Source: Bacillota bacterium (lineage in GTDB: Bacteria > Bacillota > Limnochordia > DTU087). Taken from it: a stretch of 64,000 nucleotides of DNA. The stretch spans positions 1 through 64,000 of the forward strand of contig JAAZMR010000028.1 of NCBI GenBank assembly GCA_012798695.1. The letters are read 5' to 3'. A program made the position numbers and the translations under genes. This document shows positions 1 to 64,000 of this stretch, piece after piece; positions within the stretch are counted from its first letter, which is position 1, and each line of letters begins with the position of its first letter. The notes beneath the pieces are model-generated. The model searched no databases, was not told the origin of the DNA, and saw only the letters and a list, made by a program, of their open reading frames with translations.

Positions 1-217
1 CACCAAAATACAAGGCCGTTAAAATGTCCAGACAGGAAAAATCTGACCCAATATGACCCATCCCTGCCTGATAAGTCATCTCCAGTACAGCCATACGGGA
101 GCGATAGCTCTGAGCATATAGATCTCTCAACTGGTTCTTAGTAGGAAGGTCTGGCTGTAATCCCTGTGCCGAAGCCTGGTGGTGAATAGAATCAAACCCT
201 TCCGAAGTCATCTGCAT
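1..217 (-). CDS. Transketolase N-terminal subunit, 5' part only (runs off left edge)
   Basis: The leftward frame from an ATG at 217 stays open to position 1 (about 72 residues). After a poorly conserved start it reads LRDLYAQSYRSRMAVLEM, then GMGHIGSDFSCLDILTALYF. That matches the start of the split transketolase N-terminal subunit, in which the conserved GHxGxxxS..DIL..LYF segment forms part of the thiamine-diphosphate site. The family transfers two-carbon ketol units in the pentose-phosphate pathway, with a separate C-terminal subunit gene expected to the left. An AAGGAG Shine-Dalgarno lies at 222-227; a second in-frame ATG at 211 is better spaced from it and may be the true start. The gene diverges from the deoR-type regulator. 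Identification is from motif recognition of a partial protein. Confidence 0.8.
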   Translation of the reverse strand, partial: MQMTSEGFDSIHHQASAQGLQPDLPTKNQLRDLYAQSYRSRMAVLEMTYQAGMGHIGSDFSCLDILTALYFG

Positions 218-535
218 TTCTCTCCTTCTACTGACTAAGCGAACATAACACTCGCTCACTTGCACCTTTATGTTTGTCTCTGGGGGTCACTCTTCAGGTA
301 GATTGCTTTAACATGCTTCCATATCTAGCTGCTTTTTCCTGCTCTGTCAGCCCATGCTTTGTTGGTTTAGATCATTCTTCCTTTTCGTTCCTGCACCTCT
401 TTGGCGTTTTATGTCTTTTTGCGAACGCATCAAGCCATGCTTCTTCCCTTAACTGAACATAATGTATATAATGGGAATACAGAGTACTGGAAAGAGGCAT
501 GGTACTATACGCTCTGTTTCGGATGGAGGTATCAT
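218..535. other. Intergenic region between divergent tkt and deoR-type genes
   Basis: This stretch of about 320 bp has no convincing gene; short open frames in it lack Shine-Dalgarno sequences and family resemblance. It contains a good -10 hexamer (TATAAT, 467-472) ahead of the regulator. It also contains two copies of GAACATAA (241-248 and about 457-464) that could be regulator half-sites. Confidence 0.5.
444..472 (+). promoter_or_regulatory. Possible promoter of the deoR-type regulator
   Basis: A consensus -10 TATAAT lies at 467-472, about 64 bp before the GTG start at 536. The best -35 at 17-bp spacing is the weak TTCCCT (444-449), so an activator or a low-strength promoter is possible. 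A GAACATAA motif lies just upstream of the -10, where an autoregulating repressor could bind. Confidence 0.4.
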
Positions 536-1300
536 GTGTTACCAGAAGAACGCAGGCAATACATATTGGCTATCCTGGCCAAAGACGGTGCTGCCACTGT
601 ACGAGACCTGGCCGAACGCTTTGATGTCTCTCTAGTTACTATTAGAAGAGACTTAGACCGCCTTCAGAAAGATGGGCTGATCATCAAGACTCATGGTGGG
701 GCTGTCTCCCTAGAAGTCAATACCCATGCAGAGTTACGCCTGAGTGAACGAGAACGGCAGTATCAAAAGGAAAAGGACCGCATTGGCATGAAAGCCGCCA
801 GCCTTGTTCAACCCGGGAATACTGTAATCCTCGATGAAGGCTCTACCTGTTTAGCCATCGCACGATATCTGAGAGTCAGGGAGGATATTACAGTGATTAC
901 CAATGGTATTCGGGTCGCAGCCGAGCTATTGGGAAGCCCTGGAATCACTCTTCTAGTAATCGGCGGACTCTGTAACCACGAAAGCGCCATGCTTTATGGA
1001 ACAGATGCCGAAAGAGCCTATAGCAGGTTGCGGGCAGATACTTATTTTATGGGAATAGACGCCTTTTCAGCAGAACATGGCATTATGGACGGCAACTTCC
1101 TACAGGTGAACCTTAAGCAAATCAAGTCGAATGTATCAAGTCAAGTGATCGGAGTAGCGCATCAAGCCAAGTACGGACGGCGTGCAGTTGCACGGGTAGG
1201 CCCTTTGGACACGCTCGATATGTTAATTACCGATGGCCCTATAGATGAAGCTTTACGGGATTGTCTTCATGCCCATGCAATTCAGTATATTGAGACCTAA
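536..1300 (+). CDS. DeoR-family transcriptional regulator
   Basis: The protein has 254 residues, the usual length for DeoR/GlpR sugar-phosphate-responsive repressors. The N-terminal winged helix (residues about 2-57) shows LPEERRQYIL, the recognition-helix segment VSLVTIRRDLDRL and the wing KTHGGAV typical of the family. The rest is a DeoRC sugar-phosphate-sensing domain with the conserved DEGSTCLAIARYL segment. GTG at 536 is chosen because GGAGG lies six bases upstream and the protein then begins right at the conserved LPEERR; the longer frame from 401 has no ribosome site. It sits between transketolase and carbohydrate genes, so a role controlling them is likely, though the effector cannot be read from sequence. 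Confidence 0.9.
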   Translation: MLPEERRQYILAILAKDGAATVRDLAERFDVSLVTIRRDLDRLQKDGLIIKTHGGAVSLEVNTHAELRLSERERQYQKEKDRIGMKAASLVQPGNTVILDEGSTCLAIARYLRVREDITVITNGIRVAAELLGSPGITLLVIGGLCNHESAMLYGTDAERAYSRLRADTYFMGIDAFSAEHGIMDGNFLQVNLKQIKSNVSSQVIGVAHQAKYGRRAVARVGPLDTLDMLITDGPIDEALRDCLHAHAIQYIET

Positions 1301-1392
1301 TGGATGATCTCCTATTTCAATTTGGCCATATCAAACCTTCATCAGGTATAAGGCACTGTATAGACTAGCGGACGATATTGTAATCATTACTA

Positions 1393-1426
1393 ACAATCCC
1401 TCCATTTTAGGAGGGATTGTCTTTTT
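1393..1426 (+). terminator. Intrinsic terminator after the deoR-type gene
   Basis: A perfect 11-bp stem (1393-1403 with 1410-1420) encloses a 6-nt loop and is followed by CTTTTTAT. It ends rightward transcription 93 bp after the regulator stop codon. There is no matching T-run in the leftward direction, so it is not an obvious terminator for the convergent isomerase operon. Confidence 0.85.
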
Positions 1427-1447
1427 ATCTGGTTATTAGTCCTCTAC

Positions 1448-2581
1448 CTACGCAAATCGTGATCGGGGCGGGTGGCAGGTGATAATCTCCAATGGGACTT
1501 CTGCATCATCAGAGCACCACTCATATTTAGTTAGACCAGCTGGCAGGAACAGAGTATCACCTTTGACAACCCGTAGTTTAAAGCCACTGCCCACTATTTC
1601 ACCGGTTCCCTCCAGGATAACGGCTGCACAAAAACCGTCAGACTGTACTTCTATGGAACGCAGCACACGCAACCGCTTAGCACTGAAATACGATTCGATG
1701 TCCTGCCCATACAACACATCCTCGATCTGGCCAGCAGCCTCATTAGTCAGAGCACGTGGTGGTATCTTACACTGTTCCATCATCTGCTTACGGCTAAGGC
1801 CTGTAAACTCAAAACACTCAAAGGCAGCATCCCAACCGAGGCCAAGGTTGTTAGCATCTCCTTCAGCTAGCAAGTCATCTCCTTCGGGCTCGACATAGAT
1901 GGTATGGTCAGAGGGCTCTTGCAGCTCCACCATAAATACCCCTGGCCCAATGGCATGAGGCATTCCCGCCCTGACAAAAAACACATCCCCCGGTCTTACT
2001 TCCACACGATGCAGCATATCAATCAGCTTCTCTTCTTCTTGACTCAAGACCACCTTGCGGAAGTCATCCGCTGATACCCCCTCCTTAAATCCAAGCAGGA
2101 GATACGGGTTCTCCCCAATCAGCTCTCGAGTTGCCAGCACCACCCAAGATTCAGTCTTCCCATACTCAGAATTGAGCAGTTCCTTCGCTTTACTACGCGT
2201 AGGATGGACCTGGATACGCAACCGGGTACTGGAGTCAATGAGCTTGATCAATAACCTCGTGGTGGCTCCAAAGCGCCGTACGTGTTCAACACCGAGCATT
2301 TCATCGGGGAATGCTTCAATCAAATCTCGCAATACCCATTCATTTTCACCATCACTAACCATGCTTATGCCCTCTGTTGGGTGAACCCGGGTACGTGAAA
2401 GGACTACAGATGCAACCCAGTCCTCAGGATACCAATCATCACTAGGGTGGGGATAACCCCTAAACGCTTCCAGCAAAGCCCCTCCTTTATAAGTGCGTCG
2501 CACCCGATTAGGAGGAAGGCGAAGAGGACATTTGACAGCCGCTCTCATGCGTGAAAGATCTACTTCATGCACTGGTCTCAC
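1448..2581 (-). CDS. Class I mannose-6-phosphate isomerase-like protein
   Basis: This is a cupin-fold protein of about 375 residues. Members of the family interconvert mannose 6-phosphate and fructose 6-phosphate using a bound metal. The four ligands of type I enzymes are recognisable: Gln124 and His126 in IQVHP, Glu144 in GKTESW, and His209 in GMPHAIGPG. The C-terminal part continues as a second cupin. The N-terminal 45 residues are unusual, so substrate may differ from mannose 6-phosphate. Start choice is uncertain: the GTG at 2581 is only one base from AAGG, while the in-frame GTG at 2572 is spaced better. It is the last of three leftward genes (nucleoside-hydrolase-like, glycerol-1-phosphate dehydrogenase-like, this), so it probably acts in the same carbohydrate pathway. 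Confidence 0.8.
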   Translation of the reverse strand: MRPVHEVDLSRMRAAVKCPLRLPPNRVRRTYKGGALLEAFRGYPHPSDDWYPEDWVASVVLSRTRVHPTEGISMVSDGENEWVLRDLIEAFPDEMLGVEHVRRFGATTRLLIKLIDSSTRLRIQVHPTRSKAKELLNSEYGKTESWVVLATRELIGENPYLLLGFKEGVSADDFRKVVLSQEEEKLIDMLHRVEVRPGDVFFVRAGMPHAIGPGVFMVELQEPSDHTIYVEPEGDDLLAEGDANNLGLGWDAAFECFEFTGLSRKQMMEQCKIPPRALTNEAAGQIEDVLYGQDIESYFSAKRLRVLRSIEVQSDGFCAAVILEGTGEIVGSGFKLRVVKGDTLFLPAGLTKYEWCSDDAEVPLEIITCHPPRSRFA

Positions 2582-2644
2582 ACCTTTTCATTGGTTATTC
2601 ATGAGCAGAAGATTGGTGCCTAGATCGGCTTGTACTGGGCATCA

Positions 2645-4012
2645 TCACACAACGCTCTTCAATAACTCATTACTGACAATATCCAGACAACCCATCTCTG
2701 CAGCAAGATCCATTATTGTGTACCGGTGAGGCTTCATCTCTCTACCACTTCTTAGGGACGCTTCCAGCCACTCTCGTTTGATACCAAGCTCTTGCGGGGT
2801 TTGGCATAGACCTAAAGCCGCTAGATAGCCTCGTATTTCATCCATTTTTAGAAGTGACTGAGGAACTTCCTCCTTGATTCGATCCCAATTGGCTGCCAGA
2901 AGATTCCCGGTTGGCCTTTTTAGCTCTTCCAGCTTGGTCTGCTTCCAGTTAGGTGAGTACAAAGCCTCCCATGCCCCAGCAAAATCCTGCTGAAGGGTTT
3001 CCATATAAGATGTGATTGGTGGCCTGTCCCTGTAGATTTTCTCCCAATCCAGGGTCTCGGGCTTTATGGACAGGACCCGGTCATACATTTCTGTCATCAA
3101 GAGTGTGCCAATGGCAACCTTATCCCCATGGTAAAACAAACGCCCATGGGCAAGAGCCTGAATCTCCCAAAAATGAGCCAATTCATGTTCTGCTCCCGAT
3201 ACAGGGCGCGAATCACCAAACATGAGAATAGCTACTCCAGACAAAATCAGCCCTTCTGTCAACCGCAACAAAGCTTCGGGGTCACCTGAGCTCAATGCCG
3301 CAACATCCTTGATAGCTGTCGCCAATACTTGCTCCACTATCCCGGCAATGGTTGGGCAATAATATTCGCCATTGATAATGTGGGATAGCCTCCAGTCAGC
3401 CAATGCGATCGATTTCCCCAATAGATCGCCAAAACCAGCGGCAGCCATTTCCAAAGGAGCAGTAGCCAATATATCTGGATCAACATAGATGGCTAGGGGA
3501 TGTGCTGCCGGAACTGTCTTCTTAAAGCTGCCAGTCAATAGGGCTGCCACTGTAGAGGCATATCCATCCATAGAAGCAGCGGTGCCTACACTCACAAAAG
3601 GCATCCCCGTTTTGTGAGCCACGAACCGAGTGACGTCATTGATGGTACCAGAACCGACAGCCACCAGAAATCCGGGAGCCTCGGGAACCTTCAGCAGGAC
3701 TTCACCTAAGCTGCGTTCATCCGGTAGTACCCAATTGGCAGGCTGTAGATTATGCCGAGGGCGTAGAATTACCCGGTCTGAGTCGACCCTGGCCTGCTGT
3801 AATGCTACTTCGACCTGCTGCCCAGCTACCCCAAAGGTAGTCTCATCCGCAACTATTAGTGCCTTTCCAGATAGGTGCATTTCCGGAATATCTTCTTCGA
3901 GATGGCCTAAGGCATCTTTTCCCATGCGTATCTTCTGAATGGGAACCCGATGGGTATGACCACACTGGCATCTAAACTCTGAGCCGGCTAATTCCTCTAG
4001 TTTCCAAGTCAT
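2645..4012 (-). CDS. sn-glycerol-1-phosphate dehydrogenase family protein (AraM/EgsA-like)
   Basis: This 455-residue protein belongs to the iron-containing alcohol dehydrogenase/dehydroquinate synthase fold. Characterised members reduce dihydroxyacetone phosphate to glycerol 1-phosphate with NAD(P)H. Family signatures seen are GSGTINDVTRF for the nucleotide site, SMDGYAS, GDLLGK, and the metal-binding block SRPVSGAEHELAHFWE followed by HG. It is longer than Bacillus AraM (about 394 residues), with an extra N-terminal segment carrying CxC and a histidine. In Bacillus, araM lies in the arabinose operon, and here the gene also sits among carbohydrate genes. A lipid role (an archaeal-type glycerol phosphate) is less likely in this setting, but substrate is not proven. 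Confidence 0.85.
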   Translation of the reverse strand: MTWKLEELAGSEFRCQCGHTHRVPIQKIRMGKDALGHLEEDIPEMHLSGKALIVADETTFGVAGQQVEVALQQARVDSDRVILRPRHNLQPANWVLPDERSLGEVLLKVPEAPGFLVAVGSGTINDVTRFVAHKTGMPFVSVGTAASMDGYASTVAALLTGSFKKTVPAAHPLAIYVDPDILATAPLEMAAAGFGDLLGKSIALADWRLSHIINGEYYCPTIAGIVEQVLATAIKDVAALSSGDPEALLRLTEGLILSGVAILMFGDSRPVSGAEHELAHFWEIQALAHGRLFYHGDKVAIGTLLMTEMYDRVLSIKPETLDWEKIYRDRPPITSYMETLQQDFAGAWEALYSPNWKQTKLEELKRPTGNLLAANWDRIKEEVPQSLLKMDEIRGYLAALGLCQTPQELGIKREWLEASLRSGREMKPHRYTIMDLAAEMGCLDIVSNELLKSVV

Positions 4013-4051
4013 GGAGTGTCCTCCCTCGCTCTAATCCTAGTTTTGTGCCTC

Positions 4052-4936
4052 CTACTGCCTGGCGAATTGAGCCAATTTGGCAAAGAAATCTTCATGAATA
4101 AACCTAGCATCAACAGACTCGTAAACCCGAATCGGCCGATTCGCTCCTGTATGGAGATAATGCATTTGTTGGTCGAATTCAGGAGCCGGGCGCCATTCCC
4201 AACGGCCGCAATTTGGATACATAATCACACCTACAGCTGGGGAATCACCCAAGGATCTATGTTCTATATGCCCATCCACGTTCTGCATATTCCACTCTAC
4301 TAATTGTTCGACCAGATAGCGACCTAACGGGCCATGAGGATAGACTTTCTCCATAAGTTCTGCATAGCTCACTGGCATGAGCCGGTATACAGTACTGGGA
4401 ATCTGCCAAACCTCAAGTTGAGAACGAAAGACAACATTGGCAGCATTGATATCATTGGAAAGATTATATTCTCGGCCTCCGATTGGCCACGGCCCCCCAC
4501 CGATCCAAATCACTCGAATATTCCGTTCCTCAATCTTCGGTTCCATCAGCAGGGCAGATGCCATGTCAGTCAAAGGTCCATAAAAAGCAACGTGTAAAGG
4601 TCTCGGATCATCGCGCAGCGCCTCTTCGATGATCAGCTCTGCACCAGGAGAAGGTACCGGAGTCTGTTCATCGGGAATAGCCTTAGGAGCACCGTTCCTC
4701 ACTACCACCTTTCCCTGCCACTGCATCAGCTCCAGCAGTTTGTCCACTTCGGCCCGGCTTGCTTCCATACTCTTGGCAGTCTTGTGTGTGCCAAAATGAG
4801 CAGGAATGATCCCATGCAGGTCGAAACAAGGTGTTAACAGTGCATGGACAATGGCAAATTGATCATCAGCTTCATTCTTAGCATCTGTATTGACGATTAC
4901 CCGTGCTTTTTTCTCTTTAGGGAAACGTATGTCCAT
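4052..4936 (-). CDS. Nucleoside hydrolase-like protein (inosine-uridine hydrolase fold)
   Basis: This 294-residue protein is related to ribonucleoside hydrolases, which cleave N-glycosidic bonds using a calcium ion held by an N-terminal aspartate cluster. The cluster is present in altered form: NTDAKNEADDQ (about residues 15-25) instead of DTDPGxDD, two residues longer. The later ligand block GREYNLSNDINAANVV matches the family's EFNxxxDPxAA. The best guess is a glycoside-type hydrolase used in sugar catabolism rather than a standard nucleoside salvage enzyme. GGAG lies eight bases before the ATG. It is the first gene of the leftward trio and is divergent from the ABC transporter operon across a 479-bp gap. 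Confidence 0.75.
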   Translation of the reverse strand: MDIRFPKEKKARVIVNTDAKNEADDQFAIVHALLTPCFDLHGIIPAHFGTHKTAKSMEASRAEVDKLLELMQWQGKVVVRNGAPKAIPDEQTPVPSPGAELIIEEALRDDPRPLHVAFYGPLTDMASALLMEPKIEERNIRVIWIGGGPWPIGGREYNLSNDINAANVVFRSQLEVWQIPSTVYRLMPVSYAELMEKVYPHGPLGRYLVEQLVEWNMQNVDGHIEHRSLGDSPAVGVIMYPNCGRWEWRPAPEFDQQMHYLHTGANRPIRVYESVDARFIHEDFFAKLAQFARQ

Positions 4937-5415
4937 AAACTCAGCTCCTAACTAATTCCTGATTAGTGCATAAACCTAGTGCGCAGTTAGATATTAGTCA
5001 TTTATTGCCCATATCCCTTGTTGGCAGATCAACCTGATACTACAGCCTACCATCACCTACCCTAAGGCTGTACATCACCGCATTTGATGCTTACATAGAC
5101 TCTGTTTTCGGGCATGAAGCCCTCTATATTACTTTCGCATTACCTTAATCAGAGTATGATACATTTCCGATACCACCCCAGATCTATCAACCAAAGACAA
5201 GAAAACCACATAAAAACTACCTCGATTAGCAGGACATCACAGATAATACTAGAATACATGGTTTAGGAATCTGGATGGGAAGGGACAGTAGGAAACATGC
5301 AATTAACTCTTGCGGCTGTAGGTAAGACCAGCTGCATGAAAGGGGGCATATAGGCCACACAGAACCCTTGTTGCAACTGAGATATTGGAGCATATTTTAA
5401 TGAGGTGATTAAATA
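4937..5415. other. Long intergenic region between divergent carbohydrate operons
   Basis: No open frame here has a ribosome site or family resemblance. The region should carry the promoters of both the leftward trio and the rightward ABC operon. I did not find a -35/-10 pair good enough to call on either strand, nor a convincing CcpA-type cre site. The TTGCAA/TATTTT pair at about 5373-5400 sits too close to the ribosome site at 5402-5408 to be useful. Confidence 0.5.
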
Positions 5416-7308
5416 ATGAAATTACGCTCATGGCTTATCAGCATGTTACTAGTAGTAACCATGATGGTAATGGCAACTCCAGCTCAGGCCATTTTGCCAC
5501 CAGGTGTAGCCCGTCAGGATACACTAATTGTAGACCAGATTTTCCGCTATGGTATACCAGGCAACTTCAATGTCTGGACATCAGCTGGAACCGACGCAAC
5601 CCGCCACGCTTTTGGATATGATACCCTATGGTACATTGATCAGCAGACTGGTGAATGGATCAACTCCCTAGCTGCAGAGCCTCCCATTTATAATGACGAT
5701 TATACTGAAATGACAGTAAATCTTCGGGAAGGCATCTATTGGAGTGATGGTGTAGAGTTCACCGCTGATGACGTGGTATGGACTATCAATCTCCTCAAGA
5801 ACAATCCAGGGATGAGATGGTCAGCAGAGCTGAACGTCTATGTAGAAGCTGTCGAGAAAATCAACGACTATGCTGTAAAATTCGTTCTGACCAAGCCAAA
5901 CCCACGGGTTCACTACAACTTCACGGTTCGTTGGGCTGGCGTGTATATGCAGCCAAAGCATATTTGGGAAAACGTAGAGAATCCCATGGCATATACATTT
6001 GATCCCATGGTCAGCTTGGGTGCCTATGTTCCCAAAGACTACGACCGTGCAGGGTATTGGGAGCTCTGGGAGCTGCGAGACGATTGGCAGCGCACCACTC
6101 CTGGCATGATCACAGGTAAACCAGGACCCAAGTATATCCTGACGATTTTCTATGGCCCCAATGAGAAAAAAGTAATGGCCATGAACAATCATGAGTTAGA
6201 CCTATTGATGGACATCGACTATGAGGCATTTGACGCCCTTATCCGTAGAAATAAGCATGCACGCTCGTGGTATAAGGATTTCCCATGGGCTTGGACCGAT
6301 GAGGCTGATACCAGGGTCTTTGCCATCAACCAGGAAATCTTCCCTTATAACCTCAAAGACGTGCGCTGGGCACTTGCTCTAGCTTTGGATATTGTCGAAA
6401 TCCAGACTGAATATGTTGGCGGTGTGACCAGAGTTACCCCCATACCTCAGCCAGCTTCCGTCTTCCACATGGAGCACTATCATAAGCAATATGTGCCCTG
6501 GCTAAGAGAATTCAAGTTGGATCTGGGCAATGGCGAATACTTCACCCCCTTCGATGAGACAGTTCCATTTAGGATTGCCGACTGGGCTGCCAAAGAGGGA
6601 TATACTGTCCCAACAGATGAGGACGCAGTTATCAACATGTTCGGAGTTGGCTGGTGGAAATATGCACCAGAGGTTGCAGCCAAACTTCTGGAGCGGAATG
6701 GCTTCACCAAGGACAAGCAAGGCCAATGGCTGCTGCCAGACGGCACTCCTTGGAAGATCACCATGATCGCCGCTCCTGACGAAGCAGATGCTTACCGTAT
6801 AGGTATGGGTGCAATGGACTTCTGGGAAGATTTCGGGATCGCAGTTGAGATCGAAACCCTGGAGCGAGACCCATTCTATACAAGGCAGAATCAGGGCGAT
6901 TTCGAGATCAGCACCACATGGGGTCAAGCTGCAGGCGGTAATGCCAACTTCGTCGCAGATAAATGGCCATTCATGTATAACTTCCATTCAGACTTCTACC
7001 TGCCTCGAGGCGAGGCCTCAACCACTAACCTAATGCGGATTAAGTCTGACGTAATCGATGATATCGTGGACCAGCTCGGTGTCTTGCACCCAAGCGATCC
7101 CAAGGTACCAGGCCTAGAAGAGGAATTCTTCAAAGACTGGACCGAAAACATGTACGGGATCCATACACTCAGCTTCAAGAAATTCATCACTCATGATGAA
7201 TACTATTGGACCAATTTCCCAACCAGTGAAAACCCATATGGCCAGCCAAATTACTGGTTTATGGGTGGTAGATTCGTCTACCCATATCTTGAAAAAACTG
7301 GGAGGTAA
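5416..7308 (+). CDS. ABC transporter substrate-binding protein, peptide/oligosaccharide family 5
   Basis: This 630-residue SBP_bac_5 family protein is the extracytoplasmic receptor of a Dpp/Opp-type importer. The signal peptide spans residues 1-25, with a hydrophobic core and an ATPAQA|I signal-peptidase I site. There is no lipobox cysteine, which is unusual for a Gram-positive binding protein. The family segment with LREGIYWSDGVEFTADDVV follows at about residues 98-118. Two permease genes and two ATPase genes follow directly, so it is part of a complete importer. Many members of this size bind oligosaccharides rather than peptides, and the downstream rhamnosidase gene makes a plant-type glycoside a likely ligand (inference). 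AGGTG lies nine bases before the ATG. Confidence 0.9.
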   Translation: MKLRSWLISMLLVVTMMVMATPAQAILPPGVARQDTLIVDQIFRYGIPGNFNVWTSAGTDATRHAFGYDTLWYIDQQTGEWINSLAAEPPIYNDDYTEMTVNLREGIYWSDGVEFTADDVVWTINLLKNNPGMRWSAELNVYVEAVEKINDYAVKFVLTKPNPRVHYNFTVRWAGVYMQPKHIWENVENPMAYTFDPMVSLGAYVPKDYDRAGYWELWELRDDWQRTTPGMITGKPGPKYILTIFYGPNEKKVMAMNNHELDLLMDIDYEAFDALIRRNKHARSWYKDFPWAWTDEADTRVFAINQEIFPYNLKDVRWALALALDIVEIQTEYVGGVTRVTPIPQPASVFHMEHYHKQYVPWLREFKLDLGNGEYFTPFDETVPFRIADWAAKEGYTVPTDEDAVINMFGVGWWKYAPEVAAKLLERNGFTKDKQGQWLLPDGTPWKITMIAAPDEADAYRIGMGAMDFWEDFGIAVEIETLERDPFYTRQNQGDFEISTTWGQAAGGNANFVADKWPFMYNFHSDFYLPRGEASTTNLMRIKSDVIDDIVDQLGVLHPSDPKVPGLEEEFFKDWTENMYGIHTLSFKKFITHDEYYWTNFPTSENPYGQPNYWFMGGRFVYPYLEKTGR

Positions 7309-7325
7309 TTGAAGCTGAAAAGGAG

Positions 7326-7358
7326 TCTCTCCCGGTTCCCCCGGGAGAGATTCCCTTT
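7326..7358 (+). terminator. Hairpin/attenuator between binding-protein and permease genes
   Basis: A GC-rich 10-bp inverted repeat (7326-7335 with 7341-7350, 5-nt loop) is followed by TTCCCTTT. The T-run is weak, so partial termination or 3'-end protection is more likely than full termination. This arrangement commonly gives more binding protein than membrane components. Confidence 0.65.
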
Positions 7359-7391
7359 AAACCAGTAGAGTTATTGGTAGGAGGCGCTCAA

Positions 7392-8396
7392 ATGGAACTA
7401 TTTAAGAGGTACATCCTTCCTCGCTTAATCCAATGGTTGGTCGTCATAGTAGTTGGTATTACCGTTGTGTTTCTTGTCCCCAGGCTTTCCCCTACGGATC
7501 CTGTACAGACAACACTGAGCAGCATGTCCTCCCTGGGAATGGCCAATCCGGAAGCTATCATGCAAATGAAAGAAGTATTGATGGATCTCTACGGCCTGAG
7601 GGGCACTCTTGGTCAACAATACCTTCGGTTCTGGCAGCATCTACTCAAAGGTGATCTAGGACCTTCATTAGTCATGTTCCCTACACCGGTGATCTCAGTG
7701 ATCGCTACGTCTATGCCCTGGACAATCGGATTAATGCTGGTGTCCACAATAATAGCTTGGCTCTTGGGCATCACTTTGGGTACATTGACTGGGTATTTCT
7801 CTGAAAAAAGGTGGGCCAAAGTTGTTGATGCAATCATAATGTGTATCTACCCGATCCCATATTACATTATGGCCTTGCTGCTATTATTTCTTTTTGCGTA
7901 TACCTTCCCGATTTTCCCATTCAGTGGGGCCGTTGGCATTGGCATCCGACCTGGATTCAATTGGGCCTTCATAAGCAGTGTTATACGGCATGGTTTCCTA
8001 CCAGCCCTGTCGCTCATTCTTATTACTACGGGTTGGCGTTTTATTAGTCAGCGAGCTTTGGTTACATCTGTCATTGGTAGTGATCATGTCCAATATGCCG
8101 AAATCGCGGCTTTACCGCGTAAGAAGATCATGTTCAAATATATTTTTAGGGACACTTTGCTTCCACAATCCACGGATTTGGCCTTGTCTCTGGGTGCGAT
8201 CTTCGGTGGAGCTCTAATCACGGAGTTTGTTTTCTCCTATCCTGGATTGGGGCAAGTTCTCTACTCTGCGATTTTGCAGGGGGACTTCAATATTATCGTG
8301 GGCATATCCATTTTTTCCATCATCGGCATAGCAACCGGTGCGCTGGTCATTGACTTGCTGTACCCGCTTCTTGACCCAAGGGTACGATACCATTGA
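7392..8396 (+). CDS. ABC transporter permease, DppB/OppB type
   Basis: This 334-residue membrane protein is the first permease of the importer. It has an N-terminal helix (about residues 10-30), a periplasmic segment, then five further hydrophobic helices. The cytoplasmic coupling (EAA-like) loop is YAEIAALPRKKIMFKYIFRD, which contacts the ATPases, and is followed by LLPQ and the closing FSYPGLGQ segment typical of DppB. ATG at 7392 is preceded by GGAGG at eight bases. It lies between the binding-protein gene (with an intervening hairpin) and the second permease, 16 bp away. Confidence 0.9.
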   Translation: MELFKRYILPRLIQWLVVIVVGITVVFLVPRLSPTDPVQTTLSSMSSLGMANPEAIMQMKEVLMDLYGLRGTLGQQYLRFWQHLLKGDLGPSLVMFPTPVISVIATSMPWTIGLMLVSTIIAWLLGITLGTLTGYFSEKRWAKVVDAIIMCIYPIPYYIMALLLLFLFAYTFPIFPFSGAVGIGIRPGFNWAFISSVIRHGFLPALSLILITTGWRFISQRALVTSVIGSDHVQYAEIAALPRKKIMFKYIFRDTLLPQSTDLALSLGAIFGGALITEFVFSYPGLGQVLYSAILQGDFNIIVGISIFSIIGIATGALVIDLLYPLLDPRVRYH

Positions 8397-8412
8397 CAGG
8401 GGGAAAATAAAC

Positions 8413-9273
8413 GTGGCCATTATCAGAGATTTGTTTTTGTTTGACTCACGATTTCGTGTAGGTTTTATTATCCTGGTGTGTTTGTTGGCGCTTGTCACTC
8501 TTTCATTCGTTTCTCCATATGAACAGACAGCAAGGCGGGTTGCGCCTCGCAACCGCACTCCGTCATCACAGCACATCCTGGGCACTAATGCTTTGGGACA
8601 GGACATTTTTTGGCAACTAACGTTTGCCATTCGGAATTCGCTGCTGATTGGACTCATTGCAGCCACCGTCTCCAGGTTTATTGCCATACTCAATGGTATG
8701 ATTTCCGGCTACCTGGGAGGTCCTGTGGACCGGGTACTATCGACAATCACGGATAGTTTTGTGGTAATTCCTCGCCTGCCCCTGTTGATCTTATTATCAT
8801 TCGTATTCCGAGGCGGCATGAGTACAGTGACCATTGCATTCTTATTAGGGGTTTTAGACTGGGCTTGGCCCTCAAAGCGTTATCGTTCACAAGTGCTTAG
8901 TCTACGGGAAAGGGAGTTTACCTATACGGCGGTTTACTGTGGTATGAATACACTAAAAGTCATTTGGAAACAGCATTTCCCATTCCTGATCTCCTATATG
9001 ATGGCTGATTTTATCAGCGGTTTTCTGTGGGCACTGGGCACCGAAATCACTCTATCAGTACTGGGGTTGTCGAACCTAGGAACACCCACCATCGGCACCA
9101 TGATCTACTGGGCCAATTACTACCAGGCAATGCTTCAAGGTACTTGGTGGTGGCTAGCCCCTCCGGTGATTGCATCAATACTGACAATTCTTTCATTTTA
9201 TATGCTGTCCATCAGCGTGAGTCAATTTCTTGATCCTAGGACCAGGATTCAGAGACTGAGCATTGGAGGGTGA
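8413..9273 (+). CDS. ABC transporter permease, DppC/OppC type
   Basis: This is the second permease (286 residues) of the same importer. An N-terminal helix is followed by the family segment HILGTNALGQDIFWQL (normally LGTDxxGRD), then helices and a coupling loop around YTAVYCGMNTLKVIWKQHF. It ends with a DPRTR tail seen in DppC proteins. GTG at 8413 is preferred because AGGGGG lies nearby and the protein then starts like its relatives; a longer frame would overlap the previous gene. The ATPase genes follow at once, consistent with one operon. Confidence 0.88.
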   Translation: MAIIRDLFLFDSRFRVGFIILVCLLALVTLSFVSPYEQTARRVAPRNRTPSSQHILGTNALGQDIFWQLTFAIRNSLLIGLIAATVSRFIAILNGMISGYLGGPVDRVLSTITDSFVVIPRLPLLILLSFVFRGGMSTVTIAFLLGVLDWAWPSKRYRSQVLSLREREFTYTAVYCGMNTLKVIWKQHFPFLISYMMADFISGFLWALGTEITLSVLGLSNLGTPTIGTMIYWANYYQAMLQGTWWWLAPPVIASILTILSFYMLSISVSQFLDPRTRIQRLSIGG

Positions 9274-9277
9274 GAAC

Positions 9278-10279
9278 GTGACGACGGTGCTAGAAGGAAA
9301 GAACCTTAGAGCTTACTATATGACCAAATCCTATGGCATCCAAAGAACGGTACATGCCGTTGATGATGTCTCTATAGAAATTAATCAAGATGAAATACTC
9401 GGTATAGCCGGTGAGTCGGGCTGTGGTAAAAGCACGCTCCTCAAAGTGTTGTTTGGCATCATCAAGCCTCCCTTACAGGTTGTAAATGGCAACGTTGGTT
9501 ATTACCACAACAATGCAGAGATCGATTTGCTTGGGCTGAGTGATGATGAATATCGCCAAATTCGCTGGAAGGAGCTCAGCTATATTCCTCAGGGCTCCAT
9601 GAGTGTACTAAATCCTCTGCGAAGGATCAGAAAGACCTTTCAGGATTTTATCGAGACTCATCGCCCCCAGACCACCAAGCAGGAATTCGAACCCCTAGTG
9701 ACTAACCATCTCGGTGGCCTTGGACTCCCTGCTGAAGTCCTGGATGCATATCCTCATCAGCTGTCTGGGGGAATGAGGCAGCGAGTAACCATAGCATTGG
9801 CGACTATTCTAAAGCCCCGTGTCATATTTGCTGACGAACCGACAACGGCTTTGGATGTCATAGTTCAATCAGGAGTCATCGACCTGCTTCGCACAATTCA
9901 AAAAGAAGAGAAAAACAGTTTGGTACTAGTTACTCACGATATGGGCATTCATGCAAATCTTGCTGATCGCATCGCGATTATGTATGCTGGGCAAATCATC
10001 GAAGAGGCTCCAACAGAGAAAATCTTCGGTAATCCGCAGCATCCTTATACGTACTATCTTATCCATTCACTACCAAGGATAGGCGATAAATCCTATCGGA
10101 TCAGCTCACCTGGCAGGCCACCATCCTTGTTGGACCCACCAGTAGGGTGCCGCTTCCTGGACCGTTGCGAGCACAGGACGGACCGGTGTAAACAACATCG
10201 TCCCCCATTGGTAAACATAGCTGATGACCATAAAGTAGCCTGTTTCCTTGCAACAGAGGAGGGTACACATGCCTCATAA
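9278..10279 (+). CDS. ABC transporter ATPase, DppD/OppD type
   Basis: This 333-residue ATP-binding subunit powers the importer. It has Walker A GESGCGKST (about residues 45-53), the Q-loop YIPQGSM, the signature LSGGMRQR, Walker B VIFADEPTTALD and the switch histidine in VTHDMG. The C-terminal oligopeptide/dipeptide extension carries a cysteine set including GCRFLDRCEHRTDRCKQHRP, which in relatives holds an iron-sulfur or zinc site. GTG at 9278 has GGAGGG upstream, and the start lies 4 bp after the permease stop codon. The 3' end overlaps the next ATPase gene by 11 bp, suggesting coupled translation. Confidence 0.92.
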   Translation: MTTVLEGKNLRAYYMTKSYGIQRTVHAVDDVSIEINQDEILGIAGESGCGKSTLLKVLFGIIKPPLQVVNGNVGYYHNNAEIDLLGLSDDEYRQIRWKELSYIPQGSMSVLNPLRRIRKTFQDFIETHRPQTTKQEFEPLVTNHLGGLGLPAEVLDAYPHQLSGGMRQRVTIALATILKPRVIFADEPTTALDVIVQSGVIDLLRTIQKEEKNSLVLVTHDMGIHANLADRIAIMYAGQIIEEAPTEKIFGNPQHPYTYYLIHSLPRIGDKSYRISSPGRPPSLLDPPVGCRFLDRCEHRTDRCKQHRPPLVNIADDHKVACFLATEEGTHAS

Positions 10280-11270
10280 AGATGGAGTTCTTCTGAAAAC
10301 TAGTAACCTTTCGAAGGTATTCGTTACTGGAATGGGTTTTTCTAAGAGTAGACTAGTGGCGGTCAACAAGGCCAATGTGGAAATTGGCGGCAGTGGCACC
10401 GAGATTTTTACTGTAGCCGGTGAGAGTGGAAGTGGCAAATCAACACTGGCTAAGATGATTCTCGGTTTACTCGAGCCAACCGAGGGCAGTATCACTTTTA
10501 GGAATAGAGATGTGACGAAAATCAAAGGCAGAAGAGATCGTCTGTGGTTTATGAAGGAAGTCCAACCCGTCTTTCAAAACCCATTTGATGCTTTTAGCCC
10601 TCTCAACAAAGTAGATGACTACTTTTTTGAAACCGCCATCAATTTCGGCTTGGTAAAGAACAAGGCTGAATCGGCTGCTTTCCTTGAGGAAAATCTCCAG
10701 TTGGTTGGCCTAACGCTTAGAGATATTGAAAACAGATATCCCCACGAGTTATCAGGAGGCGAATTACAGCGATTGTCTGTAGCTCGTGCCCTCATGACTC
10801 GGCCCTCCTTGCTGGTAGCTGATGAGCCGGTGTCCATGATTGATGCTTCACTGCGGATGTCTGTAGTAAACTTGTTCAAGGAGCTTAAGGAAAAAGCTGA
10901 CATTAACGTCATGTATATTACTCACGACTTAGCAACCGCTTATTATATAAGTGACCGTATTGCGATTATGCTGCGAGGTACTATAGTCGAATTGGGGCCT
11001 GTCGAGAAGGTACTGGGTCATCCACTTCATCCATATACCCAAATCCTTAGGAACTCGGTCCCACAGCCGGATCCAACCAACAAATTGGAGACAGTCAAAC
11101 TATCTGGCCTTGAATCTAAGGAATTTGCCCGCAGAGGGTGTAAATTTGCAGGCAGGTGTCCATCTGTAAGGGATATTTGTCAAACTGCAGAGCCCGAAGT
11201 AGTGTTTGAGGATGGCCGGGAAGTCAGATGCCACTTGTATGGTGAGCAAAAACAAAAGACGACAGCCTAA
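10269..11270 (+). CDS. ABC transporter ATPase, DppF/OppF type
   Basis: This is the second ATPase subunit (333 residues), pairing with the DppD-type protein. It shows Walker A GESGSGKST, Q-loop VFQNPFDAF, signature ELSGGELQRL, Walker B LLVADEPVSMID and the switch histidine in ITHDLA. The C-terminal family extension contains GCKFAGRCPS and a later cysteine. ATG at 10269 follows AGGAGGG at about five bases and lies inside the end of the previous gene. Tandem DppD/DppF ATPases are the normal make-up of this transporter class. Confidence 0.92.
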   Translation: MPHKDGVLLKTSNLSKVFVTGMGFSKSRLVAVNKANVEIGGSGTEIFTVAGESGSGKSTLAKMILGLLEPTEGSITFRNRDVTKIKGRRDRLWFMKEVQPVFQNPFDAFSPLNKVDDYFFETAINFGLVKNKAESAAFLEENLQLVGLTLRDIENRYPHELSGGELQRLSVARALMTRPSLLVADEPVSMIDASLRMSVVNLFKELKEKADINVMYITHDLATAYYISDRIAIMLRGTIVELGPVEKVLGHPLHPYTQILRNSVPQPDPTNKLETVKLSGLESKEFARRGCKFAGRCPSVRDICQTAEPEVVFEDGREVRCHLYGEQKQKTTA

Positions 11271-11487
11271 GTCATTTCCAGCATCCACGCTCTGCATATA
11301 TACTTGCTTTTTCATAGTCCTTTTTCAACCTGAAGGAGGTGACCTTTGCTATAACAACGGCGTGAGCAGACCCCCCACTCAGGCCTGCTTTTGATTTGTT
11401 GGCCAATTATTGGGGTTTGTATGGATAAGCTAACCGGGTAAGAATCAATGAGAGAAACCACCAAATAACAGAAAGGGGATGTCACTC
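11271..11487 (+). other. Gap between ABC operon and rhamnosidase, with orphan Shine-Dalgarno
   Basis: This 217-bp gap holds a ten-base match to the anti-Shine-Dalgarno complement (AAGGAGGTGA at about 11333-11342) with no sensible gene behind it. A poor hairpin followed by a TTTTGATTT run lies near 11365-11398 and may be a weak terminator or attenuator. No promoter good enough to call was seen, so the rhamnosidase may be read from the ABC operon. Confidence 0.4.
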
Positions 11488-14184
11488 TTGACAAAGGTAG
11501 GGACAATAGGTCCAAAGGCTCCGATGAATTTACGCTGTGAATATTCTCGAGAAGCACTAGGTATCGATCGACCTAATCCCAGATTATCCTGGGCTTTAGC
11601 ACACGATGAGGCCCATCAGTGTCAACGAGCATATCAGGTAATCGTTTCTGACGATAAGGCCCTTGTGGCTAAGGAAGAGGGGAACATTTGGGATACCGGT
11701 AAAGTAGAGTGTTCGCGTTCGATCAATATCGTCTATGACGGCAAGAAACTTGAGTCCTGCAAGCCATATTATTGGCGTGTTCGTTGGTGGGACAACAACG
11801 ACGTAGCAAGTCCCTTTAGCGAAATTGCTGTCTTCGAAACCAGCTTCCTTAACGAAAATGAATGGGATGCTGCTTGGATCGCCAATGGAGATGACGCTTC
11901 CTCCGATTCAGTTACCGTCGAAGCTGGGTACAAGCTGCGCCCGGGAAGTCTCTTGCGGAAGGAATTCGATGTAGAAAAAGAGATTGAAGCAGCCCGCGTA
12001 TATATCGCAGGCCTAGGCTACTACGAATTGCGCATCAATGGTGACAAAGTTGGCGACCGGGTGTTGGAGCCTGGCCAAACCGACTACCGCAAGACAGTAC
12101 TGTATTCTATCTATGATGTTACTGATGCACTCCAGGCAGGGACTAATGCCATGGGAGTAATGCTTGGTAATGGCCGATACTGCGCTTTTAGCAGGCGAGG
12201 AGGCGACCTTCTCGGAGACAAGCTGCTCGGATATGACCGTTTCCCATCCCTAAGAGCAGAATTACATGTCACCTATACCGATGGGACCAAAGACAAGATC
12301 CTGACAGATACGACCTGGCAAGTAAAGCGAGGCCCAGTCGGGATTAACGGTATCTATTATGGTGAAGACTACGATGCCCGCAATGAAGTCGATGGCTGGG
12401 ATCAGCCTGGGCTTGATGATACTGGTTGGGCACCGGCAGTCGAAGTCGAAGCACCTGGTGGCGTTATGAGAGCTCAGATGATGCCTCCCATTAGGATAAC
12501 TAAGCGCCTACAGGCAGTAGACATCTTCAATCCTCAGCCAGGCGTCTTCATCTATGACTTGGGTCAGAATATCACTGGTTGGGCTAGACTAAAGGTAGAA
12601 GGCCCAAGAGGCACTAAAGTCACGATGCGGTTCTCCGAGGAACTAGATGACTGTGGCCACCTGGAAACCCGCATAAACCGGGACGCAAGGGCTAGCGACA
12701 CGTATACCCTCAAGGGTTGCGGCGTCGAAGTCTATGAGCCTCGCTTCACTTACCATGGGTTCAGATATGTAGAAGTTACAGGTTTTCCGGGAACTCCGGG
12801 AATCGATAATCTGGAAGGCTGTTTCCTGCACACTGCTGTGGAGCATACTGGTGGCTTCTCCAGCTCTCACCAGCTATTCAATCGGATCCACAAGAACATT
12901 ATCTATGGACAGCTAGCTAACCTGATGAGTGTACCCACTGACTGCCCACAAAGAGATGAACGCATGGGTTGGATGGGCGATGCCCAGCTAGTAGCAGAAG
13001 AAGCTGTCTATAACTTCGATATGGCTGGCTTCTATGTCAAATACCTGCAGGATATCAAAGACGCTCAGAAAGAGGATGGAAGTCTATCTGACGTAATACC
13101 GAACTACTGGCCACTCTACCCCGCTGATCCCGCCTGGGGAACTGCTTATGTCACCTTGGCCTGGGAGATGTATCGTTACTATCACGATGTAGAGATACTC
13201 AAGGAACACTATGACAGCATGAAGAAATACGTAGAGTTCCTCGAATCCATTGAGGAAGATGGGCTAGTCACTCACGTCAAATACGGCGAATGGTGTCCTC
13301 CCGGCAGTATACCTCCCAAGCGCAATCCTCGGGAGCTAACTTCAGCTTTCTACTATTACCACGATGTGATGCGCTTAGGACAGATGGCTGAAGTCATTGG
13401 CAAAAAGGCGGACGCTGCTCGCTTTCAGAAAAAAGCAGAGAGTATCAGAGAGGCCTATAACAAGAAGTACTTTAGGCCAGAAACGAAAGCCTATGGCAAC
13501 AATGACCAGACCTCCAACGTACTAGGCTTACAGTTCGGCCTGACACCAGAGGAAGCGGAAGAAAGTGTCGCCGCTAATCTTGTCAGAGATATTACTCGCA
13601 ATACCGACTATCATTTCGATACCGGTATTGTCGGAACCCGCTACATGCTAGATACTCTCACCAAGTTTGGGTATAAGGAAGTAGCATATCGAATGATGGC
13701 TCAGGAAAGCTACCCCAGTCTAGGCTATATGATCAAAGAAGGTGCCACCACCGTCTGGGAGAGATGGGAGAAGCTAACTGGCACGGGTATGAACTCCCAT
13801 AACCATATCATGCTTGGTTCGGTGGATACTTGGTTCTACCGGGCTTTAGCTGGTATCCAGTTAGGTAAGCCAGGTTGGGAAGAAGTCATCATCAAGCCCG
13901 CCATTCCAGCGGCTCTCGATCATGCAACTGCCTCTGTGCGGACACTTAAAGGTCAGATAAGCTCCGGCTGGAAACGGTGCAAGTGTGGGTTCGAGATGGT
14001 GGTTACCATTCCTGTCAACACCTCGGCTACCCTCTATGTACCTAAGCTGAACTATAAGACGCTCGAGGCCACTGTCAATGGTAAGCCTATCGCAAGCGGC
14101 GATTTCAAGCTCGTCACCGAAAGTGGCGAACCTTACTATCGCTTCGAGGGCGGTTCAGGATGTTATCGGTTTGTCTTAAAATAA
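11488..14184 (+). CDS. Family GH78 alpha-L-rhamnosidase
   Basis: This is a protein of about 898 residues, normal for GH78 enzymes, which release terminal alpha-L-rhamnose from glycosides by inversion. Domain order matches the family: N-terminal fibronectin-like region (PRLSWAL), beta-sandwich domains, then an alpha/alpha barrel and a C-terminal beta domain. The catalytic-region hallmark DCPQRDERMGWMGDAQ is intact, and GATTVWERWEKLTG plus NSHNHIMLGSVDTWFY occur later. There is no signal peptide, so it should act in the cytoplasm on imported substrate, fitting its place behind an importer. TTG at 11488 is preferred because AAAGGGG is nine bases upstream; the ATG at 11479 touches that site. Confidence 0.93.
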   Translation: MTKVGTIGPKAPMNLRCEYSREALGIDRPNPRLSWALAHDEAHQCQRAYQVIVSDDKALVAKEEGNIWDTGKVECSRSINIVYDGKKLESCKPYYWRVRWWDNNDVASPFSEIAVFETSFLNENEWDAAWIANGDDASSDSVTVEAGYKLRPGSLLRKEFDVEKEIEAARVYIAGLGYYELRINGDKVGDRVLEPGQTDYRKTVLYSIYDVTDALQAGTNAMGVMLGNGRYCAFSRRGGDLLGDKLLGYDRFPSLRAELHVTYTDGTKDKILTDTTWQVKRGPVGINGIYYGEDYDARNEVDGWDQPGLDDTGWAPAVEVEAPGGVMRAQMMPPIRITKRLQAVDIFNPQPGVFIYDLGQNITGWARLKVEGPRGTKVTMRFSEELDDCGHLETRINRDARASDTYTLKGCGVEVYEPRFTYHGFRYVEVTGFPGTPGIDNLEGCFLHTAVEHTGGFSSSHQLFNRIHKNIIYGQLANLMSVPTDCPQRDERMGWMGDAQLVAEEAVYNFDMAGFYVKYLQDIKDAQKEDGSLSDVIPNYWPLYPADPAWGTAYVTLAWEMYRYYHDVEILKEHYDSMKKYVEFLESIEEDGLVTHVKYGEWCPPGSIPPKRNPRELTSAFYYYHDVMRLGQMAEVIGKKADAARFQKKAESIREAYNKKYFRPETKAYGNNDQTSNVLGLQFGLTPEEAEESVAANLVRDITRNTDYHFDTGIVGTRYMLDTLTKFGYKEVAYRMMAQESYPSLGYMIKEGATTVWERWEKLTGTGMNSHNHIMLGSVDTWFYRALAGIQLGKPGWEEVIIKPAIPAALDHATASVRTLKGQISSGWKRCKCGFEMVVTIPVNTSATLYVPKLNYKTLEATVNGKPIASGDFKLVTESGEPYYRFEGGSGCYRFVLK

Positions 14185-14231
14185 GACAACAACCAAGCTA
14201 AGCGAATAATCGTTACTAGCCTCAGACACAA

Positions 14232-14273
14232 GCAGAGCCCGGTTGGGTATAAGTGATACCCACCGGGCTCTGC
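14232..14273. terminator. Long hairpin between convergent rhamnosidase and deacetylase genes
   Basis: A nearly perfect stem of about 18 bp (14232-14250 with 14256-14273, one bulged base) lies 47 bp after the rhamnosidase stop codon. The flanking T-runs are weak on both strands. Position between convergent genes suggests a shared transcription end or mRNA 3' barrier. Confidence 0.65.
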
Positions 14274-14326
14274 CTCTAATATGGCCAACAGGCAATCACC
14301 ATGGGACATACTCTAGACCATATCTG

Positions 14327-15046
14327 TTAGGCCTGCAAGCTACTTCGCACAAACCCAGGCATTTTGAATTCTGCACCCATGGCGATCGTATAATCCAGCA
14401 ACTCACTGAAGTAGCCTGGAAAGCGCATTTCCGTAGTAGAATGATCATGCAGCAAAATGATCTCTGCTGATGATTGGTCTAGTGGACTACCTCCTGTCCA
14501 TAAGTTCATGGCATTGGTATAGTTTAGAATGCCGGCTTGGCCCGGAGTACCCACTCCCTCAGGTATGGCATATTCGGCATAGTCAAAAGTCCAATATACA
14601 TCCCAGTCTTTATCCAGTTGAGATTCGTAATATGCAGGATGAGTGATCCCCGCCGGGTCAATCTTCATGAAGCCCTCAGATCTAAGAAATTCCTGAAGTT
14701 TTCCTTTATTTGCTCCGCCTTTATCGCCATAGGGAAACCGAAACAGCTTATACATTCTCTTGCATCCAGCATCTCTATAGACCTGGTCAATCAGTTCTTC
14801 TGGTCGCCTAATCTCCAGTGTTGCCTCATCGAAAGAGATCTCGGAGAACTTCGGATGACTGTAACTGTGGTTACCGACGATGATACCATGCTTAACCGCG
14901 TAAATGGCCGCCTCCCTCTGCCGTTCAATGCTGCTGCCCAAAAAGAACATGATGGCTGGGATAGATCTGCTCTTCAAATAGTTGACGTGCCTTATCGTGT
15001 TTTCGGTCGGGCCATCATCTATTGTCAGGTATGTCGTCTTCCTCAT
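14327..15046 (-). CDS. Polysaccharide deacetylase family protein (NodB domain)
   Basis: This 239-residue single-domain member of carbohydrate esterase family 4 has enzymes that remove N- or O-acetyl groups from glycans such as peptidoglycan, chitin or xylan. Motif 1 TIDDGPT (residues about 7-13) supplies the catalytic base and metal aspartate. Motif 2 HSYSH supplies the metal histidines, RFPYGD is motif 3 and LLHDH is the late catalytic histidine. It has no signal peptide or membrane anchor, so action inside the cell, or on a small glycan, is possible. AGGGGAG lies four bases before the ATG. Substrate is unknown. Confidence 0.88.
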   Translation of the reverse strand: MRKTTYLTIDDGPTENTIRHVNYLKSRSIPAIMFFLGSSIERQREAAIYAVKHGIIVGNHSYSHPKFSEISFDEATLEIRRPEELIDQVYRDAGCKRMYKLFRFPYGDKGGANKGKLQEFLRSEGFMKIDPAGITHPAYYESQLDKDWDVYWTFDYAEYAIPEGVGTPGQAGILNYTNAMNLWTGGSPLDQSSAEIILLHDHSTTEMRFPGYFSELLDYTIAMGAEFKMPGFVRSSLQA

Positions 15047-15070
15047 CTTACTCCCCTACTTTCATGATAG

Positions 15071-15100
15071 TTGACCTCCAAATGGGACACCCAGTAAATA
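15071..15100 (+). promoter_or_regulatory. Possible promoter of the CBS-ACT gene
   Basis: TTGACC (15071-15076) and TAAATA (15095-15100) are separated by 18 bp, about 150 bp before the gene start. A 19-bp palindrome lies just downstream, in the right place for a repressor site. Confidence 0.35.
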
Positions 15101-15120
15101 CTGATCATGTTATCTCCCTG

Positions 15121-15139
15121 CGACAAGGTAACCTTGTCG
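15121..15139. promoter_or_regulatory. 19-bp perfect palindrome, candidate operator
   Basis: Arms CGACAAGGT (15121-15129) and ACCTTGTCG (15131-15139) mirror each other around a single central A. It lies between the divergent deacetylase and CBS-ACT genes, just below a candidate promoter. The binding protein is unknown. Confidence 0.55.
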
Positions 15140-15252
15140 TACCTTATGCATATGTTCATCCTTTTCGCAGTGTAACCTTCTGAAAGCAGGATTTCACCAC
15201 CTATTACGGAATTCTTGAAGTAGAGATAGCGAAAAGACGGGAGGGCTCCACC

Positions 15253-15915
15253 ATGATGGTAAAGACCCGAATGACACCTGATCCAATTACGGCTGCCCCG
15301 GATATGGGGATTCTAGATGCCCTGAAGCTCATGCAAGAGCATAAGGTCAGACGACTGCCGGTATTGGACAAAGACAAACTGATCGGTATTGTGGTTGAGT
15401 CACAACTATTGAGGATTGCACCTTCCCCCGCCACTACGTTAAGTGTATTTGAGATGAATTACCTGCTTTCCAAGATGAGGATCAAGGATGTCATGACACC
15501 CGACCCTGTTACCGTTACCCCTGACACCCTCATCGAGGAAGCAGCCGTACTCATGCGGGAAAATGTTGTCAGCGGTTTACCCGTACTAGATAGCGGCAAG
15601 TTGGTAGGGATCATCACTGAGACCAATATTTTCGATGCCTTTATCGATTCCATGGGACTAAGGAGCAATGGAGCCAGAGTTTCTTTGGAGATGGAAGATA
15701 AACCCGGCATGTTGGCAGGCATTACCAAGATCATTAGAGATCACGGTATCAGCATTATCAGCCTAGCTACGTTCCACCAGGGAAGAGAAAAGCGTGCCAT
15801 TGTCTTACGCTTGGATACCACCGATGTTGATGCTGTGCGTCAGGATCTGGAACATGCCGGTTACATTGTTACTCATGTCGCCTATATGGCACAATGGGCC
15901 GAGAATAACAAGTAA
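15253..15915 (+). CDS. Tandem CBS plus ACT domain protein (AcuB-like)
   Basis: This 220-residue regulatory protein starts with two CBS repeats (about 1-60 and 75-135, each with MTPDPxTxxPD and a VRRLPVLD or VSGLPVLD core). Together they form a Bateman module that usually binds adenosine nucleotides. The C-terminal third (about 145-215, starting SLEMEDKPGMLAGITKIIRDHGISI) is an ACT domain, a common small-ligand sensor. There is no catalytic domain. AcuB-type proteins share this plan, but function is often unknown. GGGAGGG precedes two adjacent ATG codons (15253, 15256). The aldolase gene starts 43 bp later on the same strand, so co-expression and a role in carbon sensing are plausible. Confidence 0.85.
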   Translation: MMVKTRMTPDPITAAPDMGILDALKLMQEHKVRRLPVLDKDKLIGIVVESQLLRIAPSPATTLSVFEMNYLLSKMRIKDVMTPDPVTVTPDTLIEEAAVLMRENVVSGLPVLDSGKLVGIITETNIFDAFIDSMGLRSNGARVSLEMEDKPGMLAGITKIIRDHGISIISLATFHQGREKRAIVLRLDTTDVDAVRQDLEHAGYIVTHVAYMAQWAENNK

Positions 15916-15958
15916 CTGTTGCCAGCACCCTTGTACACCTAAAGGAGATGCACAGACT

Positions 15959-16816
15959 ATGGCATTAGTCAATCTAAAGCAACTGGTTTCCGCTGCTTTT
16001 CACCATGGCTATGCGGTGGGCTCATTCAATGTCGTGAACATGGAAACACTGCAGGCCATCTTGCAGGTAGCGGAGGAGCATCATTCCCCGGTCATTCTCA
16101 GTGTGGCTGAAGCTCATTTCCCTTTTGTTGATCTTGAAGAATTCTCCCCTATTCTCCTCAGGGCTGCCCGGAAAGCCAAGGTCCCTGTAGCATTGCATTT
16201 GGATCATGGCCAGAGTCTCCCCGCCATTGTCACAGCTCTGCGCAATGGCTTTACATCGGTCATGTTTGATGGTTCTACTCTGCCATTGGAGGAGAATATC
16301 GCCAAGACTCGTGAGATCACCCGCATGGCCCATGCAGTAGATGTCTCAGTTGAAGCAGAACTAGGTCACGTGACCGGTGGCGAGGATGATACTAGCCCAG
16401 GGGTTGCTGATCCGAGTTTATTTACTGATCCGCAGGAGGCTGAGCTCTTCGTTGCCGAGACCGAGGTGGATGCATTGGCCGTTGCCGTAGGCAGTGTCCA
16501 TGGCATCTATCAGGGCACACCCGAGCTAGATATTGAGCGCCTGGCCGCAATCCGGGACTTGACGGGGGTACCCTTAGTGCTGCATGGTGGCTCCGGTCTA
16601 TCTAATGATGATTTCCGGCAAGCCATAGCTGCCGGTATTGCTAAGATCAACGTCTACACCGATATGTCCCAAGCAGCTATGGCTAGGATCCGTACAGTTG
16701 ATACATTGCCTCAGAGACTGGGCTTTCCCGAATTCATGCTGCTAGTAAGAGAAGCTATCCAAGAGGCTGTAGCAGAGAAGATGCAGATTTTCGGCAGTGT
16801 CGGCCAATGTAACTGA
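15959..16816 (+). CDS. Class II ketose-bisphosphate aldolase (FbaA/GatY/KbaY family)
   Basis: This 285-residue zinc-dependent aldolase cleaves fructose 1,6-bisphosphate or tagatose 1,6-bisphosphate to dihydroxyacetone phosphate and an aldehyde. The catalytic Asp82 and zinc ligand His83 are in LHLDHGQ, the second-sphere glutamates in EAELGHVTGGED, and zinc ligands His181 in GSVHG and His209 in LHGGSGL. The phosphate-binding segment KINVYTD follows. GGAG lies about ten bases before ATG 15959; a longer frame would lie inside the CBS-ACT gene. Fructose- versus tagatose- or inositol-specific activity cannot be told from these motifs. Confidence 0.9.
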   Translation: MALVNLKQLVSAAFHHGYAVGSFNVVNMETLQAILQVAEEHHSPVILSVAEAHFPFVDLEEFSPILLRAARKAKVPVALHLDHGQSLPAIVTALRNGFTSVMFDGSTLPLEENIAKTREITRMAHAVDVSVEAELGHVTGGEDDTSPGVADPSLFTDPQEAELFVAETEVDALAVAVGSVHGIYQGTPELDIERLAAIRDLTGVPLVLHGGSGLSNDDFRQAIAAGIAKINVYTDMSQAAMARIRTVDTLPQRLGFPEFMLLVREAIQEAVAEKMQIFGSVGQCN

Positions 16817-16879
16817 ACCGTTTCTATCAGATAAGGCGATAAGCTTGACGGGACTCCCCTCTTTGCGGACAATATGCGC

Positions 16880-18091
16880 CTAAGCCTCAATTTCCACCGA
16901 CGGCTGCTGTTTCTCCCCACTAGGGACAAACAGCTGAATAAACAAGGCGCCCAAAAGCCCTACATAGCCGCCAATACGGAACGCGGCCAAAATCCCGGCT
17001 GTATCTAAAAGGCGCCCGAAAATTAGACTACCTGATATCCCCGCCAGACTCCAGGAGACAGTGGCGAGCACCGCTTGCCCTGTGGAGCGGAACTGGAGGG
17101 GTACTAGTGCATCTACCATGAGCACGGCTGATACCTGAAAAAGAGCAAAACCTATGCCAGCCATAGCTTGGAGTAGTATTACCAGCCAAGGGATGGGAAA
17201 GAGAGCGTTCATCACGAGTTTCAGCCCAAAGAGAGCAGTGCTAGCCACCAATACCGGCTTGTAACCAAACCGATCTATTACCCATGGTGCAATAAGGAAT
17301 ATAGGTACTTCCGCCAAAGCCATCGTGGCAAAGGCATAACCGGTCAGACCGGTCGAGCCTCCTATGGCATCTAAGTATATGGAGAGGAAGTTCTCGCCGG
17401 CGGCAGTAGGGGTCATTACCAGGAAAATACCACCCAGGAGTACGAGCAAAGCTGGATTCGCCAGAACCGGCCCCAATTGCATGGACTTTCTCTCTGGCTC
17501 ATCTACATCTGGGTTGGCGTCAAACCTGAGCACTACACAGCAAGCTCCGCCAATTATGACTGCATAAACGAAAAACATGCTGGTAAAACCTAGAGCTTCG
17601 TAGACCTTGCCAAAGATGAGTGCCGCTAGGGCAAAGCCCAATGAACCCCACAGGCGGTACCGACCATAGGTATTCCTATCAGCTCCAAGAATATCGAGGG
17701 CAATACCATCAAACATCGAGGCAATAGAACCTGCAAAAACCGCGTGACAGAGCCGTAAAGTGACAAAAACGGCTAAACTGGTGCCTGCAACCATGGGTTG
17801 CAGGATGGTTAGGCACGAACTCCCGCCCAGAGCTAGAGCTAGAACCTTACTCTTGCTCGATGCGTCAGAAAGTCTACCCCATAGCGGCTGAGTCAACATG
17901 ACCAGTAAGCTGCATAAAGCCGCCAATGATCCGATCCGGGTACCCGTCCAACCAAGGTTTTTCGTCAAATAGAGGTTAAAAAATGGAAACATGGCACCGT
18001 TGGCCATGAAGATCAGAGCATACTCAAGGCCAATCAATCTACGCTCTCTTGCACTAAGTGTTGGTGATATCTGCTGACTCAAGAGCTTCAC
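16880..18091 (-). CDS. Major facilitator superfamily transporter
   Basis: This 403-residue protein has about 12 hydrophobic helices in two sixfold halves, the standard MFS plan. The loop between helices 2 and 3 reads GRLSDASSKSK, a form of the family GxxxDRxGR motif. The overall pattern (helix 1 NGAMFPFFNLYL, helix 4-5 YGRYRLWGSLGFALAAL) resembles the LacY/nucleoside/phenylpropionate-type branch, so the substrate may be a sugar or aromatic compound. The GTG start at 18091 lies 4 bp after the tex stop codon, so it is translated as the last gene of lepB-tex-MFS. Confidence 0.85.
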   Translation of the reverse strand: MKLLSQQISPTLSARERRLIGLEYALIFMANGAMFPFFNLYLTKNLGWTGTRIGSLAALCSLLVMLTQPLWGRLSDASSKSKVLALALGGSSCLTILQPMVAGTSLAVFVTLRLCHAVFAGSIASMFDGIALDILGADRNTYGRYRLWGSLGFALAALIFGKVYEALGFTSMFFVYAVIIGGACCVVLRFDANPDVDEPERKSMQLGPVLANPALLVLLGGIFLVMTPTAAGENFLSIYLDAIGGSTGLTGYAFATMALAEVPIFLIAPWVIDRFGYKPVLVASTALFGLKLVMNALFPIPWLVILLQAMAGIGFALFQVSAVLMVDALVPLQFRSTGQAVLATVSWSLAGISGSLIFGRLLDTAGILAAFRIGGYVGLLGALFIQLFVPSGEKQQPSVEIEA

Positions 18092-18095
18092 ATCC

Positions 18096-20288
18096 CTATA
18101 TGAGCAGACTCAAGGAAATTCGTTCTCTTTGCTGGTCAACATCTAGGACCCGGACCTGCACAATGTCTCCTACTGATACCACTTCCAAGGGGTGGGATAC
18201 ATAACTATGGCTCATTTGCGAAATGTGCACCAAACCATCCCGACCCACGCCTATATCAACAAAAGCCCCAAAATCGACGACATTGGTGACAGTTCCATAT
18301 AACAACATGCCATCCCTCAAATCGTCCAGGGTCAGTATGTCCTTGCGGAAGAGCGGCTTGGGCAGTGTCTCCCGGGGATCTCTGCCTGGCTGCAACAAAG
18401 CGGCAATGATATCCCGGACCGTGGGAAGACCAGCATTAAGCTTCCGGGCCACTGTTCCTGGTTTGAGCTTGGCTAGACCTGTGCGCAATTGGGGTGTCGA
18501 TGTACTAGCGCTCTCTACAAGAGCTTCTAGAGGCACTTGGGCTTGTTCTAGGATTGCCTCTGCCAGACTATAGGACTCAGGGTGGACTGGTGTATTATCC
18601 AGTGGATTAGCCGCCTCTCTAATTCTCAGAAACCCGGCACACTGAGTGAATGTTTTTTCACCCAACCCCCGAATCTCCAGCAGCTGCTTCCGATCATAGA
18701 AGGGGCCTTGGGCTTGTCGGTACTCGACTATCCGCCGGGATAAAGTGGTAGAAATGCCTGCGACATGTTGAAGTAATGCAGGGCTAGCCGTATTCAGCTC
18801 TACTCCCACGTAATTGACACAGGATTCAACTACGGCCTGTAAGCTCTCTCCCAGGCGTTTTTGATTGACATCATGTTGGTATTGGCCGACACCTATGGAG
18901 CCGGGATCGATCTTAACCAACTCCGCCAAAGGATCTTGGAGACGGCGACCGATGGAAATAGCCCCCCTGAGAGAGACATCCAGCTTAGGGAATTCCTCTC
19001 GAGCTAAGTCCGAGGCCGAGTATACGGAAGCCCCTGCCTCATTTACGATTAAGTAATGCAGCTCTCGAGCAGATTCATCAATCACCTCTGCCACTAATAC
19101 CTCTGTTTCCCTTGAAGCAGTGCCATTGCCGATAGTAATAATTTCAATAGCGTATTTTTCAATCAGATAAAGCAGTTCTTCCTTGGCCTCTTCCCAATGC
19201 CTCTGGGGAGCATGAGGATAAATTGTAGAGGTACATAGAAGGTCTCCCTGCTCATCGAGCAAGGCTACTTTGCACCCCGTCCGATAGGCGGGATCAATCC
19301 CCATAACCCGTTTGCCCTGTACGGGCGGCTGCAGCAAAAGCTGCCGCAAGTTCGCGCTAAAGATCTGTATAGACTGAAGCTCCGCTCTTTCCGTCAGCTG
19401 GTTGCGCAATTCTCTTTCTATTGATGGAGCTAGCAATCTCTGATAGGCATCCCGGCAAGTTGCCCGAAGCTCTGACGCGAAAAGACTGTTGGGATTGTGG
19501 ATGACTTGCTGGCTAATGGCCTCTATGATTTTCTCTTCAGGCACTACCACTGAAACCTGCAGCACTTCTTCTTTCTCACCACGGTTAACAGCTAGAATGC
19601 GGTGAGCAGGGATGCGGCCCAGCTCCTCAGAAAAATCATAGTAGATCTCATACTTGCTTACCGGCAGCTCCCCAGACGGTTCTGCTGGTAGGCGACACCT
19701 GGTGGCTAGCAGTCCCTCTGCCTCACTGATGCCTCGAACCAAGGAACGGATCTTTGCGTCATCAGCTATCCATTGCGCGATAATATCTAAAGCTCCGGCC
19801 TGGGCCTCTGGCACAGACCCTACTCCTTTGTGGGGTTGCACATAGGGACCACAAACAGCATCTGGATCTCCGTCTGTAAGCTTTTGTTTAAATATGAGCT
19901 CTGCTAAGGGCCTGAGCCCCTTCTCCTCTGCCATGGTGGCCCTGGTACGGCGTTTTTGCCGATAGGGGCGATACAAATCCTCTACATCCTGGAGCCGAGC
20001 CGCCTGCAAGATAGTTTGCTTCAGTTCTTCAGTGAGCTTGCCTTGTTCCTCGATCAACCGCAGAATCTCGCTCTTGCGTTCCTCCAAGGAGCGATAGTAG
20101 CGAAGTTGCTCCTCAATACTACGCAAGACCACTTCATCAAGCTCTCCAGTTGCTTCCTTGCGATAGCGAGCGATAAACGGGATGGTATTACCCTCATCTA
20201 AAAGGTGAGTTGCACTCTCCACCTGATCTCGCCTGATCTTCAGTTCTTGAGCAATTACGTTGCTTATATCCATAGAAGTGCTTCGCAT
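18096..20288 (-). CDS. tex: Tex-family RNA-binding transcription accessory protein
   Basis: This 730-residue protein, typical of Tex, is a conserved nucleic-acid-binding factor related to eukaryotic Spt6. It starts with the helix-turn-helix-like N-terminal domain (IPFIARYRKEATGELDE). A YqgF/RNase H-like domain follows (VMGIDPAYRTGCKVALLD, about residue 330), then helix-hairpin-helix repeats (LEIRGLGEKTFTQCAGFLRI). It ends in an S1 RNA-binding domain (GTVTNVVDFGAFVDIGVGRDGLVHISQM). A purine-rich AGAAAGAG precedes the ATG at 20288. It lies 11 bp behind lepB and 4 bp ahead of the MFS gene. Confidence 0.95.
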   Translation of the reverse strand: MRSTSMDISNVIAQELKIRRDQVESATHLLDEGNTIPFIARYRKEATGELDEVVLRSIEEQLRYYRSLEERKSEILRLIEEQGKLTEELKQTILQAARLQDVEDLYRPYRQKRRTRATMAEEKGLRPLAELIFKQKLTDGDPDAVCGPYVQPHKGVGSVPEAQAGALDIIAQWIADDAKIRSLVRGISEAEGLLATRCRLPAEPSGELPVSKYEIYYDFSEELGRIPAHRILAVNRGEKEEVLQVSVVVPEEKIIEAISQQVIHNPNSLFASELRATCRDAYQRLLAPSIERELRNQLTERAELQSIQIFSANLRQLLLQPPVQGKRVMGIDPAYRTGCKVALLDEQGDLLCTSTIYPHAPQRHWEEAKEELLYLIEKYAIEIITIGNGTASRETEVLVAEVIDESARELHYLIVNEAGASVYSASDLAREEFPKLDVSLRGAISIGRRLQDPLAELVKIDPGSIGVGQYQHDVNQKRLGESLQAVVESCVNYVGVELNTASPALLQHVAGISTTLSRRIVEYRQAQGPFYDRKQLLEIRGLGEKTFTQCAGFLRIREAANPLDNTPVHPESYSLAEAILEQAQVPLEALVESASTSTPQLRTGLAKLKPGTVARKLNAGLPTVRDIIAALLQPGRDPRETLPKPLFRKDILTLDDLRDGMLLYGTVTNVVDFGAFVDIGVGRDGLVHISQMSHSYVSHPLEVVSVGDIVQVRVLDVDQQRERISLSLLI

Positions 20289-20299
20289 CTCTTTCTACT

Positions 20300-20866
20300 T
20301 CACTTAAATTGAGCAAAGACCGGTGGCAGTTCCATAACATGAATAGCTGTGATAGGCCAATACCGCCACACAGCTCGCCCTTCCACTAATCGATAGGGCA
20401 CAAACCCAACTAGTCTGCTGCGGCTATCATGACTGTTATTGCGATTATCTCCTAAGACGAAGACTGTTCCCTGGGGCACCTTCACTGGAGCCATATCCCC
20501 CCGGGTCTTTTCTGAGAGATAATCCTCTTCCAGCATCTGGCCATTGATATATACACTGCCCCCCTGGATACTGACGATATCATCGGGGATGCCAATCACC
20601 CGCTTAATGAAATGCTCCCTGGGGTTAGCTGGATAGCGAAACACCACCACTTCTCCCCTCTGAGGAGGACGAAATCTGTAAGTAACTTTGTCTATCAAGA
20701 GCTTCTCACCGGTATGCAAGGTAGGTAACATGGAAGGCCCATCTACCGTGAAGGCTCTGGCAATAAAGGTCATGATAAAAAGAGCCAGGATGACAGCTCC
20801 CCCTACAGTCTCCACTAACTCACGCCATAGAGGTTTCTCCTGGCTCGGTGCACTAGTCACAGGCAA
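20300..20866 (-). CDS. lepB: Signal peptidase I
   Basis: This 188-residue enzyme cleaves signal peptides from exported proteins on the outer face of the cell membrane. A single N-terminal helix (about residues 20-38) is followed by the catalytic serine Ser45 in GPSMLPTL. The general base Lys88 is in FIKRVIG, and the family box is GDNRNNSHDSR. The length is that of the compact Gram-positive type. The start is a TTG with AAAAGGGG eight bases upstream. First gene of an operon with tex and an MFS transporter. Confidence 0.95.
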   Translation of the reverse strand: MPVTSAPSQEKPLWRELVETVGGAVILALFIMTFIARAFTVDGPSMLPTLHTGEKLLIDKVTYRFRPPQRGEVVVFRYPANPREHFIKRVIGIPDDIVSIQGGSVYINGQMLEEDYLSEKTRGDMAPVKVPQGTVFVLGDNRNNSHDSRSRLVGFVPYRLVEGRAVWRYWPITAIHVMELPPVFAQFK

Positions 20867-21019
20867 AACATCATCCCCTTTTCAAGATCAAAACAAAGGC
20901 GTATGCACCACAGGTACAGACGGAGGTTATGGGAAAAGAACGGAGCCGCCTGGCTGTTTTAATCCAGCGTGTGGTATACGCCATCGGTGGTCGTGTTATT
21001 CTACGAACCAATTCCCTCA

Positions 21020-21049
21020 CCTATATTTTTATTCGACCGGTGCTGTCAA
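21020..21049 (-). promoter_or_regulatory. Probable promoter of lepB-tex-MFS
   Basis: Leftward TTGACA (21044-21049) is followed after 17 bp by ATATAG (21021-21026); TATAGG at one more base is an alternative. It lies between the ypiB-like stop codon and lepB and predicts a leader of about 150 nt. Confidence 0.5.
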
Positions 21050-21110
21050 AATCCTGCCTTTTTGCCGTCTTCCACCGGTCAGCTAGGAGGGAAGACTAGC
21101 ATCCTACTCT

Positions 21111-21722
21111 CTACTCAAATTCCCAAAGACACCGTTCTCTTAGCTGATTATATACCCTGGCAGCTTGGTAAAAACGCTGGGGCTGTCTCTTAGCCAGCGC
21201 CTCGTCAATCTCCTGCCGCAGCAGGATAATCCAAATGGCTATATCCAACTGTTCTCGGAAAATATCGGCAGTATCTTCGCCCTCTGTCGCGGGCCCAGTC
21301 TCCACCGGCAGGGCCGGGTTGGGTTCTACTACTTCCAGGTACCACTCAGGAACCTCACCGGCAAAGCAAAACTGGGTATAGAGCCTACCCTCAAAATGCC
21401 CTAATGCTTCCCAAGCTTCCATGGGATCATTGAGGCAAAGCCTGCGGGTCCGCTTTACGTGCCGTACCAGCCGACCATTAACCAGGGATACTTCTTCCTG
21501 GCGCCTGGCCCCCAGTTCCAGTTGAAAACCGATCCGTGAGCTTCCCAGTTCCGATACCAGCAAAGTATTGGCCAACATTGTTCTGTTCAGGACAAAAACC
21601 ATCTTCTCCATGAGTTCCTTGTTGTTCAAGAGACGGTGTAAGAACACCTTACTGGATGGATCCTTCAACAACAGTTGGCTAAACTCCAGAATCGCACGTT
21701 GCTTGGCATCCACTTTTCTCAC
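21111..21722 (-). CDS. UPF0302/YpiB-like protein with C-terminal IDEAL domain
   Basis: The protein has about 203 residues. The N-terminal part (AILEFSQLLL..LHRLLNNKELMEKMVFV through GRLYTQF and WYLEVVEPNPALP) follows the UPF0302 pattern known from Bacillus YpiB. The C-terminal LLRQEIDEALAKRQPQRFYQ matches the IDEAL motif, a short helical element seen in a few Bacillota proteins. Bacillus YpiB has been linked to proteolysis of lipopolysaccharide- or respiratory-type targets only loosely, so I give no function. GTG at 21722 is preferred over an ATG at 21782 because AGGAAGG lies six bases before it. Confidence 0.7.
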   Translation of the reverse strand: MRKVDAKQRAILEFSQLLLKDPSSKVFLHRLLNNKELMEKMVFVLNRTMLANTLLVSELGSSRIGFQLELGARRQEEVSLVNGRLVRHVKRTRRLCLNDPMEAWEALGHFEGRLYTQFCFAGEVPEWYLEVVEPNPALPVETGPATEGEDTADIFREQLDIAIWIILLRQEIDEALAKRQPQRFYQAARVYNQLRERCLWEFE

Positions 21723-21987
21723 CCCGGACCTTCCTGGTTTCTCCCTGTTCACTCCATTCTTATGCCCCCATTGGCGTTCCATGAACTAGATATGGGTTCT
21801 AATTTTGCTGTCCCTTCACTAGTTTCTATCATTCCATAGGGATGCTCCAAATTCCTTTCTGAGGACTAGATTGCCCTTGGTATCTAATGGTGAAAGTTCC
21901 AATGACTGTGAGCTTCCCCATCACAACTTCCTGCACCATTTACCATATGATGATATGACAATAAGCCCGTAGTGGGGAGGCCATATC

Positions 21988-22947
21988 ATGAAAATTATAA
22001 CTAGCCTTGGCAAGCCTCGTAGACAACAACCTGTTATCGGGGTAGCCCTAGGTGGGGGAGGCCTCAGAGGCACTGCCCACATCGGAGTGCTGGAGATACT
22101 CCAGTCTAAAGGTCTACAAATTGATCTAGTGGCTGGGACCAGTGCCGGCAGTATTATCGCGATGCTATATGCCTTGGGCTGGACACCTAAGGACATGAGC
22201 AACCTCTTATCCAAAGTGACCATTACTGATTACGCCGATTATGTCGCTGATATAAAAACTCTCTTCTGGATGGCTGCCCGCGATATCCTGGATCGGTTTT
22301 CATTACCCCATCGTTGGCTGCCTCCCACCCCTCTGGGATTAATAAGAGGTACGAAGTTTGAAAAACTGCTGTCACGTTTGAGTAATAACCGTGATTTTCA
22401 CCAGATAGATTTCCCCCTTTTCGTCACCGCTACCGATATTTGTAGTGGTCGTTTAGTTTGTTTTTGCCCTCCTCGATTTGCCCAACTTAGCTCACAGCGA
22501 CCGGAAATCATCTTTACCTCAGATTGCACTTTAGCCCAAGCCGTTCGAGCTAGTACTGCGATCCCCGGCATTTTCCACCCGGTCATATGGCAGGAGTGGC
22601 TGCTGGTGGATGGTGGGTTAAAAAACAACGTTCCCTCAGATCTCCTGCGCTGGGCCGGTGCAGATCTGGTCATCGCAGTCGATCTAGGGTTTGACGCTCA
22701 ATCTAGCGACCAGATCGATACCATTTTGGAGATCCTACTGCAAGCCCTGGACATTATGGGCCAAAGCAGTACCGATATCCGCTTAGAGCAAACAGCAGAT
22801 GTGGTAATTCAGCCTCGTACCGGCAGTGCCTCCTTGACTGACGTAGATAAAGTACCTGCAATGATCGAAGCTGGTCGTCAAGCCGCATTAAGTGCCTGGC
22901 CTCAAATTGCTCTTTGGCTGCGCAATCTTGCCAAAAGGCCTTCTTAA
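21988..22947 (+). CDS. Patatin-like phospholipase (RssA-type)
   Basis: This 319-residue cytoplasmic serine hydrolase has the patatin fold. The oxyanion-hole motif GGGGLRGTAHIGVL is at about residues 22-35. The nucleophile Ser52 is in GTSAG and the aspartate of the Ser-Asp dyad is in VDGGLKNNVP. The spacing is that of bacterial RssA/NTE-like proteins, which act on phospholipids or lysophospholipids, usually with unknown physiological role. GGGGAGG lies before the ATG. It is a single rightward gene ahead of the imuB operon's own promoter. Confidence 0.9.
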   Translation: MKIITSLGKPRRQQPVIGVALGGGGLRGTAHIGVLEILQSKGLQIDLVAGTSAGSIIAMLYALGWTPKDMSNLLSKVTITDYADYVADIKTLFWMAARDILDRFSLPHRWLPPTPLGLIRGTKFEKLLSRLSNNRDFHQIDFPLFVTATDICSGRLVCFCPPRFAQLSSQRPEIIFTSDCTLAQAVRASTAIPGIFHPVIWQEWLLVDGGLKNNVPSDLLRWAGADLVIAVDLGFDAQSSDQIDTILEILLQALDIMGQSSTDIRLEQTADVVIQPRTGSASLTDVDKVPAMIEAGRQAALSAWPQIALWLRNLAKRPS

Positions 22948-23013
22948 TTCTTGACATGTCCTTTCTAGACGTATATGCCAAAAAATGACAGGGCTAGGCC
23001 AGGGTTGTTCTCC

Positions 23014-23042
23014 TTGACACCACCAAATCTCTGGCGTATACT
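23014..23042 (+). promoter_or_regulatory. Strong sigma-A-type promoter of the imuB-DUF6504 unit
   Basis: A perfect TTGACA (23014-23019) is followed by a 17-bp spacer and TATACT (23037-23042). The predicted transcription start falls inside the LexA box just downstream, so repression by blocking polymerase is expected. Confidence 0.85.
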
Positions 23043-23049
23043 CTTTATA

Positions 23050-23063
23050 CGAACAATTGTTTG
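23050..23063. promoter_or_regulatory. LexA (SOS) box
   Basis: CGAACAATTGTTTG matches the Gram-positive LexA consensus CGAAC-N4-GTTYG at every defined position. It starts seven bases after the -10 hexamer and covers the predicted transcription start. This indicates DNA-damage induction of the imuB-DUF6504 unit. Confidence 0.88.
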
Positions 23064-23096
23064 CAAGAAGGTTAGTTCGTCACGGAGGTGGAATAG

Positions 23097-24392
23097 TTGG
23101 TCCCATCAATAGCATACATCCGTTTACACCATTTTTATGCACTATTGGAAGCTAAACACAACCACCGTCTTTGGCAACAGCCCTTTGTGGTTACTCGTGC
23201 CCAGAGGATTATCGATATTTCTCCTCAAGCAGCCAGATTGCATATAACTACTAATATGGGACTGCGCCAGGCTCGCCTTGCTTGTCCTGATTTGCAAATC
23301 ATAGACGCCCAAGCCGATCCTGTACCGGCAGCAGAAAAGTTCTGGGACATCTGTGCCGATCTTACCCCTTTAGTTGAACCAGAAGGCCATAATAGTGCCT
23401 TTTTGGATCTATCCGGTCAGGGAGAACTAACAGCTGTTAGTGAGAACATCATCCACCAGCTTCGTTGGAAATTGGAGTTCCCTTTTCATATAGGCATAGC
23501 TCCCAGCAAGCTGGTAGCTAAAATCGCCTATGGGGAAACAGCTCATCAGCCTACCTCTGTACAACAACCTTTCACTTGGCACCGAGGACGAGGGCAACAC
23601 TCCTCTCCCGTGGAGTTAAAAGGCAATGCAAAGACAAAGATAGCAAACACAGCCCGTTACTGCCTAATCATCCCCCGGACAGCTGTGGAGACATTTTTAG
23701 CACCTTTACCAATAAACCGGTTATGGCTTTGGCCGGATAAAATACATCAGCAGCTGCAAAATCTCGGGATATATACCATTGGTCAGTTGAGACAAGTGCC
23801 AAAGCTGCAGCTGCAAAAGCAGCTAGGTGAGGCCGGAGAGCAACTCTATGATGCAGCTCGGGGTATAGATCACACTAGTGTGCAAGGTGTTTATCCACCT
23901 GAGGCAATCCAAACTTATTTTCAACTACCACCTGAAGTAGAGGGATATGAAAGCTGGGAGGCATTAACTATCCATCTACTGCCCTTAATCGAAAGTGCGG
24001 TCACCGACTTGCAAAGACAGGCTAAAGCCTGCACCCGCTTGCGATTATTGGTTCAATACGATACCTTGCCTGAACAGTGTTGGGATAAGTCGTTCAAAGA
24101 TGAATTGCAAACCGCAAACCAGTTTCTACAGGCAATTAAGGGCCTATTGACCCAGAAAGCCTGGCCTGCCCCCATCACAGGTATACGTTTAATGTTAATG
24201 GGGCTCAAACCAGCATCTTTAGGGCAACTGCGTTTTGCCTCTCAAATTTTCGGGGCCCAACACCAGCGGGAGTTGCAGCAAATCCTATCCTCACTGCAGG
24301 CCCGATTCGGAGCCAATAGTATCTTTGTGGCTGCGGATATCTCTATCCCTCGTCGGGAAAGGATGTTACAGCTTTTGGCAAACCATCAATGA
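23097..24392 (+). CDS. imuB: ImuB-type Y-family DNA polymerase homologue, catalytic residues lost
   Basis: This 431-residue protein has the Y-family layout: palm/fingers (1-200), a helix-hairpin-helix thumb (about 219-245, LGIYTIGQLRQVPK), little finger and a C-terminal tail. Active Y-family enzymes need Asp residues in a DxD-like start and a DE pair. Here the start is YIRLHHFYALLE with Arg9 and His11, and the DE pair is replaced by Asn99-Ser100 before AFLDLSG. Loss of these acids is the mark of ImuB, which works as an adaptor joining the sliding clamp to DnaE2/ImuC. GQLRFA (376-381) lies where a clamp-binding motif is expected. The start is TTG with GGAGGTG six bases upstream. It is driven by a LexA-box promoter; a DUF6504-like gene follows 46 bp later. 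Confidence 0.82.
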   Translation: MVPSIAYIRLHHFYALLEAKHNHRLWQQPFVVTRAQRIIDISPQAARLHITTNMGLRQARLACPDLQIIDAQADPVPAAEKFWDICADLTPLVEPEGHNSAFLDLSGQGELTAVSENIIHQLRWKLEFPFHIGIAPSKLVAKIAYGETAHQPTSVQQPFTWHRGRGQHSSPVELKGNAKTKIANTARYCLIIPRTAVETFLAPLPINRLWLWPDKIHQQLQNLGIYTIGQLRQVPKLQLQKQLGEAGEQLYDAARGIDHTSVQGVYPPEAIQTYFQLPPEVEGYESWEALTIHLLPLIESAVTDLQRQAKACTRLRLLVQYDTLPEQCWDKSFKDELQTANQFLQAIKGLLTQKAWPAPITGIRLMLMGLKPASLGQLRFASQIFGAQHQRELQQILSSLQARFGANSIFVAADISIPRRERMLQLLANHQ

Positions 24393-24438
24393 TCAGCTAT
24401 CAAACTAGGAGGCCATTAGGAGATAGGAGGCAACCATT

Positions 24439-24681
24439 TTGGCCCGTCGTATCAATACATCTATCCAGGTTACTTGTCAAGGGGGGCAGCCCATTGCTTT
24501 TTTCTGGGGAGAGCAATTCCATACTATTGCTCGGATCATTGACAGCTGGAGGGAAAGCGGTGAATGGTGGGAAAAAGCCCCAGAAATAACGGTTTATCAG
24601 GTCCTAACCGATACTCAGGGGCTCTATGAACTCCACCACCAAGCTACTGGTCAGTGGCTGTTGTATAAAATCTATGATTAA
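24439..24681 (+). CDS. Small DUF6504-like protein linked to imuB
   Basis: This 80-residue protein is rich in Trp and Tyr. The pattern (basic start, FFWGEQFHTIARIIDSWRE, EWWEK, YQVLTD.QGLYELHHQATGQWLLYKIYD) is that of the domain I recall as DUF6504, found beside Y-family/DnaE2 polymerase genes in other bacteria. No enzyme motif is present. A beta-rich nucleic-acid- or protein-binding fold is a guess. The TTG start has GGAGG eight bases upstream, and it should be co-transcribed with imuB from the LexA-controlled promoter. It may take the place of ImuA-type partners (inference). Confidence 0.7.
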   Translation: MARRINTSIQVTCQGGQPIAFFWGEQFHTIARIIDSWRESGEWWEKAPEITVYQVLTDTQGLYELHHQATGQWLLYKIYD

Positions 24682-24697
24682 GGTTCTGATTCACTAT

Positions 24698-25726
24698 CTA
24701 AGACTTAAGTAAAGGCAAGAGGCCAAGCCTATCCTGGAACTGTTCCAAAGTAGGTAAAGCCAACGGTTCGGCCTTCGCCCTTCCCTGAGCCAGGATCTCT
24801 TCAATCACCCCGGGGCAAGAAAGCTCCTTAAAGCGCTCTTGAATGGGGCTCAAGGTCTCTACTACAACCTCAGCCAAATCCTTTTTGAACTGACCATAGC
24901 CACTGCCTGCATAATGATCCCGGATCTCTTCTAAGGACTGATCAGAGCAAAGGGAATAAATGACCATCAAGTTAGAAATGGCCGGTTTGTTTTCTTCATC
25001 GTAATATACTTCCCGTCCCGAGTCAGTGACCGCTGAGCGGATTTTTTGCCGGATCACATCGGGCGGATCGAGTATGGCAATATTCCCCCGGGGATTCTCT
25101 GCAGACTTGGACATCTTTTCGGTAGGATCTTGTAGGTTCATGATCCGGCCACCAGCGATCTTGGGTGGAATATATGGCTCGGGTACTTTAAAGACTTCTT
25201 CATCGAACCGGTTGTTGACTCGGATAGCTATATCCCGGGCCAGCTCCAAATGCTGTTTTTGATCTTCTCCCACCGGGACTTCATCGGTCTGGTAGAGGAG
25301 GATATCAGCTGCCATCAATACTGGATAAGTAAATAGGCCCGAGGTGACTACTTCTTGTTTTGCTGATTTGTCCTTGTACTGGGTCATACGCCGCAATTCG
25401 CCCACGTAAGTACTGCATTCCAGCAGCCAACTCAGCTCGGCATGAGCCGGTACGTGGGATTGAATAAAGATAGTCGCCTGTTCGGGATCAATACCACATG
25501 CCACAAAGAGTCTAGCGACATCTAGTGTCCGCTGATAGAGCTCTTTGGGATCCTGAGGGACTGTTAAAGCATGTAGATCTACTACACAAAAAAGACATTC
25601 TGCTTCATGCTGTAATTTGGCGAAATTCCGTAAGGCTCCAAGATAATTACCAATGGTTAGGGAGCCGCTGGGTTGTACACCAGAGAAAACTCGTTTTGTG
25701 ACCATGATGCGCGGTGCCGGTAACAT
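24698..25726 (-). CDS. trpS: Tryptophanyl-tRNA synthetase
   Basis: This class I aminoacyl-tRNA synthetase of about 342 residues charges tRNA-Trp. The HIGH-type motif is PSGSLTIGNYLG near residue 18 and KMSKS occurs as EKMSKSAENPRG. Conserved QYKDKSAKQ and VPVGEDQKQHLELARDIA segments are present. AAAGGTG lies about ten bases before the ATG at 25726; a later ATG at 25705 starts nearer the conserved VFSGVQPSG. It sits on the opposite strand between imuB-DUF6504 and dnaE2. No convincing T-box leader precedes it; the upstream gap is only 168 bp. Confidence 0.95.
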   Translation of the reverse strand: MLPAPRIMVTKRVFSGVQPSGSLTIGNYLGALRNFAKLQHEAECLFCVVDLHALTVPQDPKELYQRTLDVARLFVACGIDPEQATIFIQSHVPAHAELSWLLECSTYVGELRRMTQYKDKSAKQEVVTSGLFTYPVLMAADILLYQTDEVPVGEDQKQHLELARDIAIRVNNRFDEEVFKVPEPYIPPKIAGGRIMNLQDPTEKMSKSAENPRGNIAILDPPDVIRQKIRSAVTDSGREVYYDEENKPAISNLMVIYSLCSDQSLEEIRDHYAGSGYGQFKKDLAEVVVETLSPIQERFKELSCPGVIEEILAQGRAKAEPLALPTLEQFQDRLGLLPLLKS

Positions 25727-25768
25727 TTACCGTTGCACCTTTATCCCCTTTCGCAGTTCCTGATGTTT

Positions 25769-25796
25769 ATGTTGCCCTCTTTCGAGCAGGCAACAT
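25769..25796. promoter_or_regulatory. 8-bp inverted repeat between trpS and dnaE2
   Basis: ATGTTGCC (25769-25776) and GGCAACAT (25789-25796) form a perfect inverted repeat with a 12-nt centre. It overlaps a candidate dnaE2 promoter (TTGCCC at 25773-25778, TACTAT at 25796-25801, 17-bp spacer). It could be a regulator site or an RNA hairpin for trpS. Confidence 0.45.
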
Positions 25797-25894
25797 ACTA
25801 TAGTTGACTTTAACTGACTTGGCTACAAAACCGGAGAAATCCTGCTCCTGCTTGGATTTCTTGTTAATTTCCAACGAAAACGAGGTGTTCTTGG

Positions 25895-28800
25895 GTGGCC
25901 TTTATCCATCTTCATGTCCATTCGCCCTTTTCTTTTCTCGATGGGGCCAGCTCTATACCTACCTTGGTACAACGGGCTGCAGAGCTCGGAGCAGCAGCAC
26001 TGGCTCTTACTGATCATAATAATGTCAGTGCCACCGTCCAGTTTTACAAAATAGCGATGGCGGCTGGAATTAAGCCAATTCAAGGAGCGGAGCTCACCTT
26101 AGAAAATAGCCATCATTTGATCTGCCTAGCGCAAAACCCGACGGGCTATGCCAATCTCTGTCAGCTGCTAACTATTGCTTATCAATACGGCAATCGATTA
26201 AATCCTCGGGTTCCTCTGTCGGCTTTGGCCCAATACCGGCAAGATTTGATCTTTCTATCCGGCTGCCGCCGAGGGGAAGTGCCCTACTTGATTCTCCACG
26301 GAGAGTCTAGTACTGCCCGAGATGCTGCTAAGCGTTACCTGGAAATCATCGGGCGGGATAACTTCTACATAGAGTTGATTGCCGATTTGCTGCCTTATAC
26401 CGACCAACTAAATACTGCCCTAGTGGAGCTAGCAGCAGATCTGAGAATAAAGGTAGTAGCCACCAATAATGTGCATTATGCCTATAAACAGGATTTCCCT
26501 TTACACGATACTTTTACCTGCATTCGCACCCTGACTCAACTGGAGGACGTCCATCTTGAGCGGCGTCTGAATGCAGAAAATTACCTAAAATCACCGGCAG
26601 AAATGGCAGAGCTCCTCACTGCTTATCCGGAAGCCGTAGCAACTACCCAGGAGATCGCCAACCGCTGTCAACCGGTTTTGGATTTGAAAAGACACCTTTT
26701 CCCCGCTTTTCCCACTCCTCCTGGTTTATCTTCTGCTGCTTACTTAAGGAAACTCACCTACCAAGGGGCAGTTAAACGCTATGGGACTATTACCCCCCCT
26801 ATTGGGCAGAGGTTAGAACATGAGCTAGAGATCATTACCCGCTTGCAGGTTGAAGACTACTTTCTAGTTATGTGGGATATTGCTTGTTTTGCCCAGAAGC
26901 GGGGAATTCGCTATGCCGGCCGAGGTTCAGCCGCGGATTCGGCAGTGGTCTATTGCCTGCAAATCACTGAAGTCGATGCCATCGCCCGAGGACTTTTATT
27001 CGAGCGTTTTCTCAGTCTAGAGCGGGCTCAAAAACCGGACATCGACATAGATTTTGATGCCCGTTACCGGGACGCAATAGCCCGCTATGTGTATGATAAA
27101 TACGGTCAGGGATATGTAGCTTCGGTTTGTACATTTAACACTTTTCGCGCCCGATCTGCCTTGAGGGATTTCGGCAAAGCACTGGGCTTTCCGCCAGAGG
27201 AAGTCAATAGCTTAGCTAAACGCTTTCCCCACATACCGGCTGATGCCATACAACAGGCACTAGTCAAATTCCCTGAGATCCGCAAAAGCTCTATACCAAT
27301 TTGGAAATATCAGCAGCTCTTTCAGCTTTGTGAGCAGGCAGCTGGGTTTCCTCGATTTATTGGTACTCATCTCGGAGGGTTAGTTATCTGTCGAGAACCT
27401 TTAGCAACTGTCACCCCTCTACAAGAGGCGGCCAAGGGAGTGTTAATTACCCAATTTGATAAAGACGACATTGAAGACCTCGGACTCATTAAACTTGATT
27501 TATTATCTTTACGCACTCTGTCTGCAGTAGAAGATACGGTGGTTTCTATCAATATCCAGGCTCATCAAGCCAATTCCCCTAGTTTTTGCTACGAGGATAT
27601 TCCCTTAGATGATCCTGCCACCTACCAACGCCTCAACTCGGGGAAGACTATTGATGCCTTCCAACTGGAAAGCCCCGCTCAAAGAGCTTTACAAGCTCGC
27701 CTAAACGCCAATCACATGGAGGACATTATTGCCAGTGTGGCATTGATCCGACCTGGTCCCATTCAAGGCAATATGGTAGAACCATTTATCGCCCGTCGAC
27801 ACGGCCAAGAAAAGATTACCTATATACATCCTGCTTTGGAACCGATTCTAGCCAAGACCTATGGTGTTGTCTTGTATCAAGAACAGGTGATTGAGATCGC
27901 CACAACTATTGCCGGTTTTTCCCCAGGGGAATCTGACCGGTTGCGCAGAGTCATGACCCATTTTCGTTCTCAAAAAGAAATGGATGCCATTGGCGAAGAA
28001 TTTATAACTAAAGCTGTTACCAATGGCGTGGAGCCCGAAGTAGCTAAGACCATTTTTTCGTATATAGTAGGTTATGCCGGTTATGGATTTTGTGAAGCCC
28101 ACGCTGCAGCTTTCGGGGATACTGCATATAAGACTAGCTATCTTCTGGAACACTATCCAGCTCATTTCTATGCAGCCATTCTCAGTAATCAACCCATGGG
28201 TTTTTATCCACCCAATACCATCTGTTTAGAAGCCCGCCGGCGGAATATACCTATTTTGCCCCCGGACATCAATATCAGTATGGAGAGGTTTACTGTAGAA
28301 GAGCTGCTGCCAGATAACACACCCCATGGCCACCTAACAAGTCCGAGACTTGCCATCCGGGTATCTCTAGCCCAAATAGCCAAAATGGATAGGGAATCAG
28401 TGCAGACAATCCTAGTGCAAAGGTCTAAAGAGCCTTATCGCTCCCTTCTAGACTTTTGCCAGCGTACACATCTAGATAAAGACATTACCACCAATTTAAT
28501 ACTCTGCGGAGCCTTTGATCAGCTCCACCCCAACCGGCGTCAATTGCTGTGGGATCTGGGCAAGTTCCAGGAACTTTTTACCCGGCAGTATCAGCCTTCA
28601 CTGTTTTTGAGAGGGGCACCGGAGCTTCTCCAGGAAAGCAGCTCCTATCAGGTACCAGATTTCTCCTCTAGGGAGAAGTTCCTGCAAGAATACTCTGTGC
28701 TGGGGCTTAATGCTAGCACCCATCTGATGGCATTTTTGCGGCCCTATTTGGAACACCGCCGAGTGGCAGATAGTCGCCAGTTAGAGCAAATCCCTCCCGC

Positions 28801-29068
28801 AAAAAACGTATGTGCTGCCGGGATCGTAATTAGGCCACATCGGCCCCCTACAAAAAGTGGCCGGACTGTGGTCTTCCTTACTCTAGAAGATGAGTTTGGC
28901 ATGATCGATGTTACTATTTTTGAGGATGTCTACCAGAAATACGGGCATATCATCTTTACGGAACCAGCCTTGATTGTCTGGGGGAAATTGGAGCAGAGGG
29001 GAAATGCCAAAAGCATCACGGCTAGGCGGGTCGAAGCACTGCCACTAGCCACCGCCTGGCAAGGGTAA
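25895..29068 (+). CDS. dnaE2: Error-prone DNA polymerase III alpha subunit, DnaE2/ImuC type
   Basis: This 1057-residue C-family polymerase has the length of DnaE2. The PHP domain opens the protein (FIHLHVHSPFSFLDG). Palm motifs include GRGSAADSAVVYCL and the catalytic aspartates in PDIDIDFD. A helix-hairpin-helix region and an OB-fold (TVVFLTLEDEFGMIDVTIFEDVY) follow, ending with IVWGKLEQRGNAKSITARRVE. The segment NQPMGFYPPNTICLEARRRNIPILPPDIN is characteristic of DnaE2 rather than replicative DnaE1. GTG at 25895 has GAGGTG seven bases upstream. It probably performs damage-induced mutagenic synthesis with the ImuB homologue encoded 1.5 kb upstream, although trpS on the other strand separates the two units. 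Confidence 0.87.
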   Translation: MAFIHLHVHSPFSFLDGASSIPTLVQRAAELGAAALALTDHNNVSATVQFYKIAMAAGIKPIQGAELTLENSHHLICLAQNPTGYANLCQLLTIAYQYGNRLNPRVPLSALAQYRQDLIFLSGCRRGEVPYLILHGESSTARDAAKRYLEIIGRDNFYIELIADLLPYTDQLNTALVELAADLRIKVVATNNVHYAYKQDFPLHDTFTCIRTLTQLEDVHLERRLNAENYLKSPAEMAELLTAYPEAVATTQEIANRCQPVLDLKRHLFPAFPTPPGLSSAAYLRKLTYQGAVKRYGTITPPIGQRLEHELEIITRLQVEDYFLVMWDIACFAQKRGIRYAGRGSAADSAVVYCLQITEVDAIARGLLFERFLSLERAQKPDIDIDFDARYRDAIARYVYDKYGQGYVASVCTFNTFRARSALRDFGKALGFPPEEVNSLAKRFPHIPADAIQQALVKFPEIRKSSIPIWKYQQLFQLCEQAAGFPRFIGTHLGGLVICREPLATVTPLQEAAKGVLITQFDKDDIEDLGLIKLDLLSLRTLSAVEDTVVSINIQAHQANSPSFCYEDIPLDDPATYQRLNSGKTIDAFQLESPAQRALQARLNANHMEDIIASVALIRPGPIQGNMVEPFIARRHGQEKITYIHPALEPILAKTYGVVLYQEQVIEIATTIAGFSPGESDRLRRVMTHFRSQKEMDAIGEEFITKAVTNGVEPEVAKTIFSYIVGYAGYGFCEAHAAAFGDTAYKTSYLLEHYPAHFYAAILSNQPMGFYPPNTICLEARRRNIPILPPDINISMERFTVEELLPDNTPHGHLTSPRLAIRVSLAQIAKMDRESVQTILVQRSKEPYRSLLDFCQRTHLDKDITTNLILCGAFDQLHPNRRQLLWDLGKFQELFTRQYQPSLFLRGAPELLQESSSYQVPDFSSREKFLQEYSVLGLNASTHLMAFLRPYLEHRRVADSRQLEQIPPAKNVCAAGIVIRPHRPPTKSGRTVVFLTLEDEFGMIDVTIFEDVYQKYGHIIFTEPALIVWGKLEQRGNAKSITARRVEALPLATAWQG

Positions 29069-29100
29069 TTAGATTTGCCACTATCCACTATCATCGAGTA

Positions 29101-29134
29101 GGACAGCGCTAGATGATCAGCTTTAGTGCTGTCC
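29101..29134 (+). terminator. Hairpin after dnaE2
   Basis: An 11-bp stem with one G-U pair (29101-29111 with 29124-29134) lies 32 bp after the dnaE2 stop codon. The following run is CTCTC rather than T-rich, so termination would be weak. Confidence 0.4.
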
Positions 29135-29196
29135 CTCTCACAGAACCGTGCGTATGGCTATGGACCTGCTGGGCATTATTGGCGCTGGAACCCTCC

Positions 29197-29529
29197 CTAA
29201 CCCAACAATTCGTTGATCTTCTGCTTGATCATTTCCTTGGAATGCAACCCTACCATACGGTCAACTGGTTGACCCTTGATGAAAAACCCCAGTGTAGGAA
29301 TGCTTAGAATTCCATACTGACCCGCTATCCGTTGAGCACCATCTACATCGAGCTTGCCCACAGTGATCTGCCCATCATATTCCTGAGCCAATTCCTCTAC
29401 AATAGGCGCCATACGACGGCAGGGGCCACACCATTCTGCCCAAAAGTCCACCAGGACCATACCTTGGTTCTGTAAAACCTCAGTACTAAAATTTTCTTCC
29501 GTAAATTCCTTAATTAGATCGGTTGCCAT
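29197..29529 (-). CDS. trxA: Thioredoxin
   Basis: This 110-residue protein disulfide reductase acts in the cytoplasm with thioredoxin reductase. The active site is WAEWCGPCRRM, with the two redox cysteines in WCGPC. The cis-proline is in SIPTLGFF. ATG at 29529 is preceded by a strong GGAGG, giving a normal-length thioredoxin. The same reading frame is open upstream to at least 29832 and encodes a membrane segment, so a longer membrane-bound form may also be made (see the next entry). Confidence 0.93.
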   Translation of the reverse strand: MATDLIKEFTEENFSTEVLQNQGMVLVDFWAEWCGPCRRMAPIVEELAQEYDGQITVGKLDVDGAQRIAGQYGILSIPTLGFFIKGQPVDRMVGLHSKEMIKQKINELLG

Positions 29530-29832
29530 ATTCGAACCTCCATCTTTCATCTGCCCTGCCGTAATTCTCCGCAGTCTGGCAAATTCCTGTAGGAGAAAAG
29601 CACCGATCCGTCCACACAAGGAACCACCACCCCCCCAGCGGGACCAGATGATACAGACCAGAGATACCCCCAGGAACCATCTCAACTGGGCTTCCGGGTC
29701 TATTGCCAAGAGTGCCAATCCACTAGATGCGAAGGCCGACACAGTAAATTCACCCATGCAGCAACCCACTGAAAATATATGACCCACATATAGCATTACC
29801 GCCAATGCAAACCACATCTGCCAAGACACCAT
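29530..29832 (-). other. In-frame membrane-domain extension ahead of thioredoxin
   Basis: The frame from ATG 29832 runs without a stop into trxA, giving a possible 211-residue protein. It has GAGGTG six bases upstream, a proper ribosome site of its own. Two hydrophobic segments (WFALAVMLYVGHIFSVGCC and WFLGVSLVCIIW) suggest a hairpin in the membrane, then a basic linker and thioredoxin. I do not recognise a family. It could be a real membrane-anchored thioredoxin, or a small membrane-protein gene that lost its stop codon. Confidence 0.4.
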
Positions 29833-30087
29833 GCATCGCACCTCGCTTAGTAGGTTTGTATCAATGTATGGGTCTATGGCCGCATTCATGATCTTTGATT
29901 TCCACCGAGAAACAAAAAGCATACCCTTTGAGGTTTAACTTATCCACCAACCAATATAGCATTGGCTTAATCACCAAAGGCTCGCCTCTCTAATCAGGCA
30001 TTCCGCTGCTGATGGCTACCACCTTCTGGCCCATTCCCTGATTGGGCAAGGTATCGGACGGGAATGTTTGACCAATACTAGCTCCGG

Positions 30088-32094
30088 GTGATGGTCTTGG
30101 CATCTCTAGGGAAGTTTTGGCAGCGCTATCGCACACTACTAATCTTGATCCTAATCCTCCCCATAGTCATACTCTTGGGTTGGTACATACGGGGCTGGTT
30201 TCTGTTGAGGGAATTTGAAACTACCAGCCCCATGGAAGCAGCTACCATCCTGGCCGATAATGGGGAGATTCTGGCCACCCTCGGAGAAGGGCCTACCCAG
30301 TACGTACCCTTGGAGAGCGTGCCTCTGCATATGCGCCATGCCATCATCGCTATAGAAGATCGTTGGTTTTATGAACATCCAGGCTTCAACCCTGTCGCTA
30401 TCCTCAGAGCCTTCTATGTCAATCTACGAGCCGGCAGGAAAGTACTCGGTGCCAGCACCATTACTCAACAGCTAGCCAAGAACCTGTTTCTTACGCCCAA
30501 GAAGACCTGGACCCGTAAGCTGGAAGAATTGGTGCTCGCACTGATTTTGGAACAGCGCTATACCAAGGAAGAAATTCTGGAACTATACTTAAATCAGATT
30601 TATTTTGGTGAGGGCAGCCATGGCATTGAGACAGCAGCCCGTACCTATCTTGGCAAGTCCTCCCATCAGCTAAATTTGACAGACAGTGCCCTCTTGGCAG
30701 CGATTCCCCGCTCCCCCACCATCTACAATCCCTATACCCACCCTGAACTTGCACTTGAGAGGCGTAATCTTGTCTTAGAGCGCATGGCTGCTCTGGATAT
30801 GATTTCAGAGGAACAGTACCAAACAGCCATTACAACCCCCCTTGCACTTGCCCGCCGTGAACGGGGGCCTGCCCCTTACTTTATTGACTATGTCAAAAAG
30901 CAATTAGAGAACCGTTATGGCACCAACCTCGTTTATAAAGGGGGACTGCGGGTACACACCACTCTCAACCCCGACTATCAGAGGGCGGCTCAGGCTGCGT
31001 TTGCCGACCAAGATTTGCAGGGAGCCCTGATCGCCATTGATCCTCAAACAGGCTACATCCGAGCCATGGTTGGAGGCCGCAACTATCTTGAGTCACAATT
31101 CAACCGGGCTACCGGAGCCTACCGCCAGCCCGGCTCTGCCTTTAAGCCTTTTGTCTACACTGCTGCCATAGAGGCGGGCTGGCAGCAAAATACCTTAGTA
31201 CAGGATATACCCCAGGAGTATGCCGGCTATCAACCGGGCAATTGGCAAGCCCAATACTGGGGCCCGGTCACCATGAAACACGCTGTCGCTTATTCCCTAA
31301 ATAATGCCGCTGTGTGGACACTCTACCAAGTGGGTCTTGACCCGGTCATGCGGTTAGCCAAGAAGATGGGAATCACCTCTTTGACTGCCGAAGATAGAAA
31401 CCTCTCCCTCGCTTTGGGAGGCATAACAAAGGGTGTAACACCCCTGGAGCTAGCTGGAGCGTTCGTGCCCTTTGCGAATGGTGGTATCCGCTATGAGACC
31501 AAAGCTATTCAGAGAGTCCTGGATCGCGAAGGCCGGGTCTTGGAAGACCATCACCCCCAGGGAGTCAGAGTGCTCACAGAAACCACTGCCTACCTAGTAA
31601 CGGATATGCTCAAAGCAGTTGTCGAATATGGCACTGCCAGGCATCTGGCTATCGACCGACCCGCTGCCGCCAAAACCGGTACAACTGATGAGAAGATCAG
31701 TCTGTGGTTTACCGGCTATACCCCTAGCCTGGTAGCAGCTGTTTATTTAGGGGATGATCAGCAAGAACCTTTACCAGGCTACGGAGGAACCTTGGCGGGA
31801 CCTATCTGGGCCCAATTTATCAATACCGCCCTGGCGGATGAACCCCCCTGGGATTTCCCCATACCACCGGAGATCATCACCGGAGTACCCATTCACATTT
31901 TTTCCGGCCTCTTAGCAGGCCCCACGTGCGAATGGACAGTTGCTAGTGCCTTTATCCAGGGAACCGAACCCACAGAATATGCCCCCTGCACGGAACCAGA
32001 GCAGCCGTCACCCGCACCGGAATCTACAACCTTGCCTGATGATGCAGATGGTGTTATTGAAACCGATGACGACCTGGACATAACCGAAGGATAG
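30088..32094 (+). CDS. Class A penicillin-binding protein (PBP1A family)
   Basis: This 668-residue bifunctional cell-wall synthase has one N-terminal membrane helix (about 16-38). The glycosyltransferase 51 domain shows AIEDRWFYEHPGF with the catalytic glutamate, GASTITQQLAKNLFL and the RKLEEL.LAL.LE.RYTKEEILELYLNQIYFG block. The transpeptidase domain has the active serine in SAFKP, SLNNA as the SxN motif and KTGT. The tail after about residue 610 is acidic and proline-rich. The GTG/ATG start has no strong ribosome site. It builds glycan strands and crosslinks peptides outside the membrane. Confidence 0.93.
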   Translation: MMVLASLGKFWQRYRTLLILILILPIVILLGWYIRGWFLLREFETTSPMEAATILADNGEILATLGEGPTQYVPLESVPLHMRHAIIAIEDRWFYEHPGFNPVAILRAFYVNLRAGRKVLGASTITQQLAKNLFLTPKKTWTRKLEELVLALILEQRYTKEEILELYLNQIYFGEGSHGIETAARTYLGKSSHQLNLTDSALLAAIPRSPTIYNPYTHPELALERRNLVLERMAALDMISEEQYQTAITTPLALARRERGPAPYFIDYVKKQLENRYGTNLVYKGGLRVHTTLNPDYQRAAQAAFADQDLQGALIAIDPQTGYIRAMVGGRNYLESQFNRATGAYRQPGSAFKPFVYTAAIEAGWQQNTLVQDIPQEYAGYQPGNWQAQYWGPVTMKHAVAYSLNNAAVWTLYQVGLDPVMRLAKKMGITSLTAEDRNLSLALGGITKGVTPLELAGAFVPFANGGIRYETKAIQRVLDREGRVLEDHHPQGVRVLTETTAYLVTDMLKAVVEYGTARHLAIDRPAAAKTGTTDEKISLWFTGYTPSLVAAVYLGDDQQEPLPGYGGTLAGPIWAQFINTALADEPPWDFPIPPEIITGVPIHIFSGLLAGPTCEWTVASAFIQGTEPTEYAPCTEPEQPSPAPESTTLPDDADGVIETDDDLDITEG

Positions 32095-32177
32095 CCAGGC
32101 ATTGATCGCTTCCCGCTCCAGTCCCAGCAGGTAGATGCAAAGGTATCCCAGAATTAGATGCTAGGGGAGTGATAGAT

Positions 32178-33680
32178 ATGTCTGAGCAATTTATGGGAGT
32201 GGATATTGGGACTTCCGGTGTGAGGGTCGTGATCTACGGGCAAGATTTGGAGCCAATTAGTGAGGCTTCACAATCCCTGTCCGTTTTGACCCCTAGACCT
32301 GGTTGGGTAGAGCAGGATCCCGAAGTCGTCGTGACCACTGTTGCCGACGTCATTTGCACCGCTGCAAAGCAGGCTGGTTCGGCTCTACGACCATTGACCA
32401 TTGGGTTCTCCTGTATGATGCACAGCTTATTAGTCTGCAATGAGCGGATTGAGCCTTTAGGTAATGCCTGGCTCTGGTCTGATCTAAGAAGTACGGCCAT
32501 AGCCACAGAACTGCAGGCCCGATTCGGCCTGGAATTGTACCATCGTACAGGCTGTCCCACTCACCCAGCCTTCTGGCCCAGCAAGTTGGGATGGCTCCGT
32601 TTAGAGCGGCCTCAGGTTTGGAGAGCAGCTCGCTATTTCTTGTCTCTAAAAGATTACGTTATCTACCATCTTACTGGTGTGCTGACCACAGATTATAGTA
32701 CCGCCTCATCCACGGGCTTGCTTTGCTCCCAGACAAAAAGCTGGGATAGCTCCCTTTTGGGAGAACTGGGGATTGAACAAACTTGCCTACCACCCCTAGC
32801 TGAACCCACCGACCTAGTTGGTAGGCTCAAGCCAAAGCTAGCTCGAGCCCTCGGTCTTTCCCCTGATACATATGTAACTATAGGAGGTACCGATGGCACC
32901 TTATCCAATGTGGGTGTCGGGGCAGTCAGCCAAGGTGATATGGCTCTGATGATCGGCTCTAGTGCTGCTTGCCGAGTAGTGTCGCCAACACCAAGAACCC
33001 ATCCTCAGGGCAGTACTTGGTGCTACTATCTAGCCCAAGACACATGGCTGGTAGGAGGGGCAACCAACAATGGTGGCAATATGTTGGAATGGTTCCAAAG
33101 GCTGTGGCCAGATGCCAAGCCTGCTTTTGAAAGCCTCACAGAGCTGGCAGCGAGTTCACCACCAGGATCTAGGGGAATCTTGTTCCTGACTTTTCTAGCC
33201 GGCGAACGCAGTCCTACCTGGAATCCCTCAGCTCGAGGAACCCTGCTCGGCCTTACATTGAGCCACCGCCTAGAAGACATAGCTCGGGCTCTCTTCGAGG
33301 GGGTATGTCTACAGGCAGCCAGTATGTGCCGGACAGTTATAGAGGTAATGGGTATGCCCCACACTATTCGGGCCACCGGCGGTTTTACTAAATCCCCTTT
33401 CTGGCTGCAGATGATGGCTGACATATCCGGTCTGCCCCTACAAGTGACCTCAACGGCCCAGGGTTCCTCCTTTGGAGCAGCAGTAATGGCCATGGTCGCT
33501 CGCGGGTTTACAGGCCATTTTGGAGACGTACAAGGGCAAATCTCTCTGGGCCCACCGATCTCACCAGATCAAACCACCCGAGATTTCTACAAGCAATTGC
33601 AGAGCCTTTATGAGAGCGCCTACCAAGGGGAGGAGGCCAACTTTCGGCTGATGACTGATTGGCAAAGCAGCAGTCTATAG
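32178..33680 (+). CDS. FGGY-family sugar kinase, gluconokinase-like
   Basis: This 500-residue ATP-dependent kinase has the actin-like fold. The N-terminal phosphate loop is GVDIGTSGVRVVIY, and the C-terminal half carries the nucleotide-site glycines GGFTKSPFWLQMMADISG. The middle segment with IGSSAACRV..TWLVGGATNNGG resembles gluconokinases more than xylulokinases, suggesting phosphorylation of gluconate to 6-phosphogluconate. The nearby convergent KDPG aldolase-type gene is consistent with aldonate metabolism but does not prove it, since no 6-phosphogluconate dehydratase gene is in view. GGGGAG lies eight bases before ATG 32178. Its stop codon directly abuts that of lplA. Confidence 0.8.
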   Translation: MSEQFMGVDIGTSGVRVVIYGQDLEPISEASQSLSVLTPRPGWVEQDPEVVVTTVADVICTAAKQAGSALRPLTIGFSCMMHSLLVCNERIEPLGNAWLWSDLRSTAIATELQARFGLELYHRTGCPTHPAFWPSKLGWLRLERPQVWRAARYFLSLKDYVIYHLTGVLTTDYSTASSTGLLCSQTKSWDSSLLGELGIEQTCLPPLAEPTDLVGRLKPKLARALGLSPDTYVTIGGTDGTLSNVGVGAVSQGDMALMIGSSAACRVVSPTPRTHPQGSTWCYYLAQDTWLVGGATNNGGNMLEWFQRLWPDAKPAFESLTELAASSPPGSRGILFLTFLAGERSPTWNPSARGTLLGLTLSHRLEDIARALFEGVCLQAASMCRTVIEVMGMPHTIRATGGFTKSPFWLQMMADISGLPLQVTSTAQGSSFGAAVMAMVARGFTGHFGDVQGQISLGPPISPDQTTRDFYKQLQSLYESAYQGEEANFRLMTDWQSSSL

Positions 33681-34682
33681 CTAAAGCTCAGCTCTGTACA
33701 GCCACTGGATTATGTCTTCCGTGATGGTCTTCTGGTCATATGTATTACCGAGTTCTCTTAATGCTGCCGCGATCGCGCCTTTCTCCAGCGGCAGCCCTTT
33801 CAATCGAGGGGCCATGGCCCGTATGAGGTGGGGTTCCATCGCATCTGAGAACACCCAGGCTTCTTGGATATGCCCAGCCCGCAGAGATAGAGCCAACTCT
33901 ACACCTCCCCAGGGAAAGCGTTCCTCGAAACCCAGATCAAAGGCCGGAGTTTGACCAAATCGCCATTCCCAGGATGAGTATTTCGCATAAAGGTCCCGCA
34001 GCGGGGGGGTCCAGCCTTCTAGCAGTGCTTCTCCCCCTTGGGCATCATAGAGCCTGCGGAAGGCACTTTTCAATGCGTCTCGGACAAGGGCTATAGTAAG
34101 GCCTGGCTTTAGGTCCCCCAAATTCACCACTCGGGCCTGCACTGAATCAATACCCTTCGTGGCCATCTTTGCCTTAGAGACCTGAAGATAACGACTTAGT
34201 TTGGCAAAATCAACCGCGACCAAGATGGTACCATGGTGATAGGCTCGATCGCCATCTTTGTAAAAGGCATTACCAGAGAACTTCCGCCCTGTGGAGACAA
34301 TGTCATTGCGACCGGAGAATTCGCACGGAATACCCAGCCCGGCCACGGCCTCCAAAATGACCTCCAGCTGTTTTTCCAAATTGTATTGTTTGCGGGAAGT
34401 GATAAAGGTAAAGTTGAGATTGCCCCGGTCATGAAATACTGCTCCTCCTCCGGACAAGCGACGGGCTAGTTTGCCTCCCTCCTGGTGGAGCAGCTCCCAG
34501 CGGCATTCTTTCCAGGCATTCTGATTACGACCAATAACTACAGTATTGTGGTTTTGCCATAGATATAGGATGGTATCTTTACGCCTGGTCCCATGCAGCA
34601 GCATTTCCTCTATGGCAAGATTGTACCAAGGGTCATAAGACTTAGAAACAATGATGCTTGCCGTCTGCCAATCAATCTGCAA
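33681..34682 (-). CDS. lplA: Lipoate-protein ligase A family
   Basis: This enzyme of about 333 residues activates lipoate with ATP and attaches it to lysine of lipoyl domains (E2 subunits or GcvH). The substrate pocket motif RRLSGGGAVFHDRGNLNFTFI and the catalytic lysine in GRKFSGNAF are intact, and a C-terminal accessory domain is present. A TTG at 34682, inside the last codons of lpdA, is the likely start; the longer frame to 34751 would add residues not seen in the family and lies inside lpdA. The overlap implies coupled translation and pairs it with the lipoamide dehydrogenase gene. Confidence 0.88.
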   Translation of the reverse strand: MQIDWQTASIIVSKSYDPWYNLAIEEMLLHGTRRKDTILYLWQNHNTVVIGRNQNAWKECRWELLHQEGGKLARRLSGGGAVFHDRGNLNFTFITSRKQYNLEKQLEVILEAVAGLGIPCEFSGRNDIVSTGRKFSGNAFYKDGDRAYHHGTILVAVDFAKLSRYLQVSKAKMATKGIDSVQARVVNLGDLKPGLTIALVRDALKSAFRRLYDAQGGEALLEGWTPPLRDLYAKYSSWEWRFGQTPAFDLGFEERFPWGGVELALSLRAGHIQEAWVFSDAMEPHLIRAMAPRLKGLPLEKGAIAAALRELGNTYDQKTITEDIIQWLYRAEL

Positions 34683-36132
34683 GATGAAGGGCCCCGCTTT
34701 CTGCTGCCCACGCGGCCTCAAGAATCGCTTCCGGCAATGTCGGGTGAGCATGAATAGTCCTCGCCACTTGCCTGGCCGTCAATCTATGCTGTACTGCTAA
34801 GGTGATCTCTCCGATGAGGTCAGTCGCTCCCGGACCAACTACGCTTCCCCCAATAATGATACCGGTATCTGGCTCGGTAACTAACTTAACAAAGCCTCGA
34901 CTCATGCCTAGAGTAAGTGCTTTGCCATTGCCGGCAAAGGGAAAGCGCCCCACCTTCACCGCTATGCCCCGCGCCTTTGCCTCATCCTCACTGATACCTA
35001 CAGCTGCTATTTCTGGATCAGTAAAGATAGCATTGGGCACAGCACGATAATCCATCACACTATGTTGTCCTAAGATATTGTCAACAGCCACTATGCCTTG
35101 ATGAGAGGCCACGTGGGCCAGCATCAGTTGGCCAGTTACATCACCAATGGCATAAATATTCTCTATGTTGGTCTGCATTCTGTCATCTACCCTGATGCCT
35201 CCGCTGCTGTCATCAAGTTCAATTCCCAGCTCAGCAGCACCCACACCTTCCAGAAAAGGCCGCCTACCCACAGCCATCAGCACTTTTTCCGCAGAGAGCT
35301 CCGGAAAAGCCTCACCGGTGACAGCATGCTCAAAAGCCACCACACCCTGGCCATCCGCCCCTTCTTCGATAGAGGTGACTTTGGCACTAGTATGGATCTT
35401 AATACCTGCTGTTCTAGCACTCCGGAACACTTCTTGGGACAGGTCATGATCGAGCAGGGATAATATCCGATCTAGGTACTCAATAACTGTTACCTTTACG
35501 CCTAACCGGGCAAAGATAAAGGCAAACTCCATTCCAATAACACCACCGCCGATGATCACCATGCTGCTAGGCAGTTCTTGGAGTTCCAAAGCTTGAGTGC
35601 TATCGATTGTGTAACTGCCGAGCGCCCCAGGGATGGGTAAACTCACCGGCTCAGAACCAGTAGCGATGATTATATGTCTAGCTTTAACCAGAGTTTCGTG
35701 ATCTGTGGTTTTGACTGCTACAGTTTCCCGATCGACAAGCCGCCCCCACCCGCCTAGCACTGTTACTGTGTGCTTATTGAGCAGTGATTCTACTCCCTTG
35801 ACTAAGCCAGACACAACCCGATTCTTGCGAGCCATTGCCCGTCCAAAATCCACCTGGATGTTTTCCCCACGGCAGCCATATCTGGCAGCCTCCTGCATAG
35901 TCTTGTATACTTCGGTTGTTCGAACTAAAGCTTTAGTCGGAATACATCCCCGGTTAAGGCAAGTACCCCCAGGGGTATCCTTTTCAATCAATACCACACG
36001 GGCTCCCTGTCGCGCCCCATAGATAGCGGCAACATATCCACCAGGCCCACCCCCGACAATTGCGATATCATATGCGGCTGACTTCGGATCCAGATCGCCA
36101 CCGACATGAATGCGATCATCGTGCACTGCCAC
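34672..36132 (-). CDS. lpdA: Dihydrolipoyl dehydrogenase (E3)
   Basis: This 486-residue FAD-dependent enzyme reoxidises dihydrolipoamide with NAD+. The FAD motif IVGGGPGGYVAA is at about 25-36. The redox pair Cys58 and Cys63 are in GGTCLNRGCIPTK. An NAD-binding IGGGVIGMEFA, a second FAD segment IYAIGDVTG and the active-site HPTLPEA near the C terminus follow. The first 20 residues are an extra leader with no lipoyl domain. Two GTG starts (36132 and two codons later) are possible after GGAAGGGGG. No E1, E2 or GcvH gene is nearby, so its partner complex is encoded elsewhere. Confidence 0.95.
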   Translation of the reverse strand: MAVHDDRIHVGGDLDPKSAAYDIAIVGGGPGGYVAAIYGARQGARVVLIEKDTPGGTCLNRGCIPTKALVRTTEVYKTMQEAARYGCRGENIQVDFGRAMARKNRVVSGLVKGVESLLNKHTVTVLGGWGRLVDRETVAVKTTDHETLVKARHIIIATGSEPVSLPIPGALGSYTIDSTQALELQELPSSMVIIGGGVIGMEFAFIFARLGVKVTVIEYLDRILSLLDHDLSQEVFRSARTAGIKIHTSAKVTSIEEGADGQGVVAFEHAVTGEAFPELSAEKVLMAVGRRPFLEGVGAAELGIELDDSSGGIRVDDRMQTNIENIYAIGDVTGQLMLAHVASHQGIVAVDNILGQHSVMDYRAVPNAIFTDPEIAAVGISEDEAKARGIAVKVGRFPFAGNGKALTLGMSRGFVKLVTEPDTGIIIGGSVVGPGATDLIGEITLAVQHRLTARQVARTIHAHPTLPEAILEAAWAAESGALHLAD

Positions 36133-36153
36133 AGACCCCCTTCCTAAGTTCCT

Positions 36154-36795
36154 CTATTCGTGCTCGAAAACTGCCTGCATGAGGCGCCTAGCTTCCTTCT
36201 CTATAACCTGATAATCCTTTGCTCTCACTGCCTGGGCCGGGACCAAAGAACCGCCTACCCCTAAAGCCGTTACACCGGCTTGCAAAAACTCCTGGGCATT
36301 GTCAGCAGAAATACCTCCCGTAGCCATCAACGGAATATGTGGCAGGGGACCTTGTAGGCTGCGAAAATAGCTGACGCCAAGCACACCTGCCGGAAATACT
36401 TTCACTAAGTCTGCCCCATATTCATAAGCAGTTAGGATCTCTGTTGGCGTCATCGCTCCGGGCATGACTAGTTTCCCATAACGTCCACAGACCTCAATAG
36501 CAGTCTGGTTGACTGTGGGTGTCACGATAAAATCAGCTCCAGACAGGAGCATGACGCGGGCGGTCTCTCCATCCAGTACCGTTCCCACTCCCACAGCAAT
36601 ACTATCCGGCAAACGTCTTCGCACATCTTCGATTATCCTGGTGATGCCGGGCGTCTCGGCAGTGAACTCGAGAGCCTGGATGCCTCCTTCTACCAGTGCG
36701 GCTGCTATGTCATACGCATAATCAGCCGGTACCCGTCGCACAATAGCTACGACTTTGGTGTCCCGAACCATGGATAGAATAGTCTCTCGATCCAT
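36154..36795 (-). CDS. eda: 2-keto-3-deoxy-6-phosphogluconate aldolase family
   Basis: This 213-residue class I aldolase splits KDPG (or related 2-keto-3-deoxy acids) into pyruvate and an aldehyde phosphate. It has KVVAIVR, the glutamate in ALEFT, DFIVTPTVN, MPGAMTPTEI and the Schiff-base lysine in LVKVFPAG. Family members also act on 2-keto-3-deoxy-6-phosphogalactonate and 4-hydroxy-2-oxoglutarate. First gene of the eda-lpdA-lplA run, 21 bp ahead of lpdA. AAAGGGG lies upstream of the ATG. Confidence 0.9.
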   Translation of the reverse strand: MDRETILSMVRDTKVVAIVRRVPADYAYDIAAALVEGGIQALEFTAETPGITRIIEDVRRRLPDSIAVGVGTVLDGETARVMLLSGADFIVTPTVNQTAIEVCGRYGKLVMPGAMTPTEILTAYEYGADLVKVFPAGVLGVSYFRSLQGPLPHIPLMATGGISADNAQEFLQAGVTALGVGGSLVPAQAVRAKDYQVIEKEARRLMQAVFEHE

Positions 36796-36833
36796 ATATG
36801 CATTACCCCTTTATCGGAATTCGAAAACCCCAA

Positions 36834-36876
36834 CAAAAAAGGCGGCCCTCTGCCTGTTCGGCTAAAGACCGCCTTA
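36834..36876 (-). terminator. Intrinsic terminator of the rplM-rpsI unit
   Basis: In the leftward direction AAGGCGG pairs with CCGCCTT across a loop, followed by a TTTTTT run (36835-36840 on this strand as A-run). It sits between rpsI and eda and separates the ribosomal superoperon from the metabolic genes. Confidence 0.85.
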
Positions 36877-36894
36877 TACACATAACAATAGTCA

Positions 36895-37302
36895 TTAACG
36901 CTTGGAGAACTGCGGAGCCTTGCGGGCTTTCTTCAAACCATACTTATGCCGCTCTTTCATGCGTGGATCTCGGGTCAAATACCCTGCCTGCTTCAGTGAG
37001 GTGCGGAGATCCCCATCATACTCCAAAAGCGCCCGGGCAATACCATGGCGGATAGCTCCTGCCTGCCCAGACTTACCGCCTCCTCTGACATTCACCTTCA
37101 CATCAAACTTACCCTCTGTCCCGGTCAGTGTCAGGGGTTGACGGCAGATGGTTTCCAAGACGTCACGGCCAAAATACTCGTCTATTGGCCGTTGGTTTAT
37201 GATAATGTTGCCGGTCCCTGGCCTCAGGTAAACTCTGGCAACAGAACACTTTCTTCGTCCCGTACCATAGTACTGGTTTAGCTCTGCTTGTGCTTTAGCC
37301 AC
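36895..37302 (-). CDS. rpsI: 30S ribosomal protein S9
   Basis: This 135-residue protein of the small-subunit head has a C-terminal tail ending KAPQFSKR that reaches the P-site tRNA. The family start [19 protein letters not shown] and [10 protein letters not shown] are present. It is the last gene of the superoperon, 68 bp behind rplM, and is followed by an intrinsic terminator. Length is normal. Confidence 0.97.
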
Positions 37303-37370
37303 CTAGTTATCCCCCCTTTCCTCGTTTCTTGGCATCATCTCGGTACAACTATCTAGATTTTCAAACTTAT

Positions 37371-37823
37371 TTATTTAGCGGCCTCTTGGGCTTCCAGTGG
37401 TTGGGGCATCTGAGCCATATGGGGATGCTCCGGACCGACATATACCTTCAGCTTCTTCATCTGATTCCGGCCCAGGTTATTCTTGGGCATCATACCCCAA
37501 ACAGCCTTGCGAATTACCTCTTCGGGCTTCTTAGCCAGCAAGTCACCTGCTGTCTGGCTGCGCAATCCACCTGGGTAACCGGTATGCCAGTAGTACGTTT
37601 TCTGTTCACGTTTCCTACCGGTAAGCTTGATTTTCTCAGCATTGACAACGATGACGAAATCACCGGTGTCTATATGGGGTGTAAATTGGCTCTTATGCTT
37701 GCCTCGGAGTATGGTGGCAATCTCCGCCGCCAGGCGGCCTAACACCTTATCCTCAGCATCGACTACATACCAGTTCCTCTCGATATCCGCGGGCCTGGCC
37801 ATATATGTCTTATTCTTTTCCAT
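37371..37823 (-). CDS. rplM: 50S ribosomal protein L13
   Basis: This 150-residue large-subunit assembly protein has [35 protein letters not shown] and [10 protein letters not shown] typical of L13. GGGGGG precedes the ATG. A promoter with a leader of about 150 nt drives rplM-rpsI separately from truA upstream. Confidence 0.97.
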
Positions 37824-37979
37824 CAGATTTCCCCCCTTTGACAGAACGGTTGTATAGTAACCGCTCTCAACCGACTTCGCAGCGGCCGGGGCTGTGTACC
37901 GCAGCGGATAGTTAAGAACCGGTTATGATCAAACTATTCGGCAAATCTCAGCTGCATCTCGCCGAGTTTACCGTCTCCA

Positions 37980-38008
37980 ATTGTAATACAGCGCAATACT
38001 GGTGTCAA
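37980..38008 (-). promoter_or_regulatory. Promoter of rplM-rpsI
   Basis: Leftward TTGACA (38003-38008), a 17-bp spacer and TACAAT (37980-37985). It lies just past the truA stop codon, with a long structured leader before rplM. Confidence 0.8.
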
Positions 38009-38039
38009 GCATTTAGTAGCTACCACCAGCCTCATGGCA

Positions 38040-38798
38040 CTACTTGCAGTACTCCACCTCTACCAGATAGAGGCCGCAAGCCGGAGCTGTGGGACCAGCC
38101 TGTGACCGATCACGAGCTGCAATAATGGTACCTACTTCTTCCGGTAGCAATCTGCCTTTACCCACTTCCAAAAGTGTCCCCACAATGTTGCGGACCATAT
38201 TGTACAAAAACCCATTTGCCCGCAAAGTGAACCTCAGCACAGCTCCCTCTGTCTCGACCTGCAATTGATCAATCGTGCGGACTGACGTTCTTGCTGAGCT
38301 GCCACTAGTCTGAAAGGACGCGTAATCCTGCGTCCCCACCAACAACCCAGCAGCCCACTCCATCGCGGCTATATCCAAGGGTTGTGGCACATGATAGACA
38401 TAATTGCGCAGAAACACGCTGCAATGCGGCCGATTGTCCACAATGTAGACATATGTCTTGGCGATGGCATCAAAGCGAGCGTGGAAAGAAAGTGGTACAC
38501 TCTCCGACTGCTTTACCCGTATATCCCTGGGCAAGACACTGTTGAGTGCTGCCGCGAATCGTTCTGTGGGCACAGAAGCATGTGTATGGAAATTCACCAC
38601 CTGCCCTAAGGCATGAGCTCCCGCATCAGTGCGGCCGGAGCCGATAATACGTATGCGCTCATCACAGATCATCGCAATAGCTGCTTCTAACTCACCTTGG
38701 ATTGTCGGCAGTGAAGTATCGTCCTGTACCTGAAATCCATGATATGAGGTACCATCATATTCCACGACAAGCCGGATATTGCGTTTCTGACCGGGCAT
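38040..38798 (-). CDS. truA: tRNA pseudouridine synthase A
   Basis: This 252-residue enzyme makes pseudouridine at tRNA positions 38-40. The catalytic aspartate is in SGRTDAGAHALGQVVNF, and other family segments are VEYDGTSYHGFQ, FHARFDAIAKTYVY and NGFLYNMVRNIVGTLLEVG. It stands between the ECF transporter genes and rplM, its usual place in Bacillota. The rplM promoter begins just after its stop codon. Confidence 0.97.
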   Translation of the reverse strand: MPGQKRNIRLVVEYDGTSYHGFQVQDDTSLPTIQGELEAAIAMICDERIRIIGSGRTDAGAHALGQVVNFHTHASVPTERFAAALNSVLPRDIRVKQSESVPLSFHARFDAIAKTYVYIVDNRPHCSVFLRNYVYHVPQPLDIAAMEWAAGLLVGTQDYASFQTSGSSARTSVRTIDQLQVETEGAVLRFTLRANGFLYNMVRNIVGTLLEVGKGRLLPEEVGTIIAARDRSQAGPTAPACGLYLVEVEYCK

Positions 38799-38912
38799 TC
38801 CCTCTCACCTCTTACACCAACACCTCACTGGACTAGGCCTAATATCACCACCCATACAAGTTAGCATACCAAATGCCTGATCTCAGCCCTATTGCACCTG
38901 TTTGTCAGCAAA

Positions 38913-39710
38913 CTACATAGCCCAGGCTAACCACATAATGAATAGACCACTGCCGATCAAGACCAGGTAGTCAGCTGCCTTAAAGACCAGCTGATTCAGC
39001 TTAGTGCGACCTTCTCCCCCACGATAGCATCTCGCTTCCATTGCCACTGCCAAATCGTCGGCTCGGCGAAAAGCACTGACAAACAGCGGCACCAGGAGCG
39101 GCAAGAGGCTTTTGGCTCGCTGCAGCAAGTTCCCTGATTCGAAATCCGCGCCCCGGGCCATTTGTGCCTTCATGATCTTCTCCGTCTCCTCCAAAAGAGT
39201 GGGTATGAAGCGCAAAGCAATGGTCATCATCATGGCCAGTTCGTGGGCCGGAATCCCCAGTCTCTTACCAGGTCGTAGTAAGCTCTCCAGGCCATCTGTC
39301 AAAGCAATGGGTGACGTGGTGAGGGTCAGAATTGAGGTCCCCACAATCAAGAGGATCAGGCGAATGGCCAGCATGCCACCCCTGGAAAGGCCCTCCCGAG
39401 TCAGTGTCAGAAACTTCCACTGCCACAGAACCTCTCCCTCCGTCATAAAAGAATTCAGAGCAAAGGTCAAGAGAATGATGGCTATCACCGGCCTCAAACC
39501 TCGAAAAAGATAGTGAACCGGTATCTCTGAACGGAGAACAGCTATTCCGATGTACAGGGCCGCCAAACCATAGCCCCAGAAGCTATCAATGAAAAACAAG
39601 CCCACCACCAAGAAACACGTGATCAAGATCTTGGTGCGAGGATCTAGTCTATGCACCAAAGATGCACCCGGGATATACTGTCCAATAGTGATACTCCTAA
39701 GTGTCGGCAC
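38913..39710 (-). CDS. ecfT: ECF transporter transmembrane subunit EcfT
   Basis: This membrane scaffold of about 265 residues belongs to an energy-coupling-factor vitamin importer. It starts ITIGQYIPGASLVHRLDPRTK, has about five hydrophobic helices, and carries the coupling-helix motifs ALRFIPTLLEETEKIMKAQMARGADF and SAFRRADDLAVAMEARCYRGG (Ala-Arg-Gly type) that bind the two ATPases. GTG at 39710, inside the end of ecfA2, gives a family-length protein; a longer frame to 39773 would add a basic extension. Substrate-specific S components are not encoded here. Confidence 0.9.
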   Translation of the reverse strand: MPTLRSITIGQYIPGASLVHRLDPRTKILITCFLVVGLFFIDSFWGYGLAALYIGIAVLRSEIPVHYLFRGLRPVIAIILLTFALNSFMTEGEVLWQWKFLTLTREGLSRGGMLAIRLILLIVGTSILTLTTSPIALTDGLESLLRPGKRLGIPAHELAMMMTIALRFIPTLLEETEKIMKAQMARGADFESGNLLQRAKSLLPLLVPLFVSAFRRADDLAVAMEARCYRGGEGRTKLNQLVFKAADYLVLIGSGLFIMWLAWAM

Positions 39711-40575
39711 CGGTACCAACCCTCGTTTCCTTGGCGAGAACCGCCATGATAGCTTTCTCCGCTTCCGGGACACTTAAGGCACTGGCCGGCAAGTCCCAGC
39801 CTTTCGCCCTCAGTCTTTGCATCAAGGCCGTCATATCGGGGACGCCCAACCCAATTGCTTCTAGACGCTCCCTTTCTGCGAAAATAGTCTTGGGAGGACC
39901 TTCCATGACTATCTCCCCTTGATGCATAACCACCAGCCGATCAGCCAGCCTCGCCACTTCGGCCATATTGTGAGAGACAAAGACAACCGTAAGATTCCTC
40001 TGTTTCTGCCATTCTTCAATTTGGCTGAGCAGCTCTTGTCGGCCCCTCGGATCCAAACCAGCTGTAGGTTCATCCAGAACCAGTACAGATGGTTCCATAG
40101 CCAATACCCCTGCTATGGCTACCCGCCGTTTCTCGCCACCGCTTAACTCAAATGGGGACCTTTCAGCCAAAACAGCATCCACATCCACCGCTGCCAGGGC
40201 TCTCTCCACCCGGCTCTTGACTTCCTCATCGGAGATGCCCATATTACGGGGCCCAAATGCCACATCATCCCATACCGTCTCTTCGAAAAGCTGGTGTTCA
40301 GGATATTGGAAAACTAGGCCTACCTTGCGCCGAATATTCCGCAAGTCGACCCCTTTACGACCAATCTCCACCCCGTCGATTTTTATGCTGCCTGCCGAAG
40401 GACGCAGCAGTCCATTAAAATGTTGAACCAAGGTGGACTTACCAGAACCCGTATGCCCTATAATCGCCATGACTTCACCATCATCGATGGTTAGCTCAAT
40501 ATCCCTAATAGCGATTCTGGCAAAGGGGGTATCGGCATCATATATGTGGGTTAGGCCCCGGATCTCAATTGACAT
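39697..40575 (-). CDS. ecfA2: ECF transporter ATPase EcfA2
   Basis: This 292-residue ATPase has Walker A GHTGSGKST, Q-loop VFQYPEHQLF, signature ELSGGEKRR, Walker B VLVLDEPTAGLD and switch histidine in VSHNMAEV. The YPEHQLFEETV form is typical of EcfA2. It overlaps ecfA1 upstream by 25 bp and ecfT downstream by about 14 bp, so all three subunits are coupled. Confidence 0.93.
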   Translation of the reverse strand: MSIEIRGLTHIYDADTPFARIAIRDIELTIDDGEVMAIIGHTGSGKSTLVQHFNGLLRPSAGSIKIDGVEIGRKGVDLRNIRRKVGLVFQYPEHQLFEETVWDDVAFGPRNMGISDEEVKSRVERALAAVDVDAVLAERSPFELSGGEKRRVAIAGVLAMEPSVLVLDEPTAGLDPRGRQELLSQIEEWQKQRNLTVVFVSHNMAEVARLADRLVVMHQGEIVMEGPPKTIFAERERLEAIGLGVPDMTALMQRLRAKGWDLPASALSVPEAEKAIMAVLAKETRVGTGADT

Positions 40576-41408
40576 AACGCTGTCACCATCTCATCTACTG
40601 TTAAGATCCCTTCTGGCAAGGCAATCGATCTGGCCCGCAAGCGGGATGCTAATTCGATTACCGGTGGCACATCCAGCCGCAGTTCTCTTAACAACGCCGT
40701 TTCCTGAAATACTGTTGCCGGTGAACCCTGCTGCACGAGCTTACCTGCATCCATTACCACTACCCGGCCGGCTTGGACCGCCTCATCCATGAAATGGGTA
40801 ATCAGCACAACGGTGATCCCGTCTTCTTCGTTCAAGCGCCTAACAGTATCCAGTACTTCCCGACGTCCCACCGGGTCCAACATGGCTGTGGGCTCATCTA
40901 AAACCAGGCAGCGGGGCCGCATAGCTATGACACCAGCGATAGCGACCCGCTGTTTTTGCCCACCAGATAGGTTATGGGGCGCCGCTTTTGCATACTCAGA
41001 CATATCGACAATGGCTAGTGCTTCATCGACCCGGGCCCGAATTAGTTGAGGATCCAAACCGAGGTTTTCCGGACCAAAGGCTACATCTTCTTCCACGGTC
41101 GCGGCAACAATTTGATTATCTGGGTTCTGAAATACCATCCCCACTGTCTGTCGAATATCCCAAAGATATTGCTCGTCCTTGGTATTCATGCCGGCTACCC
41201 ATACATCACCATCGGTAGGGATGAGCAAACCATTCAAATGCTTGGCTAAGGTAGATTTGCCCGAACCATTGTGTCCCACTATCGCCACAAACTCACCAGA
41301 GGAGATAGACAGGGTCACCTCATCTAGGGCCGCCTCGTCCAGTTCCCCCTGTTCCCGAGTATAGGAGAAGCATACTTTCTCAAGCTCGATGAAGCTTTCT
41401 AGCCCCAC
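40551..41408 (-). CDS. ecfA1: ECF transporter ATPase EcfA1
   Basis: This 285-residue ATPase pairs with EcfA2. It has Walker A GHNGSGKST, Q-loop VFQNPDNQIV (the EcfA1 form), signature NLSGGQKQR, Walker B CLVLDEPTAMLD and switch histidine in ITHFMDE. It is the first gene of the ECF module, 263 bp after rplQ with a hairpin terminator between, so it may also have its own promoter. Confidence 0.93.
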   Translation of the reverse strand: MGLESFIELEKVCFSYTREQGELDEAALDEVTLSISSGEFVAIVGHNGSGKSTLAKHLNGLLIPTDGDVWVAGMNTKDEQYLWDIRQTVGMVFQNPDNQIVAATVEEDVAFGPENLGLDPQLIRARVDEALAIVDMSEYAKAAPHNLSGGQKQRVAIAGVIAMRPRCLVLDEPTAMLDPVGRREVLDTVRRLNEEDGITVVLITHFMDEAVQAGRVVVMDAGKLVQQGSPATVFQETALLRELRLDVPPVIELASRLRARSIALPEGILTVDEMVTALCQLRSGA

Positions 41409-41496
41409 TAGACATCTCCCCCCGACCGTTTTCCCATCTCCTCTGCCTGGAGTTCTTCTTCAACCAACCTGGCTTTGATTCGACAAGCCGTTTTGC

Positions 41497-41527
41497 AAAA
41501 AGCGACGCAGAGGAACTACCCTCTGCG
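41497..41527 (-). terminator. Intrinsic terminator/attenuator between rplQ and ecfA1
   Basis: A perfect 8-bp stem (41506-41513 with 41520-41527, 6-nt loop) is followed leftward by TCGC and a TTTTT run. It should end most superoperon transcription after rplQ. The rest of this 263-bp gap shows no gene. Confidence 0.8.
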
Positions 41528-41671
41528 ACTTCTCCGCGCTCACTTCCACTGCATATATACCCCTGACCCCAACTGCGCAACCCTGAGCCTCTCTTCCCAA
41601 ATGGCAGGGCTACAACCCTGCAGCTTTGAGCACTTCCTGGAGCTCACTTGTCGCAAAAGAGAGTACCGGTA

Positions 41672-42010
41672 TTAGACTAGCTCCAAAATGCTAACTGGGG
41701 CAGCATCTCCTCGCCTCGGCCCCACCTTCATAATCCGAGTATAACCACCACTGCGCTCCCTATAACGAGGAGCGACATCAGCGAACAGCTTCTCCACGGC
41801 TTCATCTTGCCCCAAAAAGGCCGCAGCCTGGCGTCGGGCATGTAAATCTCCCCGCTTGCCCAAGGTAATCATTCTCTCCACCAAAGGCCTCGCCGCCTTA
41901 GCCTTAGCATCGGTGGTCTGGATCCGCCCTTCCATAAGCACCGAAGCCACCAAATTGCGCAACAGGGCTTGCCTGTGGCCGGCATCGCGTCCAAGTTTCG
42001 CTTGTCTCAT
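41672..42010 (-). CDS. rplQ: 50S ribosomal protein L17
   Basis: This 112-residue protein lies near the peptide exit side of the large subunit. It begins [32 protein letters not shown], a classic L17 start, and ends with [25 protein letters not shown]. It lies 35 bp behind rpoA and ahead of a terminator. Confidence 0.97.
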
Positions 42011-42045
42011 GCTGAAACCCTCCTTCCCCTAAACCCTAACCCTAT

Positions 42046-42987
42046 CTATTCATCTGGTTCTCGCAAAGTTAGTTCTAAGGCCGCCAGCTTCTCCTTCACT
42101 TCTTGGAGGGACTTCTTGCCTAGATTCCTAATTTTCATCATGTCCTCTTCGGTCTTACGCGTCAATTCTTCTACGGTGTTGACTCCCGCCCGCTTCAAGC
42201 AGTTGTAGGACCGTACGGAAAGATCCAGCTCTTCGATAGCCATCTCCAATACCCGATCCTTTTCTTCCTCTTCCTTCTCCACCATAATCTCCAGCTCATC
42301 CCCGGTATCCGTCAGCTCGAGGAAAAGCCGCAAATGTTCGGTAAGGATTTTCGCTGCTACGGTAATGGCGTCATCAGGTGCGATGCTGCCATCTGTCCAG
42401 ACTTCCAAGATCAGGCGATCGTAGTCAGTAATCTGTCCCACTCGAGTATCTTCCACCGTATAATTGACGCGTCTTACTGGCGTAAAAATCGAATCTATCG
42501 GTATAACACCGATCGGATCATCAGGTTTCTTGTTTCGATCTGCAGAAACATATCCCCGGCCCTTACTCAACTCAATCTCCATCATCAGACGGCCATTGCT
42601 ATCCAAAGTGGCGATGTGTAGATCAGGGTTGACAATCTCCACATCCGGCCCATGAATAATATCCCCCGCCAGCACTTCTCCTTCACCCTCAGCCTCAATC
42701 CGTGCCATAATCGGCTCATCGGAATACAGCCTAACTACGAGCTCTTTTAGATTGAGAACTATGTCCGTGGTATCTTCTACTACCCCTTCCACGGTGGAGA
42801 ATTCGTGCAATACTCCATCAATTCTGATCGTGGTTACTGCCGCTCCCGGTAAGGAAGACAACAAGACTCGACGCAGTGAATTCCCCAGGGTTATCCCATA
42901 CCCTCTTTCCAGCGGTTCTACGGCGTACTTACCATAGGTTTCATCGAATTCTAGACATTCGATTTTGGGCTTTTCTATTTCGAGCAT
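42046..42987 (-). CDS. rpoA: RNA polymerase alpha subunit
   Basis: This 313-residue subunit assembles RNA polymerase. The N-terminal domain (to about 230) has [24 protein letters not shown] for dimer formation. After an acidic linker (EKEEEEKD) the C-terminal domain ([48 protein letters not shown]) contacts promoter DNA and activators. ATG 42987 follows AAGGAGG; the longer frame has no family residues. It is preceded by a 198-bp gap with a GGCC-rich inverted repeat. Confidence 0.97.
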
Positions 42988-43185
42988 CTGCAAAACCCTC
43001 CTTAACGACACAAGGCAGCCGGACTTAGAGGCATCCCAGCCATCCATGGCCGGTCAATCTTACGACTCGGCCTCCAAACTCTTGTAATGGGCATGGCCAA
43101 TAAGGCCATTTCCACTTGGAAGGATCGCCATCCCGACCCCGATCCAGCGGCTGCGCATCCCGAGTCAGTACTCTACCCAGACACA

Positions 43186-43812
43186 TTACCGGGAATAGTA
43201 CTCTACAATCAAGTGTTCCTGTACGGAAATATCCATCTGTTCCCGGGTGGGTACGGCAAGGATTTTGCCTTCCATTTGATCCAAGTTTACCTCCAACCAT
43301 TCCGGCACAGCACGGCCCTCAGCAGCTTCAATATTCTCTCTAATCACCTGTAGGTCACGGCTGTTTCCCCGAACGGTAATCACATCGCCTACCTGCACTT
43401 CGTAGGACGGAATATCAACCTTCCGGCCATTGACAGCAATATGCTCATGCAATACCAGCTGTCTTGCCTGATTCCGAGAAGCTGCAAAACCCATACGATA
43501 TACAATGTTGTCTAACCGCAGTTCTAGAATCCGCAGCAAATTCTCACCAGTAATCCCATCCTGCCGTGAGGCTCGATCATAATAGCGTTCAAACTGACGC
43601 TCCAAAACACCGTAGATACGGCGCACCTTCTGCTTTTCACGTAAGTGCAATCCATACTCTGATACTTTATGACGCCCCTGACCATGTTGGCCCGGTGGAT
43701 AGGAACGCCTTTCTACGGCGCATTTTTCCGTATAACACCGATCACCCTTGAGGAAGAGTTTCTCACCTTCCCGCCGGCACAACCGGCATACAGGTCCAGT
43801 ATACCTGGCCAT
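43186..43812 (-). CDS. rpsD: 30S ribosomal protein S4
   Basis: This 208-residue primary 16S rRNA binder can also act as an autoregulator in many bacteria. It starts [16 protein letters not shown] with a zinc-type cysteine set (Cys9, Cys12, Cys26, Cys31), a form common in Bacillota. The S4 RNA-binding domain follows ([32 protein letters not shown]). Confidence 0.97.
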
Positions 43813-43915
43813 AGAAACCTAACACCTCCAGTTTTCACTTAAACCAGCTCTTGTTTATAATACCTATTTATACCATCAATCATGCACCTGCAGATAGGCA
43901 ATGCCCTACAGGTAC

Positions 43916-44311
43916 TTAGACCCGCCGGCGTTTCGGTGGCCGACACCCGTTATGAGGAATGGGTGTAACATCTTTAATCAAATTCACGTCCAGACCAGCT
44001 GCCTGTAGAGAACGGATTGCCGCCTCACGCCCCGCGCCCGGACCCTTAACATACACTTCTACTTCCCGCATGCCGTGTTCCATGGCAGCCCTAGCTGCAT
44101 TTTCTGCAGCAAGGCCTGCTGCAAAAGGAGTGCTCTTGCGGGAACCTTTAAAGCCCATATGACCAGCACTGGCCCAGGAGATCACATTCCCCTGCCTATC
44201 ACTAATGGTCACAATCGTATTATTAAAAGTGGAACGAATATGAGCTACCCCACTGGGAACATTCTTCCGCTCCCGTCTGCGGGCCCTTACCCCTCGTCTT
44301 GGTCTCGCCAT
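43916..44311 (-). CDS. rpsK: 30S ribosomal protein S11
   Basis: This 131-residue protein of the small-subunit platform has [29 protein letters not shown] and the closing [12 protein letters not shown] of S11. ATG 44311 has GGAGGG seven bases upstream; earlier in-frame starts lie inside rpsM or too near the ribosome site. Confidence 0.97.
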
Positions 44312-44333
44312 TACCATACCCTCCTTCCCTAGC

Positions 44334-44708
44334 TTAACTACGTCGCAGTTTGCCGCCAATCGCCCGCTTCGGCCCCTTGCGGGTGCGAGCATTGGTCCTA
44401 GTGCGTTGGCCCCTAACCGGTAATCCCCGGCGATGCCGATAGCCTCTGTATGAACCTATATCCATGAGGCGTTTAATGTTCTGTGACACCTCTCGCCGCA
44501 GGTCGCCTTCTACTGTATATTCTCTATCAATTATTTCTCGAAGACGGCTGACTTCTTCTTCCGTCAAATCGCGAACTCTAGTATCAGGGCTTACATTGGC
44601 TTCGCTCAAAATCGCATTGGATATGGAACGACCAATCCCATAAATATAGGTGAGGGCTATCTCTACCCGTTTATCCCTCGGTATATCTACACCGGCTATA
44701 CGCGCCAT
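44334..44708 (-). CDS. rpsM: 30S ribosomal protein S13
   Basis: This 124-residue protein of the small-subunit head contacts tRNA and the large subunit. It has [24 protein letters not shown] and the basic C-terminal [22 protein letters not shown]. It lies between rpmJ and rpsK as in other Bacillota. Confidence 0.97.
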
Positions 44709-44726
44709 ATACTTTCACCTCCCACC

Positions 44727-44840
44727 TTAACCCTGTCTCTGCTTATGCTTTGGATTCTCGCAGATCACCATAACTCGACCTTTGCGCCTAATGGTCTTGC
44801 ATTTTTCGCAGATAGGCTTGACCGCTGGCCTCACTTTCAC
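44727..44840 (-). CDS. rpmJ: 50S ribosomal protein L36
   Basis: This 37-residue zinc-binding protein is read from a GTG at 44840 with GGAGGT upstream. It starts [15 protein letters not shown] and ends with [11 protein letters not shown], giving the CxxC...C...H zinc set of the metal-binding form. It sits 14 bp behind infA and 18 bp ahead of rpsM, its standard place. Confidence 0.95.
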
Positions 44841-44854
44841 TGCCAGCACCTCCT

Positions 44855-45073
44855 CTATTTTTTTCGGTAAACTATGCGTCCACGGCTCAAGTCATAGGGT
44901 GAAAGCTCCACCGTTACTTTGTCACCGGGTAATATTCGAATGAAGTTCATCCGCATTTTGCCGGAAATATGAGCCAAAACCTTATGGCCATTTTCCAGCT
45001 CTACCCGAAACATAGCATTCGGCAAAGGCTCCACCACCGTGCCTTCAACTTCAATAACATCTTGTTTCGCCAC
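44855..45073 (-). CDS. infA: Translation initiation factor IF-1
   Basis: This 72-residue single OB-fold protein binds the A site during initiation. It has [59 protein letters not shown], the full family pattern. Two bases separate it from the KOW-protein gene upstream. Confidence 0.97.
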
Positions 45074-45075
45074 TG

Positions 45076-45354
45076 TCAGTCAACCTCCTCATCACGTTGT
45101 TGCAACCTGTCCAATGCGGCCCGGATGTCGGCATCACTAACTGAAATGCTGGCTGCCAGTTTAGTGCGAATGTCTTCCGCCACCACCTCATGCAGACATA
45201 TATGCCGAACGTTCTTCTCTTTCGGGCGTCTCACAGACCGCAGCTTACCATCGGCCACCAGTACTCTCTGCCCACTATAACCTACCACTAGAAACTGTTG
45301 ACCCGAGTCCCTGCCGGCTCTGGATGTGACGAGCTGACCCAACTGGGCATCCAC
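45076..45354 (-). CDS. KOW-domain RNA-binding protein (L14e/L6e/L27e-like)
   Basis: This 92-residue protein has a KOW-type start ([35 protein letters not shown]), then a basic [14 protein letters not shown] segment. Proteins of this kind sit between map and infA in many Clostridia and are presumed to bind ribosomal RNA; the role is unproven. The start is a GTG with GGAGGG six bases upstream. Confidence 0.88.
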
Positions 45355-45423
45355 AAGCTTCCCTCCCCCTCAACCGACTGCTTTGCATACCTCCACATTA
45401 CCCAGTGTAAACGGTAAGCTGAG

Positions 45424-46170
45424 CTAGGCTTGCGTCAAGATGAGAGGACCCTCTTCTGTGACGGCCACTGTATCCTCAAAATGTGCCGACAAACTCCTGT
45501 CGGCTGTAACCACAGTCCAGTTATCTGAGAGAACTATGACCTCCCAGCCTCCGATATTGACCATAGGCTCTATGGCCAGCACCATCCCTGGCTTCAAACG
45601 GGGTCCACGTCCTGGCCGACCGAAGTTGGGGATCTGTGGCGCCTCATGCATACTCCTGCCGATACCATGCCCAACGAAATCCCTCACCACCGATAGGTTG
45701 TGGCCCTCAACAAAGCTCTGTACCGCATGACCAATATCTGACAACCTGTTACCAACTACAGCTGCAGCAACGCCCTTTGCCAGAGCCTGCTCTGTCACCC
45801 AAAGCAAGCGCTCTGCCTCTGTAGAGATCTCCCCCACCGGGTAGCTACGAGCCATATCGCCGTAAAACCCATCTAATACCGCTCCAATATCAATGCTGGC
45901 GATGTCGCCTTCCTCCAGCATTCTAGTCCCTGGTATCCCGTGCACGACCTCTTCATTGATCGACACACATATAGTGGCCGGATATCCATTATATCCCTTA
46001 AAGGCCGGTAATGCACCATGGTCACGGATATACTGTTCTGCCAAAGCATCCAGGGACGCAGTCGTAATTCCCGGTCGAACTGCAGCTGCCACAACTGCAT
46101 GGGTCTGAGCCACTAATTGACCAGCCTTACGCATTGCACGCAGCTCATCCTCTGATTTAAGAACTATCAT
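45424..46170 (-). CDS. map: Methionine aminopeptidase, type I
   Basis: This 248-residue enzyme removes N-terminal methionine from new proteins. Metal ligands fit the family: Asp residues in ASIDIGAVLDGFYGDMA, His in RDFVGHGIGRSMHE, and Glu in GMVLAIEPMV and near the C terminus. It follows secY after 51 bp; adenylate kinase, normally between them, is absent. Confidence 0.96.
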   Translation of the reverse strand: MIVLKSEDELRAMRKAGQLVAQTHAVVAAAVRPGITTASLDALAEQYIRDHGALPAFKGYNGYPATICVSINEEVVHGIPGTRMLEEGDIASIDIGAVLDGFYGDMARSYPVGEISTEAERLLWVTEQALAKGVAAAVVGNRLSDIGHAVQSFVEGHNLSVVRDFVGHGIGRSMHEAPQIPNFGRPGRGPRLKPGMVLAIEPMVNIGGWEVIVLSDNWTVVTADRSLSAHFEDTVAVTEEGPLILTQA

Positions 46171-46221
46171 TTTGTCCCCCCATTTGCATACATCGAGACT
46201 GGGGCGAACCGTTCTCCGTCC

Positions 46222-47490
46222 CTACTTGATGAACCCTTCATAGTGCCGCATGAGCAACTGAGCCTCTATCTGTTTCATAGTATCCAACGCGACACCAACC
46301 AGAATTAGAAGACCTGTACCACCAAAATAGAGTATACTGCTAGGCATTCTCGTTACAGTAGCCATTATATACGGTAAGACAGCAATAATAGCTAGGAAGA
46401 TGGCACCAGCCAAGGTAATCCTCGTTAAAACCCGGTCAAGATACTGGGCAGTTGGCTTCCCAGGTCGCAGACCCGGAATGAATCCTCCATACTTCTTCAT
46501 GTTGTCAGCTACCTCCATCGGGTTGAAAGTAACTGCCGTGTAGAAGTAGGTAAAGAACATTACCAGCAGTACATACAGAATATTGTAACCAACCGAACCA
46601 TATCCGATGAAACGGTCAAGACCGGCAATGCCGGGAATAAACTGTGCCAACGTCAAGGGAAAACTCAGTACGGAAGAAGCAAAAATGACCGGAATCACTC
46701 CCGCCTGATTCACCTGCATGGGAATATGGGTAGTCTGACCACCATACATACGGCGCCCTACCACTCGTTTGGCATACTGAACGGGAATTCGGCGCTGACC
46801 TTGTTGGACCATAATGATACCGGCAATTACTATGACCGCCAACACTACAAAGGCCAACAAGCTCAAAATGCTAATACCACCAGCGCCTACAGCCCTGAGC
46901 GCGCCCCAAGCCTGGCCCGGTAAACGAGCCACAATACCAGCGAAAATCAACAATGAAATACCGTTACCAATGCCTTTCTCGGTTATCTTCTCTCCCAGCC
47001 ACATGAGGAAGCTGCTCCCTGCAGTCAAGGTAGTGATAATCAAGACGGTATTGAAAAACCCAGGATTGCTGACTACACCATAGGCTCGAGCTGTCATGGT
47101 AATGGCAAATCCCTGAATAACTGATAGCAGCACAGTCCCATATCTCGTGTACTGCTGCAGCTTCTTGCGTCCTTCGACTCCTTCTTTAGCCATCTCCTCC
47201 CAAGCAGGGATAACGATGGTAAGCAACTGAATAATGATGGACGCTGTAATATAGGGGTTTACTCCCATAGCAAACACCGAAAACCGCGTCAGGGCCCCCC
47301 CGGCAAACAGATCCAAGAACCCAAAAATGTTGCCGCCGGTAGTGCCCAGTTGCTGAGCCAACAGCTCTGCATTCACTCCTGGCACCGGCACATAGGAGCC
47401 CATTCTGTAAACTATGAGCAAGGCTGCCGTATACAAGATCCTGCGGCGCAAATCAGGAATCCGCAGGGCATTACGCATGGCCTGCAGCAC
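46222..47490 (-). CDS. secY: Protein translocase channel subunit SecY
   Basis: This 422-residue membrane channel of the Sec pathway has about ten helices. Signature segments are GGALTRFSVFAMGVNPYITASIIIQLLT (family signature 1), YGTVLLSVIQG and TYFYTAVTFNPMEVADNMKKYGGFIPGLRPG (cytoplasmic loop to helix 9-10). The GTG start directly abuts the rplO stop codon, with GAGGTG six bases upstream inside rplO. Confidence 0.97.
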   Translation of the reverse strand: MLQAMRNALRIPDLRRRILYTAALLIVYRMGSYVPVPGVNAELLAQQLGTTGGNIFGFLDLFAGGALTRFSVFAMGVNPYITASIIIQLLTIVIPAWEEMAKEGVEGRKKLQQYTRYGTVLLSVIQGFAITMTARAYGVVSNPGFFNTVLIITTLTAGSSFLMWLGEKITEKGIGNGISLLIFAGIVARLPGQAWGALRAVGAGGISILSLLAFVVLAVIVIAGIIMVQQGQRRIPVQYAKRVVGRRMYGGQTTHIPMQVNQAGVIPVIFASSVLSFPLTLAQFIPGIAGLDRFIGYGSVGYNILYVLLVMFFTYFYTAVTFNPMEVADNMKKYGGFIPGLRPGKPTAQYLDRVLTRITLAGAIFLAIIAVLPYIMATVTRMPSSILYFGGTGLLILVGVALDTMKQIEAQLLMRHYEGFIK

Positions 47491-47943
47491 CTAGATCACC
47501 TCTACTTTACCGCCGGCGGCTTCAATCTTGGCAGCGGCAGATTTTGTGAATCCGTGGGCCTGAACTGTCAATGCCTTTTCGATATCGCCATTCCCCAGGA
47601 CCCTGATCCCGTCTGGGCTAGCCTTATAGACTATACCCGCCGCCACCATCATCTCAGGAGTAACGATAGTGCCTTCCTCAAAACGGTTCAGATCCCCGAG
47701 TTTTACCTCACCATACATTTTTTTGAAGATGTTAGTAAAACCGTACTTGGGCAATCTACGTTGCAAGGGAGTCTGGCCACCTTCAAAGTGAGGGCCTTTA
47801 CCACCGCCGGAGCGAGATTTCTGTCCTTTCTGCCCTCGACCGGAGGTTTTGCCCAGACCAGACCCGATGCCACGGCCCACCCGCTTTCCATCGGTGCGGG
47901 CTCCTGGCGCAGGCCTTAGCTCGTGCAGTCTCATTCTTCGCAC
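47491..47943 (-). CDS. rplO: 50S ribosomal protein L15
   Basis: This 150-residue large-subunit assembly protein starts [34 protein letters not shown] and has the [15 protein letters not shown] segment of L15. Its stop codon touches the secY start, so the two are translationally linked. Confidence 0.97.
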
Positions 47944-47953
47944 CTCCCCTACA

Positions 47954-48142
47954 CTACTCTACCTCTGTAACTTCCACAAGATGCTGTACCTTAAAAATCA
48001 TCCCCTGAACTACAGGAGTATTATCATGGATTACTTCGTCATTGAGTTTCTTCAAACCCAAAGCTCTAATGGTGGCTTTCTGATCCTCAGGACTGCCTAT
48101 GGAACTGCGTTTCCACGTAATCTTCAACTTTTTAGCACCCAT
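47954..48142 (-). CDS. rpmD: 50S ribosomal protein L30
   Basis: This 62-residue protein has [32 protein letters not shown], a clear L30 pattern. ATG 48142 follows GGGGGG; a frame start at 48163 adds residues not in the family. It lies 25 bp behind rpsE. Confidence 0.95.
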
Positions 48143-48167
48143 GTCCTGCCCCCCTTTAACCAAGCTC

Positions 48168-48683
48168 TTAGGCGAGGATCTCCTCTGCGGCCTTACCCCG
48201 CAACCGAGCTACTTCCTCCACCGTTTTCAAGGATTGCAGCCCCTGCATGGTGGCTGTCACGACATTGATGGGATTGGAGGATCCTAGCGACTTCGTCAAT
48301 ATATCTCTAATACCGGCTGCTTCCAAAACTGCACGTACCGGCCCACCCGCAATGACCCCTGTACCCTCCGCGGCTGGCTTCAGGAACACCCGCGCCCCGC
48401 TGAATCTGCTATTGATCTCGTGAGGTATGGTAGTACCAACTATGGGAACATAGATCATATTCTTTCGGGCTTCATCTACACCCTTGCGGATAGCACCCGC
48501 CACTTCCTTGGCTTTGCCAAGGCCAGCCCCTACATGCCCATTACCATCACCGACTACTACTAGGGCACTAAAGCTTCTATTACGGCCGCCCTTTACAGTC
48601 TTAGAAACTGGGTTAATACTAACTACCCTTTCTTCCAGATCACCTAGGGAATCCGGATCGATCCGGTCTCTTCCAATTGCCAT
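48168..48683 (-). CDS. rpsE: 30S ribosomal protein S5
   Basis: This 171-residue protein supports decoding accuracy. It has [46 protein letters not shown] (double-stranded RNA-binding part) and [19 protein letters not shown] near the C terminus. Ordinary length and place. Confidence 0.97.
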
Positions 48684-48702
48684 GCTTTCTGCCTCCCTTC
48701 CT

Positions 48703-49068
48703 CTAAAATTCTAGTCCTGCCTCTCGGGCTGCGTCCGCCAGGGCTGATATCCGCCCAGCATACCTATTGCCGCCCCGGTCAAGAACTACCTGCTTAATAC
48801 CTTTATCCAAAGCCCTCTGCGCCACCAGCTCTCCTACCGCCTTAGCCGCATCACTCTTACCCGTTTCCTCCAGCCGCTCCCGGAGTACAGGATCCAAGGT
48901 AGAGGCTGCCACCAAGGTCGTGCCTACAGTATCATCAATGATCTGTGCATAAATGTGTTTCAGGCTGCGGTAGACATTGAGGCGGGGCCGCTCCGGTGTG
49001 CCGATAACCCGGTTTCGGAGCCGGATGTGCCGCTTGCGCCGGGCGACTGTGCGTTTATTTCTTGGCAT
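48703..49068 (-). CDS. rplR: 50S ribosomal protein L18
   Basis: This 121-residue 5S rRNA-binding protein has [34 protein letters not shown] and the closing [26 protein letters not shown] type segment. It lies between rplF and rpsE. Confidence 0.97.
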
Positions 49069-49084
49069 TTACCTTCACCTCTTC

Positions 49085-49624
49085 TTAGACTTTACCTGCC
49101 TTACCCGCCTTGCGTTTAATGTGCTCACCGGCATACCGAATCCCCTTACCCAAGTAAGGCTCTGGCGGCCGTACAGCACGAATCTGCGCAGCGGTTTCGC
49201 CTACCAGTTGTTTGTCTATTCCTTTAACTGATATACGTGTTGGTGCCGGGACTTCAAACTCAATGCCCGGTGCGGGCTCCATCTCAACCGGGTGGGAATA
49301 GCCCATGCTCAACACCAGTTTGTTCCCTTGCATGGCTGCCCGGTATCCCACTCCACTAATCTCTAGATCTCTGTGGTAGCCCTTGGTGACACCCTCTAGC
49401 ATGTTGGCCAATAGGCTGCGGGTCAAGCCGTGCAAAGCTTTCTTGGACTTATCATCACCCGACCGCTCTATAGTGAGGACATTCCCTTCCAGGGCAATAA
49501 CCATATCCGGATGAAATTCTTGAGTCAAAGTGCCTTTGGGTCCCCGCACGGTCACTGTCTGTCCGGCAACATCCACTTTTACCCCATCCGGAATCTCTAC
49601 CGGCATTCTACCGATCCTGGACAC
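49085..49624 (-). CDS. rplF: 50S ribosomal protein L6
   Basis: This 179-residue protein near the factor-binding site starts [16 protein letters not shown] and has [30 protein letters not shown] and [25 protein letters not shown]. The GTG start at 49624 has GAGGAGGGG upstream; the longer frame is not family-like. Confidence 0.97.
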
Positions 49625-49704
49625 GATTGCCCCTCCTCTCTCCTGAATCAAGACAATTGCTGCCTCTATCTGTGTTTCTAGCTCTATCGTCCTCTGCTAA
49701 CTGC

Positions 49705-50103
49705 TTACCAAACATAGCAGAGGACCTCTCCACCTATCCGCTCTTTGCGTGCCATCTTATCTGTCATTACTCCCTGAGAAGTAGACAGAATCGCAATCCC
49801 CAATCCCCCTAGCACCCGGGGAATCTCGTCTTTCTTAGCATACACCCTCAGCCCAGGCTTGCTAATCCGCTTTATGCCACTGATGACCAGTTGCTTGTTG
49901 GCCCCATACTTCAGGTAGACTCGCAGGAATCCGTGCTTGCCATCGTCGATTACCTTATAATCCCGGACATAGCCCTCTTCCTTCAAAATCCGCGCCACCT
50001 CTACCTTTAGTTTGGAGACGGGGATATCAACACTGTCGTGCTTCGCGCTATTTGCATTGCGGACGCGCGTCAGCATATCAGCGATTGGGTCTGTCATTAC
50101 CAT
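49705..50103 (-). CDS. rpsH: 30S ribosomal protein S8
   Basis: This 132-residue central-domain 16S rRNA binder has [51 protein letters not shown] (with RISKPGLR) and ends GGEVLCYVW. The ATG at 50103 has GGGGG seven bases upstream; another ATG two codons later is possible. Confidence 0.97.
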
Positions 50104-50131
50104 TGCGCAACCCCCTTCCTCAGGATCTTTC

Positions 50132-50317
50132 TTACCAACTAGCCTTCCGGATGCCCGGCATCTTACCTGTGGAGGCCAGTTCCCGGAAGCAGATCCGGCA
50201 TAGATCGAATTTACGCATATAGCCCCGGGGGCGTCCGCAGATGCGGCAACGATTATACCGGCGTGTAGAGAACTTAGGTTCCCTCCTAGCCTGGATAATC
50301 TTTGACTTCTTCGCCAC
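50132..50317 (-). CDS. rpsN: 30S ribosomal protein S14, zinc-binding type
   Basis: This 61-residue short form has [20 protein letters not shown], the CxxC...CxxC zinc site of type Z S14, and ends GIRKASW. Presence at this operon position suggests it is the constitutive form. Confidence 0.97.
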
Positions 50318-50387
50318 AATATCACTCCTTCGCGATTACCCTCAAGTCCCACCTTCTCCAGTTGCTCTTCCTGCAGCTTAGCAGGTG

Positions 50388-50927
50388 CTACTGACGGAAG
50401 GGCATTCCCAGAGCTCTTAACATTTCTAAGCCTTCTTCATCAGTTTCCGCTGTCGTTTCAATCACAATATTCATGCCCTGTACCCGTTCAAGGTCATCAT
50501 ACCGAATTTCCGGAAAGATGAGCTGCTCACGGATTCCCAGCGTATAGTTACCCCGCCCATCGAAGGACCTGGGAGATACTCCACGGAAGTCCCGAATACG
50601 AGGTAAGGCGACATTAATCAGCTTATCCAAAAACTCCCACATCCGGTCGCCGCGTAATGTTACCATGCAACCTACCGACATACCTTCTCGGATCTTAAAG
50701 GCAGCGATCGATTTCTTTGCCTTGGTAATCACCGGTTTCTGCCCACTAATAGTTGTCAAATCCTTTACAGCAGAATCCATCGCCTTGGCATCTTCAACTG
50801 CTGCACCGACTCCCATATTGATAGTTACCTTATTGACTCTGGGAACCATCATCACGTTATCGTATTGAAACCGCTCCATCAACCCTGGTACTGCTTCCTT
50901 TTCATACTTGTCTTTCAGCCGTGGCAT
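50388..50927 (-). CDS. rplE: 50S ribosomal protein L5
   Basis: This 179-residue 5S rRNA-binding protein contacts the head of the small subunit. It has [45 protein letters not shown] and [33 protein letters not shown] 50927 follows AAGGAGGG. Confidence 0.97.
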
Positions 50928-50950
50928 TATGCGTCCCTCCTTCCACACCC

Positions 50951-51271
50951 CTAGTCTATGGGTCTCTCGCACCTCTTGCAGATCCGCACAACCCCACTGC
51001 TGCCCCGTTCTCTTCTTACCCGGCTGGGCTCTTCGCAGCTAGGGCAAATCAGCATCACCTTAGAGGCATCCATGGGCGCGGGGCTCTCGACAATGCCACC
51101 TTGGGTATTGGTACGGGTCGGCCGGGTATGCTTCTTGACTATATTGATACCATCCACAATTACTTTATTTGTCTTGGGAAGCACCCTGAGTATCTTACCG
51201 GATTTACCCTTATCTTCTCCCGAAAGAACGTAAACCCGGTCACCTTTCTTGACGTGAACTTTCACGGCCAT
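50951..51271 (-). CDS. rplX: 50S ribosomal protein L24
   Basis: This 106-residue assembly initiator has a KOW start ([26 protein letters not shown]), [12 protein letters not shown] and a C-terminal zinc-like [10 protein letters not shown]...CKRC set seen in many Bacillota L24 proteins. ATG 51271 follows AAGGAGG. Confidence 0.97.
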
Positions 51272-51297
51272 TGGTTCCAACCTCCTTCCCATGGAAA

Positions 51298-51666
51298 CTA
51301 CAACACTTCTGGAGCGAGAGATAAGATCTTCATGAAATTAGCATCCCGAAGCTCCCGGGCCACGGGCCCAAAAATGCGGGTACCACGAGGATTATTCTGA
51401 TTGTCAATAACCACTGCTGCGTTTTCGTCAAAGCGAATATACGTACCATCTTTTCTGCCTATTTCCTTGCGGGTCCGTACGATTACGGCTTGGACGATAT
51501 CGCCCTTCTTTACCACGCCCCCGGGCGTTGCTTCTTTGACAGTTGCAATAATTACGTCACCAATACGGGCATAGCGTCGGCCAGTCCCACCTGGAACGCG
51601 AATACAGAGCAGTTTTCTAGCACCCGAATTGTCAGCTACATTTACTACCGATTCTTGCTGAATCAT
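51298..51666 (-). CDS. rplN: 50S ribosomal protein L14
   Basis: This 122-residue protein at the subunit interface starts [24 protein letters not shown] and has the C-terminal [26 protein letters not shown] of L14. The ATG at 51666 is the conserved start. Confidence 0.97.
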
Positions 51667-51740
51667 GACCCGTACCTCCTTTCCCCACCACACAAATCTA
51701 TCAGCGAGCTGCTAGCTCATATGGTATCGAAGCTACCCCT

Positions 51741-51998
51741 TTAGCGGGCCTTCTCGATTATCTCCACCAAGCGCCACCGCTTTTCTTTGGAAAGCGGGCG
51801 AGTCTCCATAATCCGCACACGGTCTCCAATACCGGCGGTATTATTCTCATCATGAACCTTGAACCTGGTTCTACGCTGTATAATTCGTCCATAGAGAGGA
51901 TGTTTCACCCGCCGTACTACTTGCACCACAATAGTTTTGTTCATCTTGTCGGAAACAACCATCCCTATCCGGCTTTTGCGCAGATTTCTCTCTTCCAT
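51741..51998 (-). CDS. rpsQ: 30S ribosomal protein S17
   Basis: This 85-residue OB-fold 16S rRNA binder has [33 protein letters not shown] and [23 protein letters not shown]. It stands between rpmC and rplN. Confidence 0.97.
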
Positions 51999-52023
51999 AT
52001 TCGCACCCCCTCCTCATGGGACA

Positions 52024-52224
52024 TTAGCGGGCAATCCCTAGCTCCCGTTCTCGCAAAATCGTCTTTACTCGAGCAATGTCCCGGCGCACTTCTCGGACCC
52101 GCATGGGATTATCGAGCTGTGCTGTCACCATCTGGAATCGCAAATTGAATAATTCTTCTTTAAGATCATCCAGCCTTCGCCCCAACTCTTCCGATGTCAT
52201 GGCTCTGATCTCTTCAGCCTTCAT
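52024..52224 (-). CDS. rpmC: 50S ribosomal protein L29
   Basis: This 66-residue helical-hairpin protein is near the exit tunnel and the site where trigger factor and SRP dock. It has [43 protein letters not shown]. The start overlaps the rplP end by 11 bp. Confidence 0.96.
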
Positions 52225-52648
52225 GCGCCTCACCACCTACCTGATCACGCGTGATGAACTTCGTTCTAATCGGTAGCTTATGGGCTGCTAACCGCATGGC
52301 TTCCTTGGCTATATCCTCGGTAACACCCGCAATCTCAAACAAGACTCTACCCGGCTTGACTACTGCTACCCAATACTCCGGAGCGCCTTTACCCTTACCC
52401 ATACGGGTCTCAGCTGGCCGAGCCGTTACCGGCTTATCCGGGAAAATCTTCACCCATACTTTACCTCCGCGACGGATGTAACGGGTCATGGCAATTCTGG
52501 CAGCTTCAATCTGAGCATTGGTGATCCAGCCCGGTTCCTGGGCCTGAAGACCGTATTCTCCGAAGGTCACTGTAGAACCTCGTACTGCCTTCCCCTTCAT
52601 CCGACCCCGTTGCTGTTTGCGATACTTGACTCTTTTGGGGATCAGCAT
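52214..52648 (-). CDS. rplP: 50S ribosomal protein L16
   Basis: This 144-residue protein organises the A-site region of the large subunit. It has [66 protein letters not shown] and the expected arginine/glycine-rich loops. Three bases follow rpsC. Confidence 0.97.
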
Positions 52649-52651
52649 CCC

Positions 52652-53311
52652 TTATTCCCCTCCCTCTGATGGCTTTCCCTTCTCAGGAAGGACCTCTCCC
52701 TTATAGATCCAGACCTTGACTCCGATCTGGCCATAGGTAGTATCAGCCTCAGTGAAACCATAGTCAATATCTGCTCTCAAGGTATGGAGGGGAATACTGC
52801 CTTCTTGGGTCCATTCCGTTCGGGCTATCTCCGCTCCACCTAGTCGGCCAGATACCCAAATCTTTATCCCCTTGGCACCGAACCGCATGGCTCGCTGCTG
52901 TGCTTGACGCATCGCTCTGCGGAAGGATACACGTCGTTCCAGCTGAAACGCGATGTTTTCTGCTACCAGCTGTGCATCTAGCTCCGCTACCTTGACTTCC
53001 ACAATATTGATCTGGCACTGTCTCCCGGTCATAGCTTCGATCTGCTTGCGAAGCCCATCAACTTCACTGCCGCCTCTACCGATCACCATACCCGGCCGTG
53101 CCGTGTATACCGTAATCTTTAGCCGGTTGGCTGCTCGCTCTATCTCTACCCGGGAAATGCCCGCGGTATAGAAACGATCTTTGATAAGCTTCCGCAGGGC
53201 CAGATCTTCATGGAGTAAGTCCGCATAATTACGTTTGTTTGCATACCATTTACCCTCCCAGTCGCGGATAATGCCCACCCGCAAACCAATAGGGTTTACT
53301 TTCTGCCCCAC
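52652..53311 (-). CDS. rpsC: 30S ribosomal protein S3
   Basis: This 219-residue mRNA-entry protein starts [13 protein letters not shown] and has a KH domain with [27 protein letters not shown], then [20 protein letters not shown] and [23 protein letters not shown]. Four bases separate it from rplV. Confidence 0.97.
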
Positions 53312-53315
53312 GCAT

Positions 53316-53654
53316 CTATTCCTCCTTTTCTGCCAAAACCACAGTAATATGGCTGGTCCGTTTCCTTATCCTATAGGCCATACCCCGTGCCCGTGGTCGA
53401 ATACGCTTCATAGTCGGGCCGTCATCCGCATATGCCCGAGCCACATAAAGCCTTTCCCCATCCATTTCGTGGTTATTTTCAGCATTGGAAATAGCTGACC
53501 GCAACGTCTTCTCTATGACACCGGAGGCAGCCTTCGGGGTATGGCGCAAAATCGCTAGAGCTTCCCCTACTTCCTTACCCCGGATTACATCCAGTACTTG
53601 CCGGGCCTTACGGGGCGATATCCGTACATGTCTTGCTACTGCCCTGGCTTCCAT
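53316..53654 (-). CDS. rplV: 50S ribosomal protein L22
   Basis: This 112-residue protein has a long loop lining the exit tunnel. It has [52 protein letters not shown] and the loop end [26 protein letters not shown]. Ordinary sequence, no obvious macrolide-type deletion. Confidence 0.97.
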
Positions 53655-53670
53655 CCCTCTAACCCCCCAA

Positions 53671-53970
53671 TCAGCTACCTAACCTGGTTGCTCTAACTGC
53701 TGTTGTTCTTTCTCCCCTGGCGTGGCTCCTGAACAACCGTGTAGGAGCAAACTCTCCTAGCTTGTGGCCCACCATATCCTCAGTAATATATACCGGAACA
53801 TGTCTGCGGCCATCATGCACCGCAATTGTATGTCCCACTAGCTCGGGGAAAATCGTCGAACGCCGCGACCACGTCTTGATGACCCGCTTTTCACCCTTAT
53901 CGTTCATGTCCTTCACTTTCTTTAGCAGGTGATCATCTATAAATGGTCCTTTTTTCAACGACCTACTCAT
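53671..53970 (-). CDS. rpsS: 30S ribosomal protein S19
   Basis: This 99-residue head protein starts [18 protein letters not shown] and has [46 protein letters not shown]. Slightly long C terminus, otherwise typical. Confidence 0.97.
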
Positions 53971-54044
53971 CCATCAATCCTCCTTCCTGGCGCGGTAGGC
54001 GAAGGCAAGGCCCTCCTCCCGCAAGGAGTTGATCCTATCCGCCC

Positions 54045-54875
54045 TTACCGCGTTCTACGCCGTCTCGCAATATATCTATCCGAAGGCTTCCGCTTCCGGG
54101 TCTTAACCCCAATCGTGGGCTTGCCCCAAGGTGTCAGAGGTGTTGACATACCGATAGGTGCTCTACCTTCACCGCCACCATGAGGATGATCATGAGCATT
54201 CATGGCGATACCTCTTGTCTGTGGCCTTCTTCCCAACCACCGCGTACGACCCGCCTTGCCTATAGTAATATTCTCATGATCCACATTCCCTACCTGGCCG
54301 ATGCTGGCCCGGCAATCAAGCAATACCATTCTGAACTCACCGGAAGGCAACCGCAATGTAGCGTATTTGCCCTCTTTCGCCATCAGCTGTGCTGCAGTTC
54401 CCGCAGCCCTTACCATCTGACCACCTTTGCCTGGATGCAACTCGATATTGTGCACCATAGTACCAGTCGGAATATCCCTGAGCTTGAGTGAATTCCCAGG
54501 CTTGATATCAGCTTCGCCACCCGACATCACCATGTCCCCAGGCTGTAAGCCTACCGGGGCCAAAATATACCGTTTCTCACCATCCGCATAATGCAATAAC
54601 GCTATACGAGCGGACCGGTTAGGATCATATTCAATACCTGCAACCTTGGCTGGAATACCATCTTTATCTCGGCGAAAATCGATGATGCGGTACTTCCGCT
54701 TATGCCCGCCACCCCGATGGCGAGAGGTCTTGCGCCCCTTATTATTGCGGCCACCGGTTCCAGACAGGGGAGCCAGTAGCGACTTCTCCGGTTCTGTCTT
54801 AGTGATCTCATCAAAGCTAAATCCGGTCATACTGCGTCGTCCCGGTGAAGTCGGTTTGAACTTCTTAATCGCCAC
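54045..54875 (-). CDS. rplB: 50S ribosomal protein L2
   Basis: This 276-residue protein near the peptidyl-transferase centre starts with [18 protein letters not shown]. It has [45 protein letters not shown] and the C-terminal family signature [17 protein letters not shown] containing the conserved histidine. Confidence 0.97.
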
Positions 54876-54971
54876 TTGTTTTCCCCTCCTTACTCCAATA
54901 GTCCCTTAACTTGCAGTAGCTATGCAGCTACTCAATGGATTAATTCCTCACTACGTCGTTAGCTCTAGCCC

Positions 54972-55259
54972 TTATAGTCCTTCAAAGAGTTCTATGCGCT
55001 GGCCTTCTTTAACAGTCACGATGGCTTTCTTCCAGTCTGGACGTTTGCCCTCATAGCGACCCATGCGGCGTTTCTTACCTGTCACTCGCATAGTATTCAC
55101 TTTTTCCACCGTTACGTTGAAGGCTTGCTCCACTGCTTCCCTTATCTGGGGCTTAGTAGCATTCAAATCTACAACGAAAGTGTATTTGTTCTGCTCCATC
55201 AAAGCCATCGTCTGCTCGCTGACTACTGGGCGCCTGATAATATCACGCAGATCCGCCAT
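54972..55259 (-). CDS. rplW: 50S ribosomal protein L23
   Basis: This 95-residue exit-site protein is a docking point for trigger factor. It has DIIRRPVVSEQTMALMEQNKYTFVVDLNATKPQIREAVEQAFNVTVEKVNTM. Its ATG shares one base with the rplD stop codon (TAATG), a tight translational link. Confidence 0.97.
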   Translation of the reverse strand: MADLRDIIRRPVVSEQTMALMEQNKYTFVVDLNATKPQIREAVEQAFNVTVEKVNTMRVTGKKRRMGRYEGKRPDWKKAIVTVKEGQRIELFEGL

Positions 55260-55882
55260 TATGCCAGCACCTCCTCGATGGCCTGCAAAGCCTGCTTAGT
55301 TATGACCAGCTGCTCATTGTTCAATACTGTATAAACATTAAGATCTCGTGCCCGGGTTGTGACTACCCCAGGAATATTACGAGCAGATAACACTACATTC
55401 CGCCCATCATCACAGGTAACTATCAAAGCTTTCCCTGCTACCTGCAAGTTCCGTAAAACATCGACCATCTTCCGAGTTTTCGGCTCATCTAACTGCAGCT
55501 CATCCAAGATGATTACGTTGCCGGCAGCAACTTTGGATGACAAAGCCGATCTCAGTGCCTGTCGGCGGGCCTTTTTCGGCATTGTGAACCCATAGTCCCG
55601 CGGCTCAGGCCCGAAAGCGACGCCACCACCAACCCAAATAGGTGACCGGATACTCCCGTGTCGAGCTCGGCCTGTACCCTTCTGCCGCCAGGGCTTACGA
55701 CCACCGCCTCTGACCGCACCCCTGGTCTTAGTGGCTGCGGTGCCACGCCGCTGATTCGCAAGATACATGACCACCGCCTGGTGCATTAGGCCTTCATTCA
55801 CCGGAGCAGCAAAGATCTCGTCATTGAGTTCCAGCTCACCCACGGTACTGCCTTGCATATCATATACAGCGACTTTCGGCAT
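55259..55882 (-). CDS. rplD: 50S ribosomal protein L4
   Basis: This 207-residue exit-tunnel protein acts as an S10-operon autoregulator in some bacteria. It has RRGTAATKTRGAVRGGGRKPWRQKGTGRARHGSIRSPIWVGGGVAFGP, the tunnel loop region, and ARDLNVYTVLNNEQLVITKQAL near the end. ATG 55882 follows AAAGGGGG; the longer frame is not family-like. Confidence 0.97.
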   Translation of the reverse strand: MPKVAVYDMQGSTVGELELNDEIFAAPVNEGLMHQAVVMYLANQRRGTAATKTRGAVRGGGRKPWRQKGTGRARHGSIRSPIWVGGGVAFGPEPRDYGFTMPKKARRQALRSALSSKVAAGNVIILDELQLDEPKTRKMVDVLRNLQVAGKALIVTCDDGRNVVLSARNIPGVVTTRARDLNVYTVLNNEQLVITKQALQAIEEVLA

Positions 55883-55926
55883 CGGATCTGCCCCCTTTCC
55901 TAAATACATGCATTGGCTTCTCATAA

Positions 55927-56568
55927 TTAATTCCTACTCTTGACACTCGCCTGTACCTTCACCAAACTGCCGCGAATCCCAGGTACTCCACCCTTTACCA
56001 AGAGCAAGTTGCGCTCCTCATCCACTCGGACGATCTGCAGCCCCTGGATGGTTCGGCGGACACTCCCCATTCTACCAGCCAATTTGCGCCCCTTGAACAC
56101 TCGGGCTGCATCAGTAGCCCCCAGAGAGCCAACCCCTCGATGATACTTCGAGCCATGTGATACGGGGCCTCTGGCAAACCCCCACCGCTTAATCACACCG
56201 GCGAAGCCTTTACCCTTAGTAGTGCCGGTTACATCAACTAACTCTCCTGCTTCGAAGATGTCAACCCCGATGGTGTCTCCCACCTTGAGGTCTTCAAACT
56301 CAGCCACACCTTCTCTGCGGAATTCTCTCAGATACCGGATACCTTTCATCCCGGCTTTACCCAGGTGCCCTCTCGCGGGCTTATTCAATAGTCTCTCACG
56401 TTTTTCACCGAAACCGACTTGTATGGCCTCATACCCATCCGTTTCCCCGGTCTTCACCTGAACTACGGTATTGGGTGTAGCTTCTATCACGGTAACTGGC
56501 ACCAACTGTCCGTCTTCGGTAAAGATTTGGGTCATCCCTATCTTACGACCCCAAATCCCTTTTGGCAT
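55927..56568 (-). CDS. rplC: 50S ribosomal protein L3
   Basis: This 213-residue assembly initiator starts [13 protein letters not shown] and has [36 protein letters not shown], including the glutamine-methylation-loop region, and [20 protein letters not shown] at the end. It lies 43 bp behind rpsJ. Confidence 0.97.
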
Positions 56569-56611
56569 CTGTTACACCCCCTTGCACTGCCTGCACCTTT
56601 AAAGTGACATT

Positions 56612-56920
56612 CTATAGCTTGATTTCAATATCAACAGCCGCCGGTAGGTCTAGTCGCATCAGGGCGTCAACCGTCTTGGGTGTCGGCTCTAGAATGTCGA
56701 TTAATCGTTTATGAGTGCGCATCTCATACTGCTCTCGTGAGTCCTTGTGGATGTGCACTGAACGCAGGACAGTATAAATGTTGCGTTCGGTCGGCAGTGG
56801 GATAGGCCCTGAAACAACGGCTCCGGTCCGCTTTGCCGTATCCACTATCTTCTCAGCCGAGGCATCCAAGAGTCTATGATCAAATGCCTTAAGGCGGATG
56901 CGTATCCTCTGTTTTGCCAT
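56612..56920 (-). CDS. rpsJ: 30S ribosomal protein S10
   Basis: This 102-residue head protein is also the NusE antitermination partner of NusB. It has [70 protein letters not shown]. It opens the S10 operon behind its own promoter in a 297-bp gap. Confidence 0.97.
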
Positions 56921-57003
56921 TGGTTTCCCTCCTTACTAGCGCCTGATTCTACAGACATGCTCCACGAAAATTCCCCGGTCCCTAGCACCCTAGCTCAACT
57001 GCC

Positions 57004-57032
57004 ATAATATGGCGCAGGAGGTGGGCCGGCAA
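57004..57032 (-). promoter_or_regulatory. Promoter of the S10 operon (rpsJ onward)
   Basis: Leftward TTGCCG (57027-57032), a 17-bp spacer and TATTAT (57004-57009), about 84 bp before rpsJ. The -10 lies in a 13-bp palindrome, GCCATAATATGGC (57001-57013). Confidence 0.65.
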
Positions 57033-57110
57033 CCTTTCGCTTCATCACAAGTTAAGCAGAGCGTCTTATTGGCCACATCTACTCACACGGCCATTTCTGC
57101 CGCAGACAGA

Positions 57111-57137
57111 GGGGGATTCGCCTTCCCTGAATCCCCC
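57111..57137. terminator. Hairpin after tuf
   Basis: A perfect 9-bp stem (57111-57119 with 57129-57137) with a 9-nt loop lies 81 bp beyond the tuf stop codon. The downstream sequence in the leftward direction is TCTGTCTG, a poor T-run, so partial termination or RNA processing between tuf and rpsJ is likely. Confidence 0.45.
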
Positions 57138-57217
57138 TTATTACGGACATCAGCTTCTTCACAGCTGCTGTCGAACTCTCTCGGCCTAAACTCTGCAGTA
57201 TAGCCACTGGTCCTTCC

Positions 57218-58417
57218 TTAGCCGAGGATCTTCGTTACTACTCCGGCACCTACCGTGCGTCCACCCTCACGAATAGCGAAGCGTAGACCCTCTTCCATAG
57301 CAATAGGAGTAATGAGTTCACCCATCACCCGCACGTTATCTCCAGGCATAATCATCTCTACACCCTCGGGTAGATTGACGACACCGGTAACGTCAGTAGT
57401 CCGGAAATAGAACTGGGGACGGTAACCACTGAAAAACGGCGTATGGCGACCGCCTTCTTCCTTGGACAGGACGTAAACCTCTCCTTCAAACTTGGTATGA
57501 GGAGTAATGCTTCCCGGTTTGGCTAAAACCTGTCCTCGCTCGATCTCCTCACGCTCAACTCCCCGAAGCAGCACACCGATGTTGTCACCAGCCTGAGCTT
57601 CATCCAACAGCTTGCGGAACATCTCGACACCAGTCGCCACAGTCTTGCGGCTATCAGGACGCAGACCAACGATCTCGACATCATCGCCGACCCGGATGCG
57701 GCCGCGTTCTACCCTACCAGTTGCCACAGTTCCTCGACCGGTAATAGTAAACACGTCTTCAACCGGCATTAGGAAAGGCTTGTCGACATCGCGCTCGGGA
57801 GTGGGGATATAGTCATCTACGGCATCCATCAATTTCTGGAGCCTCTCACACCACTCACACTCGCCACAGCCCCCGCACTCCAAGACCTTTAGGCCAGAAC
57901 CGGATAGAATCGGAATCTCGTCACCAGGGAACTCATACTCATTCAAAAGATCCCGGACTTCCATCTCGACTAGCTCCATGAGCTCGTCATCATCTACCAT
58001 ATCAGCTTTGTTCAGCCATACTACAATGGCCGGTACCCCAACCTGACGGGCCAAGAGAATATGCTCCCGGGTTTGGGGCATGGGGCCGTCAGCAGCGGAT
58101 ACTACAAGGATAGCTCCATCCATCTGGGCAGCTCCGGTAATCATGTTCTTAACATAGTCAGCGTGACCGGGGCAGTCCACATGAGCATAGTGTCGTGTAT
58201 CAGTCTCATATTCTACGTGAGCGGTATTAATCGTAATACCACGTTCTCTTTCTTCAGGAGCCTTGTCAATCTCGTCAAATTTCCGCACAGCTGCCTTTCC
58301 AGTCCTGGAAAGCATCAAAGTAATCGCGGCTGTCGTTGTAGTCTTACCGTGGTCTACGTGACCGATGGTCCCAATGTTTACGTGAGGTTTTGTCCTTTCA
58401 AACTTCTGTTTGGCCAT
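57218..58417 (-). CDS. tuf: Elongation factor Tu
   Basis: This 399-residue GTPase delivers aminoacyl-tRNA to the ribosome. G motifs are [21 protein letters not shown] and NKADM, followed by domains 2 and 3. Between G domain and domain 2 lies a cysteine-rich insert with Cys181, 184, 187 and 190 in CxxCxxCxxC spacing, suited to a metal or iron-sulfur site. The catalytic His in DCPGHAD is kept. GGAGG precedes the ATG. It follows fusA after a 125-bp leader with an imperfect hairpin. Confidence 0.98.
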
Positions 58418-58474
58418 TCTTCATATCCTCCTTCGCAAGCGGCTCAATGTATCTAGCGCCTGGCGCTGCTTTAT

Positions 58475-58515
58475 TAGCTACCGACTAAAGGCTCGTCCCA
58501 GCCCTTCGTCAGCTA
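58475..58515 (-). other. Hairpin in the fusA-tuf leader
   Basis: TAGCT plus GAC (58475-58485, with an ACC bulge) pairs with GTCAGCTA (58508-58515), and inside it AAGGCT pairs with AGCCCTT. No T-run follows leftward, so it is not a simple terminator; it may stabilise or regulate the tuf message. Confidence 0.35.
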
Positions 58516-58542
58516 GCTTCCCACACAACACATAACAGACAA

Positions 58543-60612
58543 TCATATCCTAGCGATAAGCTCTTCCATCATACTAGCTGGCACTTCTTCATACTGGGCA
58601 AAGCGCATTACGTAACTGGCTCGCCCCTGTGTCATGGAGCGTAAATCGGTAGCATATCCGAACATCTCTCGTAAAGGCACCAAAGCATTAATCGTCTGGG
58701 CTGTGCCTCTCACTTCCATACCTTCAATCCTGCCCCGCCGTGCATTCAAATTGCCCAATACATCGCCGAGGAATTCTTCAGGAGTAACAACTTCAACCTG
58801 CATGATTGGTTCCAGCAAGATCGGTTCAGCCTTCTTGATGCCTTCCCGGCATCCCAGGGAACCTGCGATCTTGAAAGCCATCTCGGATGAATCCACTTCA
58901 TGATAGGAACCATCTATCAAGGTGACTTTCACATCGACGATCGGGTATCCAGCCAAGACGCCGCTTAGCATAGCTTCCTTGACACCGGCTTCAACTGCCG
59001 GTATATATTCCTTAGGCACTACGCCACCAACGATCTTGCTTTCAAACTCGAAACCGGCACCACGTTCCTGTGGTTCTACATCCAATACGACATGCCCATA
59101 TTGGCCCCGGCCCCCGGTCTGTCGAATAAATCTCCCCTCACTGCGGACGCTTTTGCCAATGGTTTCTCTATAGGCCACCTGGGGTTTACCCACATTTGCC
59201 TCAACACTGAACTCACGCAGCAGCCGGTCAACTATTACTTCCAGATGCAGTTCACCCATACCTGAAATGATAGTCTGACCCGTCTCCTCGTCTGTCCGGA
59301 CCTGGAAGGTGGGGTCCTCTTCCGATAATCTCTGTAATCCCATTCCCAATTTATCCTGATCAGCCTTGGTCTTGGGCTCAATAGCCCGGTCAATCACCGG
59401 TGCAGGAAATACCAAGGACTCCAAAACAATTGGCTCATCCTCGTCACTGAGAGTATCACCAGTGCCCGTGTTTCTTAGACCGACAGCCGCGGCAATCTCA
59501 CCACTATAGACAGCGTCCTTTTCTTCCCGATGATTGGCATGCATCTGCAAAATACGCCCGATGCGTTCCTTCTTCCCTTTGCTGGAGTTAAATACATAGG
59601 ATCCAGCTCGTAAGACCCCTGAATATACTCGGAAGAACGCCAATTTACCAACATAAGGGTCAGTCATGATCTTGAAGGCCAAAGCGCTAAAGGGAGCATC
59701 ATCGGTTAGAGCTCGCTTTACCGGCTCATCTGTGCTCAGATCTGTCCCTTCTACAGGAGGCAGATCACTAGGAGCAGGCAAGTAGTCCACTACAGCATCC
59801 AGCAAAGGTTGGACACCTTTGTTCTTAAATGAGGACCCACATAGTACCGGCACAATCTTAGTTGCCAGTGTCCCTTTCCGCAGGGCTTTCTTAATATCGT
59901 CTACAGAAAGCTCTTCCCCCTCGAGATACTTTACCATCAAGTCTTCATCAAAATCGACTACGCCCTCGAGTAATCTCTCTCGAGCCTCAGCCACCTCATC
60001 CAGCATCTCTGAGGGAATATCTGTTTCTTCCCGTCTACTACCTAAATCATCGGCGTAATGAATTGCCTTCAAACGGATCAAGTCTACGATACCGGAAAAG
60101 TTTTCTTCAGCCCCGATGGGTAACTGGATGGGTACTGCGTTCGCGCCTAGGCGCTTGCGCATCATCTCCACAGCATCTTTGAAGTTAGCTCCAACCCGGT
60201 CCATCTTATTTATATAGGCAATGCGGGGTACGTGATACCGATCTGCCTGTCTCCAGACGGTCTCCGACTGGGGCTCAACACCCCCTACGGAACAAAATAC
60301 CGCTATGGCGCCATCTAGTACCCGCAGCGACCGTTCTACTTCCACCGTAAAGTCCACGTGTCCGGGCGTGTCAATAATGTTGATACGATGATCTTGCCAG
60401 TGACACGTAGTAGCAGCAGAAGTAATAGTAATACCCCGTTCCCGCTCTTGAACCATCCAGTCCATAGTAGCGGCACCATCATGGACCTCTCCGATCTTGT
60501 GGACACGACCAGTATAGAACAAAATACGTTCTGTCGTTGTGGTCTTGCCCGCATCGATGTGAGCCATTATTCCAATATTTCTTGTCTTCTCTATGGGAAA
60601 ATCCCGAGCCAC
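58543..60612 (-). CDS. fusA: Elongation factor G
   Basis: This 689-residue translocation GTPase has [15 protein letters not shown] (P-loop), DTPGHVDF and NKMDR motifs, followed by domains II-V with the [16 protein letters not shown] segment near the end. GTG at 60612 ([19 protein letters not shown]) is the family start, with GGGAGG eight bases upstream. Ordinary length. Confidence 0.98.
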
Positions 60613-60675
60613 TCTATAAGCCTCCCAACCAGTCCATCGCAACTAAATCCAGTGCTTCAAAATCGAAGCAATTCT

Positions 60676-61146
60676 CTACCACCGATAGTGAGCAAAAGCC
60701 TTGTTAGCTTCTGCCATCCGATGCATTTCTTCCTTCCTTCGGACAGCACCGCCGGTGTTATTGGCAGCATCCATGAGCTCCGCCGCCAGACGGGAGGCCA
60801 TAGACCGCTCACCTCGGGTTCTAGAAAACAGCACTAGCCACCTAAGAGCCAGCGACCGGCGCCGGTCGGGTCTCACTTCCACTGGCACTTGGTAAGTAGC
60901 CCCTCCCACTCGCCGAGGTTTGACTTCCAATACCGGCATGATGTTCTTCAAAGCCTCTTCCACGACTTCCATGGGCTCCTTGCCAGTCTTCTCCTGGACC
61001 TCATCTAGCGCGGTGTAGACAATGCGCTCTGCTGTGTTTTTCTTGCCATCCAACATGACTGTATTGATTAACTGAGCCACCAGTTCACTTTCGAACTGGG
61101 GGTCTGCCAGGATGTCGCGTTTTGGTATGTTACCTTTTCTCGGCAT
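60676..61146 (-). CDS. rpsG: 30S ribosomal protein S7
   Basis: This 156-residue head-assembly protein has [43 protein letters not shown] and [27 protein letters not shown]. Length is normal. It follows rpsL after 111 bp. Confidence 0.97.
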
Positions 61147-61257
61147 TAATTCCCCCCCTTTGCCAAAGCGACGGCGTCACCGGACCAATAACTTCTAGCC
61201 CTTGTCACCATCCCTCATAGTATCCAGTAAAGCGGCCTAAATATGCAATCACAGCCT

Positions 61258-61671
61258 TTACTTGGGCCGTTTTGCCCCATACTTAGACCTGCTTTGACGG
61301 CGATTCTCCACACCAGCTGCGTCTAGAGTTCCCCGCACAACATGATAGCGAACTCCAGGGATATCTCTAATTCGGCCGCCTCTGACCAGTACCACCGAGT
61401 GTTCCTGCAGATTATGGCCCTCACCGGGGATATACGAAGTGACTTCAATGCCATTAGTAAGCCGTACACGTGCTACCTTTCGTAGGGCGGAATTCGGCTT
61501 CTTTGGCGTACTGGTATATACCCTAGTGCATACTCCCCGCTTCTGTGGCGCGCCGGAAGTTAGAACTCTCTCATTCTTGAGTGTGTTCTGAAGGTAACGC
61601 AAGGCTGGAGCTGTAGCCTTTTTCTTGACTTGCTTTCTGCCTTGACGCACCAATTGATTAATCGTTGGCAT
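61258..61671 (-). CDS. rpsL: 30S ribosomal protein S12
   Basis: This 137-residue decoding-centre protein has the long Bacillota form. It has [29 protein letters not shown] with the first conserved lysine kept. In the second loop the usual VKDLPGVRYH is [10 protein letters not shown], so the E. coli Lys87 position is Arg (residue 102 here). That change is known to give streptomycin resistance in other bacteria. Twenty bases separate it from the L7Ae-like gene. Confidence 0.97.
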
Positions 61672-61691
61672 CTAACTCCCCCCTTCTTCTT

Positions 61692-61937
61692 CTATTTGAG
61701 GATTGCGGCCGCTGCCGCTCCTACATCAATACCACAGTACTTGCCCAGCTGCCTCATAGAATCTACATAGATAATTTCCAGACCTTGGTCTATACACTGG
61801 CGCTGTAAAGGTTCAATGACTCGTGGTTCTGCATCCCGGGCTACATAGCATACTGAGACTTGGTCTTCCTTCAAGGCCCTGTAAGTGCGTTTGGTGCCTA
61901 CCAACTTGCGCCTGGCATCTTTTAACCTAGCCGGCAC
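61692..61937 (-). CDS. L7Ae-family RNA-binding protein (RplGB/YbxF-like)
   Basis: This 81-residue protein has the L7Ae fold that binds kink-turn RNA. It shows LVGTKRTYRALKEDQVSVCYVARDAEP and GKYCGIDVGAAAAAILK, matching the gene that lies between rpoC and rpsL in many Bacillota. GTG 61937 is chosen because GGGGGAG is seven bases upstream; a TTG at 61961 is weaker. Confidence 0.9.
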   Translation of the reverse strand: MPARLKDARRKLVGTKRTYRALKEDQVSVCYVARDAEPRVIEPLQRQCIDQGLEIIYVDSMRQLGKYCGIDVGAAAAAILK

Positions 61938-62001
61938 TGGAACACTCCCCCTACCCGCCAAGTATCTCGGCCCGAAACTTCAGCAATACACACACTCACA
62001 C

Positions 62002-62030
62002 ATTTTAGCACCACCACAACTACCTGTCAA
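62002..62030 (-). promoter_or_regulatory. Promoter of the L7Ae-rpsL-rpsG-fusA-tuf unit
   Basis: Leftward TTGACA (62025-62030), a 17-bp spacer and TAAAAT (62002-62007), just after rpoC. It predicts a leader of about 60 nt. Confidence 0.85.
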
Positions 62031-62035
62031 GGGCT

Positions 62036-62060
62036 AAAGCCGGTGGGGGCCGGCAGCTTT
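62036..62060 (-). terminator. Weak hairpin at the rpoC end
   Basis: AAAGC-CCGG type arms (62050-62060 and 62036-62043) form a GC-rich stem with bulge, followed by TTTAG. The stem begins just past the rpoC stop codon and ends six bases before the next promoter's -35. It may give partial termination of rpoC transcripts. Confidence 0.4.
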
Positions 62061-62063
62061 CCT

Positions 62064-64000
62064 CTAGCCAGTTACGGCTTCGGCCCCCACAGGTTCCGCT
62101 TTGGCTTCATCCGAAACCTCTACAGGTTCGGCCCCATCAGCCTTCGTCACATACACTGTCCGGTAGTGTGACATACCCGTACCAGCAGGTACCAATTTGC
62201 CGATAATGACATTTTCCTTTAGGCCTAAGAGCGGATCGTATTTACCCTTAAGCGCAGCATCTGTCAACACACGGGTAGTCTCCTGAAAAGAAGCCGCGGA
62301 AAGAAAGCTTTCTGTAGCCAACGATGCCTTGGTAATACCCAGTAAGGCGGGCTTGGCTACTGCTGGTTCTCCACCTTCCGCTATTACCCGCCCATTTTCA
62401 TCCTCAAACTCAGAGGAGTCTACCAAACCGCCAGGCAACAAATCAGTATCTCCAGGCTTCTCAACCTTCACTTTGCGGAGCATTTGTCGGATGATGACTT
62501 CAATATGCTTATCATTGATGTCAACACCCTGCGAGCGGTATACTTCCTGTACTTCCCGTACCAAATAAGATTGAACAGCCCGCACTCCTTTGACCTTTAA
62601 GATCTCATGGGGATTTACCGAACCTTCCGTCAGCTGATCCCCAGCTTCCACGTAGCCACCTTCTCTTACCTTGAGGCGGGCCCCATAAGGAACGGTATGA
62701 CTCTTCTCTTCCCCATCCTCTGTGGTTACGATTACTTTCCGAACCCCTTTACTCTCAGTAATAGAGGCCTTGCCGGATACTTCCGTTATGATCGCTTGGC
62801 CTTTAGGCTTACGAGCCTCAAATAGCTCTTCCACCCTAGGCAAACCGGCAGTGATATCATCACCTGCCACCCCACCGGTGTGGAAAGTCCTCATGGTCAG
62901 CTGTGTACCCGGTTCTCCAATAGATTGGGCGGCAATGGTACCTACAGCCTCACCCACATCTACCAGTTTGCCAGTGGCCAGGTTCCGGCCATAGCACCGT
63001 GCACACACACCATGGCGAGTCTTACAGGTAAGCACTGAGCGAATTTCGGCTTCCTCTACACCTGCTTTTTCCACCGCCTCAGCCATATCTTCATCGATCA
63101 GTTGATTGGCTTCAACCAACACTTCTCCGGTTTCCGGATGCAAAATCGGGGCTGCTGCCACTCTTCCGGTCAGCCGCTCACTGAGTGGCTCGATAACTTG
63201 TTCTATGTCACGGCCCACGTCAGTGATGGCTCTCATCCCAACTCCCTGTTCAGTACCACAATCCACCTCGCGTACGATTACGTCCTGGGCCACATCAACC
63301 AGCCGCCGCGTAAGGTAACCCGAGTCAGCCGTTCTCAGGGCTGTATCGGCCAAACCCTTACGGGTACCATGAGTTGAGTTGAAGTACTCTAAGACAGTCA
63401 GGCCTTCTCGGAAGTTAGCCTTAATGGGTATCTCAATCGTCTTGCCAGTTGGGTCAGCTACCAAACCTCGCATACCGGCTAGCTGGCTCAGCTGTGATTC
63501 GTTACCACGGGCACCGGACCGAGCCATCATCCAGATGGGGTTAAAGTCATCACTATGGTCCCGCATAGCCTGTGTTACTTCTTCCTTAGTCCTGGTCCAG
63601 ATATCACAGATTCTCTGATATCTTTCCTCAGCTGTTAGCAATCCCCGACGGTGCTGCTGTTCTACGGTTTCAACTTGCTCCTCTGCCTGGGCAATCAATG
63701 GCGCCTTCTCCGGTGGGCTGGTGATATCACAGAGAGCAACAGTGGTACCGGATATGGTAGCATAGTGAAAGCCCAACCGTTTCACATCATCTAGCACTTC
63801 AGCTGTACGAGTATTGCCAAAGAAGCGATAAAGCCGTCCCACTAGGTTAGCTAGTTCTTTGCTGCCGACAACACCGTTGTAGAAACCCAATTCCTCCGGC
63901 ATAATCTCATTGAAGAAGACACGGCCCGCCGTAGTTTCAAGGGTTTCCCCTTTCCACCGAACGGTGATCTTGGCATGTAGGTCTATCTGTTGATCCGCAT
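62064..64000 (-). CDS. rpoC: RNA polymerase beta' subunit, C-terminal part (runs off right edge)
   Basis: About 645 C-terminal residues are present and the frame is open to 64000. Visible segments include the bridge-helix/trigger-loop area ([80 protein letters not shown] compares closely) and the second zinc site [13 protein letters not shown]. The [18 protein letters not shown] block and the C-terminal helices ([14 protein letters not shown]) follow. The N-terminal clamp and catalytic NADFDGD motif lie beyond the window. Confidence 0.97.

Follow-up and report, generated by a model that had tools for sequence, protein, structure and literature searches.

A standalone ImuB-C protein of the DUF6504 family as a probable subunit of an SOS-induced, ImuA-less mutasome in a Bacillota bacterium

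Results

Organization of the imuY-imuB-C locus

The window, meaning the whole 64,000-nucleotide stretch of DNA analysed here, carries a small gene, imuB-C, together with the following features.

23014..23042, + strand: sigma-70-like promoter TTGACA-17-TATACT of the imuY-imuB-C unit (consensus scan, 11/12 matches)
23050..23063, + strand: LexA (SOS) box CGAACAATTGTTTG (exact pattern match)
23066..23079, + strand: second, weaker LexA-like box AGAAGGTTAGTTCG (2 mismatches to CGAAC-N4-GTTCG)
23097..24392, + strand: inactive Y-family polymerase of the ImuY / iPolY type (Pfam IMS and IMS_C)
24225..24239, + strand: candidate beta-clamp binding motif QLRFA, ImuY residues 377-381 (translation)
24261..24323, + strand: RecA-NT-like motif HQRELQQILSSLQARFGANSI of ImuY
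24425..24430, + strand: ribosome-binding site AGGAGG of imuB-C (sequence)
24439..24681, + strand: imuB-C, standalone ImuB-C of 80 aa (Pfam DUF6504; match to the ImuB C-terminus profile; D. deserti ImuB-C; AlphaFold2)
24698..25726, - strand: trpS, between imuB-C and dnaE2
25895..29068, + strand: DnaE2-type C-family polymerase of 1057 aa (Pfam, NCBIfam, identity and tree)

The imuB-C reading frame of 80 residues is co-oriented with the Y-family gene, from whose end at 24392 it is separated by 46 bp, and begins with a TTG start codon 8 nt downstream of the AGGAGG motif. An earlier note on this DNA had described such a frame with a good ribosome site and had called its product Trp/Tyr-rich; the sequence bears out both points, the protein containing 5 Trp and 4 Tyr in its 80 residues. 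The note's assignment to DUF6504 also held, as the Pfam HMM PF20114 matched residues 4-79 with 37.9 bits (E 2.2e-9) against a gathering cut-off of 24.2 bits, while no NCBIfam model matched the protein. Full-length copies, 66-86% identical, were identified in 11 relatives from named MAGs by a search that used the single window protein as query and reached close relatives only. Since these relatives retain the full length, and residues W37, W44, W73 and D80 are invariant across 46 homologues, imuB-C is considered a real gene.

DUF6504 corresponds to the ImuB-C domain

A DUF6504 profile built from 46 polymerase-linked proteins was run against 13 ImuB sequences of proteobacteria, taken from plasmid records. 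In hhalign it aligned to residues 410-503 of the 503 of ImuB, that is the ~95 C-terminal residues, with a probability of 97.5 and an E-value, for this one profile-ImuB comparison, of 5.6e-12, whereas the reversed and 20 column-shuffled DUF6504 profiles used as controls gave probabilities of at most 1.4. The Pfam DUF6504 model itself matched the ImuB C-termini of A. vitis (E 0.002) and P. yeei (E 0.004), both below the cut-off, and gave no match, at the limit used, to the Y-family proteins of T. roseum, Rhodanobacter, Kitasatospora and Manganitrophus. The most direct link between DUF6504 and ImuB-C is provided by Deinococcus deserti. The imuY-imuB-C-dnaE2 cassette of Deinococcus contains an ImuB-C gene of 80 residues between imuY and dnaE2 (PMC8072749), and on plasmid 1 of D. 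deserti the gene located between the Y-family gene and dnaE encodes 80 aa and is annotated as a "DUF6504 family protein", the published locus tag Deide_1p01890 having been matched to the record through gene order and not through the old tag. This D. deserti ImuB-C scores above the DUF6504 cut-off and matches the 46-protein profile with 99.2% probability. Thus, as judged from sequence comparison, the DUF6504 family is the ImuB-C domain.

The AlphaFold2 model of the imuB-C protein is almost all-beta, with seven strands (pLDDT 90, pTM 0.77), and a Foldseek search of this model against the PDB returned no relative at E<=0.001. Both observations agree with the published description of ImuB-C as a beta-barrel without close PDB relatives. 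The characteristic trait of the ImuB-C superfamily, a beta-rich domain with a conserved C-terminal Trp, is present, as W73 is invariant in the 46 sequences.

The ImuB-C domain was named in 2013, in fused or standalone form (PMC3765255, Aravind et al. 2013), and it is included in the complex of inactive PolY, ImuB-C, DnaE2 and RecA reported in 2019 and 2026 (PMC6511836, PMC12926913). The earlier proposal that the 80-residue protein is a candidate new mutasome component therefore falls, because the same family has been in print since 2013; placing DUF6504 as an unassigned component is ruled out by the profile alignment and by the D. deserti gene. The protein is a clear further example of a published family and no discovery. 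The name DUF6504 was not found in the literature searched, and a family of "unknown function" is now tied to the ImuB-C literature.

The upstream gene encodes an inactive Y-family polymerase

In the upstream protein the catalytic D-D-E residues of Y-family polymerases are replaced by R-N-S. Among the 44 linked Y-family proteins, three had no residue aligned at these sites, and the full catalytic triad was found in none of the 41 that could be assessed. The QLRFA motif occupies the position of the QLxLF-type motifs of relatives. Closer to the C-terminus, HQRELQQILSSLQARFGANSI resembles, by eye, LKALDMALHQIEKQFGKGAI at the N terminus of the RecA of the same genome, and is a candidate for the RecA-NT motif defined in PMC6511836. 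ImuY ends at residue 431, just past this region, and has no fused ImuB-C. As ImuB-C is a separate gene here, the upstream protein is of the ImuY/iPolY type, and the earlier designation "imuB" has to be given up as far as a classical ImuB is meant. A 677-aa frame in genome G190, considered as a possible fusion, was dismissed as a long stop-to-stop frame, ImuY lying in a different frame.

Searching the genome with an ImuA model gave sub-cut-off matches only, the best being recA itself, plus one weak match. The same genome also encodes another DnaE, a PolC-like C-family protein, an active-type DinB, one RecA and one LexA.

Putative SOS control of imuY and imuB-C

Promoter-like matches across the whole region were not above shuffles, and the promoter call at 23014-23042 rests on its position immediately 5' of the LexA box. 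This box, CGAACAATTGTTTG, is conserved in 10/10 clade loci with upstream DNA, is found in identical form just 5' of recA and has a similar counterpart 5' of lexA in the same genome; a box spaced similarly to the second one, AGAAGGTTAGTTCG, is present in 10 relatives. Across the phylum, a LexA box (<=1 mismatch, within 300 bp) precedes 35 of 43 linked Y-family genes, which, including several close relatives, do not represent 43 independent events, compared with 2.9% of random 300-base stretches from the same loci. Exact LexA patterns number 6 genome-wide and are not above the reversed-pattern control (15), so the claim of SOS control rests on where the boxes lie (recA, lexA and imuY) and on their conservation. 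The DNA-damage control predicted earlier is in this way supported, the conserved boxes at 23050 and 23066, of a type common to recA and lexA, pointing to LexA as the probable repressor of the unit.

DnaE2 is separated from imuB-C by trpS

The window DnaE2 is 51-58% identical to most linked DnaE2s and 34% identical to the other DnaE of the genome. In a tree whose long branches leave the deeper order unsure, most linked DnaE2s fall into a single clade (100/100), separate from the genome's other DnaE. A second clade (100/100) comprises the DnaE2s of four loci (L056, L058, L070 and L074) where DUF6504 lies directly 5' of dnaE2 with no Y-family gene nearby. On the megaplasmid of Thermomicrobium roseum (L125:2703-4974), three genes in a row encode a RecA-like protein, a Y-family-like protein that is shortened and in which no DUF6504 domain was detected, and an error-prone polymerase. 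Among plasmid-encoded relatives of the window DnaE2, this polymerase is the closest.

The trpS gene is convergent to imuB-C and divergent from dnaE2, an order maintained in all relatives of the clade with contigs that extend as far as trpS. Since it intervenes, dnaE2 does not belong to the imuB-C operon here. A LexA box upstream of dnaE2 was sought in this clade and was not found; with trpS between the genes, DnaE2 is probably transcribed on its own, and the adaptor half, imuY-imuB-C, is alone visibly SOS-controlled in this clade. One tentative possibility is that the mutasome of the clade has been rewired, with DnaE2 made without SOS control and SOS-induced ImuY and ImuB-C alone forming the switch by which it is brought to sites of damage. 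The same arrangement would also suit a cassette in decay, in which dnaE2 has left SOS control and ImuY and ImuB-C no longer work with DnaE2, and ImuY does diverge faster (44-75% identity) than DnaE2 (73-85%). Such decay is highly improbable, since imuY, imuB-C and dnaE2 remain undisrupted and in one locus in the clade, and since 10/10 relatives with upstream DNA retain both LexA boxes.

That imuB-C stays with imuY while dnaE2 is separated, and that a small-subunit gene adjoins an SOS-controlled Y-family gene, recall yqjX/yolD and would fit a UmuD/YolD-like regulatory subunit that inserts into and controls ImuY, binding to DnaE2 being secondary. A catalytically dead ImuY has no polymerase activity that such a subunit could control, the barrel published for ImuB-C is unlike the SH3 barrel of UmuD'/YqjX, and the four loci combining DUF6504 with DnaE2 have no Y gene nearby, making a role of this kind quite unlikely.

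Gene neighbourhood of DUF6504 copies

Among 77 DUF6504 copies taken, with their flanking sequence, from genomes of this phylum, 49 had a Y-family gene, a DnaE2 gene or both as neighbours. These 49 came from as many different genomes, and the neighbouring genes were nearly always co-oriented and about 20-110 bp away. The remaining 28 were not near such genes, and truly have no Y-family gene in the stretch searched, since the same profile recovers the genome's active DinB at 200 bits. The linkage to imuB and dnaE2 suggested by the earlier note is thus conserved (49/77), whereas a shared operon with dnaE2 is precluded in the window by trpS. An SOS-controlled DnaE2 mutasome devoid of ImuA is widespread in this phylum.

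Comparison with known mutasome cassettes

The Deinococcus cassette (D. deserti NC_012527) is similar to that of the window in that an 80-aa DUF6504/ImuB-C protein is encoded downstream of an inactive Y-family gene, DnaE2 is present, control is by LexA and ImuA is missing. In contrast with D. deserti, the window cassette has no lexA gene and its dnaE2 is set apart by trpS; the two ImuB-C proteins are 28% identical. The DnaE2X-iPolY-ImuB-C-RecA module of the Kyrpidia tusciae type (PMC6511836, PMC12926913) resembles the window in its described composition, sharing an inactive PolY, whose RecA-NT motif has a candidate counterpart in the window, a standalone ImuB-C, DnaE2 and, probably, RecA in place of ImuA, and the window DnaE2 is presumably a DnaE2X member. 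With the ImuA-ImuB-DnaE2 mutasome of Mycobacterium, Caulobacter and Agrobacterium the window shares the inactive PolY, putative RecA-NT and ImuB-C elements, the DnaE2 partner and SOS control, but here ImuB-C is a separate protein and ImuA is absent. The window holds a Bacillota version of the cassette, with an SOS promoter, an inactive PolY bearing a RecA-NT-like motif, a standalone ImuB-C and DnaE2, that is ordinary in kind, well supported and has a modest regulatory twist.

Proposed role of the standalone ImuB-C

Very probably, imuB-C encodes a standalone beta-barrel protein that belongs to an SOS-induced mutasome without ImuA, composed of ImuY, ImuB-C and DnaE2, with RecA probably replacing ImuA. 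Its most likely role is that of a beta-barrel adaptor docking DnaE2 onto an inactive PolY-RecA platform, for which the published support is modelling. On DNA damage, LexA would leave the two promoter boxes and ImuY and ImuB-C would be co-produced. ImuY cannot polymerise; its C terminus would bind RecA and, probably, the beta clamp as well. As a separate chain, ImuB-C would do the job of the ImuB tail by sitting on ImuY/RecA and binding the PHP domain of DnaE2, and these contacts would bring the error-prone polymerase to the stalled fork. It is in this sense that we infer assembly of the complex, contacts with RecA and DnaE2, and mutagenesis. Published AlphaFold complexes predict ImuB-C on the PHP domain of DnaE2, consistent with the bridging role suggested in the earlier note, and UV mutagenesis in D. 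deserti needs imuY and dnaE2 (PMC8072749). In M. smegmatis, ImuA' was still bound after removal of ImuB-C from ImuB, and RecA-NT, not ImuB-C, proved critical for ImuA' binding by experiment. The splitting-off of dnaE2 in the clade, with no LexA box, counts against the adaptor reading, and the fold alone is no proof of the role, as 28 of the 77 DUF6504 copies lie away from polymerase genes.

A different function, the DNA binding that the note also suggested, corresponds to the proposal made in 2013 on the basis of gene neighbourhoods containing Ku, ligase and photolyase (PMC3765255). ImuB-C would then serve chiefly to bind DNA or recognise damage and so to guide the polymerase to lesions, with no protein-protein bridge. 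This function would suit a small, beta-rich, aromatic domain, many copies of which do not adjoin DnaE2; it is nevertheless rather unlikely, given the modelled placement of ImuB-C on the DnaE2 PHP domain and invariant residues that are mostly Trp, with no basic patch. As regards the adaptor role, no direct test of a standalone ImuB-C was found in the literature searched, and the split form, in which removal of ImuB-C leaves the polymerase-like subunit unaltered, would make it directly testable.

Additional DUF6504 copies and neighbouring genes

The same genome encodes a second, divergent DUF6504 protein (58.6 bits; L098:2984-3313, corresponding to G000:C58:2996-3280, - strand), which is not near polymerase genes; its vicinity includes genes for an ABC-F-like protein and for a UvrD-like helicase-exonuclease. 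A DUF6504 subfamily with an RRHRNYYRV-like motif (L049, L053, L059, L062, L086, L105, L108, L112, L113 and L116) is not located beside Y-family/DnaE2 genes and has no obvious conserved neighbour; its genomes often also carry a polymerase-linked DUF6504 copy. Elsewhere in the window, the product of 21111-21782 displays UPF0302 and weak IDEAL matches and resembles ReoY-family proteins.
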